NCBI GenBank assembly: GCA_938048695.1
Contig: CALIUO010000008.1
Location: 1 to 56,018 of the forward strand
Origin: an uncultured SAR86 cluster bacterium
Lineage (GTDB): Bacteria; Pseudomonadota; Gammaproteobacteria; Magnimaribacterales; Magnimaribacteraceae
DNA length: 56,018 nt
Direction: 5' to 3'
Shown: positions 1 to 56,018 of the stretch, piece after piece
How the letters are laid out: the number at the start of each line of letters is the position of its first letter
How positions within the stretch are numbered: position 1 is the stretch's first letter
Position numbers and translations under genes: made by a program
Notes under the pieces: generated by a model
The model's input: only the letters and a program-made list of their open reading frames with translations
What the model was told of the DNA's origin: nothing
Databases searched by the model: none

Positions 1-44
1 TCTACTGATGGCTTCGTAGAAGCTACACCTATAATTCCACACAT
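1..44 (-). CDS. glmS: Glutamine--fructose-6-phosphate aminotransferase, N-terminal fragment (cut by window edge)
   Basis: Only the first 14 codons are inside the window; they read MCGIIGVASTKPSV on the minus strand from an ATG at 44. The start MCGI-G is the hallmark of class II glutamine amidotransferases, in which Cys2 becomes the N-terminal nucleophile after Met removal. GlmS makes glucosamine-6-phosphate from fructose-6-phosphate and glutamine, the first step towards UDP-GlcNAc. The start lies 3 bases past the glmU stop, and glmU-glmS adjacency downstream of the atp operon is the usual gammaproteobacterial order. Other class II amidotransferases share this N-terminus, so the name rests mainly on context. 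Confidence 0.85.
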   Translation of the reverse strand, partial: MCGIIGVASTKPSV

Positions 45-47
45 AAT

Positions 48-1394
48 CTATTTCTTTTTATTTAAGTTTACTTGCTTTCCTCTTCCAACGGCCAATTTTC
101 CATCTGGCACATTTTTAGTTATTACTGAGCCAGCTCCTGTGTAAGAGCCTTTGCCAAGTGTCAAAGGGGCGACCAAAGAGCTATTAGAGCCTATGAAAGT
201 TCCATCTTCAATTATTGTTTTGTGTTTATTCTTGCCATCATAATTGCAAGTTATGGTACCAGCACCAATGTTTGTCTTGGATCCAAGCTCTGCATCACCC
301 AAATAAGTTAAGTGCTTTGCCTTTGAATTTTTACCTATAGTGCTTCTATTGGCTTCCACAAAGTTACCCAGCTCTGCTCCTTCACTTAATTCCGTTCCAC
401 CTCTTATTCTAGTAAATGGACCGAGGGCACAGTCCTTGCCAATAATACAATCTTCTATAACGGTATTGGCATATATCGTTGTGTTATCTTTTATAGTGGA
501 GTTGGAAATAAAACAATTAGGTCCTATGTGAACATTCTTTCCTAAAACGTTATAACCTTCAAAGACATTATTGATATCAATAAAAGAATTCTGTCCAACC
601 TTAATTTCTCCTCTTACATCTATCCGTGATGTGTCAGCAACTGCTATGCCCTTTTTCAGCAAATCTTGTCCTAATTTTTTTTGGTAAGCTCTTTCTAGGT
701 CGTGGAGTTCGCTTTTGTTATTGGCCCCGCCTACTTCATAAGAGTCACAGATGGTTGCAGTGACATTAACAGCATGCTGGTTAGAAATTTCTACCAAATC
801 TGTTAAATAATATTCTTTAGCCACATTATTATTTTTTATTTTAGGAATATATTTTAAAAGCAAATCTGTCTTGATTGCTAAAACTCCAGAATTTACTTCT
901 TTTATTTCTCTTTCTAAGGCTGAAGCGTCTTTATGTTCTGTAATCTTTTGAATGCTGCTCTTGGGGCCTCTTATGATTCTACCGTAGCCTGTAGGATCTT
1001 CTTTCATAAAAGTTAATAATGACAAATTTCCTTTAAGCGCTGGCTTAATAAGCTTTTTTAATGTGCTCTTCGCTACTAGCGGAGCATCACCATATAAAAC
1101 TACGCTTATCGAATTTTTTCTTAGAACTGGAAGAGCTTGTTTTACTGCGTGTGCTGTTCCTAATTGTTTTTTTTGATTTATAAAAGAGATTTTTTTTGAT
1201 GAGGCAACACAGCTTTCGACTTCTTTAGATTTATATCCAACAATGATAGAGGTTTTTGACTTTGGGAACGAATCAACTGTATCGATAAGATGTTGAATCA
1301 TTGGTTTGCCTGCCAGACTCGCAAGAACCTTGGGAGAATCTCCCCCCATTCTGGTGCCTTTACCGGCAGCTAAAATAATAAAGTCTATATTCAT
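48..1394 (-). CDS. glmU: Bifunctional UDP-GlcNAc pyrophosphorylase / glucosamine-1-phosphate acetyltransferase
   Basis: The 448-residue protein matches the full family length (about 450). The N-terminal uridylyltransferase domain opens with the nucleotide-binding signature LAAGKGTRM at residues 8-16 and has the YGDAPLV strand near residue 100. The C-terminal half is a left-handed beta-helix of hexapeptide repeats, including the RIRGGTELSEGAELGNFVE and HLTYLGDAELG segments that form the acetyl-CoA site. It acetylates glucosamine-1-phosphate and then couples it to UTP, giving UDP-GlcNAc for peptidoglycan and lipid A in the cytoplasm. It follows atpC after 42 bases and precedes glmS, so it supplies the step after GlmS/GlmM. 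Confidence 0.97.
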   Translation of the reverse strand: MNIDFIILAAGKGTRMGGDSPKVLASLAGKPMIQHLIDTVDSFPKSKTSIIVGYKSKEVESCVASSKKISFINQKKQLGTAHAVKQALPVLRKNSISVVLYGDAPLVAKSTLKKLIKPALKGNLSLLTFMKEDPTGYGRIIRGPKSSIQKITEHKDASALEREIKEVNSGVLAIKTDLLLKYIPKIKNNNVAKEYYLTDLVEISNQHAVNVTATICDSYEVGGANNKSELHDLERAYQKKLGQDLLKKGIAVADTSRIDVRGEIKVGQNSFIDINNVFEGYNVLGKNVHIGPNCFISNSTIKDNTTIYANTVIEDCIIGKDCALGPFTRIRGGTELSEGAELGNFVEANRSTIGKNSKAKHLTYLGDAELGSKTNIGAGTITCNYDGKNKHKTIIEDGTFIGSNSSLVAPLTLGKGSYTGAGSVITKNVPDGKLAVGRGKQVNLNKKK

Positions 1395-1436
1395 TGGAAC
1401 AATGGCGCATTCGCCCCAAGTGGTTTTCTTATTTAA

Positions 1437-1850
1437 CTACTTCTTGCGCAGTTTCTGCAAGGCTTTTAACCGCGCTGCAGCCTCTGCGAGTTGAGATGCG
1501 GCCAGAGAATAGTCCATTTCAGATTTTTGATCTTCTAGTTCTCTTTCAGCCAACTCCTTTGCTCTTTCTGCTGCCGCGGAGTCAATATCATCGGCCCTTT
1601 CGGCGACATCTGTTAAAAGAGTTACTTCTCCGGGCTGGACCTCTAAGTATCCACCGGAAGCAAAAAACACTTCTTCTTCGCCTCCCTCAAGTACCAGTTT
1701 AACTGGCCCAGGCTTTAGATTTGTAAGAAGTGGTGCGTGTCTTGGTGTTATTGCAATTTCACCAGCTCCGCCTTCAGCACTCAATAGTTCTACCGGCCCT
1801 GAAAACAATTCTCCTTCAGGACTAACTATATTGCACTGGATGGTTGACAT
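1437..1850 (-). CDS. atpC: F1Fo ATP synthase epsilon subunit
   Basis: This 137-residue protein is the usual size for epsilon. The first 85 or so residues form the beta-sandwich (MSTIQCNIVSPEGELFSG start, AITPRHAPLLT motif near residues 33-43), followed by an Ala/Glu/Lys-rich C-terminal helical hairpin ending in KLRKK. Epsilon sits on the central stalk with gamma and can inhibit ATP hydrolysis through its C-terminal helices. It is the last gene of the atp operon, 2 bases after atpD. Confidence 0.97.
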   Translation of the reverse strand: MSTIQCNIVSPEGELFSGPVELLSAEGGAGEIAITPRHAPLLTNLKPGPVKLVLEGGEEEVFFASGGYLEVQPGEVTLLTDVAERADDIDSAAAERAKELAERELEDQKSEMDYSLAASQLAEAAARLKALQKLRKK

Positions 1851-1852
1851 AA

Positions 1853-4131
<2,279 letters not shown>

Positions 4132-4137
4132 TAATAC

Positions 4138-5682
4138 TTACCAGGTTTGCGTTTCCATGAATTTATCTAAGGCTTCTTTGAAGGCATTTTGAATGTCATC
4201 TCCGTATTCTCCGGTCTCTGACACCTTATCCATTAGGTCTTTGTGCTCGGAATTCATATAGGCTATCAAGCTTTTTTCAAAGTCTTTGATTTTTTCAACC
4301 TCAACTTGCCTTAGATATCCTTCATTGGCCGTATAAAGCATTAGCCCCATTTCAGCTACAGACATTGGTGAAAACTGATCTTGTTTTGTAAGTTCAGTAA
4401 CCCTCACACCATGCTCTAATTGCTCTTTGGATGCCTCGTCAAGATCTGAAGCAAATTGGGCAAAAGCCTCTAACTCTCTATATTGAGCGAGGGCTGTTTT
4501 AATTCCGCCACCAAGCTTTTTAATTATGGGAACCTGAGCAGCACCACCCACCCTTGAAACTGAAATTCCAGGATCCATGGCTGGTTTTAATCCAGAACTA
4601 AATAAAGAGGACTCGAGGAAAATTTGGCCATCTGTTATAGAAATTACGTTCGTAGGAACAAATGCTGAAACGTCTCCAGCTTGGGTTTCAATTATTGGTA
4701 ATGCAGTCAACGAACCTGTTTTTCCTTTCACTTCACCGTTTGTGTGGTTCTCAACATATTCCTCATTCACCCTTGCAGCTCTTTCCAGCAATCTTGAGTG
4801 AAGGTAGAAAACGTCACCAGGGTAAGCTTCCCTTCCGGGTGGTCTTCTGAGTAAAAGAGACATCTGTCTATATGCAACAGCTTGTTTTGAAAGGTCATCG
4901 TAGATGATTAGAGCGTCCTCTCCCCTATCTCTGAAATACTCGCCCATAGAGCAGGCTGCGAAAGGAGCTATATATTGCATTGGTGCCGGGTCTGCCGCTG
5001 CAGCCACTACAACAATTGTGTTTTCCATTGCCCCATACTGCTCAAGAGTCCTAACCACCTGGGCAATTGAAGATTGCTTTTGTCCTATTGCTACATATAT
5101 ACACTTAACACCAGTGTCCTTTTGGTTGATTATTGCATCAATGGCGATAGCAGTTTTACCGGTCTGTCTGTCTCCAATGATCAATTCACGCTGACCTCTT
5201 CCAATAGGTACCATGCTGTCAACGGCCTTTATACCCAATTGCACCGGTTGGTCTACAGACTTTCTTGAAATAACTCCTGGAGCGACTTTCTCTACTGGGG
5301 CGGTTTGATCTGTCTGCACTTCGCCCTTACCATCTATTGGGTTACCAAGTGCGTCCACAACCCTACCCATGAGGGCTTCTCCGACAGGGACCTCTAAAAT
5401 TCTACCAGTACACTTTGCAGAACCACCTTCTGCCAATAGCTTGTAATCTCCCAAGATTACAGCACCTACAGAGTCAACCTCGAGGTTAAGTGCCATTCCC
5501 ATGACGCCATGGTCAAACTCTATAAGCTCTCCATTCATAACTTCGCCAAGACCGTGTATTCTCGCGATACCGTCTGCGAGGTAAACAATTGTGCCTTCAT
5601 TGCTGGGGGTGGAGGCAGTATCAAGTGCATCAATTTTCTGTTTGATGACCTGACTAATTTCTGATGGGTTTAATTCTTCCAT
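4138..5682 (-). CDS. atpA: F1Fo ATP synthase alpha subunit
   Basis: This 514-residue protein matches the 513 residues of E. coli alpha. The Walker A loop GDRQTGKT is at residues 170-177, and the [20 protein letters not shown] region and the [10 protein letters not shown] arginine-finger segment are intact. It forms the non-catalytic nucleotide sites of F1 and supplies the arginine finger to beta. It is followed after 6 bases by atpG and preceded by atpH with a 4-base gap. Confidence 0.99.
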
Positions 5683-5686
5683 TTTT

Positions 5687-6199
5687 TTATTTGATTTGAT
5701 TTCTTAATTTTTCAAGCTTTCCTTTAATGCTGTAATCTGTAACTTCGTCACCGCATTTGATAGAAAAACCACCTATTAAACTTTTATCTATTACTTGTTC
5801 CACTATTAATGAATCTCCATATCTTCCTTTTAGAGAGTCTGTAACTTTTTTTAATTGCTCATCTGTTAAATCGAAAGCAGACGTAATTAAAACCTCGCTA
5901 GAGCCTTTTGTTCCCGACAACAGCTTTCTGTATGCTTTGGATATATGTGGAAGCAGAGAAATTCTTTTAGACTCACCCAACACTTTAATGAAGTTGCTGG
6001 TTTTGCTTTCAATTTGGCCTTCAAATAAGGATAGGAACACTTCAGTCTTTTCCTTATAAGCTAGCTTAGGAGAATCTATTAGCTGCTGCACTTTGGGTGT
6101 CTCAAGGGCGAGCTCAAGCTGACCAAGATCCTTTTCCCACCCTTCAGAATGATCATAGATCGCTTGGGCGTATGGTCTTGCTATCGTCTCGAAATTCAA
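5687..6199 (-). CDS. atpH: F1Fo ATP synthase delta subunit
   Basis: The 170-residue product has the delta/OSCP profile: an N-terminal six-helix domain beginning near [16 protein letters not shown] (family motif ARPYA) and a C-terminal domain ending with [20 protein letters not shown] (the GG(I/F)-I-K-GD motif). Delta ties the b-subunit stator to the top of F1. The start appears to be TTG, with an AGGAG ribosome-binding site about 8 bases upstream, just inside the 2-base gap region after atpF; no ATG fits the family N-terminus. Confidence 0.95.
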
Positions 6200-6201
6200 A
6201 G

Positions 6202-6672
6202 TTATAACTCCTGAGCTATTTGATCGATAATTTGTGAGTTTTTATCTTTATCAATCTCTGAGCCTAGTATTTTTTCAGCCCCGGCAACAGCTAAGGCTGC
6301 TACTTCAGACCTTAACTCTTCCTTGGTTCTTTTTGCAGCTTGATCTAGGTCGCTTTGAGCTGAAACTTTTATCCTTTCAGCTTCTTCATGTGCGGTAGAT
6401 TTAGCATCCTCCACCAGCTGATTGGCTCGAGCATTTGCTTGATTGACTAAATCAGCAGCCTCTTTCTTGGCCTCTTCTAAGATTTCAGCTTTTTTCTGAT
6501 GGGCTTCATCAAGCTCTCGCTTTCCTCGGCTTGCAGCCTCTAAGCCATCGGATATTTCTTTTTCTCTCTCTTCAAGAGCCTCAAGAATATAAGGCCAGAC
6601 GTACTGCATGGTGAACCACACAAAAAATACAAAGGCTAAAAGCTGTCCGAATAATGTGGCGTTAAAATTCAT
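6202..6672 (-). CDS. atpF: F1Fo ATP synthase subunit b
   Basis: At 156 residues it equals the E. coli b subunit. It starts [21 protein letters not shown], an N-terminal membrane anchor, followed by a long, strongly charged Ala/Glu/Lys-rich helix that forms the dimeric peripheral stalk. Only one b-type gene is present, so the stator is probably a homodimer. It lies between atpE and atpH, with a 2-base gap to the latter. Confidence 0.97.
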
Positions 6673-6695
6673 TTACAAAACTCCGGGCTTATTTT

Positions 6696-6926
6696 TTATG
6701 TGAATAAGAATAAAAGGCCGATCGCTAGCGAGACAATGGGTATCGCATCTACTAGACCCATACCAATTAATAGCTGTGTAAAAAGGTAAGGTTGAAGTTC
6801 AGGCTGTCTTGCAATTCCTTCGAGGTATTTTGCAGTAATTAGACCAACACCGATTCCGACACCAATGGCGCCTCCTCCTGTTAGTAGGGCTCCTGCGACC
6901 CTTCTTATAGCTTCTGCTTCTTCCAT
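6696..6926 (-). CDS. atpE: F1Fo ATP synthase c subunit (proteolipid ring)
   Basis: I chose the ATG at 6926 (start MEEAEAIRRVAGA), giving 76 residues; a longer frame reaches 7046 but would run deep into atpB and adds a non-family N-terminus. Two hydrophobic helices flank the polar loop ARQPE (residues 39-43), and the ion-carrying carboxylate is Asp60 in GLVDAIP. A glycine-rich helix 1 (GGGAIGVGIGVG) allows ring packing. The VDAIP context is of the proton-type proteobacterial form, with no sodium-type Glu/Thr signature visible. An AGGAG site precedes the start. Confidence 0.97.
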   Translation of the reverse strand: MEEAEAIRRVAGALLTGGGAIGVGIGVGLITAKYLEGIARQPELQPYLFTQLLIGMGLVDAIPIVSLAIGLLFLFT

Positions 6927-6949
6927 TTTATTCTCCTTAGATAAAAAAA

Positions 6950-7888
<939 letters not shown>

Positions 7889-7934
7889 TTATAGTTATCC
7901 AAAGCCTATAGTGAAAGAAGAATTTGTTAATTTT

Positions 7935-8786
7935 TTAAGATTTAATTTTATCCAGAATACCTTGAAGGGTGTCAAGATTCTTGAAGTTCACTATTAACTT
8001 GCCCCTGCCCTTCTTGTTGTGTTTTATTTCAACTGAACTTCCGAATATTTCTGATAGCTCTCTTTCTAAAGCTACTGTATTTGGATCTGGGGTTTTAGTT
8101 TTCGTGGTGGGTTTCTTTTTGTTGCCGGAGATTCCTGCAACCATGGCTTCGCACTCTCTGACGGATAGGGATTCAGAGATGACCCTCTTTGCACAAACTA
8201 ATTGTTGTTCTTCGCTTAGTGCTAAAAGGGAGCGGGCATGTCCCATCTCTATCTTGCCCTCTTCAAGCAATGCCTGAACCTCTGAAGCAAGGTTTAAAAG
8301 CCTAAGCAGATTGGTAACAGCGGATCTTGATTTGCCCACAGCCAAACCAAGCTCTTCTTGAGAGAGGTTAAATTCTCTCTGGAGTCTCATTAAGCCTTTT
8401 GCCTGATCTAATGCGTTAAGATCCTCTCTCTGTAGGTTTTCGATAAGGGCAATTTTAGCTGTTTCGTCATTATTAAGGTCTCTTACAATTGCGGGAACAG
8501 ACTTAATACCAGCAAGCTGTGCAGCCCTCCATCTTCGCTCTCCTACTACTATTTCAAACCTTCCGGATGCCAGCCTTCTAACCACAAGCGGTTGAAGCAC
8601 TCCCTGCTCTTTGATGCTTTGGGCAAGCTCTTCAAGAGTTGATTTGTGCATTCTTGTTCTGGGCTGATATTGTCCTGGTGCAAGGTCATCAACCGAGATT
8701 TGGGTAACGGTCACGCTTTCGGGCTTGGGCCTGTCTCCTAGGAGTGAATCAAGTCCAGTTCCCAGACTAGATTTGTCTTTGCTCAT
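7935..8786 (-). CDS. parB: Chromosome-partitioning protein ParB
   Basis: With the ATG at 8786 (MSKDKSSLGTGLDSLLGDR) the protein is 283 residues; the frame is open further upstream but that part lies inside parA and is unlike the family. The N-terminal CTPase/ParB motif includes LAQSIKEQGVLQPLVVR and the GERRWRAA box near residue 85, followed by a helix-turn-helix segment (LSQEELGLAVGKSRSAVTNLLRLL) and a C-terminal dimer domain. It binds parS and spreads. It overlaps the end of parA by 20 bases. I did not find a convincing parS copy by eye. Confidence 0.97.
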   Translation of the reverse strand: MSKDKSSLGTGLDSLLGDRPKPESVTVTQISVDDLAPGQYQPRTRMHKSTLEELAQSIKEQGVLQPLVVRRLASGRFEIVVGERRWRAAQLAGIKSVPAIVRDLNNDETAKIALIENLQREDLNALDQAKGLMRLQREFNLSQEELGLAVGKSRSAVTNLLRLLNLASEVQALLEEGKIEMGHARSLLALSEEQQLVCAKRVISESLSVRECEAMVAGISGNKKKPTTKTKTPDPNTVALERELSEIFGSSVEIKHNKKGRGKLIVNFKNLDTLQGILDKIKS

Positions 8787-9561
8787 AGTTGTTGTCTTTG
8801 TATTGATCTTCCATTCTTCCAATAAGCTCGCCAGCCAGGGCCAGGTAAGCCAGTGAGCCTTTTGCGTTAGGCTCATAAGACAATACCGACTTACCGAAAC
8901 TGGGGGCTTCGGCAAGCTTTATATTTCTAGGTATTACTGTTGAATATAGCTCACCAGAAAAGTGCTTTTGTAGTTCGTCTGTTACTTGTTGGCCCAGTTT
9001 ATTACGAGGATCGAACATGGTCCTTACCACAGCCTTAAGTTGTAAATTGTGGCCGGTACTATCATTGAGCTGGCCAACCGTTTCGAGTAACCCAGCCAAG
9101 CCTTCAAGTGCGAAATATTCGCACTGCATTGGAACAAGAAGATCCTGGGCCGCCCTGAGACCGTTCAAAGTTAGTAAATTCAGCGAAGGTGGGCAGTCTA
9201 TAATAATGTAGTCGTAATCATCTTTTGTGTTGGATAAATAGTTGAGCAACGCCCTTTCTTGATCGCCTCCGCCACGTAAAAAAGATTCGGCCGATATAAG
9301 TTCTGGCCCGGATGGCATGAGGTCGTACCCTAATTCGGTTTTAAAAATTGCCTGTCCGCCGGTTCCCATAAGTGCAGCAGCTGATCCTTGAGATTGGTCG
9401 CACTTCTTTAATCCCGAACCGGTTGTTGCGTTTGCTTGGGGATCTAGATCAACCAACAATACGGAGCGCTTCATTGCGCAAAGTGATGCAGCCAAATTAA
9501 CAGCAGTCGTAGTTTTGCCAACCCCACCTTTTTGGTTTGCTATTACTAATGTATTAACCAT
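8767..9561 (-). CDS. parA: Chromosome-partitioning ATPase ParA (Soj family)
   Basis: The 264-residue protein begins with the deviant Walker A motif KGGVGKTTTAVNLAASL (residues about 11-27) typical of ParA/Soj/MinD ATPases, then VDLDPQANATTGSG and the IIDCPPSLNLLTLNGL Walker B region. It moves ParB-parS complexes after replication at this origin region. It is 1 base downstream of rsmG, matching the standard mnmG-rsmG-parA-parB order. Confidence 0.97.
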   Translation of the reverse strand: MVNTLVIANQKGGVGKTTTAVNLAASLCAMKRSVLLVDLDPQANATTGSGLKKCDQSQGSAAALMGTGGQAIFKTELGYDLMPSGPELISAESFLRGGGDQERALLNYLSNTKDDYDYIIIDCPPSLNLLTLNGLRAAQDLLVPMQCEYFALEGLAGLLETVGQLNDSTGHNLQLKAVVRTMFDPRNKLGQQVTDELQKHFSGELYSTVIPRNIKLAEAPSFGKSVLSYEPNAKGSLAYLALAGELIGRMEDQYKDNNYEQRQI

Positions 9562-9562
9562 T

Positions 9563-10138
9563 TTATTGTTCTGCTTCTATTGTAACCAAGATACGCGTCT
9601 TGTCTTTCGCTTTTGAGGGAAATTTCTTTATTTTTTTTACTGTAAACAGAGGGGGTATTGTTTCTGTCTGAAACTGATCTTGTGTTTTCATTAAATGAAG
9701 GGCGTTGTCCTGGTTTTGTAGGAGGTGTTTGGTTAGTTTTATTATTGACTCGGTTGTTCCCACTGCCCTACAAACAATATCTAAAAAGAGAGGAAAGTCG
9801 TTTAAGGACAGGTCTTCTATTCGTCGATTAAAAACAGTCACATTGGAAAGCTTGAGTCTTGTAGAAGCATTTAACAAAAAGGCTCCTTTTTTTGTATTGC
9901 TCTCTACTAAATAAAAATTTTTATCTGGGTTGATTATTGCTAAGGGGATTCCTGGAAGGCCTCCACCGCTTCCCAGATCAATAATATTTTTTCGTAAATA
10001 GGGTGTGATGGAAAGAGAGTCTGTAATATGTTCATCAAGGTTTGTGGCTTGGTTTCTTGACACAAGGTTGTGTGTTTTATTCCAAGACACTAATAGTGAT
10101 TTGTATGATGAAATTTGATCTTTTTGGTGACTATCCAA
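9563..10138 (-). CDS. rsmG: 16S rRNA (guanine-N7) methyltransferase RsmG
   Basis: This 191-residue product has the GidB/RsmG profile: [11 protein letters not shown] near residues 19-29, then the SAM-binding motif [17 protein letters not shown] (about 55-70) and a late catalytic-domain segment with VCRAVG. It methylates G527 of 16S rRNA. The start seems to be TTG at 10138, overlapping mnmG by 8 bases, which implies translational coupling. Its plus-strand composition is T/G-rich, unlike mnmE further right. Confidence 0.93.
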
Positions 10139-11993
10139 CTGTTTGTCTTTCTTTTTTCAGATGAACCATCAAAAGGGATATGGCTGCTGGAGTAACACCA
10201 GGCAATCTAGATGCTCTTGCAAGCGTTTCGGGGCGCGCTTCTGAAAGTTTTTGTTTTACCTCATTAGATAAACCTACAACGCTTTCATAATCAATGGTTT
10301 TTGGTATGGCTGTATTTTCATTCCTTTGAAGTCTTTCTATGTCTGTTTTTTGCCTTTTTATATATCCTTCGTATTTTATAAACGCCTCGACTTCATCTAC
10401 TGCGTTTTGTGCAAGGCGATGAGTGCCCTGGGGAAGGTGGGTGTGTAGAACTTTTGGCCTTTTTAAAATTTCATAGAGACTTGTGTTGTTCAAGATTTTT
10501 TCACCAGAGAGTTTGTAGACTTTTTCCGCATCACTCGAGTTAGGTTGAAGTTTTTCCTCTCTCAGGCGAATAATTTCTTTAGATGTTGTTTCTTTCTTTT
10601 CAAGGTATCTATCCCAAAGTTGATCAGAAACTATTCCCAGGTCTTTCCCTTTTTCTGTCAAGCGCATGTCCGCATTATCTTCTCGTAAAATTAATCTGTA
10701 TTCGGCACGGCTAGTAAACATCCTATATGGTTCTTTTGTTCCAAGGCTTACCAAATCATCAACTAATACCCCTATGTAGGCCTCATCTCGTTTGAGCTCA
10801 AAGGTCCCTTTGTTTTCTATACTCAAAGAGGCATTTATTCCCGCTACTATTCCCTGCGCTGCAGCCTCTTCATATCCCGTGGTTCCGTTTATTTGTCCGG
10901 CAAAATACAAGCCTGAAATTTCTTTAGTTTCTAGGGTGTGTTTCAAACCTGTGGGGTCAAAATAGTCATACTCTATAGCATAACCGGGTCTTACAATTTC
11001 AGCATTTTCGAAACCTTTAATGGACTCAATTAATGCTTTTTGGGCTTTAAAAGGAAGGCTTGTTGATATGCCGTTTGGATATATCAAATCAGATTCTAAT
11101 CCCTCAGGTTCTGCAAAAATTTGATGAGAATCTCTTTCTGAAAATCTCATTACTTTATCCTCAATCGAAGGACAGTAGCGCGGCCCAACGCCCTCTATGA
11201 CTCCGGAATACATGGGGGATTCATCTAAGTGGTCTAGGATGATTTGGTGGGTTGTTTTGTTGGTTCGAGTCATATAACAATTAAGTTGGGAAGGTCTGTC
11301 TTCGTTGTTTGAAACATAAGAAAGAAGTGGTGTGGGGGTATCGCCAGGCTGTGGAGTTAAAAGTGACCAGTCAATTGTATCTTTATGCAACCTGGGGGGT
11401 GTGCCGGTTTTCAATCTCCCCACTTTAAGGTTTAAGTTTCTTAGTTTAGAGGCAAGCTTGTCACTAGAGGGGTCACCAACGCGACCTCCGGGCGACTGTT
11501 TCAGCCCAGTGTGCATCACTCCTCCTAGAAACGTTCCAGTAGTTAAAATAATAGCCCTGGCGGCTATTTCGTCTCCATCATCGGTGTATATGGCTTTAAT
11601 AGCAGAATTTTCAATCAATAAATCTACGACAGTCCCTTCTCGTATTTCAAGGTTTTTTGATTTGCTTAGCGTGGTTTGGATAGAGTTCTTATATAAATCT
11701 CTATCGGTTTGAACTCTTGTTGCGCGAACTGCTTGTCCTTTCGTTGAATTTAAAACTCTGTAATGTATACCTGCAAGATCCGCAGCCCTGGCCATCAAGC
11801 CACCAAGGGCGTCTACTTCTTTCGCGAGGTGACTTTTTCCTATACCTCCAATTGCTGGGTTACAAGACATTTCACCAATCTTGTTTTTGTCATGAGTGAT
11901 TAATAGTGTATTAACACCATAGCGCGACGCGACGTCAGCCGCTTCTACACCAGCATGACCGCCTCCAATTACAATTACGTCAAAGTTACTCAC
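10131..11993 (-). CDS. mnmG: tRNA uridine-5-carboxymethylaminomethyl modification enzyme MnmG
   Basis: At 620 residues it is close to the usual 629. The FAD-binding Rossmann motif [14 protein letters not shown] is at residues 6-19, and the signatures [16 protein letters not shown] and [20 protein letters not shown] (part) of the MnmG/GidA family are present. With MnmE it forms the cmnm5 modification at U34 of certain tRNAs. The start is GTG at 11993, directly next to an AT-rich spacer that may be the replication origin. Confidence 0.98.
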
Positions 11994-12225
11994 AACTATA
12001 TAAATAAAATTTTATTTTCTCTGAATATATATTTTATATTAATTTGTTATTATTAGTGATGAACCTTTCTGTGGACAATCATCTAAGGCGCTTAGTTTTA
12101 CTTCATTTAATGATCGTTAAAAACACAAGCAAAAGTACAACACTTCTTGATGTTTGTTTTGTATGGATTGTGAATAGAAATTTCCATACACAAACCACGC
12201 ACTAATTTAAACAGCTTTTGAACAA
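11994..12225. other. AT-rich spacer between mnmG and mnmE; candidate origin or regulatory region
   Basis: These 232 bases hold no gene. The part next to mnmG (11994-12055) is almost pure A/T, and the rest holds degenerate DnaA-box-like nonamers: TGTGGACAA in 12070-12080 and TGTGAATAG near 12169-12177, each one mismatch from TGTGNATAA. An inverted repeat with arms TGTATGGA and TCCATACA lies at about 12161-12192. In E. coli the origin sits beside mnmG (gidA) with its unwinding element nearest that gene, so the layout is suggestive; no perfect box is present, which keeps confidence low. Confidence 0.35.
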
Positions 12226-13539
12226 CTATTTACCTATACAAAATTCCGAGAAAATTTCTCCAAGAAGGTCATCTGAACTCATGGGTCGCAAAATATCTCC
12301 TAGGTGATGGTGGGCTGATCTTAAATTTTCTGCAACCAGCTCTAAAGACTGGCCCTCGACAAGTGAGACAACTGATTCTTTTAACAATTCCTTAGCTTTT
12401 TCCAATGATACTTCGTGTCTTTTTCTAGAGAGAAACGCGGTTTCAACACCCTCATCAACACCCAAACGGGCCAAAAGTGCTCTTAATAAATCTTCCACCC
12501 CTTCACCAGTTGCACATGAGAGATAGAATATATCTTTTTCATTTTTTGGCACACTATCTATTAGGTCAGATTTATTCATGACAGTAATATAATCACCCAA
12601 ATCTATATCAAAATCTTTTACATCACTTATATCTTTTACCAACAAAGTGAAATTGGACTTTTGTACGACATTTAAAGACCTGTTAATTCCTTCTTTTTCT
12701 ATATCAGAATCAGGATTAGATCTAACACCTGCTGTATCAATAAACTCAATCGTAACACCCGCTATATTAACTACCGTCTTAACCAGATCTCTAGTTGTTC
12801 CAGGAACATTAGAAGTTATTGCAACATCATCACGAGCCAAAACATTAAGGAGTGTCGACTTTCCGGCATTTGGAGCCCCCACTATTGCAACAGAATAACC
12901 CTCTCTTAGCCTTACACCTTCTCTTACCCCCATCAACAACTTAGAAACTTCTTCCAAACAAATTTCTAGATCTCTTTTTATTGTATTAAGAAGATCACCC
13001 TCTATGTCTTCTTCAGGAAAATCTATATTTGCTTCAATTACAACCCTACCTCTAACAACCTCATCGACCAAGGAATTTATCTTATTAGAAAACTCGCCAG
13101 ACAAAGAAGCGTTTGCAGCCAATACGGCACTTTTGCTTTGGGCATTTATAAGATCGGCAACTGACTCTGCTTGTGCGAGGTCTATTTTGTCATTCAAAAA
13201 CGCAGTCTTAGTAAACTCACCCGGGTCCGCAACAACAGCTCCAAGAGAGACCGCCTCATCAACAATCAACGAAACTATCATAGGATTGCCATGGCAATGA
13301 AACTCCACAACATCCTCACCAGTATAAGAATGGGGCGATTGAAAAAAAACAACCATACCTGAGTCTATTACCCCATCACCACTCGACATTATTGAGCATT
13401 TTTTAAATTTCCACGGCTCAGAGAGTTCTCCACACATTCTCTCTGCTATTGTTTTAGATTTTTCACCGGACATTCTCACAACAGAAACACCACCCCTACC
13501 AGGTGCAGAAGCAGAAGCTATAATGGTTCTTTTGTTCAA
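12226..13539 (-). CDS. mnmE: tRNA modification GTPase MnmE
   Basis: The 437-residue protein is near full length (454 in E. coli). The N-terminal tetrahydrofolate-binding domain has PGRGGVSVVRMSG and YTGEDVVEFHCHGNP; the inserted G domain has the P-loop GAPNAGKSTLLN near residue 218 and DTAGVR; the C-terminus is CIGK, the conserved motif with the functional cysteine. It partners MnmG in tRNA wobble-uridine modification. Its likely start is TTG. On the plus strand this gene is clearly richer in C/A than mnmG on the other side of the spacer. Confidence 0.97.
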   Translation of the reverse strand: MNKRTIIASASAPGRGGVSVVRMSGEKSKTIAERMCGELSEPWKFKKCSIMSSGDGVIDSGMVVFFQSPHSYTGEDVVEFHCHGNPMIVSLIVDEAVSLGAVVADPGEFTKTAFLNDKIDLAQAESVADLINAQSKSAVLAANASLSGEFSNKINSLVDEVVRGRVVIEANIDFPEEDIEGDLLNTIKRDLEICLEEVSKLLMGVREGVRLREGYSVAIVGAPNAGKSTLLNVLARDDVAITSNVPGTTRDLVKTVVNIAGVTIEFIDTAGVRSNPDSDIEKEGINRSLNVVQKSNFTLLVKDISDVKDFDIDLGDYITVMNKSDLIDSVPKNEKDIFYLSCATGEGVEDLLRALLARLGVDEGVETAFLSRKRHEVSLEKAKELLKESVVSLVEGQSLELVAENLRSAHHHLGDILRPMSSDDLLGEIFSEFCIGK

Positions 13540-13540
13540 T

Positions 13541-15175
13541 CTAGGAAGAGGCCGCTTTTTTTGTGTACCACCATTGCTGGAATATCTGAATTAACATATT
13601 GACCAACCAGTAAAGAACAAGCCCCGATGGGAACCAGGCAAAAATAACAGCAAACACCAATGGGAAGAATTTCATCATTTGTGCCTGCATAGGATCCGCG
13701 TTTGGAGGCGTGGGAGTTAGTTTTTGCGAAAGATACATGCCCGCGCCGTTCAAGATAGGTAAAACAAAATAAGGGTCCATGGCAGAGAGGTCATCTATCC
13801 ACAAGAAAAAAGGAGAATGCCTAAGTTCCACCGTCTCTAGTAAAACCCAGTAAAAAGCCAAAAAGAATGGCATTTGTGCCAACATTGGCAAACAACCACC
13901 AAGCGGGTTAACACCTTCTTTTTTATACATTTCCATCAACTCCTGGCTCATGGCCTGCCTATTATCACCATGTTTTTCCTGAAGTTGTTGCATTTTAGGT
14001 GCAAGTTCGCGCATTTTACCCATTGAAACATAAGCCTTAGCGGAGAGAGGCCAAGTTGCAATTTTTAACACCACAGTTAAAAAGATAATTGCCAGTCCCC
14101 AGTTATTAAAAATACTATGACCTAAATCTAACAACCAATACATGGGCTTACCAAGCCACCACAAAAATCCATAATCAACGGTCAGATCAAGATTTTCTTC
14201 TATTTCTGATAATTGTTTGGGTAATTTAGGCCCGACATATAAGGTATTTTTTGTGCTTGCGGACTCGCCGTAAGAAACAAGAAAATCTTTGGAGGTATAA
14301 CCCAGTGAGTAGCGACCCGAATTATTACCATATCTTCCTTGATACAAGTATTCATCATTTTGATCTGGTATCCATGCCGACAAAAAGTAGTGCTGTATTA
14401 ATGCTACCCAGCCCCCAATAGATTTGTTTTGATATGCCGCCTCTCTTATGTCATCAAAGTCGTATTTTTCATATGTATCTTTTGTTGAGGAAAATACAGG
14501 CCCGAGATAGGTATACATCAAACCACCCTCAGCAACTACAGATCCATCTCTTTCTATCACCACATAGGGCGTTATAGAAATTTGTTCATTGAGTGAAGAC
14601 TCGACCATATCTTCGACTTCTATTTTGTAGCCCTCATTTGGCATTTCAATTTTCCTCTTAAAGGATAGTCCATTGGCTGATCCTTCAAGTACGTAAGTGG
14701 TCATTTCTCCGGTGGTACTTTCTATAGAAATTTTAGAAAATTCGGGAGTCAAGTAACCTTGGGTTCTGGTATAAAAGCCACTATTTGCAAAATAGATATT
14801 TTCTCTATTTGAGTCTGCATCATAAGTCGGACCAAACACCATAAACGGTTCCGTAGAATCTTTAGATTTTGAAATAGTGTTAAGTTGTGAAATCTCAAAT
14901 CTCCCTGTTTTTGAATCAACATACAGAGACAAATTATCGTTCTTTATCTCGTAATAATTTTTGTCTTCTACGGGGGTTTCTTCTGATGGTTCCGAGAGAG
15001 TAGACAGAGGCTCTAAGGGTTGTGATAGTAAGCGATCACTATCATTAATAGTGTTTATTGAATTGCTTTCAGCATAGGCTGTATTATTAATTTCTTCAGT
15101 TACCGGCCACTGCAAAAGAAGGTAATAAAGGGTAGCGCCTATTGCTATTATTAATGAAGTTTTAATTACGTCCAT
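13541..15175 (-). CDS. yidC: Membrane protein insertase YidC
   Basis: Using the ATG at 15175 ([25 protein letters not shown], first helix) the protein has 544 residues, the gammaproteobacterial long form. After TM1 comes a large periplasmic beta domain (residues about 60-340), then the conserved five-helix insertase core with [38 protein letters not shown] and [20 protein letters not shown]. It inserts Fo subunits and other inner-membrane proteins. Its start overlaps yidD by 14 bases, and its end is 1 base from mnmE. Confidence 0.98.
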
Positions 15176-15398
15176 GCTTGTCCCTCCCAGGAACATTGTC
15201 TATACCATAACCACCCCAAGGATTGCATTTTAGAATTCTCTTGATTGCCAAAGAACTTCCCTTCAGGGCCCCATGATTTGATAATGCTTCGACAGCATAT
15301 TGTGAGCACGTTGGATGAAATCTGCAGCTCTGCCCCAACAACGGACTTATAAATTTCTGGTAAAATCGAATGAGCCTTATAAGTAATTTACTGATCAT
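15162..15398 (-). CDS. yidD: Membrane protein insertion efficiency factor YidD
   Basis: This 78-residue protein matches YidD: an amphipathic start, then [20 protein letters not shown] and [16 protein letters not shown], with the three conserved cysteines (in SCRF, PTCS and KCNPWGG). It is thought to help YidC-dependent insertion. It lies between rnpA and yidC in the universal rpmH-rnpA-yidD-yidC order. Confidence 0.96.
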
Positions 15399-15403
15399 AT
15401 TCC

Positions 15404-15730
15404 CTACTTGAATTTATCCCAAATAATATCTAAATCTTTTTGGAGATCCTTTTCTTTTCCTGTTAGATTTTTCTTAACATACACAACAAAATCCTTAGCG
15501 GGCAATTCTAAAACCTTTGAGAGAAAACTTCCTTTTATTTTTCTTTTGATATTATTTCTATTGACTGCAAGTTTGGTATCTTTCTTTCTTATTGCTACAC
15601 CTATTCGGGCCACCCCACATGAATTGGACTTCGATAGAACCAGGACATTATCAGTTGAAAACTTTTTGTCTGGAGAAGAAAAGATTTCATTGAAACCCTC
15701 GCTGGAGGGTATAGAGCGTTTGACGGTCAT
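15404..15730 (-). CDS. rnpA: Ribonuclease P protein component
   Basis: The 108-residue basic protein has the RnpA signature [15 protein letters not shown] (the RNR motif) at about residues 54-68 and a preceding [14 protein letters not shown] strand. It binds the catalytic RNase P RNA and aids 5' maturation of tRNAs. Its ATG at 15730 is a single base after the rpmH stop, so the two are co-translated. Confidence 0.96.
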
Positions 15731-15731
15731 T

Positions 15732-15866
15732 TTAGACCGTTAGAGATAGTCTCCCCTTTTTCCTTCTGTTGCTAAGAACCTTCTTTCCACCGAGCGTAGA
15801 GTTTCTCGAACGGAAACCATGTGTTCTTGCTCTTTTTATCTTACTAGGCTGATATGTTCTTTTCAT
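15732..15866 (-). CDS. rpmH: 50S ribosomal protein L34
   Basis: Reading the minus strand from ATG at 15866 gives a 44-residue, very basic protein that starts [20 protein letters not shown] and ends GRLSLTV, an unmistakable L34. It has the canonical THGFR and [10 protein letters not shown] segments. It heads the rpmH-rnpA-yidD-yidC-mnmE transcription unit pointing away from dnaA. It was too short to be reported by a size-filtered gene caller, so it is easily missed. Confidence 0.98.
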
Positions 15867-15949
15867 AATGCTTAAAAGGTAATTGGGTTGCGCATGATAG
15901 AGTTTTTGTCAAGTTAAGACAAGTAAAATAATTAAAACAATATATTAAC

Positions 15950-15993
15950 AAGTTATCCACAATTAATATCTGTGTTTATACTGTGGATAACTT
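15950..15993. promoter_or_regulatory. Symmetric pair of perfect DnaA boxes upstream of dnaA
   Basis: TTATCCACA at 15953-15961 and its reverse complement TGTGGATAA at 15982-15990 are both perfect consensus DnaA boxes. They sit inside 12-base inverted arms (AAGTTATCCACA, 15950-15961; TGTGGATAACTT, 15982-15993) with a 20-base spacer. A -10-like TATACT (15977-15982) lies between them and TATAAT (16006-16011) lies just before the dnaA start, so the site is placed to autoregulate dnaA. The rpmH-dnaA gap is the oriC position in Pseudomonas, yet at 152 bases it is small and has only these two boxes. Confidence 0.8.
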
Positions 15994-16018
15994 ACTTTTT
16001 TTATATATAATCAACCAA

Positions 16019-17383
16019 ATGACTGATTTACACTTTTGGGGAGAATGTAAGAAAACTTTAGAACGAGATTTACCTGTTGAAGAGTATTCTACATGGATTG
16101 CCCCCCTCACACTAGAACAAAATAATGGCTCTAACCCCCTTTCATACAGTGTTTTGGCACCAAATAAATTTATTTCGGACTGGGTAGAGGACAACTACGG
16201 TATAACCATTAAAGAAAGGCTGTCTGCCATTACCAGTAATAGAGATCTGAATCTAAATTTTGAAATCTTTGTAGACTATCACGACAAACAATCATCTGAT
16301 ATATTGGAAAAAACCCCTAAAGATAACAATGGGGCCGTTGAACAGAGGCCATCTGGGATTCAAAAAAGTAACTTAATTGAAAATTTCACATTTGAATCTT
16401 TCGTTGAAGGAAAATCTAACCATATTGCTTTAGCAGCTTCCAGGCAAATTGGTGATGGCTTAAAAAATTCATATAATCCACTTTTTATTTATGGTGGAGT
16501 TGGTTTGGGCAAGACCCACTTAATGCATGCAGTCGGAAATGAGATTCTAAGGAAGGACCCAACGAAGAAAATTGCCTATGTCCATTCAGAGAAGTTCGTG
16601 AGTGATATGGTAAAATCATTACAATTAGGCGCAATTAATGAATTTAAGCAATACTACAGATCATTAGATGCTCTTTTGATCGACGATATTCAGTTCTTTG
16701 CAAAAAAAGAACAATCTCAAGAAGAGCTTTTCCATACCTTTAATTCTCTTCTGGAAAAAGGCAGTCAGATGATTTTGACATGTGATCGTTACCCCAAGGA
16801 GATAGATGGGCTTGAAGATAGGCTGAAGTCTAGGCTGGGTTGGGGCCTGCCTGTTGTAATTGAACCGCCAGAATTAGAGACTCGTGTTGCAATTTTATTA
16901 AGCAAGGCGGAATCTATGAATCACGAACTAAATGAAGAGTCAGCTTTTTTCATAGCTCAGAAAGTTAGGTCTAATGTAAGAGAATTAGAAGGGGCCCTAA
17001 AAAGAGTTATAGCCAACTCAAATTTCACGGGAAGACCTATTTCAGTTGACCTCATTAAAGACTCGTTAAAGGACTTGCTTGCCATTCAGGCTCGTCAAGT
17101 TAGCGTTGAGAATATACAGAAGACAACTGCAGAGTATTACAACATTAAAATGAGTGACATCCTTTCAAAAAGGAGAAGTAGATCTGTTGCCAGGCCACGA
17201 CAAATGGCGATGTTTTTAGCAAAAGAACTTACAAACTACAGTCTACCTGAAATAGGAGAGTCTTTTGGGGGGAGAGATCATACAACGGTCATACATGCCT
17301 GCAAAAAGATTAATGAACTTAGATCATTTAATCTAGACATAGAAGAGGATTATAGGAAGCTTTTAAGGGTTTTAACTATATAA
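16019..17383 (+). CDS. dnaA: Chromosomal replication initiator protein DnaA
   Basis: I start at the ATG at 16019 ([15 protein letters not shown]), giving 454 residues; an upstream in-frame start would fall inside the right DnaA box. Domain I is residues 1-90, a short linker follows, the AAA+ domain has the Walker A GGVGLGKT at 159-166 and Walker [10 protein letters not shown], and domain IV ends with the DNA-binding signature [15 protein letters not shown]. DnaA binds its boxes and opens the origin. No clear Shine-Dalgarno precedes the start. dnaN follows after 7 bases. Confidence 0.98.
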
Positions 17384-17390
17384 TACAGAC

Positions 17391-18491
17391 ATGAAATTCA
17401 TTACCGAAAAGTCTCAAATAGTTGATTCACTGCAAAATGCCGCAGCCGTAGCAGAAAGAAGGCAAACCATACCAATTCTTGCAAACCTAAGGCTTAAGAT
17501 CGTGGAAGGAAAGTTAGAAGTCACTGCAACAGACTTAGAAATCCAAATCAAAACTTATTCAGATTTGATAGAAATACAGGAAGAGGGTGAAACAACAGTA
17601 TCAGCTAGAAAAATGTCAGAACTATGCAGGTCTTTACCGGAGGGAGAAAATGTAAGCTTCTCTTTATCAAACGGAAAATTAACTGTTAGCTCAAGTAACT
17701 TTCACGCTGATTTTGCAACTATTTCTTCAGATGATTTTCCTGAAATAGAAATTAGTGAAGAACAAGTTCCTGTCTCCATGGAATCAAGTGTCTTAAAAAG
17801 AATACTCTCTAAAACTTCATTCTCTATGGCATCTCAAGATGTGAGGTATTACTTAAATGGAATGCTGTTAGAAATTAATGGAGACAAAATAAATGGTGTT
17901 GCAACTGATGGTCATAGGCTTGCATATTCCTCAGCAAGTGCAGAGAATTCAGAAGCAGAGATGAGGAATATACTCCCTCGTAAAGCAGTATTAGAGCTAG
18001 CAAAGTTACTTTCACCCAATAATGACCCCATAGAGATATTAGTTGGACCTTCATATGTAGTAATAAAAACAGAAAATCTTAGTTTTTCAAGCAAGCTGAT
18101 CGATGGTAAATATCCAGATTATGACAAAGTTTTTCCAACTGGTGAGCCTCTACCTCTAGAAATCAGAAAAGAAGTTCTACAGTCGGCCTTGTCCAGAGCT
18201 TCGGTCCTGTCAAATGAAAAATATAGAGGCGTAAGATTTCAACTTTCTGAGAATAAGCTCAAACTAACGGCAAATAATCCGGAACAAGAATCTGCCGAGG
18301 AGGAGCTTGATGTGTCCTATAAAGGATCTGAATTAGAAGTTGGGTTTAATATCGGCTATCTGCTAGATGTATTAAACTCTATAGAAACAGAGGATGTAAA
18401 GTTTGAATTTTACGGAGAAGATTCTAGTTGTATCATCAAAGAAAACAATTCAGAAGATGATGTATATGTCATTATGCCTATGAGGCTCTGA
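17391..18491 (+). CDS. dnaN: DNA polymerase III beta sliding clamp
   Basis: The 366-residue product is exactly the usual beta-clamp length. It has three repeated clamp folds, with the N-terminal RRQTIPILANLRL segment, the central DGHRLAYSSA segment and the C-terminus ending VIMPMRL, the family's diagnostic end. The clamp tethers polymerases to DNA. Its TGA stop overlaps the recF ATG by one base. Confidence 0.98.
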   Translation: MKFITEKSQIVDSLQNAAAVAERRQTIPILANLRLKIVEGKLEVTATDLEIQIKTYSDLIEIQEEGETTVSARKMSELCRSLPEGENVSFSLSNGKLTVSSSNFHADFATISSDDFPEIEISEEQVPVSMESSVLKRILSKTSFSMASQDVRYYLNGMLLEINGDKINGVATDGHRLAYSSASAENSEAEMRNILPRKAVLELAKLLSPNNDPIEILVGPSYVVIKTENLSFSSKLIDGKYPDYDKVFPTGEPLPLEIRKEVLQSALSRASVLSNEKYRGVRFQLSENKLKLTANNPEQESAEEELDVSYKGSELEVGFNIGYLLDVLNSIETEDVKFEFYGEDSSCIIKENNSEDDVYVIMPMRL

Positions 18492-19561
18492 TGCCTCTTC
18501 AAAGGCTTCAACTCAATAATTTTCGTTTATTTCAAGATAGTATTTTTCCACTTTCCAGCGGGACAAATCTCATATTAGGCGAGAACGGATCAGGAAAAAC
18601 TTCAATTTTAGAGTCTATCAGTATTTTACTCTCTGGAAATTCATTCAGGACAAAAGAAACAAAAGAGTGTATTAGCTACAATAGAGATTTTTATAAAATT
18701 GCTGCAACAGGAGTGCTCCAAAACAAAAAACTTCAACTCTCTATTGAAAACGGAACAAATAGCAGATTAAAGTCTTCTAGAAGACTTGGAGAAAATGCAG
18801 CAAGAAAAGAAGAACTTTATTTTTTGCAAATAGTCATGGCAAAGAACCTTAGAATGATTGATGGTGAGCCTGACATTAGAAGAGAATACTTTAATCAGCT
18901 AATGTTTCACGTGAAACCTGGAACTAAAAAGCTATATACACTGTACCAAAAAGCACTTAAACAAAGAAATAGATGTCTCAAAAACAATCTTTCGAAGTCT
19001 GAATTATCTACATGGAGTAAAGAGTTGGCTGATTTAGGCCTTGAACTAAGCCTAGAGCAGTATAGTTTTTTTCAAACTTTTAAAGAACAAAATATCAAGT
19101 ATATTGAAGAAATAGTAGGCACAGGTGAATTTACCTTTCTTGATAAATTAAATATAACCTTTTCAAAGGGATGGGAAAGATCTAAAAAGTTAATAGAATC
19201 TTTTGAGGAATCTCTAGAGAAAGATAAGGCAATTGGATATACCTCGAAAGGGCCCCACAGAATGGATTTAACATTCCAAATAAATAATAAAAAAGCAAGC
19301 TCTAATCTTTCACGAGGACAACTTAAGATATTGATTTTATTGATTTTTTTGTCAAATAGCAGTCTTATTCAAGAGATAACTCAAGCTGAAACCTTACTCA
19401 TGATAGACGATCTAAGCTCAGAATTAGATACTAATAACTTGAGTTCTTTACTGAATAGAATTGTACAGAGTGAAAACCAGATAGTCTTAACAGGAATCCA
19501 AGGCGAAGAAATGCATAAATCTATAGAAAAATTGACAAACTTTACGCAGATTAATCTTTGA
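18491..19561 (+). CDS. recF: DNA replication and repair protein RecF
   Basis: This 356-residue SMC-like ATPase has the Walker A GENGSGKTSILE near residues 31-42, the LSRGQLKILILL signature region and the Walker B LLMIDDLSSELD near the C-terminus. RecF loads RecOR at gaps and helps restart forks. The gene order dnaA-dnaN-recF-gyrB is conserved in gammaproteobacteria. The coding strand is strongly A-rich. Confidence 0.96.
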   Translation: MPLQRLQLNNFRLFQDSIFPLSSGTNLILGENGSGKTSILESISILLSGNSFRTKETKECISYNRDFYKIAATGVLQNKKLQLSIENGTNSRLKSSRRLGENAARKEELYFLQIVMAKNLRMIDGEPDIRREYFNQLMFHVKPGTKKLYTLYQKALKQRNRCLKNNLSKSELSTWSKELADLGLELSLEQYSFFQTFKEQNIKYIEEIVGTGEFTFLDKLNITFSKGWERSKKLIESFEESLEKDKAIGYTSKGPHRMDLTFQINNKKASSNLSRGQLKILILLIFLSNSSLIQEITQAETLLMIDDLSSELDTNNLSSLLNRIVQSENQIVLTGIQGEEMHKSIEKLTNFTQINL

Positions 19562-19572
19562 TTTTATATTAA

Positions 19573-22062
<2,490 letters not shown>

Positions 22063-22064
22063 AC

Positions 22065-22763
22065 TCAAGCTCTGTTAAGCTTTTCTTCCACCCATTGTCG
22101 AACATCTTCTGCAGACTCTTTTGAGTCTTCAACATAAAATGGCTTGCCTATATGTAGATTTATAGTTCCTGACTTCTTTATGAATTTATGAGCCGGCCAA
22201 CAGTCACCTGAGTTATGACATAGTGGCAATATTTTTACATTATTTCTTTTTGCCAGCTCAAACCCGCTCCTAGCATATTTTCCAACTCTTCCAGCTTTTA
22301 CTCTTGTTCCTTCAGGAAATAAAAGAACAAACATTCCTCTTTTTAATCTTTCTGATCCCTCTTCTAATGTTTGAAGTATTGCCTGTTTAGGCTTATCTCG
22401 GTTTATCCCAATTGGATGAAGCATCTTCATGGCCCATCCCCATAATGGAATGAACAGAAGCTCCCTTTTTAATAAAGTACAAAGTGGATGAAATAAATAT
22501 TGCATGGAAAATGTTTCCCACTGACCTTGATGATTTGAGACAATCACACAAGGCCCAGATGGTAAGTTCTCTTTACCAATAACATTGACCTTTATCCCGC
22601 AAGTTAGATTTAAAAACCAATTAGTGAATCTGGGCCACAGAGAAAAAAGTTTTAGCCTTTTATCAAGTCCAATGAATGGACCTATCAAGCAGGCGAGAAT
22701 GCTTGCCAACATTCCTGAACTTAAATAGCCTACATAAAATAAAGCAGATCTAAGAATAGCCAT
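22065..22763 (-). CDS. plsC: 1-acylglycerol-3-phosphate O-acyltransferase
   Basis: The 232-residue membrane-associated protein has an N-terminal hydrophobic segment, the acyltransferase HX4(D/E) motif in SNHQGQWETFSM (residues about 75-86) and the substrate-binding LLFPEGTRV near 150. It adds the second acyl chain to lysophosphatidate at the inner membrane. It overlaps gmhB by 14 bases. Its 3' end is only 2 bases from the convergent gyrB stop, and I see no terminator between them. Confidence 0.93.
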   Translation of the reverse strand: MAILRSALFYVGYLSSGMLASILACLIGPFIGLDKRLKLFSLWPRFTNWFLNLTCGIKVNVIGKENLPSGPCVIVSNHQGQWETFSMQYLFHPLCTLLKRELLFIPLWGWAMKMLHPIGINRDKPKQAILQTLEEGSERLKRGMFVLLFPEGTRVKAGRVGKYARSGFELAKRNNVKILPLCHNSGDCWPAHKFIKKSGTINLHIGKPFYVEDSKESAEDVRQWVEEKLNRA

Positions 22764-23307
22764 TTTTATTGCCTATTATAAATTCTGCGGCATCCAGTAG
22801 GTTATTAAAACAATGTTCATCAGGAGGACTATTTTTTGATCTGAATACTTTTTCTCCATAACCACCGGTCTTAATTAAGAGAGGGGTGCAGCCATGATTT
22901 CTGCCTGCCAAAATGTCAGATTCTTTATCTCCAATGAAATATTTTCCTTTTAAATCTATACCTAGTTCCAATTCTATTCTTTTAAGCAGACCTGTTTCAG
23001 GTTTTCTGCATTTACATAAACTTTCAGGTGCATGAGGGCAGTAAGCTATATATTCTATTTTTCCACCAACTTCATTAAGAAGGTTGACCATATGATCGTG
23101 AACTGCCTTCAGTTCATTCTCTGTGATTATTTGTTTCTCAATACAAGCTTGATTGGTCGCTATAGCAATTTTATATCCGGATTTATTAAGCAGTGCAATG
23201 GCTTCTAGGCTCCCTTTGATAGGTTCAAAGTCTTCTGGCTTTGTAACGTATGTCATGAGATCCACATTTATAACCCCATCTCTATCCAGGATAACAAAAT
23301 CATCCAT
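22750..23307 (-). CDS. gmhB: D-glycero-beta-D-manno-heptose 1,7-bisphosphate 7-phosphatase
   Basis: This 185-residue HAD phosphatase starts with the nucleophile motif LDRDGVINVD (residues 7-16), has the zinc-binding cysteine/histidine cluster CPHAPESLCKCRKP near residues 90-103 and the late motif GDKESDILAGRNHG. GmhB makes heptose-1-phosphate for the LPS inner core. The glyS-gmhB-plsC neighbourhood is common in gammaproteobacteria. No other heptose genes are in the window. Confidence 0.93.
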   Translation of the reverse strand: MDDFVILDRDGVINVDLMTYVTKPEDFEPIKGSLEAIALLNKSGYKIAIATNQACIEKQIITENELKAVHDHMVNLLNEVGGKIEYIAYCPHAPESLCKCRKPETGLLKRIELELGIDLKGKYFIGDKESDILAGRNHGCTPLLIKTGGYGEKVFRSKNSPPDEHCFNNLLDAAEFIIGNKNGYS

Positions 23308-23313
23308 AATCTA

Positions 23314-24675
23314 CTAAATATTGTATTTTTGTAGTAAAAATTCTCTTACTTCGTCTAAATGCACCCTTTCTTGTGTCATAGAATCTCTATCCCTTACAGT
23401 AAAAGTATTATCCTCTATACTTTGGAAATCGACGGTGATGCAAGCAGGTGTACCAATTTCGTCGTGTTTTCTATAACTTTTACCGATATTTCCTGTATTC
23501 TCTAGCAAAACTCTACCTGCAATGGCCTGTTGCAATTTATTTTTTAGTTCACGAGAAGCTTTGACAATATTTTCGTCATTCTTTTTTAGCGGGATAACAG
23601 CTAATTTTATAGGTGCAAGGTGGGGTTTTAGGCCTAAAACAGTCCTATTTTTGTTATCTTCAAGTTCTTCAATCCTATAAGCCTCATTAAGAATAGCCAA
23701 GAAACCTCTATCAACACCTGCTGATGGCTCTATAACATAAGGCACTATCCATTCTTTGGTTTCAAGGTCCTGAACGGCAAGTTTCGCATTAGATTGAGTG
23801 TTTTCTTCTACTTTTGCACTTATTTTTAGTTCTTTCTGCCCTTTCGTATGAGATCCTAAATCAAAATCTGTCCTATTTGCTATTCCTTCCAGCTCTTCTA
23901 AGCCGTGAGGATATTTATACATAATATCCACGGTAGCTTTAGAATAATGAGCAAGTTCATCTCTTGGCACATGGTAAAGCTCTAATTTATCTCTAGCTAT
24001 GCCTTGATCTTCCCACCAATCAAGTCTTAAATCGGTCCAATTCTTATGCCACTCTTCGTCTTCACCAGGTTTCACAAAGAACTCTAGCTCCATTTGTTCG
24101 AATTCACGTACTCTAAAAATAAAATTTCTGGGAGTTATTTCATTTCTAAAAGCCTTACCCATCTGAGCAATTCCAAACGGAAGAGGGTGTGGAGTAGAAT
24201 CCAGTACATTCTTGAAATTGGTAAATATATTTTGCGCTGTCTCTGGTCTGAGATAAGCAAATGAGTTTCCGTCCTCAACTGGCCCAACATTAGTTTTGAA
24301 CATTAGATTAAATGGTCTTGGATCAGTTAGATCTTCTGATCCACACCCAGGACACTTATTGTCTGCAATATGATCAGCCCTCCATCTAGAATTACAATTT
24401 CTGCAATCTAACAATGGATCAGAAAAAGTATCTTCATGGCCAGAGTATTTCAAGACCAATGGGTTAGTTAGGATCGAAGAGTCTATACCTTCTATATCAT
24501 CCCTGTCGTAAATCATGGATTTCCACCAAGATTGCTTCAGATTATTTTTAAGCTCAACTCCTAAGGGCCCATAATCATAAAGCCCCTGAAGACCACCATA
24601 GATTTCATTAGATTGAAATATAAAACCTCGCCTTTTACATAACGAGACCAGATCTTCCATAGTGTGGTTATTCAT
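23314..24675 (-). CDS. Glycyl-tRNA synthetase, single-chain (alpha2-type)
   Basis: At 453 residues this is a complete class II GlyRS of the homodimeric kind found in archaea, eukaryotes and some bacteria, not the two-gene glyQ/glyS form typical of gammaproteobacteria. It starts near [16 protein letters not shown], has a four-cysteine zinc site (Cys91, 94, 108, 111), the motif [20 protein letters not shown] (motif 2), and the C-terminal anticodon domain with CITVDF and RDSMTQERV. It charges tRNA-Gly. It sits exactly where glyQ-glyS lies in related genomes, next to gmhB-plsC, so it is a probable in-place replacement. Confidence 0.95.
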
Positions 24676-24704
24676 ATTGGTAGTAAGTACTTACTATTGT
24701 TATA

Positions 24705-25571
24705 TTACCTTTTATAAATGGATTCAAGACTAGTTCTTTTGAACTTTTTATATTCCCAAGCATACTGTCCCGGTATCTCCATTATACATTTTTCAAACTC
24801 GTAATTCATTTTATCTATACCAGATTGAGCTCCAGACAATAGATCAACACTTTCTTTGAAGTGAACAATAAAGCCCTTGCCTTTTTTCTTCCTCTCACAA
24901 TACATTAAGTGAACTTTGCATCCAGTTTTTTCTTGTAATTTTGGTAATAAAGTCATGGAATAAATTTCATTATTAAAGAACTTAGAGAACTCTCCAGCTC
25001 CTTTTTTTGGCACTTGATCTGATGCAATTGCAACTAGCTTTCTACTTTTTAAAGCAGACAGTATCTTACGTATTCCTCCGGAATCAGTATTGACCATTTT
25101 TACACCTGCATCATTTCTAGACTTTGTAATTACATTGTCTATATATCTATTTTTTGGTCTTGTATAGGGGATAGTAATATCTAATTCAGATCCAAGATAA
25201 TGAATTAGAATTTCTATATTCCCCAAATGTGGTGTGAATAGCAGAACTCCCTTTTCCGCTAACATCGAGCTCTTAATACATTCAAAATTTCTAACCTCTA
25301 CAAACCCTTCATTTTGACTATAACTTTTATCACCCCAAACCATGCCGCTTTCCAAAAGGTTCATACAGCTATGAAAAAGACTCTCTTTCAATAAGGAATG
25401 AATCTCACTACCGGTGGAGTTAGGAAAAACGGTATACAAATTTTCTAGTGAAACTCTCTTGTGCTTATTAGGTATCCAATAGACACAAAAGGCCAGCATC
25501 CTTCCCAATGAGTAAAGAACTTTATACGGAATATTTCCAGTTACTTTTAGAAAGAGAGTAAAAAAGACCAT
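24705..25571 (-). CDS. LpxL/HtrB-type lipid A acyltransferase
   Basis: I use the ATG at 25571 (MVFFTLFLKVTGNIPYKVLYS), giving 288 residues; an open frame further upstream lies inside trkH. The N-terminal hydrophobic segment anchors it in the inner membrane, and TPHLGNIEIL near residue 107 provides the HX4E motif. The region with VAIASDQVPKKGAGEFSKFF matches the acceptor-binding half of the family. It adds a secondary acyl chain to Kdo2-lipid IVA; I cannot tell LpxL from LpxM or from related LpxP. It follows trkH by 17 bases. Confidence 0.85.
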   Translation of the reverse strand: MVFFTLFLKVTGNIPYKVLYSLGRMLAFCVYWIPNKHKRVSLENLYTVFPNSTGSEIHSLLKESLFHSCMNLLESGMVWGDKSYSQNEGFVEVRNFECIKSSMLAEKGVLLFTPHLGNIEILIHYLGSELDITIPYTRPKNRYIDNVITKSRNDAGVKMVNTDSGGIRKILSALKSRKLVAIASDQVPKKGAGEFSKFFNNEIYSMTLLPKLQEKTGCKVHLMYCERKKKGKGFIVHFKESVDLLSGAQSGIDKMNYEFEKCIMEIPGQYAWEYKKFKRTSLESIYKR

Positions 25572-25588
25572 AAAGTGACATTTGTTAC

Positions 25589-27037
25589 TTAATTTCTCCA
25601 AAAAGCAGGAGTGAAAAGAAGCAATAAAGTAAATATTTCTAACCTGCCTAGCAGCATCGCAATGCACAGTGCAAGCTTAGATAAATCCGTTAAGTCCTTG
25701 TAGTTCTCTGACACGGCACCCAAACCAGGACCAAGATTGTTTAAAGTAGCTCCTACAGCTGAGAATGCTGTCAAAAAGTCATTACTTTGAGAAAGCAGAA
25801 ACATTAAAATCATTAAAAAAGTTGCAACATAGACGGCAAAGAATCCCCAAACAGACTCTGAAACTCTTGGATCTAATGACTTTTTACCAAATTTAATTGT
25901 CACAACTGCATTTGGGTGAATCAGTTTTGTTATTTCACTAGAGCCTTGTCTAATGAGTATTAAGGCTCTTATAACTTTAATTCCTCCGCCAGTCGAACCT
26001 GCACAAGCGCCTATAAAGGCAGCAATTAACAGCATAATTGGGACAAATAGAGGCCAGTTTGAGTAATTTGAAGTCAAAAATCCAGTTGTGGTTCCTATTG
26101 AAACTGCTTGAAAAACACTATCTACAATAATTTCATCGTAAATGTTTTCACTAAAATAAAGGGTTAAGTAGGTAATTAGAGCCGTACTTGTAAGTAGTGA
26201 GAGATAAAGCTTTACTTCCGAATCATAAAAATAATGAAAAAGCCTTTTCTTGGTCCATGCAAGATAGTGAAGCGCAAAGTTAATTCCTGAGATAACCATA
26301 AAAATAATAGCTGTCCAGCGAAGGCCGCTATTATTAAAGAAGGCAAAACTGTCATCATGTGTTGAAAATCCTCCTATTGAGATAGTAGAGAATGCATGAC
26401 ACATAGCATCAAACCAAGACATTCCAAAATATTTATATAAGATTGAGCATGAAATGGTCATAGAAAGATAAACAAACCATAAGGCTTTTGCCGTTTCAGT
26501 TATTCTCGGAGTAAGTTTAGAATCTTTAAGAGGTCCAGGGGTTTCTGCCTTGTATAATTGCATACCTCCAACGCCTAATAGTGGCAACACAGCTACAGCC
26601 AAGACAATAATGCCCATTCCACCTAACCATTGCAGTAATTGTCTGTAAAATAATAAAGATCTTGGCATATCATCGAGCCCAACCAACACAGTAGCGCCGG
26701 TTGTTGTGAGACCAGATATGGACTCAAATAGAGAATCAATGTAGCTTACTCCTTCTAATTCTGCTAAATAGAAGGGTATTGAGCCAAAAAACCCTAAAAC
26801 AGTCCAAAAGAAGATTGTTATTATAAATCCATCCTTAGTTCTTAGATCACCATTTTTCTCTGAAGCCAAGAAGAAAAGAAAGCAGCCTATTAAAAAGGTG
26901 ACAAAACCAGTTATTATGAAGTTATATACAAAATCACTTTCTTCAAAAAAATATGCTAAGAAGCCAGGGAAAAGCTGAGCAAAGCTGAAAAGCATTAGCA
27001 GAGTTCCTAGAATCCTGGTTGTATAGGGAAATTTCAT
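25589..27037 (-). CDS. trkH: Trk-type potassium transporter, membrane subunit
   Basis: The 482-residue integral membrane protein has multiple hydrophobic helices and four K+-filter-like loops, including SGLTTTGATV (residues about 107-116), STISIGGFSTHD, GTTTGFLT and NNLGPG. It moves K+ inward with TrkA as the gating partner. An in-frame GTG sits at 27040 but the ATG at 27037 is a better start. It directly follows trkA. A tightly packed trkA-trkH pair allows co-expression of both subunits. Confidence 0.95.
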   Translation of the reverse strand: MKFPYTTRILGTLLMLFSFAQLFPGFLAYFFEESDFVYNFIITGFVTFLIGCFLFFLASEKNGDLRTKDGFIITIFFWTVLGFFGSIPFYLAELEGVSYIDSLFESISGLTTTGATVLVGLDDMPRSLLFYRQLLQWLGGMGIIVLAVAVLPLLGVGGMQLYKAETPGPLKDSKLTPRITETAKALWFVYLSMTISCSILYKYFGMSWFDAMCHAFSTISIGGFSTHDDSFAFFNNSGLRWTAIIFMVISGINFALHYLAWTKKRLFHYFYDSEVKLYLSLLTSTALITYLTLYFSENIYDEIIVDSVFQAVSIGTTTGFLTSNYSNWPLFVPIMLLIAAFIGACAGSTGGGIKVIRALILIRQGSSEITKLIHPNAVVTIKFGKKSLDPRVSESVWGFFAVYVATFLMILMFLLSQSNDFLTAFSAVGATLNNLGPGLGAVSENYKDLTDLSKLALCIAMLLGRLEIFTLLLLFTPAFWRN

Positions 27038-27039
27038 CA

Positions 27040-28407
27040 CTATCCCGGCGAAAAGGTTTCTTTAACTTGCTTGATAACCTTTTTGTCAGTTAAAAACACT
27101 ATAACGTGATCGTTCTCCCTTAAATGTACGTGATCATGCGCGATCTTTCCTTTGTTGCCCCTTATAATTGCGCCTATGGTTGCACCTTCCGGTAGAGAGA
27201 TTTCTCCTAACTCTTTACCAATACTGCTCTCTTTTCCAGATGGAGAATTTTTGGCCACCGCTTCTATTGCTTCTGCTGCGCCTCTTCTAAGAGAATGGAC
27301 TTTTACTACATCTTGCCCTTCAATTTCTGCAAGAAAAGTCCCAATAGTTATTTGAGACGGTGCTATTGCTATATCAATACCTTTATCTTGCACTAGGTCG
27401 ACATATGCTGGGTTGTTGATCAAAGCAACAGCTTTATGAGCTCCCATATCTTTTGCCAACAAGCATGACATTACATTAGCTTCGTCGTCGTTTGTGACAG
27501 CGGCGAAGACATCTGTGCCTTCTATATTCTCTTCATGTAACAGGTGTTTGTCACAGACATTGCCCTCAAGAACAATAGTTTGTTCTAATTTTTCAGACAA
27601 TCTTTTAGCTCTATCGTTATCTGATTCAATTATTTTTACTCTATGATTTAGCTCTATTCTCTTAGCAAGCCTACTTCCTATTTTTCCTCCTCCGGCGATG
27701 ATTATATTTTTATAAGGTTCTTCTTTTTTCCTCATCTCATTAACCACTTTTGATGCTTCACCTTTCTTAGATATGAAAAAAACTTCATCACCAGCCCTAA
27801 TAGTGGTTTGCCCTGTAGGCACAATAGAACCTCCATCTCTGAAGATAGCCGCAACCCTTGAATCCACTTTAGGCATATGTTTTTTTAAGTCTCCAATTTC
27901 ATGACCTATCATGGGCCCACCGTCAACAGCCTTAACCGCTACAAGATTTAGCTGACCTTGTCCAAATTCCATTACCTGAAGAGACCCAGGTACTTCTATA
28001 AGGCCTTGAATATGGTCGGTTATCAATTGTTCAGGGCTAATATGGACATCTACAGGAATTTGACCAGACTCCATCGCCTCTTTGGTTTTACCTTTGAGAT
28101 AAGAAATTTCCCTAACCCTTGCAATAGTTTTTACAGACTCATTTAGTACTTTCGATATCATGCAAGAAACAAGATTAGTTTCATCACTTCCAGTTACAGC
28201 TACAACCATATCCGCATCTTTAATACCTGCATTGACCAGGATATTTGGGAAAGATGCTCCTCCAAGAATAGTTCTGATATCAGCCTCTTCTTCGAGTTTA
28301 TGTAGTTTGATTGGGTCGCTATCTACAATAGTAAGATCATTTTCTTGTGACAAAAGGTTAGCGAGCGTACTACCTACAGCTCCGGCCCCCAAAATGACTA
28401 TTTTCAC
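27040..28407 (-). CDS. trkA: Trk potassium-uptake regulator TrkA
   Basis: At 455 residues it matches E. coli TrkA (458). It has two RCK repeats: the first begins MKIVILGAGAVGSTLANLL and the second KNIIIAGGGKIGSRLAKRIEL near residue 230, each followed by an acidic residue that binds the NAD ribose. It is cytoplasmic and gates TrkH. The gene is followed immediately by trkH; fmt lies 58 bases upstream. Confidence 0.96.
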   Translation of the reverse strand: MKIVILGAGAVGSTLANLLSQENDLTIVDSDPIKLHKLEEEADIRTILGGASFPNILVNAGIKDADMVVAVTGSDETNLVSCMISKVLNESVKTIARVREISYLKGKTKEAMESGQIPVDVHISPEQLITDHIQGLIEVPGSLQVMEFGQGQLNLVAVKAVDGGPMIGHEIGDLKKHMPKVDSRVAAIFRDGGSIVPTGQTTIRAGDEVFFISKKGEASKVVNEMRKKEEPYKNIIIAGGGKIGSRLAKRIELNHRVKIIESDNDRAKRLSEKLEQTIVLEGNVCDKHLLHEENIEGTDVFAAVTNDDEANVMSCLLAKDMGAHKAVALINNPAYVDLVQDKGIDIAIAPSQITIGTFLAEIEGQDVVKVHSLRRGAAEAIEAVAKNSPSGKESSIGKELGEISLPEGATIGAIIRGNKGKIAHDHVHLRENDHVIVFLTDKKVIKQVKETFSPG

Positions 28408-28465
28408 AAGTTTATGTAAGACAACTTTTCACAGATTATAGTCTTATTTTTTGAATAGAGAATAA

Positions 28466-29416
28466 TTATTGAAGCGCAACCCTAAAATTTTTATGAACAC
28501 CTATAAGGTCTGAGTAACCAGAAATAAAATCTATGCCTGAAACTTTATTCTTCCCTTGCATTTGAATTGTATCTACAGCGACTGCAGTTTGTTCGCTGCA
28601 GCTTACAACCATTCTATTTTTTACCATCCTAATATGGCCAGGGCTTTTGCCTGCTTCTTTATCGAAGATTTGGGCCTTAAAAATCTTCACTCTTTTGTCG
28701 CCTAGGTATGTATAAGTGCCGTATTTGTTACCTAATGCATTAATTTTCCTGACAATAATTTCAGCTGATTCATCTGCCCAGTTTAGTTGAAGTAGATTTT
28801 TTTCTATTTTAGGTGCAAAAGTAGCCTCATTATTTTCTTGATCTATGCAAGTCACTTTTCCAGTTTCTACTTTATCCAAAAATGCATTTAAATTATTCTT
28901 ACTAAGTTGAATCAACTTTTTTTCAACCTCACTTAAATCGTCGCTATCTTTTAAATCATTAGTATGCATCTCATACACAGGCCCTTCGTCCAATCCTTCA
29001 GACATTTTCATGTAACTTATTCCAACTTTCTTATCTCCATTAAGAATCGCGTATTCCATCGGCGACGCACCCCTCCATTTTGGCAACAAAGATGCATGAA
29101 CATTGATGCATCCTAATTTAGGCATTTCTAGTATGTTTGGAGGGACAATAAGACCGTAGGCTACAACTAATATCAGATCAGGTTCAAGTTCTGCCAGTCT
29201 GGCAACAGTCTTTGTATCTTTAAGAGTTTCTGGCTGAAGAAGAGTTATTTCTTTTTCTAAAGCTATTTTTTTTACAGGGCTAAATTGCAATTTTTTTCCT
29301 CTCCCCGCCCTCCTATCAGGCTGAGTTAAAACACAAATGATTTCATGCCTTGAGCCTAAAACAATTTCTAAATGTTCTTTGGCAAAATCAGGCGTTCCCG
29401 CGAAAATAATTTTCAT
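28466..29416 (-). CDS. fmt: Methionyl-tRNA formyltransferase
   Basis: The 316-residue protein has the start KIIFAGTPDFAKEHLE, the formyltransferase signature with the catalytic His in CINVHASLLPKWRGASP (residues about 104-120) and the SYMKMSEGLDEGPV region, then the C-terminal OB-like domain beginning near QLNWADESAEIIVRKINAL. It formylates initiator Met-tRNA. It lies 3 bases after def, the usual def-fmt pairing, which joins formylation and deformylation. Confidence 0.97.
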   Translation of the reverse strand: MKIIFAGTPDFAKEHLEIVLGSRHEIICVLTQPDRRAGRGKKLQFSPVKKIALEKEITLLQPETLKDTKTVARLAELEPDLILVVAYGLIVPPNILEMPKLGCINVHASLLPKWRGASPMEYAILNGDKKVGISYMKMSEGLDEGPVYEMHTNDLKDSDDLSEVEKKLIQLSKNNLNAFLDKVETGKVTCIDQENNEATFAPKIEKNLLQLNWADESAEIIVRKINALGNKYGTYTYLGDKRVKIFKAQIFDKEAGKSPGHIRMVKNRMVVSCSEQTAVAVDTIQMQGKNKVSGIDFISGYSDLIGVHKNFRVALQ

Positions 29417-29419
29417 AAA

Positions 29420-29923
29420 CTAAGACCCTCTAGCCTTTGAAAGTTTTTTTCTTATCATCTCTCTTTTAATATTAGAAATAAAATCTACCATCATTTTTCC
29501 ATCAAGATGGTCCATTTCGTGTTGAACCACTACAGATAATAAACCATTAACAACTAGAGTTTGATTTTCACCATTTACATCTTTAAATGATATTTCTATT
29601 TCTGAAGGTCTTTTTAGCTCTTCATAATAACCCGGAACTGAAAGGCAGCCTTCCGAATATGACTTAAGGTTGGGATCAATTACTCTCTTTAGAACTGGGT
29701 TAATTAAAACCAGTGGCTGATCTTTTTTTTCACTGACATCTATAACAATAATCCTTTTGTGAACATCAACTTGAGTTGCAGCCAATCCTATACCAGAGCC
29801 TTCATACATGGTTTGGAGCATATCTTCAGAAAGCTGTTTTATAGAGTCATCAACTTTCTCAATAGCTTTTGCCACTGTTCTCAATCTAGGATCAGGAAAT
29901 ATTAAAATTTTTAGTGAGGGCAT
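29420..29923 (-). CDS. def: Peptide deformylase
   Basis: The 167-residue enzyme has all three family motifs: GSGIGLAATQVD (residues 43-54), EGCLSVPG (near 91) and the metal-binding QHEMDHLDG (near 133). The Cys and two His of these motifs hold the catalytic metal that removes the N-formyl group from nascent proteins. It starts the def-fmt unit and is divergent from purE across a 49-base spacer. Confidence 0.98.
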   Translation of the reverse strand: MPSLKILIFPDPRLRTVAKAIEKVDDSIKQLSEDMLQTMYEGSGIGLAATQVDVHKRIIVIDVSEKKDQPLVLINPVLKRVIDPNLKSYSEGCLSVPGYYEELKRPSEIEISFKDVNGENQTLVVNGLLSVVVQHEMDHLDGKMMVDFISNIKREMIRKKLSKARGS

Positions 29924-29972
29924 GATTTAATTTTCAGTATATTAGTATACAATTTTTGTTTTGGAGAAAATT
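29924..29972. promoter_or_regulatory. Short divergent spacer with overlapping -10-like elements (def / purE)
   Basis: The 49 bases between def and purE contain AGTATACA at 29944-29951. Read on the plus strand it gives TATACA, read on the minus strand it gives TATACT, both good -10 hexamers, so one near-palindromic element could serve both genes. A GGAG ribosome-binding site for purE is at 29963-29966. No clear -35 is visible, so the promoter call is an inference. The same octamer occurs in the divergent spacer at 36390-36397. Confidence 0.45.
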
Positions 29973-30467
29973 GTGACTGTAACTGTATCAATACTTATAG
30001 GATCCGAATCTGATTTAGATCTCGCTAATAAATGTTCTGAGACTCTAGATTCATTATCAATAACAAATTCAATTCAAGTTCTTTCTGCTCACAGAACACC
30101 AGCTTTGCTTGAAACTCACATTAGAGAATGCGAGGCCGGAGGCACAAAAGTCTTTATAGCCATGGCCGGATTGGCCGCACATTTAGCTGGCGCTGTAGCT
30201 TCAAAAACTGTTCTTCCTGTCATAGGTGTTCCAGGTGATGGTGGTCCTTTGAGTGGAATGGACGCTCTCCTATCAACTGTGCAGATGCCTAAAGGAATTC
30301 CAGTAGCAACAGTTGCTATTGGTTCTGCAGGCGCAATTAATTCAGCTTATTTGGCCGCTCAAATGCTAGGAATAGATTCGGAAGAGACAAGGTCGGCTTT
30401 GTTGCAAGTAAGAGCAGACGGAGTTGAAGCTATAAAAGAGTCTAATAAAAAGTTAGCCGATTCTTAG
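29973..30467 (+). CDS. purE: N5-carboxyaminoimidazole ribonucleotide mutase
   Basis: I choose GTG at 29973 because GGAG lies 6 bases upstream; an in-frame TTG at 29961 has no such site. The 164-residue protein begins VTVSILIGSESDLDLANKC and has VLSAHRTPALLETHI, AMAGLAAHLAGA, GVPGDGGPLSGMDALLSTVQMP and the Ala-rich C-terminus of PurE. It moves the carboxylate in de novo purine synthesis. A PurK partner is not in the window. tsaC follows after 3 bases. Confidence 0.96.
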   Translation: MTVTVSILIGSESDLDLANKCSETLDSLSITNSIQVLSAHRTPALLETHIRECEAGGTKVFIAMAGLAAHLAGAVASKTVLPVIGVPGDGGPLSGMDALLSTVQMPKGIPVATVAIGSAGAINSAYLAAQMLGIDSEETRSALLQVRADGVEAIKESNKKLADS

Positions 30468-30470
30468 TTA

Positions 30471-31004
30471 ATGAGCCCTCTAAGCTCTGTACTTGAATAT
30501 CTAAAGTCCGGAGAAGTAATAGCCTATCCAACAGAAGGAGTGTGGGGACTCGGTTGCGATCCGAATAATGCAGATGCCATCAACAAGCTCTTATCATTAA
30601 AAAGAAGATCTCATGAGAAAGGTTTAATTTTGATAGGCTCTAAATTTGAACAATTCGTAGAATTTTCTTATGTTCAGGAATACAAAGATAAATTAATGAC
30701 TAAATGGCCCGGGCCGCATACATGGCTAGTTCCATCAAAAAAAACTTTGAGTCATTTGGTTAGAGGTAACCACGACAAAGTTGCATTAAGATTAAGCAAT
30801 CATGAAAGTGTATGCGAACTTTGTGATTCTTTCGAAGGGTCAATAGTTTCCACCTCAGCAAATAGAGAAGGTAAGCCGACTTTGACAAACCCAAATGATA
30901 TTTTAGAAGAATTTCCAACCGTAAGGATCTTGGAGGGTGAGTTGGGAGGAAACAAAAAACCAACCACCATTCAGGATGTTGATACAGATATAATTCTTAG
31001 ATAG
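30471..31004 (+). CDS. tsaC: Threonylcarbamoyl-AMP synthase (Sua5/YrdC/TsaC family)
   Basis: The 177-residue protein has the YrdC fold signatures: GEVIAYPTEGVWGLGCDPNN near the start, LLSLKRRSHEKGLILIG, WPGPHTWLVP and SIVSTSANREGKPT. It makes threonylcarbamoyl-AMP for the t6A modification at position 37 of ANN-decoding tRNAs. In E. coli the purE/tsaC/aroE region also carries tsaC beside aroE, so the order purE-tsaC-aroE supports this function. Confidence 0.94.
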   Translation: MSPLSSVLEYLKSGEVIAYPTEGVWGLGCDPNNADAINKLLSLKRRSHEKGLILIGSKFEQFVEFSYVQEYKDKLMTKWPGPHTWLVPSKKTLSHLVRGNHDKVALRLSNHESVCELCDSFEGSIVSTSANREGKPTLTNPNDILEEFPTVRILEGELGGNKKPTTIQDVDTDIILR

Positions 31005-31006
31005 TT

Positions 31007-31822
31007 ATGTTGTCTACTAAGAAGCTTGCAGTCATAGGAAATCCTATTGATCATTCTTTATCTCCACAGATTCATAGTTTATTTGCTAAAGAATTAGATT
31101 TGGATATTAGTTACGAAGCCATAAAGGTAAATCAACAAAATTTTAAATCGAAGGTAGATAGCTTATTTGAGGCCGGATATTTAGGTCTAAATGTAACCCT
31201 TCCCTTGAAAGAACTTGCTTTTGACTATGCCAACAAATTGTCTGCAGAATCAGAGTTATGTGGATCTGTTAATACAATTTGGAAAGAGGACTCTATTCTT
31301 TGTGCCGATACAACAGACGGAAGAGGTTTGTTGAGAGATTTGAGAGATAAGGACATAGAAGTTCAGGACAAACAGATAATGTTGTTGGGGGCGGGAGGTT
31401 CTGCAAGAGCTATTATTCCCAGCTTATTGCAAGAAGGACCTGCTAAATTGACCATTGCAAACAGAACCCCTTCAAGGGCCAGCGATTTGGCAGATAAATT
31501 CCCTTCACATGAAGGCCTGATAAATATAGTAGAGCTTTCAAAAGATTTAGATTTTGTTCCTGATATTATTATCAACTCAACCTCTGCAGGTGTCTTAGAA
31601 GAGAAAATAGAATTTCCTAGAAATCTTTTTTCAAAAGGAAGTCAGGTTTATGATCTTTCTTACTCTAAATCCGATACTTCATTCATAAAATTGGCACTGA
31701 AATCAGGTGTCAAAAATTGTTACGATGGCATCGGTATGTTGATTCACCAAGCGGCATTGAGTTTTGAAATTTGGACAGGTGAAAAACCTCTAATAAATTT
31801 CGGCAAAAATGAGCTTTTTTAG
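31007..31822 (+). CDS. aroE: Shikimate dehydrogenase
   Basis: The 271-residue protein has the substrate-binding start LAVIGNPIDHSLSPQIHSLF (residues 8-27), the catalytic-lysine segment NVTLPLKELAF and the NADPH-binding motif LLGAGGSARAII at about residues 126-137, followed by NRTPSRA typical of the NADP form. It reduces 3-dehydroshikimate in aromatic amino acid synthesis. It starts 2 bases after tsaC. Confidence 0.96.
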   Translation: MLSTKKLAVIGNPIDHSLSPQIHSLFAKELDLDISYEAIKVNQQNFKSKVDSLFEAGYLGLNVTLPLKELAFDYANKLSAESELCGSVNTIWKEDSILCADTTDGRGLLRDLRDKDIEVQDKQIMLLGAGGSARAIIPSLLQEGPAKLTIANRTPSRASDLADKFPSHEGLINIVELSKDLDFVPDIIINSTSAGVLEEKIEFPRNLFSKGSQVYDLSYSKSDTSFIKLALKSGVKNCYDGIGMLIHQAALSFEIWTGEKPLINFGKNELF

Positions 31823-31870
31823 TACTGATTTCTAATAATAGTTTCCTCCAATTAGTTTGCCTATAAAGTA

Positions 31871-31899
31871 TTGTTTGAGGTATCTGATTGGTTTAAAAT
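31871..31899 (+). promoter_or_regulatory. Predicted sigma-70-type promoter for the cytochrome oxidase genes
   Basis: The 125-base gap before coxB holds TTGTTT (31871-31876) and TAAAAT (31894-31899) separated by 17 bases, a fair match to a -35/-10 pair. Transcription would start near 31905, about 40 bases before coxB. No regulator site stands out. This is the only clear promoter before the run of tightly packed cox genes. Confidence 0.55.
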
Positions 31900-31947
31900 A
31901 CGCCCGCTGTTCCGTCGCCCACCTAAAAAATAAATATATAAAATTTA

Positions 31948-33096
31948 ATGGCTTATATTAAAAAAGTTTTCACAAAGTTAATCTTTGTAATGCCTGTTCT
32001 TTTTTCATCTCTAGTTTTCTCCGAAAGCTCAGACTACAACATGCCAGTTGGCGTGACAGAAGTAAGTGAGAGTATTTTTGAGTTGCACATGGTTATCTTT
32101 TGGATCTGTGTTGTCATTGGGATAATTGTTTTCTCCATAATGTTCTGGTCTCTCTGGAAGTACAGAAAGTCTAAAGGGGCTGTTGCCGCAGACTTTGATG
32201 ATAATTTCTGGCTAGAAATTGGATGGACTGTTGCCGCAACCCTAGTGCTTGTTTGGATGGCCGTGCCTTCTACACAAGTTATGGTTGAGGCTTATGATGA
32301 TGCTGAAGGTGAGATAAATATCCTAATTACTGGACACCAATGGAAATGGCACTATGAATACCTAGAAGACGAAGTAGGATTTTTCAGCAACCTATCTACA
32401 AGCCAAGAACAAATCGATGGAGAAGTTCCAAAAGGAGAGTTTTATTTAAGAGAAGTGGATGAACCCTTGGTAATCCCTACAAATACTAGGGTAAGATTTT
32501 TAATCACTGGAAATGATGTTATTCATTCTTGGTGGGTTCCTGACTTTGCCGTCAAACAGGACGCTATTCCTGGCTTCATTAATACTGCTTGGACCAATGT
32601 TCCAGAACCAGGAATTTTTAGAGGAGCATGTACAGAACTTTGTGGAATTAAACATGCCTTTATGCCCGTTGTTGTCAGGGCAGTCGAAAGAGAAGAGTTC
32701 GATGCTTTCATAGCTGAAAAAGTTGCTTTGGCTGAGGAAGAGAGACTTTTGACTTCAAAGGTTTGGACAAAAGAAGAATTAATGGCAAGAGGTGAAGGGT
32801 TTTATGCAACTAACTGTGCGGCCTGCCATCAAGCCGGAGGGCAGGGAATTCCTCCAGTATTTCCTGCGCTAGTGGGAAGTCAAATTGCTTTGTCTGATAG
32901 TGCTAGACATATTGAAATCTTAATGGAAGGTGTTCAAGGGTCTGCAATGGCTGCATTTGGTGACTCTTACAGCGAAGTTGATATAGCATCAGTCATAACA
33001 TACACAAGGCAAGCTTGGTCTAACGGAGAAAATGGCGATGGAGTAATAGTCACGCCTCAGGATATTGTTGCATACAAAAATAGAATTGATTTATAA
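31948..33096 (+). CDS. coxB: Cytochrome c oxidase subunit II with fused cytochrome c domain
   Basis: The 382-residue protein has a signal/anchor at the start, two membrane helices (about 50-75 and 95-115), and a CuA domain with Cys228, Cys232, His236 and Met239 in CTELCGIKHAFM; the other His is in VIHSWWVP. A C-terminal class I cytochrome c domain follows, with the heme motif CAACH at residues 290-294 and a likely Met ligand near MAAFG. CuA takes electrons from cytochrome c and passes them to CoxA. The c-fused form is known in other gammaproteobacteria such as Pseudomonas. Periplasmic side. Confidence 0.97.
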   Translation: MAYIKKVFTKLIFVMPVLFSSLVFSESSDYNMPVGVTEVSESIFELHMVIFWICVVIGIIVFSIMFWSLWKYRKSKGAVAADFDDNFWLEIGWTVAATLVLVWMAVPSTQVMVEAYDDAEGEINILITGHQWKWHYEYLEDEVGFFSNLSTSQEQIDGEVPKGEFYLREVDEPLVIPTNTRVRFLITGNDVIHSWWVPDFAVKQDAIPGFINTAWTNVPEPGIFRGACTELCGIKHAFMPVVVRAVEREEFDAFIAEKVALAEEERLLTSKVWTKEELMARGEGFYATNCAACHQAGGQGIPPVFPALVGSQIALSDSARHIEILMEGVQGSAMAAFGDSYSEVDIASVITYTRQAWSNGENGDGVIVTPQDIVAYKNRIDL

Positions 33097-33108
33097 AGGA
33101 AGTAAAAA

Positions 33109-34695
33109 ATGAGTACAGTAGTAGAATCACACGATCACGGACATCACGGACCAGCGAAAGGGCTTTCCAGATGGCTCTTTACGACAAACCATAAAGATAT
33201 AGGTACTTTATACCTTTGGTTCAGTTTCATTATGCTCTTTATAGGTGGTGCAATGGCGATGGTCATAAGAGCCGAGCTTTTTCAACCAGGACTTCAAATA
33301 GTTCAACCTGAATTTTTCAATCAAATGACAACTAATCATGGCTTGATTATGGTATTCGGTGTCATCATGCCGGCATTTGTAGGTTTGGCCAATTGGATGC
33401 TTCCAATGCAAATAGGTGCTCCAGATATGGCCTTACCAAGGTTAAATAATTTAAGCTTTTGGTTACTACCAATGGCATTTGGTATTTTAATTTCGACTTT
33501 ATTTATGCCTGAAGGTGGACCTAATTTCGGTTGGACCTTTTACGCACCTCTTTCTACAACATATGCACCATCTACAGTGAACTTCTTTATTTTCTCCGTT
33601 CATGTAATGGGTGTTTCCTCAATTCTCGGATCAATTAATATTATTACAACTATCTTCAATATGAGAGCTCCAGGCATGACATTAATGAAAATGCCTCTTT
33701 TTGTATGGAGTTGGTTGATCACTGCTTATCTTCTTATCGCGGTTATGCCCGTTTTAGCCGGCGTTGTGACTATGATGCTCATGGACATAAATTTTGGTAC
33801 CAGCTTCTTTAATGCTGCGGGTGGCGGTGATCCAGTATTGTTCCAACACGTATTTTGGTTTTTCGGACATCCTGAGGTTTATATCATGATTTTACCTGCC
33901 TTCGGAATTGTCTCTCATATCATTGAGACCTTTTCCAGAAAGCCAATTTTTGGTTACTCTTCTATGGTCTATGCTATGGCTTCGATCGCGATTTTATCTT
34001 TTGTAGTTTGGGCTCATCATATGTTTACTGTAGGTATGCCTTTGGCAGGAGAATTATTCTTCATGTACTCAACAATGTTGATTGCGATACCTACCGGAGT
34101 AAAAGTTTTCAACTGGGTAGCAACAATGTTTAGGGGCTCAATAACTTTCGAGACTCCAATGCTATTTTCAATAGCTTTTGTAGCTTTATTTACGATTGGA
34201 GGCTTCTCAGGTTTAATGCTTGCTATTGTTCCTGCTGACTTCCAGTACCATGATACTTATTTTGTTGTTGCTCACTTTCATTATGTATTAGTTCCAGGAG
34301 CACTTTTTGGAATAATAGCTGGAGCCTATTATTGGCTGCCTAAGTGGACTGGCAACATGTACGACGAGACACTAGGTAAGCTACATTTTTGGTTAACATT
34401 CATATCAGTGAATGTAACTTTCTTCCCTATGCATTTTGTTGGCCTTGCGGGTATGCCAAGAAGATATCCGGACTATGCTCTTCAATTCGCAGACTTCAAT
34501 GCATTAATAAGTGTTGGAGCTTTTATGTTTGGATTAACCCAGCTTCTATTCTTGTTCATAGTTATAAAGACAATAAGGTCTGGTAAACAAGCAAAACCAG
34601 AAGTGTGGGAAGGGGCTGGAGATCTAGGCTTAGAGTGGACTTTAAGTTCTCCTCCGCCTTATCACTCATTTACTGTTCAACCTCAAGTAAAATAG
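33109..34695 (+). CDS. coxA: Cytochrome c oxidase subunit I (A1-type)
   Basis: This 528-residue protein has twelve or so membrane helices. It shows heme a ligands (NHGLIMVFG), the CuB/tyrosine motif FGHPEVYIMILPAFG with the Glu of A1-type enzymes, WAHHMFTVG, the K-channel region IAIPTGVKVFNW and the heme a/a3 helix VVAHFHYVL. The start SHDHGHHG adds four His near the N-terminus. It reduces O2 to water and pumps protons at the inner membrane. coxB is 12 bases upstream. Confidence 0.98.
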   Translation: MSTVVESHDHGHHGPAKGLSRWLFTTNHKDIGTLYLWFSFIMLFIGGAMAMVIRAELFQPGLQIVQPEFFNQMTTNHGLIMVFGVIMPAFVGLANWMLPMQIGAPDMALPRLNNLSFWLLPMAFGILISTLFMPEGGPNFGWTFYAPLSTTYAPSTVNFFIFSVHVMGVSSILGSINIITTIFNMRAPGMTLMKMPLFVWSWLITAYLLIAVMPVLAGVVTMMLMDINFGTSFFNAAGGGDPVLFQHVFWFFGHPEVYIMILPAFGIVSHIIETFSRKPIFGYSSMVYAMASIAILSFVVWAHHMFTVGMPLAGELFFMYSTMLIAIPTGVKVFNWVATMFRGSITFETPMLFSIAFVALFTIGGFSGLMLAIVPADFQYHDTYFVVAHFHYVLVPGALFGIIAGAYYWLPKWTGNMYDETLGKLHFWLTFISVNVTFFPMHFVGLAGMPRRYPDYALQFADFNALISVGAFMFGLTQLLFLFIVIKTIRSGKQAKPEVWEGAGDLGLEWTLSSPPPYHSFTVQPQVK

Positions 34696-34696
34696 T

Positions 34697-35245
34697 TTGG
34701 AAGCACAAAAAACATTAAGAAACCTAGTCGGCATTGTAGTCGGAATGTTCGCCTTTGGATGGTTACTAGTGCCTATGTATGATGTTTTTTGCGAGATTAC
34801 TGGACTAAACGGCAAAGTAACTGGCCCTAGCGCTTTGAGTGAAGAATCACTAGCTATCACAGAACAAAGAGAACTTCTTGTACAGTTTATGACCCATAAT
34901 AATGAGTCAATGCCTTGGTATTTTGATTCTGAAAGATCCCAAATGAGAGTCATAACAGGAAACCAATACGAAGCTACTTTCGTATTTCATAATACGACCA
35001 GTAAAGAAATGGTAGGGCAGGTTATACCAAGTGTTTCTCCGGGGAGAGGGGCAGAATATTTTCACAAAACAGAATGCTTCTGTTTTGAGAGACAGGTTCT
35101 GGCTGCAGGTGAAAGAATCGAATTACCTGTCAGATTCATAATTGACCCAGCCTTACCTAAAGAAATAGGCTCTTTGAGCTTAGGTTATACTTTGTTCGAT
35201 ATAACAGACAGAGTACAGCCAGAAAAAGAATTAGCTAATTTATAA
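34697..35245 (+). CDS. cox11: Cytochrome oxidase copper-insertion protein Cox11/CtaG
   Basis: The 182-residue protein has one N-terminal membrane helix (about residues 8-30), the motif PMYDVFCEITGLNGK and the copper-binding CFCF in KTECFCFERQ near residue 133. It inserts copper into the CuB site of CoxA. The start is TTG, a single base after the coxA stop, so it is probably translated by coupling to coxA. In Pseudomonas-type loci the order coxB-coxA-cox11-coxC is the same. Confidence 0.96.
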   Translation: MEAQKTLRNLVGIVVGMFAFGWLLVPMYDVFCEITGLNGKVTGPSALSEESLAITEQRELLVQFMTHNNESMPWYFDSERSQMRVITGNQYEATFVFHNTTSKEMVGQVIPSVSPGRGAEYFHKTECFCFERQVLAAGERIELPVRFIIDPALPKEIGSLSLGYTLFDITDRVQPEKELANL

Positions 35246-35256
35246 AAGGGGAGAAA

Positions 35257-36171
35257 ATGTCACAACAAGCCTATTACGTGCCAGAATCAAGCAAATTGCC
35301 ATTTGCTATGGCGATCACTTTATTGGTATTCATCATTGGAGCTGCCAACACTGTCATAGATCTGGGTAAAGACACTAACTCATATATGGTTTTGATTGCA
35401 TCACTAATAATGATGTGGGTCACAATGTATTTTTGGTTCAAACAAGTCATCCAAGAGAATCATGCTGGATTAAATAATCCAATGCTTAAAGATTCTTATG
35501 TTTATGGCATGGCATGGTTTATTTTTTCTGAAGTCATGTTCTTCTTCGCTTTCTTCTTTGCATTAGCTTACATAAGAAACTTTGCTGTTCCCTGGCTGGG
35601 AGGAGAGGGTGAAAAAGGTTTAGCAAACATGCTATGGCCAGGATTCGAAGCCAGTTGGCCATTGATGATTACGCCTGACCAAGCAGTATTTGCGGGTCCT
35701 GAAAAAGATATGTCTCTCGCTACAGCCTATGCCTCTGGAGGCTTAGGTGGAGTTTTAGGTTGGCTTCCTTTATGGAATACAGTGCTCTTATTAACTTCGA
35801 GTTTAACAGTCCACATAGCGCATTTAGGGTTAAAAAACGGTAACAGAAAACAATTTAATCTTTGGCTGGGTGCCACTTTAGTTCTAGGTTATGCTTTCGT
35901 TGTAGTCCAGGGTATCGAATATTACGAGGCGTATACCCACTATGGCTTGACCCTAAACACAGGCATTTATGGAACTACATTCTTCATGCTGACAGGTTTT
36001 CACGGTTTCCATGTCTGCTTAGGAGCAATTATTCTTACAATTATGCTTTTCAGAAGCCTTAAAGGACATTTCAGCGCCGATGATCACTTCGGTTTTGAAG
36101 CAGGATCATGGTATTGGCACTTCGTAGATGTCGTTTGGGTCTGCTTAGTAGCTTTTGTGTACGTTATGTAA
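35257..36171 (+). CDS. coxC: Cytochrome c oxidase subunit III
   Basis: At 304 residues this has the subunit III profile: a two-helix N-terminal part, then the five-helix core with MAWFIFSEVMFFFAFFFAL (the Glu of the family) and a C-terminal GFHGFHVCLGAIIL and SWYWHFVDVVWVCLVAFVYV. It stabilises CoxA and its proton uptake. An AAAAGGGGAG ribosome-binding stretch precedes the ATG. It is the last structural oxidase gene of the locus. Confidence 0.97.
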   Translation: MSQQAYYVPESSKLPFAMAITLLVFIIGAANTVIDLGKDTNSYMVLIASLIMMWVTMYFWFKQVIQENHAGLNNPMLKDSYVYGMAWFIFSEVMFFFAFFFALAYIRNFAVPWLGGEGEKGLANMLWPGFEASWPLMITPDQAVFAGPEKDMSLATAYASGGLGGVLGWLPLWNTVLLLTSSLTVHIAHLGLKNGNRKQFNLWLGATLVLGYAFVVVQGIEYYEAYTHYGLTLNTGIYGTTFFMLTGFHGFHVCLGAIILTIMLFRSLKGHFSADDHFGFEAGSWYWHFVDVVWVCLVAFVYVM

Positions 36172-36176
36172 TTGTC

Positions 36177-36374
36177 TTAAACGCCGGGACCTATTTGACC
36201 AGTAACGAAACCATAAACTAGGGTTATAAAAAGAACGACCGCGATAGAAACTCTGACGCCCAAGCTGTGAACGGTTCTTTTAGATGAGCCACCATCCTTA
36301 ATAAGGAAAAAGGCTCCTCTGAAAAGACTAATAAACATAGCCACTATAAGAAATAGAATAAAGTATTTAATCAT
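36177..36374 (-). CDS. Small two-helix membrane protein (DUF2909-like)
   Basis: Using the ATG at 36374, this is a 65-residue protein with two hydrophobic helices (about 4-22 and 40-58) split by a basic, Gly/Ser-rich turn KDGGSSKRTVHSLGVRVS and ending GQIGPGV. It resembles the DUF2909 family, which in other gammaproteobacteria also sits opposite the oxidase genes between subunit III and SURF1. Its function is not known; the fixed place suggests a role in oxidase assembly or membrane packing. It is convergent to coxC with a 5-base gap. Confidence 0.75.
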   Translation of the reverse strand: MIKYFILFLIVAMFISLFRGAFFLIKDGGSSKRTVHSLGVRVSIAVVLFITLVYGFVTGQIGPGV

Positions 36375-36417
36375 CTTGAAAGGCTGAGAAGTATACACTT
36401 AGGTAGAAGAAAAAAAT
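36375..36417. promoter_or_regulatory. Short divergent spacer with -10-like octamer (DUF2909-like / SURF1)
   Basis: The 43-base spacer between the minus-strand small gene and the plus-strand SURF1 gene contains AGTATACA at 36390-36397, the same octamer as in the def/purE spacer. It again gives a -10-like hexamer on both strands. No clear -35 is seen and the spacing to the SURF1 start is short, so this is a weak promoter prediction. Confidence 0.35.
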
Positions 36418-37116
36418 ATGAGTAAATTTAGTCCAGGAAAGCTTATGACTGCTTTTTTTGTATTTTTCTTTCCTATACTTATATATCTAGGATCTTGGCA
36501 AGTGATAAGAGGTTTAGAAAAAAAAGATATAGTTGATCAGCATTACGAAAATAAAGCCCTTCCAGTGATTAATGAAAATGAAATGACATCTATAGAAGAT
36601 GAGAAGTTAACTTACAGAACAATAAATCTTCAAGGAGAATTTGGATCAAAGTCTTATTTATTGGATAACAGGCTCTACAGACAAGAGGCAGGTTATGAAG
36701 TGTTTACAACTTTTGAGACTTCAGAGAATCGCTTATTTCTGATCAATCGAGGTTGGATATCTAAGGAGAACTTTGATTACGAAGCTGATATAAAAACCGA
36801 AGGTAGCGGAATTTCCATACAAGGCGTCCTCTCACCTTTTACTAGATTTGGACTAAATCTAACTGATGAGAGTTATGAATCGGGCTGGCCTAAACTTGTT
36901 CAACAAATAGACTACGAGGCTACTGTAAGAGATTTGGGGTTCGATATAAATAGCTTTGTATTACAACTTTCCGCAGGATCAGTAGGTGCTTTAGAGCCAA
37001 TCTGGAAGCCTGTAGACCTGAAACCTTCGAGACATTATGGTTATGCACTTCAATGGTTTGGACTGGCGGCAGTTTTAATAAGTTCTTTTTTTTACTACGG
37101 ATTTAAAAAGGATTAA
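36418..37116 (+). CDS. SURF1-family cytochrome oxidase assembly protein
   Basis: The 232-residue protein has a membrane helix at each end (about 10-28 and 210-228) and a periplasmic domain between, with YLGSWQVIRGLEKK near the start, LFLINRGWIS near residue 108 and RHYGYALQWFGLAAVLI near the end. These are SURF1 hallmarks. It is believed to assist heme a placement in CoxA. It begins the second half of the oxidase locus. Confidence 0.93.
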   Translation: MSKFSPGKLMTAFFVFFFPILIYLGSWQVIRGLEKKDIVDQHYENKALPVINENEMTSIEDEKLTYRTINLQGEFGSKSYLLDNRLYRQEAGYEVFTTFETSENRLFLINRGWISKENFDYEADIKTEGSGISIQGVLSPFTRFGLNLTDESYESGWPKLVQQIDYEATVRDLGFDINSFVLQLSAGSVGALEPIWKPVDLKPSRHYGYALQWFGLAAVLISSFFYYGFKKD

Positions 37117-37118
37117 AT

Positions 37119-37703
37119 ATGAAAATTAGCAAACAAAACTCTGGAAGAGTAATAGCATCCCTAATATTTTTAACTCCAATTATAGTTTTAATATCAAGCT
37201 CAGCCCTTTTTTACAGTGGATATACTCCGGATGGAACCGTAAATAAAGGCACTTTATTATCTGAGCCTATACAGCTAAGCGAATTAAAATTGGATGTTAA
37301 TTCAGGGCCTTTACAAGACGAGTTCCCAGGGAAATGGTCTATTGTTCAATTTGTTTCTGGAGATTGTCAGGAAAAATGTTGGGAAACTTTATACTCGTCT
37401 AGGCAAATTAATATAAGGCTAGCTAAGGATAGTAGCAGAGTTGTGAGATATTTAATTAATATCGGTAAAAACAATCTATCAACTGAGTCTGCAGAAATAA
37501 TCTCAGAAGAATATCCATTATTAAATATAGGAAATATAGAATCTAATTTTGTGCCCGCCCCCATATCTGAGAGATTAAAAGACTCTCCCTACATTTTATT
37601 TGATCCACTAGGTAACGGGATTCTTATCTATGATTCAAGTTTACCAAGCGGAGAGTTACTTAAAGATATTAAGAAAGTTCTTCAAAACTCAAAAATAGGA
37701 TAA
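37119..37703 (+). CDS. Membrane-anchored CxxxC protein of the oxidase locus (thioredoxin-fold candidate)
   Basis: This 194-residue protein has one N-terminal helix (about 14-34) and then a soluble part. Residues 73-100 read like a thioredoxin-fold strand-helix with Cys83 and Cys87 in GDCQEKCWETLYSSRQINI, the same CxxxC spacing as Sco copper chaperones; the end PYILFDPLGNGILIYD fits the last strands of such a fold. I do not see the third Sco ligand, a His. It is between SURF1 and ctaA, so it may help with copper or cysteine redox. Function not established. Confidence 0.6.
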   Translation: MKISKQNSGRVIASLIFLTPIIVLISSSALFYSGYTPDGTVNKGTLLSEPIQLSELKLDVNSGPLQDEFPGKWSIVQFVSGDCQEKCWETLYSSRQINIRLAKDSSRVVRYLINIGKNNLSTESAEIISEEYPLLNIGNIESNFVPAPISERLKDSPYILFDPLGNGILIYDSSLPSGELLKDIKKVLQNSKIG

Positions 37704-37705
37704 AC

Positions 37706-38683
37706 ATGGAACGCATAAAAACACTTTCACTTTGGTCGGGTCTTCTAGGTTTTGTGGTTGTTGCCTTAGGGGCGTGGACTAGGCTTGCAGATGCAGGTCT
37801 CGGATGTCCTGATTGGCCAGGTTGTTACGGTTTTGTAACTATTCCAGTTAGTCCAGAAGAAATTGATCTGGCTAATTCAAAATTTCCAGATACACCATAT
37901 GAGGTTGCTAAAGCTATCCCAGAAGTTGTTCATAGATACTTTGCAGCTGCACTGGGCTTCATGATACTTTGCATCGCTTTCTTGGCATTCCGGTACAAAG
38001 ATTTACCCTCAGATGTAAGGAGATTAAGCTTCTTTTTAATTGCTTGGGTCATTATGCAAGGAACCTTCGGATATTGGACAGTAAGTCTTAAATTATGGCC
38101 TCAAGTTGTCACCACTCACCTTATGTCAGGCTTTTTAACAACAGGTCTTTTGTGGCTGTTGTATTTCAAAACAAAAGACCACTTAGAAGATAGGACTAGC
38201 TGGAATTTTGAAAAAACAACAAAGAAATTTCTTAATGTTTCAATTGTACTGGTAGCTATCCAGATATTCTTAGGAGCATGGACCAGTACAAACTACGCTT
38301 CATACTCCTGCACAGACTTTCCTTTATGCCAAGGTCAAATTCTCCCAGAAGCTAATTTCAAAAAGGGCTTTGATTTTTTTCAAAGCATAGGGCCAAACTA
38401 TTTAGGTGGTCAGCTCGATCACGAATCTAGAGTGGCTATACATATAACTCACAGGTTTGGTGCCGTCATCGTTACTGCTTTTCTTTTGTTCATGAGCTAT
38501 CACTTATATATACGTAATTTTGCTTTGCTCGCAAGCGGATTGGTTGCCTTTCTTACTATTCAGGTTTTACTTGGCATATCAAATGTAATATTTGCATTAC
38601 CATTATTAATAGCTGTTGGTCATAACTTAGGTGGGTTATTATTAATAACCTATCTTGGAGTGTTAAGGTTGAGAGAAAAGTAA
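37706..38683 (+). CDS. ctaA: Heme A synthase (CtaA/Cox15)
   Basis: The 325-residue, eight-helix protein has GAWTRLADAGLGCPDWPGCYG at its start (the conserved Cys pair region), PEVVHRYFAAALGF with a heme His, TTHLMSGFLTTGLL and IHITHRFGAVIV with further His ligands, and a second half beginning near FLGAWTSTNYASYSC. It converts heme O to heme A. It lies 2 bases after the preceding CxxxC gene and 3 bases before ctaB. Confidence 0.95.
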   Translation: MERIKTLSLWSGLLGFVVVALGAWTRLADAGLGCPDWPGCYGFVTIPVSPEEIDLANSKFPDTPYEVAKAIPEVVHRYFAAALGFMILCIAFLAFRYKDLPSDVRRLSFFLIAWVIMQGTFGYWTVSLKLWPQVVTTHLMSGFLTTGLLWLLYFKTKDHLEDRTSWNFEKTTKKFLNVSIVLVAIQIFLGAWTSTNYASYSCTDFPLCQGQILPEANFKKGFDFFQSIGPNYLGGQLDHESRVAIHITHRFGAVIVTAFLLFMSYHLYIRNFALLASGLVAFLTIQVLLGISNVIFALPLLIAVGHNLGGLLLITYLGVLRLREK

Positions 38684-38686
38684 TTA

Positions 38687-39562
38687 ATGACCGCAGTTCT
38701 ATCAAATTGGAGAGGTTATCTCGAGCTTACAAAGCCCGGGGTGCAAGCACTTTTATTCGTATCATGTGCGAGCGGAATGCTGATTGGTTCAAACTTCAAT
38801 CCACCTGTTGAAGTATTCTTTTTCGGTTTAATTGGTATAAGTTTTCTTGCCGCTTCTTCAGCCGTTATAAACCATTTTTTTGATCAACAAATAGATGCGA
38901 AAATGAATAGGACCTCTGACAGGCCTTTGGTTGTCGGTAAGATTTCAGATCAGCAGGCAATAATATTTTCAATTCTGCTATACCTTTCTGGTTCCTGGAT
39001 GCTTTTGTTTTTCACGAACTTTTTAACTTGGCTGTTAACTACTCTGACATTTATATTTTATGGCTTTATTTACACCAAATATCTTAAGTTCATGACCAGT
39101 CAGAATATTGTTATTGGTGGGCTTGCTGGTGCTATGCCGCCACTACTAGGATGGTCTGCCATAACAAACACCATAGAGCCTAATGCTCTTCTCTTAGTTT
39201 TGATTATCATGGTTTGGACTCCACCACATTTTTGGGCATTAGCAGTCCATAGGGTTGATGATTATGCTGATGCAGCAGTACCTATGTTGCCCGTTCAAAA
39301 GGGCGTGCCTTTCACTAAACAGCATATTCTTCTCTACACTTTCCTTTTGTTGGCCTGCACAATGCTTCCTTATGCTGTTCAGATGTTTGGAGAAATCTAC
39401 CTTATATCTGCATTGGTTCTTGGGCTGATATTTCTTTTTTACTCTTACAGGCTATATACAGATGAGAGTAATGCTTCGGCAATGCCAACTTTTGCTTATT
39501 CCATAATTTATCTAGCTTTATTATTTGCTGCGATGCTCTTAGACCATTTCGTCAATTTATGA
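38687..39562 (+). CDS. ctaB: Heme O synthase (protoheme IX farnesyltransferase)
   Basis: This 291-residue membrane enzyme has the prenyltransferase motif NHFFDQQIDAKMNRTSDRPL near residues 63-82 and the second Asp-rich loop in ALAVHRVDDYADAAVPMLPV. It adds a farnesyl group to heme b. With CtaA it completes heme A for CoxA. It overlaps the next gene by 4 bases (ATGA). Confidence 0.96.
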   Translation: MTAVLSNWRGYLELTKPGVQALLFVSCASGMLIGSNFNPPVEVFFFGLIGISFLAASSAVINHFFDQQIDAKMNRTSDRPLVVGKISDQQAIIFSILLYLSGSWMLLFFTNFLTWLLTTLTFIFYGFIYTKYLKFMTSQNIVIGGLAGAMPPLLGWSAITNTIEPNALLLVLIIMVWTPPHFWALAVHRVDDYADAAVPMLPVQKGVPFTKQHILLYTFLLLACTMLPYAVQMFGEIYLISALVLGLIFLFYSYRLYTDESNASAMPTFAYSIIYLALLFAAMLLDHFVNL

Positions 39563-40185
39563 ACAGAGGCATCTTTATTACAGTAGGGGCATGTCTAGGC
39601 TTTATGTCCTTGATAATGGCTTTATTTCTCTCAAGATTTTATACACCCAGAGAACTAACTTTGGATGAATACAAAACACTCGGCGCTTACTTTATAGATC
39701 CACCCAGACAGTTAGCAGAATTTAAGTTGATAGACGATACAAGTAAGACCTTCTTGCCAGAAAAGTTTGCCGGCAAATGGAATATCTTATTTTTTGGTTT
39801 TACCTACTGCCCAGACATATGCCCTTTAACTATGAAGCAAATGTCTGATGTTAAAGAATCTTTGGGAGAATATTCAGATAATCTCAGAGTGTTCCTAGTA
39901 TCAGTAGACCCTGATCGTGATAAGCCTGAGAATTTAAGACAATATTTGGACAATTTCGATAAAAATTTTAAAGGGCTTACTGGAGAAATAGATCAAATTT
40001 ATAAATTCTCTACCCAAGTTAATGCTCCCTTTTTCCCTGTTGTTAATAGTCCAGAACAAAACTACACAGTTGACCATTCAGGCAGCCTAGTCTTGATAAG
40101 TCCTGAAGCTAAGTATGCAGGATTCTTTAGAGCCCCGCATGATACCGCCAAAATAACGAAAGCCCTTGCTTCTTTACTTAATTAA
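39559..40185 (+). CDS. SCO1/SenC family copper chaperone
   Basis: The 208-residue protein has an N-terminal anchor helix (about 4-26), then a thioredoxin fold with the copper site FGFTYCPDICPL (Cys84, Cys88) and the ligand His in VDHSGSLVLI near residue 172. Sco inserts copper at the CuA site of CoxB and acts from the periplasmic face. It ends the heme/copper assembly run and overlaps ctaB by 4 bases. Confidence 0.96.
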   Translation: MNRGIFITVGACLGFMSLIMALFLSRFYTPRELTLDEYKTLGAYFIDPPRQLAEFKLIDDTSKTFLPEKFAGKWNILFFGFTYCPDICPLTMKQMSDVKESLGEYSDNLRVFLVSVDPDRDKPENLRQYLDNFDKNFKGLTGEIDQIYKFSTQVNAPFFPVVNSPEQNYTVDHSGSLVLISPEAKYAGFFRAPHDTAKITKALASLLN

Positions 40186-40203
40186 ATTAATATTGCATTT
40201 TTT

Positions 40204-40491
40204 ATGAGGATCAATAAGCGCAAATTCGCTATATTACTGGGTTTTTTATACTCAGTAGCGATTTCTGCTGATCCTATTTTTCACGCTTTAGATTCAGACC
40301 ATCATCATGATTTCATTGAAATTCATGAGTCTTTGGATTGCCAAGTTTGTGAAAATGAATCATTCAAAGCCTCTGATCTTAAAACACTTGAAGATTATGC
40401 TTTAGTTTCTAAACAATTATCTACCCAAGATAGAATTGTTGAATCCCACTCTATCTCCGGTTTTAGCGCGAGGGCACCACCAAACTCCTAA
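40204..40491 (+). CDS. Small exported His/Cys protein upstream of the TonB-dependent receptor
   Basis: The 95-residue protein starts with a signal sequence ending near VAISADP (cleavage about residue 22). The mature part has FHALDSDHHHDFIEIHES with His33-35, a CxxC at Cys46 and Cys49 (DCQVC), and a C-terminus SARAPPNS. The layout (signal, His cluster, CxxC, RAPP-like end) recalls the DUF2946 proteins encoded by TonB-receptor genes for metals, but I am not sure of the family. It is 18 bases after sco and 40 before the receptor gene. It may bind Cu or Zn in the periplasm. Confidence 0.6.
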   Translation: MRINKRKFAILLGFLYSVAISADPIFHALDSDHHHDFIEIHESLDCQVCENESFKASDLKTLEDYALVSKQLSTQDRIVESHSISGFSARAPPNS

Positions 40492-40531
40492 ATTTTTTTA
40501 AAGATTTTTTTAATTAAATATAGGAGAAAAC

Positions 40532-42751
40532 ATGAAAGTTTACTTTTATGCGCTCATGGCGATGAGCTTAATAAGTACGCACATATATTCTGATGAGCCT
40601 GCTGATTCTACATCTAATGAAGCAGAAGAAGTTGTTGTTACATCATCAATATTAAATCCTTCAAGGATAATAAACCCATTATATGTAATTGACGGGGATG
40701 AAATTCAAGATAACGCCACTACTTCTTTAGGAGAAGCTGTAGACAGTTATCTAGGAGTTTCCATAGCGGACTTTGGTGCTGCGGTAGGACAACCAATCAT
40801 AAGAGGAATGTCAGGCCCTAGAGTTAAAGTCCTCAAAAATGGTTTGGTCAATAGGGATGTATCTGGATTAGGTGCCGATCATTTGAACGATATAGATCTT
40901 AATGACCTTGAGCAAGTTGAGATTATTAAAGGACCTTCTTCGCTTCTCTATGCTAATGGAACAAGCGGAGGAATAATTAATGTAGTTGATAACTGTATAG
41001 CTCCAGAAGATTTTACTAAGCAAGAATTCATAGCAGGTCTCGAAACTCAGTCTGTAAATGATGGAGACTCACAATACTTCAACTTCAAAGATAATTTAGG
41101 TGGATTCAACGTAAACGTCGGATATAAAAAGTCAGAATTTGGAAATTTTGATATACCTGATGGTGCAATCATCCATGAAGAAGGTCACGATGATCATGAC
41201 GACCATGAAGGTGAAGAAGAGCTTTCTTATGTAGAAAACTCAGATTTAGAAATAGAATCTACTAAGTTCGGTATTTCTAGATCAGGAGAATGGGGTTATT
41301 TAGGTGTTTCTTTAGATAACCATGAAAGCATGTATGGTATTCCATACCATGGAGAACATGCTGATGAACACGGCGATGATGATCATGGAGATGACGATCA
41401 CGATGACCATGGAGATGATGATCACGACGATAATGGAGATGAACACGAAGGCGAGAGGATTTTCTCTACTACTGATCAAGAGTCTTTTACTATCAAAGGA
41501 CAATACAACGTCATGGGTAATTTACTTAAGTCGGTAACTTACAACTATAGAGATACTGATTATGAGTTAGTTGAAGCACACGCTGAAGAAGAAGGTCATG
41601 ACGATCATGATGATCACGGAGATGAACATGAAGAACATGCACCTACAGTTTTTGCTAATGACGCGACAGAATACGGAGCAATATTTGATTTATCAAATGA
41701 TAACTTTATTCAAAAGATAGCATTCAATTATGTGGATGAAGATTCATCTATTGTGGGTGAAGAGTCATTCATGAATCCCGCCAACAATGAAGAGTTCACA
41801 TTGGGATACTTTGTTAGTGCTGATTTAGATGCCTTTTATTTAGATGCAGGTTTCAGAATAGATCAAATAGAAAGAACGGGTAGCGTCACAGATGATGATC
41901 ATGGAGATATTGATTACTACAATATAGATGATGACACTAATAGCTTTGCCCTCACTATTGGAAGGGATCTGAGTGATTCACTTGATGTGAATATAGGTTT
42001 TGCTAGTGTGGAAAGACTTCCTTCAGTTATTGAGCTATTCATGAACGGGCCTCATATGGCAACAGGAAGGCTTGAAACAGGGAACCCAAATCTAAAAAGT
42101 GAGACTTCAAATAACTTTGATATAACTTTTAATTATGACAATGGTGATTTCTATGCAATGGCTAGTTTCTATGTCAACGACGTTGATAACTACATAACAT
42201 TGCAAGACATGCTTGATGATCACGACGATCACGATGATCATGACGACCACGGAGATGATCATGACGATCATGACAAAGAGTTTGCTCACTTAATAAAGTC
42301 AAACTATGTTCAAGAAGATGCTGAATTCAGAGGTTATGAGTTAGAGATTGGAAGAACTTTTAGCTTAGGATCAGGAGACTTGACACTTTCTTTTGGAAGG
42401 GACGAGGTTGATGCAGAGTTTTCTGATGGACACAACGTACCAAGAATCAATCCAGCAAGGAATATCTATTCATTGTCTTATGTTGAGAGTGATTGGGTAT
42501 TTAAACTAACTCTCAAGGATGTTGAAAGTCAAAATGACATTGGTGAAGGTGAAACAAAAACTGATTCATATCAGATGTTAGATACTAGGCTGACTAGAAC
42601 ATTTAACGTAGGTGAAGCAAGTGAGTTAAAACTTTCAATATTTGGTACTAACTTATTAGACGAAGTAGCAAGAAACCACTCTTCATTTGTTAAAAATGAA
42701 TTGCCTTTAGCTGGAAGGAATTACGGAGCTAAGTTTAGTTACAGGTTCTAA
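40532..42751 (+). CDS. TonB-dependent outer-membrane receptor with His/Asp-rich loops (ZnuD-like, metal uptake candidate)
   Basis: At 739 residues it is a full receptor: signal peptide to about residue 20, a possible TonB box VVVTSS (34-39), plug domain (about 45-150) with QPIIRGMSGPRVKVL and SSLLYANGTSGGIINVV, then a beta-barrel ending GAKFSYRF with a C-terminal Phe. Four segments (residues about 215-230, 273-307, 350-370 and 563-582) are made almost only of His, Asp, Gly and Glu, probably extracellular loops. ZnuD-type receptors use such loops to bind zinc; here the place behind cox11, sco and a His/Cys protein makes copper equally likely. An AGGAG site precedes the start. Confidence 0.88.
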   Translation: MKVYFYALMAMSLISTHIYSDEPADSTSNEAEEVVVTSSILNPSRIINPLYVIDGDEIQDNATTSLGEAVDSYLGVSIADFGAAVGQPIIRGMSGPRVKVLKNGLVNRDVSGLGADHLNDIDLNDLEQVEIIKGPSSLLYANGTSGGIINVVDNCIAPEDFTKQEFIAGLETQSVNDGDSQYFNFKDNLGGFNVNVGYKKSEFGNFDIPDGAIIHEEGHDDHDDHEGEEELSYVENSDLEIESTKFGISRSGEWGYLGVSLDNHESMYGIPYHGEHADEHGDDDHGDDDHDDHGDDDHDDNGDEHEGERIFSTTDQESFTIKGQYNVMGNLLKSVTYNYRDTDYELVEAHAEEEGHDDHDDHGDEHEEHAPTVFANDATEYGAIFDLSNDNFIQKIAFNYVDEDSSIVGEESFMNPANNEEFTLGYFVSADLDAFYLDAGFRIDQIERTGSVTDDDHGDIDYYNIDDDTNSFALTIGRDLSDSLDVNIGFASVERLPSVIELFMNGPHMATGRLETGNPNLKSETSNNFDITFNYDNGDFYAMASFYVNDVDNYITLQDMLDDHDDHDDHDDHGDDHDDHDKEFAHLIKSNYVQEDAEFRGYELEIGRTFSLGSGDLTLSFGRDEVDAEFSDGHNVPRINPARNIYSLSYVESDWVFKLTLKDVESQNDIGEGETKTDSYQMLDTRLTRTFNVGEASELKLSIFGTNLLDEVARNHSSFVKNELPLAGRNYGAKFSYRF
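41174..42276 (+). repeat. Four clusters of degenerate His/Asp codon repeats inside the receptor gene
   Basis: Within the receptor gene the clusters 41174-41220, 41348-41450, 41579-41640 and 42218-42276 consist of short tandem runs of CAY and GAY codons with some GGA. The units vary, so the protein repeats are kept while the DNA units have drifted. Such runs can slip during replication, so loop length may vary between strains. There is no spacer structure as in CRISPR. Confidence 0.85.
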
Positions 42752-42813
42752 GTATGTTTCTTGACCTTGCTTAGGCCAGGTAAGTATTGCTGCCCCAAAG
42801 CATTACGGAAATG

Positions 42814-42847
42814 GGGGTTAGGAAAGGAATCCTAACCCCTTTTTTTT
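42814..42847 (+). terminator. Intrinsic terminator after the TonB-dependent receptor gene
   Basis: A perfect 10-base stem GGGGTTAGGA (42814-42823) and TCCTAACCCC (42830-42839) with a 6-base loop is followed by a T run (42840-42847). It lies 62 bases past the receptor stop and ends at the stop codon of the convergent doxX gene, so it is shared space. It closes the plus-strand oxidase/metal run. Confidence 0.92.
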
Positions 42848-43289
42848 ATTTATTTCCTTTAATGGCGAAGTAAGTTCCCAATAAAAGAAGAAATAGCTGT
42901 TCACTAGCAAACAGTACAGAACCACGTTCACCAAAGAATATACCCCAATCAGAGTGAGCTATGAGGAGGGCAAAAATCATAATTACTCCTATAGCACCTC
43001 CAGAGACTCTTGTTATTAAATGACCAAGCTCACTCAAGCTATTGGCAATTATTCCTCCGACTATGATTCCCAATCCGGCCAATATTTCACCCCATGCTAC
43101 AAGGTAGGCGGTCAGCTCGGCCATGGGCACACCTTTAGATCCCAGCCATCCAACAAAGCCTTCTGATATGGGCAGCTTTCCGTATCCATGTAAGAAGAAA
43201 GCTATACCCAGCCCAATTCTTAAAAACCAATCAGCAACTCCTTTTATAGGATTGGCTATTCCATCAAAAAAATTATTTATTTTTTCCAT
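42846..43289 (-). CDS. DoxX-family membrane protein
   Basis: With the ATG at 43289 (GGAGAG about 4 bases upstream) this is a 147-residue four-helix protein. The segments DWFLRIGLGIAFFLHGYGKL, AELTAYLVAWGEILAGLGIIVGG and GAIGVIMIFALLIAHSDWG match DoxX/SURF4-like small membrane proteins, which are linked to quinol or thiol redox in a few cases. The exact role is unknown. It is last in a run with the saccharopine-dehydrogenase-like and monooxygenase-like genes. Confidence 0.8.
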   Translation of the reverse strand: MEKINNFFDGIANPIKGVADWFLRIGLGIAFFLHGYGKLPISEGFVGWLGSKGVPMAELTAYLVAWGEILAGLGIIVGGIIANSLSELGHLITRVSGGAIGVIMIFALLIAHSDWGIFFGERGSVLFASEQLFLLLLGTYFAIKGNK

Positions 43290-43314
43290 TTCACTCTCCA
43301 AGTTTAAATTTATT

Positions 43315-44517
43315 TTACAACCAACTTCTGAAGATATTAATAATTTTTAAACCCTCAGAGCCTACCTCTTCACTTTTTTCAAACAGGTCACTAATTTCAT
43401 AGAGTTCCTTAAAAAAATCATTTGGATCTATTGCACCTTCTGGCGCAAAAACACCAAATTTTGTAATTTTTCCATCGATGAGAAGCTTTAGACCGCAAGC
43501 GAGTGGTATCCCGGTAGCTTCTCCCATGCTAATTAAATCTGAGGCACGGAATGTAGTGCCACAAGAAGCTTTTTGCCCATTCTTATTACCTATAGCCAAA
43601 GCATAAAGGGAAGGAGGTTCGTCTAAAGAATTTCTGACCATATCTATACCAGTCTCTACACCCTTTGTTTCAAGGTCCTCTCTTATGCTTGATGAAAGGT
43701 CTTGGACTATGCCGGCCGCTTTCTCTACAGACAAGATGTTCCAATCGACAAGTCTCATAATCCACTTCAGGATACCAAAGCCGCTTCCATGAGCTAGATT
43801 CATACTGTTTTTTAGGGACGGAAAATGATGCGGGAAAGTGATTGCTTCTGGGTGTCCAAAAATATGCGTTTTAAACTCACCAAAACTAGGAAAATCTACT
43901 GTAACTTGTTTGAGCGGTTTTACCATCTTAGGCTCGCCATCATTATGGACTCTTACCTTGCCTGTCATTTGCTGCACAGCATGGATCATCGCAGCATTAA
44001 CTCCCGACTGTGATGACTCCTCTTCGGGTGCAGCCCCGTCCATGGTCCAACCTGTATAGAGCGTTTCAACTTCATCCAACTCTTGGATAGCTGCAGCACC
44101 TAGCATGTTCGTCAGACCTGGACTCGCGCCCATACCCAATATTGCTGTGCTATTACCATCTTCAGCTTTTTTATGAAATTTAAGCATCTCTATAGTAGGT
44201 TCCCAGTCATCATTGATATCAAGATAGTGACAGCCTGTTTCTATTGCGGCTTCGAGGATTGGAGGGCCATATTTAAAGAATGGCCCTACAGTGTTTATTA
44301 CAACATCTGCACCTTCCATTGCTTTCTTAAGTGCATTTAAATCAGTAACATCTAATCCCAAACCTGAAACTTTTTGGTTCATTGAATGGGAAAATGCTAT
44401 TGCAGCTTCTTCATTAATATCAGCCACAATAACTTCACTGATATTTTCAAATTCCATACAAGTTTCTACAGCGAACCTTCCCATACCGCCACTTCCACCT
44501 AACGCTAGGACTTTCAT
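43315..44517 (-). CDS. Saccharopine dehydrogenase-like NAD(P)-binding protein
   Basis: The 400-residue protein starts with a Rossmann motif MKVLALGGSGGMGRFAVETC, then VVINTVGPFFKYGPPILEAAIETGCHYLDI, both typical of the saccharopine dehydrogenase superfamily, and GMGASPGLTNMLGAAA near residue 132. The C-terminal half has no further clear motif. The family includes enzymes of lysine, spermidine and lipid metabolism, and the substrate here cannot be named. It sits 7 bases after the monooxygenase-like gene and 25 before doxX, so the three may share a task. Confidence 0.8.
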   Translation of the reverse strand: MKVLALGGSGGMGRFAVETCMEFENISEVIVADINEEAAIAFSHSMNQKVSGLGLDVTDLNALKKAMEGADVVINTVGPFFKYGPPILEAAIETGCHYLDINDDWEPTIEMLKFHKKAEDGNSTAILGMGASPGLTNMLGAAAIQELDEVETLYTGWTMDGAAPEEESSQSGVNAAMIHAVQQMTGKVRVHNDGEPKMVKPLKQVTVDFPSFGEFKTHIFGHPEAITFPHHFPSLKNSMNLAHGSGFGILKWIMRLVDWNILSVEKAAGIVQDLSSSIREDLETKGVETGIDMVRNSLDEPPSLYALAIGNKNGQKASCGTTFRASDLISMGEATGIPLACGLKLLIDGKITKFGVFAPEGAIDPNDFFKELYEISDLFEKSEEVGSEGLKIINIFRSWL

Positions 44518-44524
44518 AATAAAA

Positions 44525-44818
44525 TTAGGTAGGAATGATATCGAAGATTCTTATTGAGGGAGTATCCTCACAAAGTGATGCTATGGTATCTAAGGTTCCG
44601 TCTTCGGTTCTGAACTGAAGATATTTTTGGTAATGTTCCCCGCTATCCCATACTTCGTTAAATAGCCAATTATTACTTTTTTCGTTGTTATAAACTAAAT
44701 CAATACTTTGGCACCCATCAAACGCCCTAGTAACCTTGAAAGCTTCGGTACATATGCCCGTGAAATTTTCTCTTTCTCCTTCTTTTAAAGTCCCTTCTAT
44801 AATTACGTTAACTGTCAT
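44525..44818 (-). CDS. Antibiotic biosynthesis monooxygenase (ABM)-like small protein
   Basis: This 97-residue protein has the ferredoxin-like ABM fold pattern: VNVIIEGTLKEGERENFTGI, a helix, FDGCQSIDLVYN and WLFNEVWDSGEHYQKYLQFR. Homologues such as YgiN act on quinones or as heme-degrading enzymes; this one has no direct evidence. An AGGAG site precedes the ATG. It is first of the three-gene run with the dehydrogenase-like and doxX genes. The 164-base gap to csoR holds no clear promoter and only one possible half of a CsoR-like site. Confidence 0.75.
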   Translation of the reverse strand: MTVNVIIEGTLKEGERENFTGICTEAFKVTRAFDGCQSIDLVYNNEKSNNWLFNEVWDSGEHYQKYLQFRTEDGTLDTIASLCEDTPSIRIFDIIPT

Positions 44819-44982
44819 AGTTTCTCCTCATATAAATGAATATATAACATCGATACTAACAGACTGGTTTCTTAAAAACCTGAAATTTTGGAATGGTGAT
44901 CCTGAATAAAATGAATTAGAAAGATAGATGATGTACCACCTGTATACCCCAATCCGCATTCTGAAGCACAACGGTAGAGTAT

Positions 44983-45261
44983 TTAAAGAAGTGCTCTACT
45001 TTGCCTTTTTAGAGTTTTTAAAATTTCCTCAACCTTGTCATCAAAATCCTGCTCATCACTTAATGCTTCTCTAACACATTCTTTCATATGCTTTTTTAAT
45101 ATTCTCCCTTCAACGCTTGTAATAGCATTTCTAACCGCCTTGATTTGATTAAGTATATCAATGCAATATTTGTCATTATCAATCATGTTAGCAATTCCAC
45201 GAATCTGCCCCTCAATTCTGTTAAGACTAGGAATTTCTTCTTTGTGGCATGGATTTTTCAT
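44983..45261 (-). CDS. CsoR/RcnR-family metal-sensing repressor
   Basis: The 92-residue all-helical protein has LNRIEGQIRGIANMIDNDKYCID and IKAVRNAI, typical of this family. Cys33, His58 and Cys62 fit the Cu(I) CsoR ligand spacing (25, then 4 residues); Cys5 and His6 at the N-terminus could add an RcnR-like ligand. On that basis copper is the best guess, but Ni, Co or sulfur sensors share the fold. Its start overlaps the MerT-like gene by 4 bases (ATGA), so it is the last gene of the metal operon and probably regulates it. Confidence 0.88.
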   Translation of the reverse strand: MKNPCHKEEIPSLNRIEGQIRGIANMIDNDKYCIDILNQIKAVRNAITSVEGRILKKHMKECVREALSDEQDFDDKVEEILKTLKRQSRALL

Positions 45262-45623
45262 ATGAATATAGGAATTATATACGTAAATATTGTAGCAAAA
45301 ATAAACAATACAACTGAAATATAATAAACATATCTTGATCGTTTTCTAGTTTGCATGCACAACCTTCCTAACTCAGGATCTGCGGGGCAAGGCATATGAT
45401 AGGTTTTATAGTTGGCATAACCGGCTATTATCACCATGACAAGTGCAAAAATAGTTATTTGTGTCTTGTAATGAGACAAGGTAATAAGAAAAGGTAAATG
45501 CGTAAGTAATGAAGCAAAAGAAGCGCCAGCGCCTAAAGCAACAAACATTGCAGGTAGGGCGCAACATATCAGCGTTGATGAAGAAGCAAACAGTGATAGA
45601 AAGTTTGCCGATTTATCTTCCAT
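45258..45623 (-). CDS. MerT-like inner-membrane metal transport protein
   Basis: The 121-residue protein has three predicted helices (about 8-40, 53-71 and 98-120). Helix 1 carries adjacent Cys20-Cys21 in STLICCALPAMFVALGAG, the same place as the Hg-binding pair of MerT, and a second pair Cys79 and Cys89 lies in the loop MPCPADPELGRLCMQ, again as in MerT. MerT moves Hg(II) from MerP to the cytoplasm; here there is no merA or merR, so the metal may be Cu or another soft metal. Its ATG overlaps the HMA gene stop by one base. Confidence 0.8.
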   Translation of the reverse strand: MEDKSANFLSLFASSSTLICCALPAMFVALGAGASFASLLTHLPFLITLSHYKTQITIFALVMVIIAGYANYKTYHMPCPADPELGRLCMQTRKRSRYVYYISVVLFIFATIFTYIIPIFI

Positions 45624-46027
45624 TAATTTATATTAATAATTTTTAAGCCAGTAGCGTTCTGGCCATTAGCTAGAATTTTTTGCTCTATTTCCTTATATTC
45701 AATAGCTTTATCTTTTGAGTAAGCAATTAAAACTTTTCCTTTGCTAAGGTCCACATCAATTTTTTTTACGTTTCTATCTTTCTTGAACGTCTTCTCTATA
45801 CCTTGGGCGCAAAAATCACACACCATACCAATTACACTAACTACCGCAATTTGGCAGTCTTCAAGATCTTTAAGAAAGTTTTGGTACCTATCAGGATCTA
45901 CATCAAGATCTTTTCCATCAATCAGTTCTCCGTGAACATGACCTTTATGGTCATGATTCATATCATCTGTAGCAAACAAAGAATGAGAAATCATAAAACA
46001 AAGGCCAATAATCAAAAATTTATTCAT
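45623..46027 (-). CDS. Exported heavy-metal-associated (HMA) domain protein
   Basis: The 134-residue protein has a signal peptide cut near residue 19 (SHSLFA), a His-rich segment (His25, 27, 30, 32) in MNHDHKGHVHGE, and an HMA fold with the metal motif GMVCDFCAQGIEKTF (Cys70, Cys73). Such domains bind Cu(I), Hg(II) or similar ions. It plays the MerP-like or metal-chaperone part in the periplasm. An AGGAG site lies upstream, and the outer-membrane-like gene is 8 bases before it. Confidence 0.85.
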   Translation of the reverse strand: MNKFLIIGLCFMISHSLFATDDMNHDHKGHVHGELIDGKDLDVDPDRYQNFLKDLEDCQIAVVSVIGMVCDFCAQGIEKTFKKDRNVKKIDVDLSKGKVLIAYSKDKAIEYKEIEQKILANGQNATGLKIININ

Positions 46028-46035
46028 ATCATCTC

Positions 46036-46638
46036 CTAAAATCTATACATCAAATGTGAGTCCCATTCAGTCCTGTCGTTATATCCAAACTCAATTAAAA
46101 AATTTCCTTTGAAAAATTTAAGTACGGGAAAAGTTGACCAATTGTTCAATAGGTCATTTTTTTTGGATTTCACCATAATCCAAGTGTGAAAGTCTCCGTA
46201 CTCGCCCAAATAGGGTGCTAAACCAATCTGCAAGTATTGATCTTCAAAATCTATAATCTCATTCTCTACCTTTTTGTAACCAAAACCAGCAAACCATCGT
46301 CTAGTTTCCCAATCTCCATGAAGACCATAAAATTTATTCTCAATCCCTTTGGAGCTTACTCCAGATTGAAAATATAGGTTTCTTTGGGAATATTGAGTGT
46401 TCTTTCTATTCAAAAGGTAAGTGAGCCTGAAATACGAATAGTTGGAGCTCAAAAAATCATCTTTTACAGCCTCTAAACCTAATGAGTACTTATAAGTTGG
46501 TGAATAATGTAGATATAGAGAATCACGCATGTTATCTGAGTGACTCATTAGTGTTGAGCCTCCTGAATAAGAGATAGGTCTTGCTTCTGCTACACTGCTT
46601 ACAGCAAGAATAAGAAATAATAGTTTCTTTATACCCAT
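46036..46638 (-). CDS. Small predicted outer-membrane protein heading the metal operon
   Basis: From the ATG at 46638 the protein is 200 residues with a signal peptide (MGIKKLLFLILAVSSVAEA). The rest alternates aromatic and polar residues (LYLHYSPTYKY, FRLTYLLN, RWFAGFGYKK, LIEFGYNDR) and ends LMYRF, as expected of a small beta-barrel with a C-terminal Phe. I recognise no family. It is first in the operon with HMA, MerT-like and CsoR genes. An upstream TTG frame to 46713 is open but would add 25 residues before the signal sequence, so I rejected it. Confidence 0.65.
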   Translation of the reverse strand: MGIKKLLFLILAVSSVAEARPISYSGGSTLMSHSDNMRDSLYLHYSPTYKYSLGLEAVKDDFLSSNYSYFRLTYLLNRKNTQYSQRNLYFQSGVSSKGIENKFYGLHGDWETRRWFAGFGYKKVENEIIDFEDQYLQIGLAPYLGEYGDFHTWIMVKSKKNDLLNNWSTFPVLKFFKGNFLIEFGYNDRTEWDSHLMYRF

Positions 46639-46647
46639 GGGGGGTAT
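46631..46647. promoter_or_regulatory. CsoR-like operator over the start of the metal operon
   Basis: ATACCCATGGGGGGTAT has inverted arms ATACCC (46631-46636) and GGGTAT (46642-46647), a G/C-tract flanked by AT sequences as in CsoR/RcnR operators. It spans the ATG (46636-46638) of the outer-membrane-like gene and the bases just upstream. On the minus strand TTTAAA and AATATA, 16 bases apart, lie before it, so a repressor here would cover the start point. There is no Shine-Dalgarno, hinting at a leaderless mRNA. Confidence 0.6.
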
Positions 46648-46737
46648 ATTAACACAAACTACATAGTTTAAAAGTATTCTAATAAAAGAGAGAACACTTC
46701 CTTTTTTATGCAAGGAACCTTATTCTCATTCTTGAGG

Positions 46738-48522
46738 TTATCTTATATCTTTTTTCCTTAATCGGATGGATTTTGGTGTAACTTCAACGAGCTCATCGTC
46801 TTCTACGAATTCTAATGCTTGCTCTAAAGTATGCTGAATATGAGGCGTCAATATGAGATTTTCGTCAGTGCCGGCAGCTCTTATATTAGTTAGTTGTTTA
46901 GCTTTGGTAGGGTTCACAGGTAAATCATTATCCCTTGAGTGAAGTCCTACAATTTGTCCTATATACACATCAGTTCCGTGTCCAACAAACATCCTGCCCC
47001 GTTCTTGTAGATTAAACAAAGAGTAAGCTAATGTTTTTCCAGCTGCCATAGAAACCAAAACACCATTCTGTCTTTTAGCTAATTCTCCATCTTTTGCCTT
47101 ACCATAATGATCAAAGACACTAGTCATAATTCCCGTTCCGCTTGTCATAGTAAGAAAACTTGATCTGAAACCTATCATGCCCCTTGAAGGAGCTATGAAC
47201 TCCAGTTTTATTCTTCCCTTTCCGTCAGGTTCCATATTTTGTAAGTCAGCTTTTCTTTGACCCATTTCTTCCATTACAGAACCTTGATGTTGTTCTTCTA
47301 TATCAATAACTATTTGCTCAAAAGGCTCATGAATCTCACCGTTCACATCTTTTTGAATCACCTCAGGTTTTGAGACACCTAGCTCATAATCTTCCCTTCT
47401 CATATTCTCTATAAGGACCGATAGATGTAATTCACCTCGTCCGGAAACCTTAAATTTATCAGGTGAATCTCCCGGTTCGACTCTTAGAGCTACATTATGA
47501 ATTAATTCTTGTTCTAGCCTCTCTTTAAGATTTCTTGAAGAGATATATTTACCTTCTTTTCCAGCGAAGGGCGAGTTATTAACTTGAAAAGTCATACTTA
47601 CAGTTGGTTCATCAACGCTTAGAGGAGGGAGTCCCTCAATCTTTTCTGGACTACATAACGTATCTGAGATGTTCAGTTTATCTATTCCTGTAATGCAGAT
47701 TATGTCACCTGCCTGAGCTTCAGGAACCTCGACTCTTTCAAGTCCGTTATAGCCCATAACTTGAAGCACCTTTCCTTTTCTCTCAGAACTATTTGTATCA
47801 ACTACTACAACCTGTTCATTGGGTTTTATTTTTCCTCGTGTTATTCTCCCTATCCCTATAACACCTACATAACTGTTGTAGTCCAGAGCACTTATTTGCA
47901 TTTGTAGAGGCCCCTCATCGTTTACCTCAGGCGAGCTGACTTTGTCTAAAATTAAGTCCATCAAAGGAGACATGTCATCGGACATTTCATTTTCATCTAG
48001 TCCCGCTATTCCATTTAATGCAGATGCATAAACAACCGGAAAATCTAACTGTTCATCATTTCCGCCCAATCTATCAAAGAGATCAAATACTTGATCTAAT
48101 ACCCAGTCTGGTCTTGCTCCAGGTCTGTCGATCTTGTTTATTACAAGTATAGGGTTTAATCCTTGATCAAACGCCTTTTGCGTTACAAATCTAGTTTGAG
48201 GCATGGGTCCATCTACTGCATCTACTAGTAATAGAACAGAGTCAACCATCGACAAAACTCTTTCAACCTCACCTCCAAAGTCAGCATGACCAGGTGTATC
48301 TACTATATTAATCCTGTGATCTTTCCATTCGATAGCAGTATTCTTTGCGAGAATAGTTATTCCTCTTTCTTTTTCTTGATCATCTGAATCCATAACCCTT
48401 TCTGAATCCATATTCTTTCTATCAAGGGTTCCAGACTGTTGAAGTAACTTATCGACCAGAGTAGTCTTGCCATGATCTACATGGGCAATAATGGCAACGT
48501 TTCTAAGATTATTTACAGACAT
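46738..48522 (-). CDS. typA: Translational GTPase TypA/BipA
   Basis: The 594-residue GTPase has the G1 motif AHVDHGKTTLVDKLL (residues 13-27), the DTPGHADFGGEVERVL G3, NKIDRPGARPDWV G4, and the TypA C-terminal domain with the VSMAAGKTLAYSLFNLQERG segment. It is a ribosome-associated factor in stress and cold adaptation. Length and order are normal. It starts the minus run up to a Sel1 gene and is 99 bases from the metal operon start. Confidence 0.97.
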   Translation of the reverse strand: MSVNNLRNVAIIAHVDHGKTTLVDKLLQQSGTLDRKNMDSERVMDSDDQEKERGITILAKNTAIEWKDHRINIVDTPGHADFGGEVERVLSMVDSVLLLVDAVDGPMPQTRFVTQKAFDQGLNPILVINKIDRPGARPDWVLDQVFDLFDRLGGNDEQLDFPVVYASALNGIAGLDENEMSDDMSPLMDLILDKVSSPEVNDEGPLQMQISALDYNSYVGVIGIGRITRGKIKPNEQVVVVDTNSSERKGKVLQVMGYNGLERVEVPEAQAGDIICITGIDKLNISDTLCSPEKIEGLPPLSVDEPTVSMTFQVNNSPFAGKEGKYISSRNLKERLEQELIHNVALRVEPGDSPDKFKVSGRGELHLSVLIENMRREDYELGVSKPEVIQKDVNGEIHEPFEQIVIDIEEQHQGSVMEEMGQRKADLQNMEPDGKGRIKLEFIAPSRGMIGFRSSFLTMTSGTGIMTSVFDHYGKAKDGELAKRQNGVLVSMAAGKTLAYSLFNLQERGRMFVGHGTDVYIGQIVGLHSRDNDLPVNPTKAKQLTNIRAAGTDENLILTPHIQHTLEQALEFVEDDELVEVTPKSIRLRKKDIR

Positions 48523-48569
48523 GGATTTTAAGAAAGCCGCGATTATAAGCTTTTATTTAAAATCTTCTA

Positions 48570-49028
48570 TCAATTTTTTGAGATCATTGGATGACTTAAA
48601 GGATCAGGGCAGCAGAACTCTATCAAAGCATCTTCAATCTTTAGATTGCGTTGATCCCTAAGCTGATTAAGGAACTTTTTTGCTTCCTTATTATTTCTTT
48701 CTTCGGCTATCAGAAGATACTCTAATGCAAGCTTCGGGTCTGGATCTAGGTTTATTCCATTTACATAGATTAAAGCTATATTGAAAGGTGCTTTAGAGTG
48801 GCCTTGTTCGTGAGCTCTTTGGTACCAATAAACTGCCTTTTCAAGATCCTTTTCAATTCCTCTTCCTAAAGAATAATTCACGCCAGTATTAAATTGAGAT
48901 ACCGAAATTCCTTGTGTAGCCAAGGAAAGGTCATAAACGAAGTCTTCTTTATCGTCTACAGCATGAAGCTGGAAAGTAATAAGAATTAAATTGAGAAGAA
49001 TTACGATCTTAACAACTCTTCTCGTCAT
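48570..49028 (-). CDS. Exported Sel1-repeat protein
   Basis: The 152-residue protein has an N-terminal signal sequence (VVKIVILLNLILITFQLHA, cleavage near residue 24) and about two Sel1/TPR-like repeats, NTGVNYSLGRGIEKDLEKA and FNIALIYVNGINLDPDPKLA (parts). Such proteins scaffold periplasmic complexes. The partner is not known. It lies just after the quinone-reductase-like gene and 47 bases before typA. Confidence 0.75.
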   Translation of the reverse strand: MTRRVVKIVILLNLILITFQLHAVDDKEDFVYDLSLATQGISVSQFNTGVNYSLGRGIEKDLEKAVYWYQRAHEQGHSKAPFNIALIYVNGINLDPDPKLALEYLLIAEERNNKEAKKFLNQLRDQRNLKIEDALIEFCCPDPLSHPMISKN

Positions 49029-49031
49029 TTT

Positions 49032-50024
49032 TTATTCCATATTTACGACTACTTTTCCTAAGACTTTTCTATCTTCTAAGGTCTTTATAGCTTTAGCTGA
49101 ATCTTCAAGACTATATGTTTCAGTAACAAAAGGTTTAATTTTTCCTTGAGCATGAAGCTCAAAAAGTTCTTTAAAGTTTTGCGCATTTTCTGCATGGTCT
49201 ACAGCTGCAAACTGACCCCAGAAAACACCAACAATTTGACATTCTTTAAGAAGAGTCAGGTTTAGAGGCATTTTGGGTATTCCAGCTGTGAAACCTATGA
49301 CTAGATATTTACCATGTCTTGCAATTGCCCTTAAAGCTGGTTCTGCATAGTCTCCTCCAACCAGATCGTAAATCATATCCACGCCACCACCGGTCAATTC
49401 TTTTATTTCATCAGAAAACTTTTTCTGAAGATCTCTGTCCATATCTCTTTCGTAAATTATTCCTTCATCTGCACCCTCTTTTTTACAAAGATCTATCTTT
49501 TCTTGAGAAGAAGCTGCAGCTATAACTTTAGCGCCCATTGCTTTTGCTATATGGATAGCAGTTATGCCGAGTCCACCACCAGCACCTAGAACTAATACTG
49601 ATTGACCTTCTTTGAGTTCTCCCCTTTGCTTGAATGCGTGATAAGTCGTACCGTAGTTAAGTGGAAAACCTGCCGCCGTATTAAAGTCCATTGAATCAGG
49701 TAATGGCATTAATTGCTGCTCAAGATAGACTCCTTTCTCACGCAACCCGCCAGAACCTATACTGCCCATAACTCTGTCACCTTCTTTGTGCAGAGTGACG
49801 CCTTCACCAACAGACGAAACGACACCCGAGATCTCACTTCCAGGACTAAAGGGGAAAGGAGGTTTGAATTGATAGAGCCCTTGCACAATTAGTACATCAG
49901 GAAAACTTATACCTGTTGCTTTAATATCAACAACAATCTGACCCGGACCTGCTACTGGATCTTCTATTTCCTCAACTGTGTGAGATTCAACGGGTCCAAA
50001 TTCTTTACAGAGAAATGCTTTCAT
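49032..50024 (-). CDS. Zinc-free medium-chain dehydrogenase, quinone-oxidoreductase-like
   Basis: The 330-residue protein has the MDR superfamily layout with a GroES-like N-terminal half (GISFPDVLIVQGLYQFKP) and a Rossmann half with VLVLGAGGGLGITAIHIAKA near residue 145, fitting NADPH binding. The Cys residues that bind zinc in alcohol dehydrogenases are missing, so it fits the quinone oxidoreductase branch. The substrate is not clear. It is followed at once by the Sel1 gene. Confidence 0.85.
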   Translation of the reverse strand: MKAFLCKEFGPVESHTVEEIEDPVAGPGQIVVDIKATGISFPDVLIVQGLYQFKPPFPFSPGSEISGVVSSVGEGVTLHKEGDRVMGSIGSGGLREKGVYLEQQLMPLPDSMDFNTAAGFPLNYGTTYHAFKQRGELKEGQSVLVLGAGGGLGITAIHIAKAMGAKVIAAASSQEKIDLCKKEGADEGIIYERDMDRDLQKKFSDEIKELTGGGVDMIYDLVGGDYAEPALRAIARHGKYLVIGFTAGIPKMPLNLTLLKECQIVGVFWGQFAAVDHAENAQNFKELFELHAQGKIKPFVTETYSLEDSAKAIKTLEDRKVLGKVVVNME

Positions 50025-50078
50025 AAAATGATCCTTATTTAATATCTAAGGGTTAAATTAACGTTAAAAATAAAAACG

Positions 50079-51635
50079 TCAAGAAATCTTATTTAAAAAA
50101 TCTTTTAGGTAGTCTTCAAAACTTATTTGATGATCTTCTTCTATTTTCTTCGCTTCTATAAGAGATTCTTTAGCCTTTTCTGCAAAGTACTCTTCATTAT
50201 CTTTTGCTAGATCACTCATTTCCTTTTTATGAGAGTGAGATATATTCATTCCGTATTCTTGAAACGTTAGGCCACTATTTTCAATTTCTTTTAAGAGAGA
50301 ACCACTTAGGGATAAATCATAATCTTCCATAATTTTTTTCTGTTCATCTAATGTTTCTGTCCAAATATTTCCACCTTTAAAGACTTCTTTATCCATGAAA
50401 GAAGCTATTTCATTCATTTCTTCCAAAATTCTAATTGCTTCTTTCTTAACCTGACGGTCTCCATTTGGAGTTTTAATCGTGGCATCAGTATTTCTACCCT
50501 CGTTAACTATAATCTTATGATTTTTAAATAGTTCTTTCGATTCGTCTTCTTGGATTTCTGGACTTTCTGTGAAGAAGCAGTACAAAATCAATAAATCTAG
50601 AAAAAATATTTGTTTTTCCGTTATACCAATAAATGAATTGGGGTTTAAATCTATACACCTCAACTCGAGATAATCTATACCTTGATCATTGAGAATATTT
50701 ATAGGCCTTTCTCCGCTTGGGCAAACTCTTTTAGGTCTGATAGTACTGTAATACTCATTCTCAATCTGAATAATTGAGTCATTCAATTGAATTCTCTCGC
50801 CATCCTTAAATTCACCGAGACCTTTGTAGTCTTGATAGGTTGTTTTAAGGGCACTCTTTAGGTCAGAGCTATACTCCTCTAACGAGTTGTATGAAATATT
50901 TAGACTGTCCTGCGCATGGCTAATATATCCTAAATCACCCATTCTTAACGAAGTTGCGTTGGTTTTATATAGGTCCTCAGAATTAAAATTGTCGAGATCA
51001 TGAGGCCTATCTTTAGCAAAAGATTTACTTGCTATTGGCGACGATCCATAAAGTAAAAGATAAAGCCATCCATAACGACGAAAATTTCTGGCTATTCCAA
51101 GATAAACTTCATTCTTAAGCTCTGTTATTTCTTCAGAACAAGAATCAGCGAGGATTTTTAAAAAGTTATCAGAAAAAGAAAAGTTATAGTGTATGCCGGC
51201 TATTGCTTGCATCATGCTTCCATATCGATTTGATAGACCTCTTCTATAGATGGTCTTCATCATGCCTTGATTGGAAGCTCCATACTCTCCAATCGGTATC
51301 TCATTTTCTGAATCAATGGAGCAAGGCATACTAAGAGGCCAGAGCGATTCTTCTTCTAAGTTTTGATTAACAAATACATGAAGATCACTTAAAAATTTGA
51401 GACACTCTGCAGCACTGTTGAAGGTAGGAGTTACTAGCTCCATTAAGGCTTCAGAAAAATCAGTTGTTATAAATGGATTTGTTAACGCCGATCCTAAACC
51501 CTTAGGATGAGACTTTTGAGAAATTTTTCCTGAAGAATCAACTCTTAAGCTTTCTTTCTCGATACCTCTATTAATGAAGTTAAGTTCTGAAGTTGCTTTT
51601 GATTTCTTTATTTCATCTAAAGAAAATCTAATCAT
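50079..51635 (-). CDS. gshA: Glutamate--cysteine ligase
   Basis: This 518-residue enzyme is the proteobacterial GshA form, with INRGIEKESLRVDSSGKIS at the start, MMKTIYRRGLSNRYGSMMQAIAGIHYNFS and DYLELRCIDLNPNSFIGI, the segments lining the active site. It makes gamma-glutamylcysteine, the first step of glutathione. gshB is not in the window. It lies 5 bases after pckA. Confidence 0.95.
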   Translation of the reverse strand: MIRFSLDEIKKSKATSELNFINRGIEKESLRVDSSGKISQKSHPKGLGSALTNPFITTDFSEALMELVTPTFNSAAECLKFLSDLHVFVNQNLEEESLWPLSMPCSIDSENEIPIGEYGASNQGMMKTIYRRGLSNRYGSMMQAIAGIHYNFSFSDNFLKILADSCSEEITELKNEVYLGIARNFRRYGWLYLLLYGSSPIASKSFAKDRPHDLDNFNSEDLYKTNATSLRMGDLGYISHAQDSLNISYNSLEEYSSDLKSALKTTYQDYKGLGEFKDGERIQLNDSIIQIENEYYSTIRPKRVCPSGERPINILNDQGIDYLELRCIDLNPNSFIGITEKQIFFLDLLILYCFFTESPEIQEDESKELFKNHKIIVNEGRNTDATIKTPNGDRQVKKEAIRILEEMNEIASFMDKEVFKGGNIWTETLDEQKKIMEDYDLSLSGSLLKEIENSGLTFQEYGMNISHSHKKEMSDLAKDNEEYFAEKAKESLIEAKKIEEDHQISFEDYLKDFLNKIS

Positions 51636-51640
51636 TGTCT

Positions 51641-53170
51641 TTACCTAGGTCCGGCCTCAACAATAGATTCTGACACGTCAAACTTCTTAAAGTTATCTTT
51701 GAATTGAGTGACCAGTTTCTTCTCATACTCAGCGTATGAAGAAGGATCAGACCAGTTTTTAATCGGATTTAGTAAGGCGCTATCTACACCTTCAACATTC
51801 ATAGGCACATTGAGATTCATGCCTTCAATTGTTTCAGTCTCCACTCCATTTAAAGCTCCAGACTGAATGGCAGAGATTATTGATCTAGTCACTGGTATAT
51901 CAAATCTTTTTCCTACTCCATAAGGGCCGCCAGTCCATCCCGTATTTACAAGATAAACTTTACTATCAAATTCTTCTATTCTTTTCATGAGTAAGTCCGC
52001 ATAAACACCTGCAGCTCTAGGGAAAAAAGGTGCACCGTAGCAAGTAGAGAAAGTTGTTTTAAATGCTTCGGTAGAACCAACTTCAGTAGAACCTATTGCA
52101 GCCGTATATCCGCTCAAGAAGTGATAAGCAGCTCCTTCTTTACTCAAGATTGAGACAGGAGGAATTACTCCAGAAAGATCGCAGGTTAAAAATATTACTG
52201 CATTCGGCTCACCGCCTGCATTCTCATCGGCTCTTTTTTCTATATGTTCTCTGGGGTAAACGACTCGTGTGTTCTCTGTTAAGGAAGAATCTGAATAATC
52301 AGGATTCTTTGTCTCTGAATCGATTACTACATTTTCCATAACACTTCCTGTTTTTATAGCGTCCCAAATAACTGGTTCATTCTTTTGGGTCAGGTCAATA
52401 CACTTCGCATAACATCCACCTTCGAAGTTAAATACTGTCCCGGGACCCCAGCCGTGTTCATCGTCTCCAATAAGATTTCTTTCTGGATCTGCCGATAGTG
52501 TTGTTTTACCTGTTCCTGAAAGTCCAAAGAATAAACAAACTTCTCCATTCGAACCCACATTTGAGGCACAGTGCATGGGCAGAACATCTTTTTCAGGTAA
52601 AAGGAAATTTTGGACAGCAAACATTGATTTTTTCATCTCTCCGGCATAAGGCATTCCGGCTATAAGAACTTTCTTTTTGGTAAAGTCGAGTAATACGACG
52701 CCATCACTATTGGTTGAATCTCGATCAGGTTTACATACGAATTGAGGAGCACTCATTATTTCCCAACAATCCTTATCTTTTGGATTAAAAGACTTAGGTC
52801 TAATGAACATTTGCTTTCCAAAAAGGTTATGCCAAGCCCATTCTGTCCTTATTTTTACTGGTACGTAGTAGTCAGCGTGTTCGCCAACATGAAGAGATGA
52901 AACAAACGTATCTCTTTCGTCCATGTATTCACTGACCCTTTCCCAAAGAGCACTGAAGGCATCACTATCAAATGGCTTATTTACGTCGCCCCAGTCTACT
53001 GAGTTTTCAGTTGACTCATCTTTTACAATGAATCTATCCAGAGGACTTCTTCCAGTTCTTTTTCCAGTTTTTACTAACAAAGCTCCATTAGAAGCAAGCT
53101 CACCCTCATTTCTTTCTAGGGCCTCATTAATAAGTTCTTCTACAGATAAATTTTCGTAAACAGATGACAT
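51641..53170 (-). CDS. pckA: Phosphoenolpyruvate carboxykinase (ATP)
   Basis: The 509-residue protein has the ATP-type signature: [16 protein letters not shown] near residue 35, [14 protein letters not shown], the P-loop GLSGTGKTT (216-224) and the Mg/Mn-binding [10 protein letters not shown]. It turns oxaloacetate to PEP, the first step in gluconeogenesis, consistent with growth on organic acids. It is followed by gshA after 5 bases. Confidence 0.97.
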
Positions 53171-53214
53171 TCAAGAATCCTTTTTAAACAGGCGGTTATT
53201 ATATAGATTTAATT

Positions 53215-53733
53215 TTACTTATGAGAATGAATTTCATTTACGTTTTTAAAAATAATCAAACAGTAAATCGCTAAAACACTCAGTGAAATAAACACCCATC
53301 CTGGAATACTTATGCCCATGAAGGTCCATAGAACTTCTGCACAGTTCCCATCTCCTGTGAAAGCAAGGATAATGACTTCTAAAAAAGGTAATGTAGAGAT
53401 GAGGTAATCAATATCTGGCGCACAACTTGGAACTAACTCAGCTGGAAGGCTTTGTAGGTATAACTGTCTCAAAGAAAGCGACAATCCAACAATAATACTT
53501 AATGAGATCGTCGTCAGTAAGATTTTGTAAGTAATTAATTTAATAGGGTTTATTAAAAATCCAATCCCAGCAAGGATGCCGGTTACTATCACAGCACCTC
53601 TTTGCATGTAGCACAAAATACATGGTTTTAGCTCTAGGAAATGTTCCATAAAAAGAGCAACTCCTATCATGCCTATCGAGGCTAACAAGAAAACTAGAAA
53701 GGTCCTCTTAGGATTTTTGAAAACTAGATTCAT
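53215..53733 (-). CDS. dsbB: Disulfide bond formation protein DsbB
   Basis: Using the ATG at 53733 the protein is 172 residues with four helices. The first Cys pair is in LKPCILCYMQRG (CxxC next to the quinone site Arg), and the second pair is the Cys of VPSCAPDID and of GDGNCAEV in the second periplasmic loop. It reoxidises DsbA and passes electrons to quinone. Its ATG overlaps the polA stop by one base. No dsbA is in the window. Confidence 0.93.
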   Translation of the reverse strand: MNLVFKNPKRTFLVFLLASIGMIGVALFMEHFLELKPCILCYMQRGAVIVTGILAGIGFLINPIKLITYKILLTTISLSIIVGLSLSLRQLYLQSLPAELVPSCAPDIDYLISTLPFLEVIILAFTGDGNCAEVLWTFMGISIPGWVFISLSVLAIYCLIIFKNVNEIHSHK

Positions 53734-56018
53734 CAATGTGCTTGATCCCAATTATCACCTATTCCTACATCAATCTCTAAAGGAACATCTAGATTTGCGG
53801 CGCCCATCATTGAGTCTGTTAGTATTGCTATAACACTATCTATTTCTTTTTTTGGTGTATCTAATATTAGTTCATCATGGACCTGCAATATAAGTTTAGC
53901 CTCGATTTCTTCAGTCTTTATTGCTTTATGTGTTTTTATCATTGCAATTTTCATTATATCTGCAGCTGTTCCTTGCACTGGTGCATTTATCGCAGCTCGT
54001 TCTGAGGCTTGTCTTCTCATGGCATTACTAGCATTAATGTCTCTCAAATAAAGTCTTCTACCAAACAATGTTTCTACATATCCATTCTGGCTAGCAAATT
54101 CTTTAGTTGATTCCATATATTCCTTTACGCCAGGATATTTTTCGAAATACATAGCCATATACTCGGCTGCAAGATTTCTGGAGATTCCGAGCTGTTTGCC
54201 AAGTCCAAAAGCGGAAATTCCATAAATTAGTCCAAAATTAATTGCTTTTGCGTTTCTCCTAAGATCTGCAGTTACATTATCTATATCTACACCAAAAACT
54301 TCACTTGCTGTTTTGCTATGAACGTCTTCTCCTTCTTGAAAAGCTTGAAGTAGTCCTATGTCCTTGGAGACGTGAGCCATGATGCGGAGTTCTATTTGAG
54401 AGTAATCTGCAGAGATAAACCTATGTCCTTTTGATGGCTCAAATGCTTGTCGTATTCTTCTGCCATCTTCTGTTCTTATGGGAATATTTTGTAGATTGGG
54501 ATCAGAAGAAGAAAGTCTTCCGGTTGTTGTTACAGCTTGATGAAAAGAGGTATGTACTTTTCCAGTTGAGGTCGATATCTGTCCAGGCAATTTGTCCGTA
54601 TAAGTTGATTTAAGTTTGCTTAATGTTCTATGTTCGAGCAAAACTTTTGGAAGTTCATATTCTTCCGCTAGCTCTGCAAGAACTTTTTCATCTGTAGACG
54701 GCTGACCTCCAGGTGTTTTTTTTATGACTCTATAATTTAATTTTTCAAAAAATATTTCCCTTAACTGCTTGGTAGACCCCAAATTAAATTCTTCGCCTGC
54801 AATATCGTATGCTTTTTTTTCTAATTTCTTAATTCGATTTTCTAAATCTTTAGATTGAGATTTTAGAATTTTTGAATTTAATATAGCTCCATTTTGTTCC
54901 ATCTCGGAAAGTACCTCTATTAAAGGAATTTCTATTTCTTCATTTAACTTTTTTAAAGAGTCTTCTGTTTCAAGCTTTGGATTTAATTCTTCGTATAGTC
55001 TCAGAGTAATATCAGCATCTTCAGCAGCATAATGAGTAGCCTCATTTATTGGCACCTGATCAAATGTAACTTGTTTTACACCTTTTCCCGCAACATCCTC
55101 AAAAGTAGAAGTTTTGTAGTTTAGATAATAAGAAGATAGAGCATCAAGATTATGTCTAGTTGCTGATGCATCCAGCACATAGCTCATCATCATAGTGTCA
55201 TTTTTAATTGATGAAATGCTAATCCCGTATTTCGCTAGTACGTTTCTATCAAACTTTATATTTTGGCCTATTATTTTATTTTTGGAGGTTTCAAGGATAG
55301 GTCTAAGAATATCTAATACTAAATCTTGGTGGAGCTGATTGACTGTATCGTCTAAATGTTTAATAGGAATGTAATAAGCCTCACCTGCTTTATAGCTTAG
55401 CGATATACCAACTAAATCAGTGTCCATATAGTCTAAACCGGTTGTTTCTGTATCTATTGCAATGGTCTTCGCTTTAGAAGCTTCTTTGACGATTTTCTTC
55501 AGTTGATCTTCTGAAGAGATACACATATAAGATGAATTTACTTTTTTCGCAGTTGCTTTCTTTTCTGGAACGTCTTGCAACCAAGCATTGAATTCTAATT
55601 CTTTATATATCTCTGTTAGTTGTTTTGTGTCCGGTTCTGTAATTATTAAGTCTTCTATTCCCACATCTAGAGGAACATCTGTTTTTATTTTTACTAACTC
55701 ATGGGCCAAATCTAGCATTTCAATAGAAGAGCGTAAGTTTTCTCCAACCTTACCCCCTATAGATTCGGCATTTTTCTTGATTCCTTCAATATCATTATAT
55801 TCATTAAGCCATTTGACTGCTGTCTTAGGGCCAACCTTATCTACTCCAGGCACGTTATCAGATTTATCTCCTATCAGAGCTAGATAGTCAGTTATTAAAG
55901 CAGGTCCCACACCAAATTTTTTTAAAACTCCATTTTCGTTAAGCAACTCGCCGGACATTGTGTTTACAACACTTACGTTCTCACACACGAGTTGGGTCAT
56001 ATCTTTATCACCGGTTGA
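53733..56018 (-). CDS. polA: DNA polymerase I, C-terminal part (cut by window edge)
   Basis: The frame is open to the window end and reads STGDKDMTQLV at its start, an internal piece of the 5'-nuclease domain, so the true start lies outside. The rest has the 5'-nuclease helix (LIGDKSDNVPGVDKVGPKTA), a full 3'-5' exonuclease domain with IDTETTGLD, FDRNVLAKYG and HYAAEDADITL, so proofreading looks active, and the polymerase motifs SADYSQIELRIMAH (A), RRNAKAINFGLIYG (B) and LQVHDELILDTP (C). Together about 761 residues are visible of the usual 920 or so. It fills gaps and removes primers. Confidence 0.97.
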   Translation of the reverse strand, partial: STGDKDMTQLVCENVSVVNTMSGELLNENGVLKKFGVGPALITDYLALIGDKSDNVPGVDKVGPKTAVKWLNEYNDIEGIKKNAESIGGKVGENLRSSIEMLDLAHELVKIKTDVPLDVGIEDLIITEPDTKQLTEIYKELEFNAWLQDVPEKKATAKKVNSSYMCISSEDQLKKIVKEASKAKTIAIDTETTGLDYMDTDLVGISLSYKAGEAYYIPIKHLDDTVNQLHQDLVLDILRPILETSKNKIIGQNIKFDRNVLAKYGISISSIKNDTMMMSYVLDASATRHNLDALSSYYLNYKTSTFEDVAGKGVKQVTFDQVPINEATHYAAEDADITLRLYEELNPKLETEDSLKKLNEEIEIPLIEVLSEMEQNGAILNSKILKSQSKDLENRIKKLEKKAYDIAGEEFNLGSTKQLREIFFEKLNYRVIKKTPGGQPSTDEKVLAELAEEYELPKVLLEHRTLSKLKSTYTDKLPGQISTSTGKVHTSFHQAVTTTGRLSSSDPNLQNIPIRTEDGRRIRQAFEPSKGHRFISADYSQIELRIMAHVSKDIGLLQAFQEGEDVHSKTASEVFGVDIDNVTADLRRNAKAINFGLIYGISAFGLGKQLGISRNLAAEYMAMYFEKYPGVKEYMESTKEFASQNGYVETLFGRRLYLRDINASNAMRRQASERAAINAPVQGTAADIMKIAMIKTHKAIKTEEIEAKLILQVHDELILDTPKKEIDSVIAILTDSMMGAANLDVPLEIDVGIGDNWDQAH

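Follow-up and report, generated by a model that had tools for sequence, protein, structure and literature searches.

A four-gene operon of SAR86 and other marine bacteria, with a predicted CsoR operator over its first start codon, may encode an ATPase-free copper relay

The window, a 56,018-nucleotide stretch that makes up contig 8 of a SAR86 cluster genome (1.33 Mb, 85% complete), encodes on its minus strand, in this order, a small outer-membrane protein (OMP), an HMA protein, a MerT-like membrane protein and a CsoR-family repressor (Table 1). All four open reading frames were found with the spacings described in an earlier sequence-only reading (+8, -1 and -4 bases), which confirms that reading, and the four genes form one operon. 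The gene set, its order, the predicted operator, the register of this operator with the first gene and the fact that no CopA was found in nearly all carriers can be read in the sequences. We consider with moderate confidence that the cassette is a copper-induced detoxification operon, whose products would form an outward relay that replaces CopA.

Table 1. Features of the cassette and its surroundings in the window.
Feature	Position	Strand	Remarks
OMP	46036-46638	-	200 aa, ATG at 46638; small predicted outer-membrane beta-barrel
HMA protein	45623-46027	-	134 aa; signal-like N-terminus, periplasmic; His-rich stretch, motif GMVCDFC
MerT-like membrane protein	45258-45623	-	121 aa; Cys pairs 20/21, 79/89
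CsoR-family copper-type repressor	44983-45261	-	92 aa; Y32-C33-H58-C62
Predicted CsoR operator	46630-46648		Inverted repeat TATACCC-N5-GGGTATA spanning the OMP start codon
-10-like hexamer TAATAT	46646-46651	-	Column make-up of 77 aligned promoters
ZnuD-like TonB-dependent receptor	40532-42751	+	His/Asp-rich loops; 2.2 kb from the cassette; recurrent neighbour, non-core

The metal-binding residues pointed out in the sequence-only reading are all in place (C70/C73 of HMA, C20/C21 and C79/C89 of the MerT-like protein, C33-H58-C62 of CsoR), and the motif residues of these three proteins are invariant in 15-row alignments that include the window. CsoR scores 97 bits against PF02583 (cut-off 22.8), keeps its Cu(I) ligand set C33, H58 and C62 in 15/15 rows, and has the copper CsoRs 4adz and 4m1p as the best-matching solved structures of its profile. 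The HMA protein scores 34.1 bits against PF00403 (cut-off 24.8), with an invariant CxxC (C70/C73), and its profile finds its nearest matches in the domains of copper ATPases and in CopZ, with a weaker one in MerP; against the MerP model TIGR02052 it reaches 19.2 bits, far from the cut-off of 92.55. Copper, which had been put forward with a question mark, appears to be the likeliest metal. The MerT-like protein aligns over residues 12-120 with PF02411 at 29.6 bits (E 7.8e-07), below the cut-off of 32.9, and scores 25.6 bits against NF010314, also below the cut-off (150). MerT proteins are marked by a cysteine pair in helix 1 and another one in the following loop, and the MerT-like protein shows both pairs in 42 aligned rows, where C20, C21 and C79 are invariant and C89 is retained in at least 90%. 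Its predicted structure is of middling confidence (pLDDT 77), and its profile matched none of the solved structures up to E 0.1. No NCBIfam model matched OMP, HMA, MerT-like or CsoR at cut-off.

The replacement of MerR by CsoR was borne out by the PF02583 match, CsoR taking the place of merR as regulator of the set. The finding of merA in the same genome had been named as evidence that would make this set an ordinary mer part; merA is over the curated cut-off in 0/61 genomes of the SAR86 order, the source genome, 85% complete, being counted among them. Weaker matches to the merA model occur in 61/61 genomes, and the three examined, of about 340 bits, lack the C-terminal CC and are presumably dihydrolipoamide dehydrogenases. 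Linked merA or merR genes were not seen in the close-relative loci examined. The mercury reading was rejected on the lack of merA over the cut-off and on MerT and MerP scores below theirs. A MerT/MerP pair left behind by a decayed mercury operon would fit the nearly full-length Pfam MerT match with its low E value, but it is opposed by these same scores, by the lack of merA over the cut-off in the 61 genomes, and by the fact that OMP and CsoR are kept in most of the best 80 of 217 loci described below, rather than decaying; we regard it as very improbable.

The MerT-like gene is present in 15 of the 61 SAR86-order genomes, the source included, and in all 15 the order is OMP-HMA-MerT-like-CsoR, with gaps of -4 to 14 bases. 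A sixteenth cassette genome (G001) shows only OMP and HMA, since a contig ends there. Comparing the 15 loci over 3.3 kb each, typA and ABM, which flank the cassette, are common only to the window and two near relatives. A search of 84,980 species genomes with the OMP alignment yielded 217 confirmed loci, the named loci being the best 80 of them; in these best 80 of 217, HMA accompanies OMP in 80, the MerT-like gene in 78 and CsoR in 76. Three of the four loci without CsoR (L028, L044 and L058) reach a contig end first, and the fourth, L092, has 2.6 kb of N-free sequence remaining with no CsoR match, yet the operator is present. In L094, CsoR is reduced to a remnant and the operator is degraded. 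In L042 (6809-7280), a CsoR fragment lies right after the MerT gene and a full-length CsoR follows about 110 bases further, perhaps as a result of a partial duplication. The 15/15 genomes and the linkage counts in the best 80 of 217 loci lead us to reject OMP as a chance neighbour and agree with the idea of one envelope-spanning unit that has a constant OMP partner.

Record titles of the best 80 of 217 loci include SAR86, SAR92, OM182, Porticoccaceae, K189A and the alphaproteobacterial PS1/IMCC14465. In a tree of 77 four-gene sets, made by a quick method with no bootstrap and with some MAG titles that may be wrong, five alphaproteobacterial-titled rows fall among gammaproteobacterial ones, which requires at least two changes. 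A phage or plasmid cargo was discarded, as no OMP relative was found in viral contigs or plasmids at the sensitivities used.

The minus strand at the OMP start reads TATACCCCCCATGGGTATA, where two 7-base arms flank a 5-base spacer. It is the sole such repeat in the window, and by composition a genome of this kind should hold about 0.005 of them by chance. By its sequence, it is a putative CsoR operator of the G/C-tract inverted-repeat type, located at the promoter that it would regulate. This repeat was absent from the sequence-only reading. With 6-base arms, the pattern occurs in 23/61 SAR86-order genomes and the reversed-pattern control in 0/61; the 23 genomes comprise the 15 cassettes, the cut cassette of G001, G022 and six others with the pattern inside coding frames. 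The hits in G031, G020, G015 (two), G011, G008 and G030 and a second one in G005 were rejected as operators because they lie inside long open frames. In G022, which does not carry the cassette, the same operator (L140:2462-4099) covers the start of a DUF4396 gene that is followed by a CsoR gene, named by eye, and a cation-efflux gene.

The operator stands at the OMP start in 15/15 cassette loci of the SAR86-order set, and the exact TACCC-N5-GGGTA does so in 83 of 90 further loci, a set in which some genomes occur twice (L097-L100 duplicate either the window or other loci) and which omits L090, cut at the start. The seven exceptions are L051 and L092, with a 4-base spacer, L060, with an N, the degraded L094, and L104, L105 and L107, which have neither operator nor CsoR in the 1.5 kb covered at each locus. 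Among the best 80 of 217 loci, 77 have the operator with a 4- or 5-base spacer, and in 72 of the 80 an in-frame start codon (ATG in 71, GTG in 1) occupies a fixed place inside it, which explains why OMP mostly begins with MGI or MGM. Five loci that belong to a single clade (L050, L056, L057, L072 and L074, near 5990-6040) have the operator ATG out of frame with OMP after a run of nine T, and thus another OMP start must serve there; an ATG in the OMP frame lies about 30 bases downstream. Since this is repeated in five assemblies, it is perhaps no sequencing error.

In 77 aligned promoters, numbered with the A of ATG as +1, T-13 is found in 70, A-12 in 77 and A-9 in 77, the T at -8 being imposed by the search pattern. 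With the -10-like TAATAT in this place, transcription would begin around the A of the OMP ATG, suggesting a leaderless message. Shine-Dalgarno-like words are found for OMP in 7/90 loci, for HMA in 69/86, for the MerT-like gene in 6/88 and for CsoR in 29/84, and the MerT-like and CsoR genes often overlap the preceding gene. According to a study on Bradyrhizobium liaoningense (PMC5057107), the putative CsoR box of its csoR-cueA genes is TATACCCCTACCGGGTATA, whose arms and spacing are identical to those of the window repeat. The same study describes a CsoR that likewise has C33, H58 and C62, a csoR mRNA that begins on the A of the ATG and appears to be leaderless, and a csoR-cueA divergon that is induced by copper, less by zinc, and also by cadmium (PMC5057107).

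A P1B ATPase (TIGR01525) is over the cut-off in 1/80 cassette genomes from the best 80 of 217 loci (1/44 in one batch and 0/36 in the other) and in 296/369 genomes of the class sample, a comparison of raw counts that ignores kinship, genome size and MAG gaps. In the only positive of the 80, IMCC14465, the ATPase carries a CPC motif and its gene adjoins an efflux-like one, as judged by eye. Eleven genomes of the class sample are OMP-positive, and the ATPase is present in 0/11 (Fisher 9.6e-09, ignoring kinship); small genomes of the class have it in some cases (G117, G168 and G172) and lack it in others. As for seven distant OMP carriers, it was found in G145, whose OMP was detected only with a wider profile, and in G805, and not in G830, G103, G189, G302 and G344. 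Within the SAR86 order only 1/61 genomes has a P1B ATPase over the cut-off, and the source genome (85% complete) shows no match. The cassette was not seen in 45/61 of these genomes, 44 of which also show no ATPase. Thus, with 60/61 genomes without P1B ATPase over the cut-off and only 16 with a cassette, a CopA-less genome need not carry the cassette. Regarding other pumps, CusA-type RND proteins over the cut-off were found in 0/61 SAR86-order genomes, and RND pump matches below it in 57/61.

In the mechanism that we propose, CsoR would sit on the inverted repeat, which overlaps the -10 element at its end and takes in both the transcription start and the OMP start codon, until cytosolic Cu(I) binds to C33-H58-C62 and the repressor releases the DNA, allowing the synthesis of the leaderless message. 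The MerT-like protein would then use its two cysteine pairs to move Cu(I) across the inner membrane and pass it on to HMA in the periplasm, which would rely on its GMVCDFC motif and His-rich stretch to hand Cu(I) over to the outer-membrane barrel for release. In this way, the whole set would do the job of CopA. We infer here the identity of the metal, the outward direction, the order of the hand-over and the leaderless start. There is no ATPase or antiporter gene in the four-gene operon, and therefore the flow would follow ligand affinity or some other coupling.

MerT is an importer, and the sequence-only reading had considered import possible for the cassette as well: the barrel would admit copper, HMA would carry it and the MerT-like protein would bring it in for copper enzymes. 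The resemblance of the parts to the Hg(II) importers MerT and MerP, a haem-copper oxidase gene cluster in the window (31948-36171, named by eye) and the TonB receptors that recur near the cassette speak in its favour. On the other hand, import requires CsoR to act in a non-standard way. Copper excess relieves repression by CsoR, and without a cytosolic detoxifying enzyme an importer switched on under such conditions would have no evident use. The P1B exporter is also rare among the carriers, and in L171, the locus of G145, a distant relative, the genes run from OEP through multicopper oxidase, CusF, OMP and HMA to MerT-like. Given that the operator matches the putative CsoR box of a copper-induced operon (PMC5057107) and that a P1B ATPase occurs in only 1/80 genomes, detoxification or efflux is more likely, and import appears unlikely.

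The cargo, sensed by CsoR, could be a metal other than copper, whether thiophilic or divalent (Zn, Cd, Ag or Hg). ZnuD-like receptors were found near 10/96 loci of a neighbour survey in which some genomes were counted twice, and also in the window, where the receptor is below the cut-off of the ZnuD model. In G344, zinc-uptake-type genes lie beside a relative of the cassette, which were named by eye, ZnuA being confirmed. These neighbours, the operator shared with the CsoR-cation-efflux operon of G022 and the induction by Zn and Cd of the B. liaoningense operon with the same box (PMC5057107) would fit another metal. However, the C-H-C set of CsoR and its nearest solved relatives are those of copper sensors, L171 has CusF and multicopper oxidase, and merA over the cut-off is lacking in the 61 genomes; hence a cargo other than copper seems rather improbable.

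The outer-membrane assignment of the 200-residue protein was supported by its AlphaFold model (pLDDT 86), a predicted barrel of 12 strands preceded by a signal-like helix and with a C-terminal Phe. Positions assigned to the inside of the barrel are more conserved (entropy 0.66 vs 1.38 bits), and 0/2000 random parity choices were as extreme. OMP matches no Pfam or NCBIfam family, and its profile gave nothing credible among solved structures up to E 1. The top Foldseek match is the KdgM porin (E 4.6e-05, TM 0.53), among many unrelated barrels, and as VIA-align also lists many of these, the structural naming of the barrel was abandoned and no family was assigned. KdgM/NanC and COG4313 outer-membrane channels have barrel topology in common with OMP, but identities are of 6-15%, unrelated barrels do equally well or better by VIA-align and no sequence relation was shown.

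MerT-like proteins were found in 46/369 class genomes. In 28 loci from 28 of these genomes the HMA gene adjoins the MerT-like gene in all cases, and the small OMP is present in 8/28; two more of the 46 (G000 and G036) have cassettes that were already counted. A second predicted barrel family, whose barrel nature was judged by eye from the sequence, is present in 18 of the other 20 loci, and therefore non-mer MerT-HMA pairs seem to come regularly with a barrel of the outer membrane. At these sister loci (L181-L200, e.g., L181:168-1869), the barrel-like protein has about 280 aa, shows AHDPIFG close to its N-terminus and lacks a Pfam name; HMA and MerT-like genes follow, a thioredoxin-like protein is often encoded as well, and some loci have a MerR-type regulator. 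Profile comparison of the small OMP with the sister-locus barrel gave no significant relation (probability 0.8%). Within 1.5 kb of sequence, CsoR was found in 0/20 of the loci without OMP, and a MerR-type regulator lies near 4/20. Two of these regulators end in C-x6-CPII, which we take to be reminiscent of CueR, and the Zn- and Cu-type NCBIfam models score alike on them, below cut-off.

An operon without an energy-coupling protein, and an HMA protein with a signal-like N-terminus and a His-rich stretch, would also suit a periplasmic role: Cu(I) would be captured at the inner membrane by HMA together with the MerT-like protein, and the barrel, induced by copper, would serve envelope repair or permeability. 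The conserved cysteine pairs in helix 1 and loop of the MerT-like protein suggest passage instead, and the conservation of the inward positions of OMP and the second-family barrels beside MerT-HMA in 18/20 loci also speak against a periplasmic role, so that we find it improbable and keep the outward relay as the preferred reading.

Other genes recur around the cassette. The commonest extra neighbour is a PepSY-TM-like membrane protein, below the Pfam cut-off, on either side in 18/96 loci (e.g., L045:4110-4772). A MerC-family protein is near the cassette in 7/96 loci (among them L045:1970-2404, L082:3518-3913 and L038:4125-4535), and L045 shows a MerC (PF03203 over cut-off)-OMP-HMA-MerT-CsoR-PepSY run. 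Just upstream of OMP, relatives without a linked CsoR encode small Cys/His-rich proteins that look exported (L134:4713-5057, L135:3477-3872 and L169:4433-4828) and resemble CopL/DUF2946, with no Pfam match.

The closest comparison among mercury systems is Tn501-type merT/merP, which shares with the cassette a small membrane protein with cysteine pairs in helix 1 and loop and a periplasmic HMA neighbour; the cassette differs in having CsoR instead of MerR, the OMP partner, a His-rich N-terminus of HMA and no merA over the cut-off. The csoR-cueA and cso operons of B. liaoningense and Mycobacterium tuberculosis have a C-H-C CsoR like that of the cassette, but their target is a P1B ATPase, whereas in the cassette it would be OMP-HMA-MerT, with the operator lying across the first gene's start codon. 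In CusCFBA and Pco/Cop, copper travels through the periplasm and outer membrane, as proposed for the cassette, and L171 has genes for OEP, CusF and multicopper oxidase next to it; nevertheless, the cassette has no RND pump or TolC-type channel, no clear PcoB/CopB match was found in it, and its predicted 12-strand barrel is a separate one. The NF045683 model (MerT/CopZ fusion-like heavy metal transport selenoprotein) also brings MerT-like and HMA domains together, but in the cassette they are separate genes that reach 20 of 375 bits, with Cys and not selenocysteine at the motif. The cassette had been presented as a candidate for an undescribed system, and this stands for the set itself, for which no description was found in the literature searched; it does not stand for the parts, each of which belongs to or resembles a known kind.

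More tentatively, the cassette might represent a third exit for copper, distinct from both P1B ATPases and RND pumps, in the form of an ATPase-free outward relay of MerT-like protein, HMA and barrel, and possibly one case of a general MerT-HMA-barrel conduit of which mer is the barrel-less case. Such an exit would be spread among surface-ocean bacteria without CopA, with a sister form that uses another barrel in other Gammaproteobacteria. Surface seawater abounds in bacteria of the SAR86, SAR92, OM182 and PS1 groups. If the copper reading is true, the cassette would be the answer of its carriers, among CopA-less marine bacteria, to the problem of copper disposal, and proteins that look like mercury transporters would become copper genes. 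The cassette opens MerT-type transport, in both its direction and its energetics, to direct testing, and its predicted operator would illustrate cleanly how a repressor's binding site can dictate the first codons of the gene under its control.
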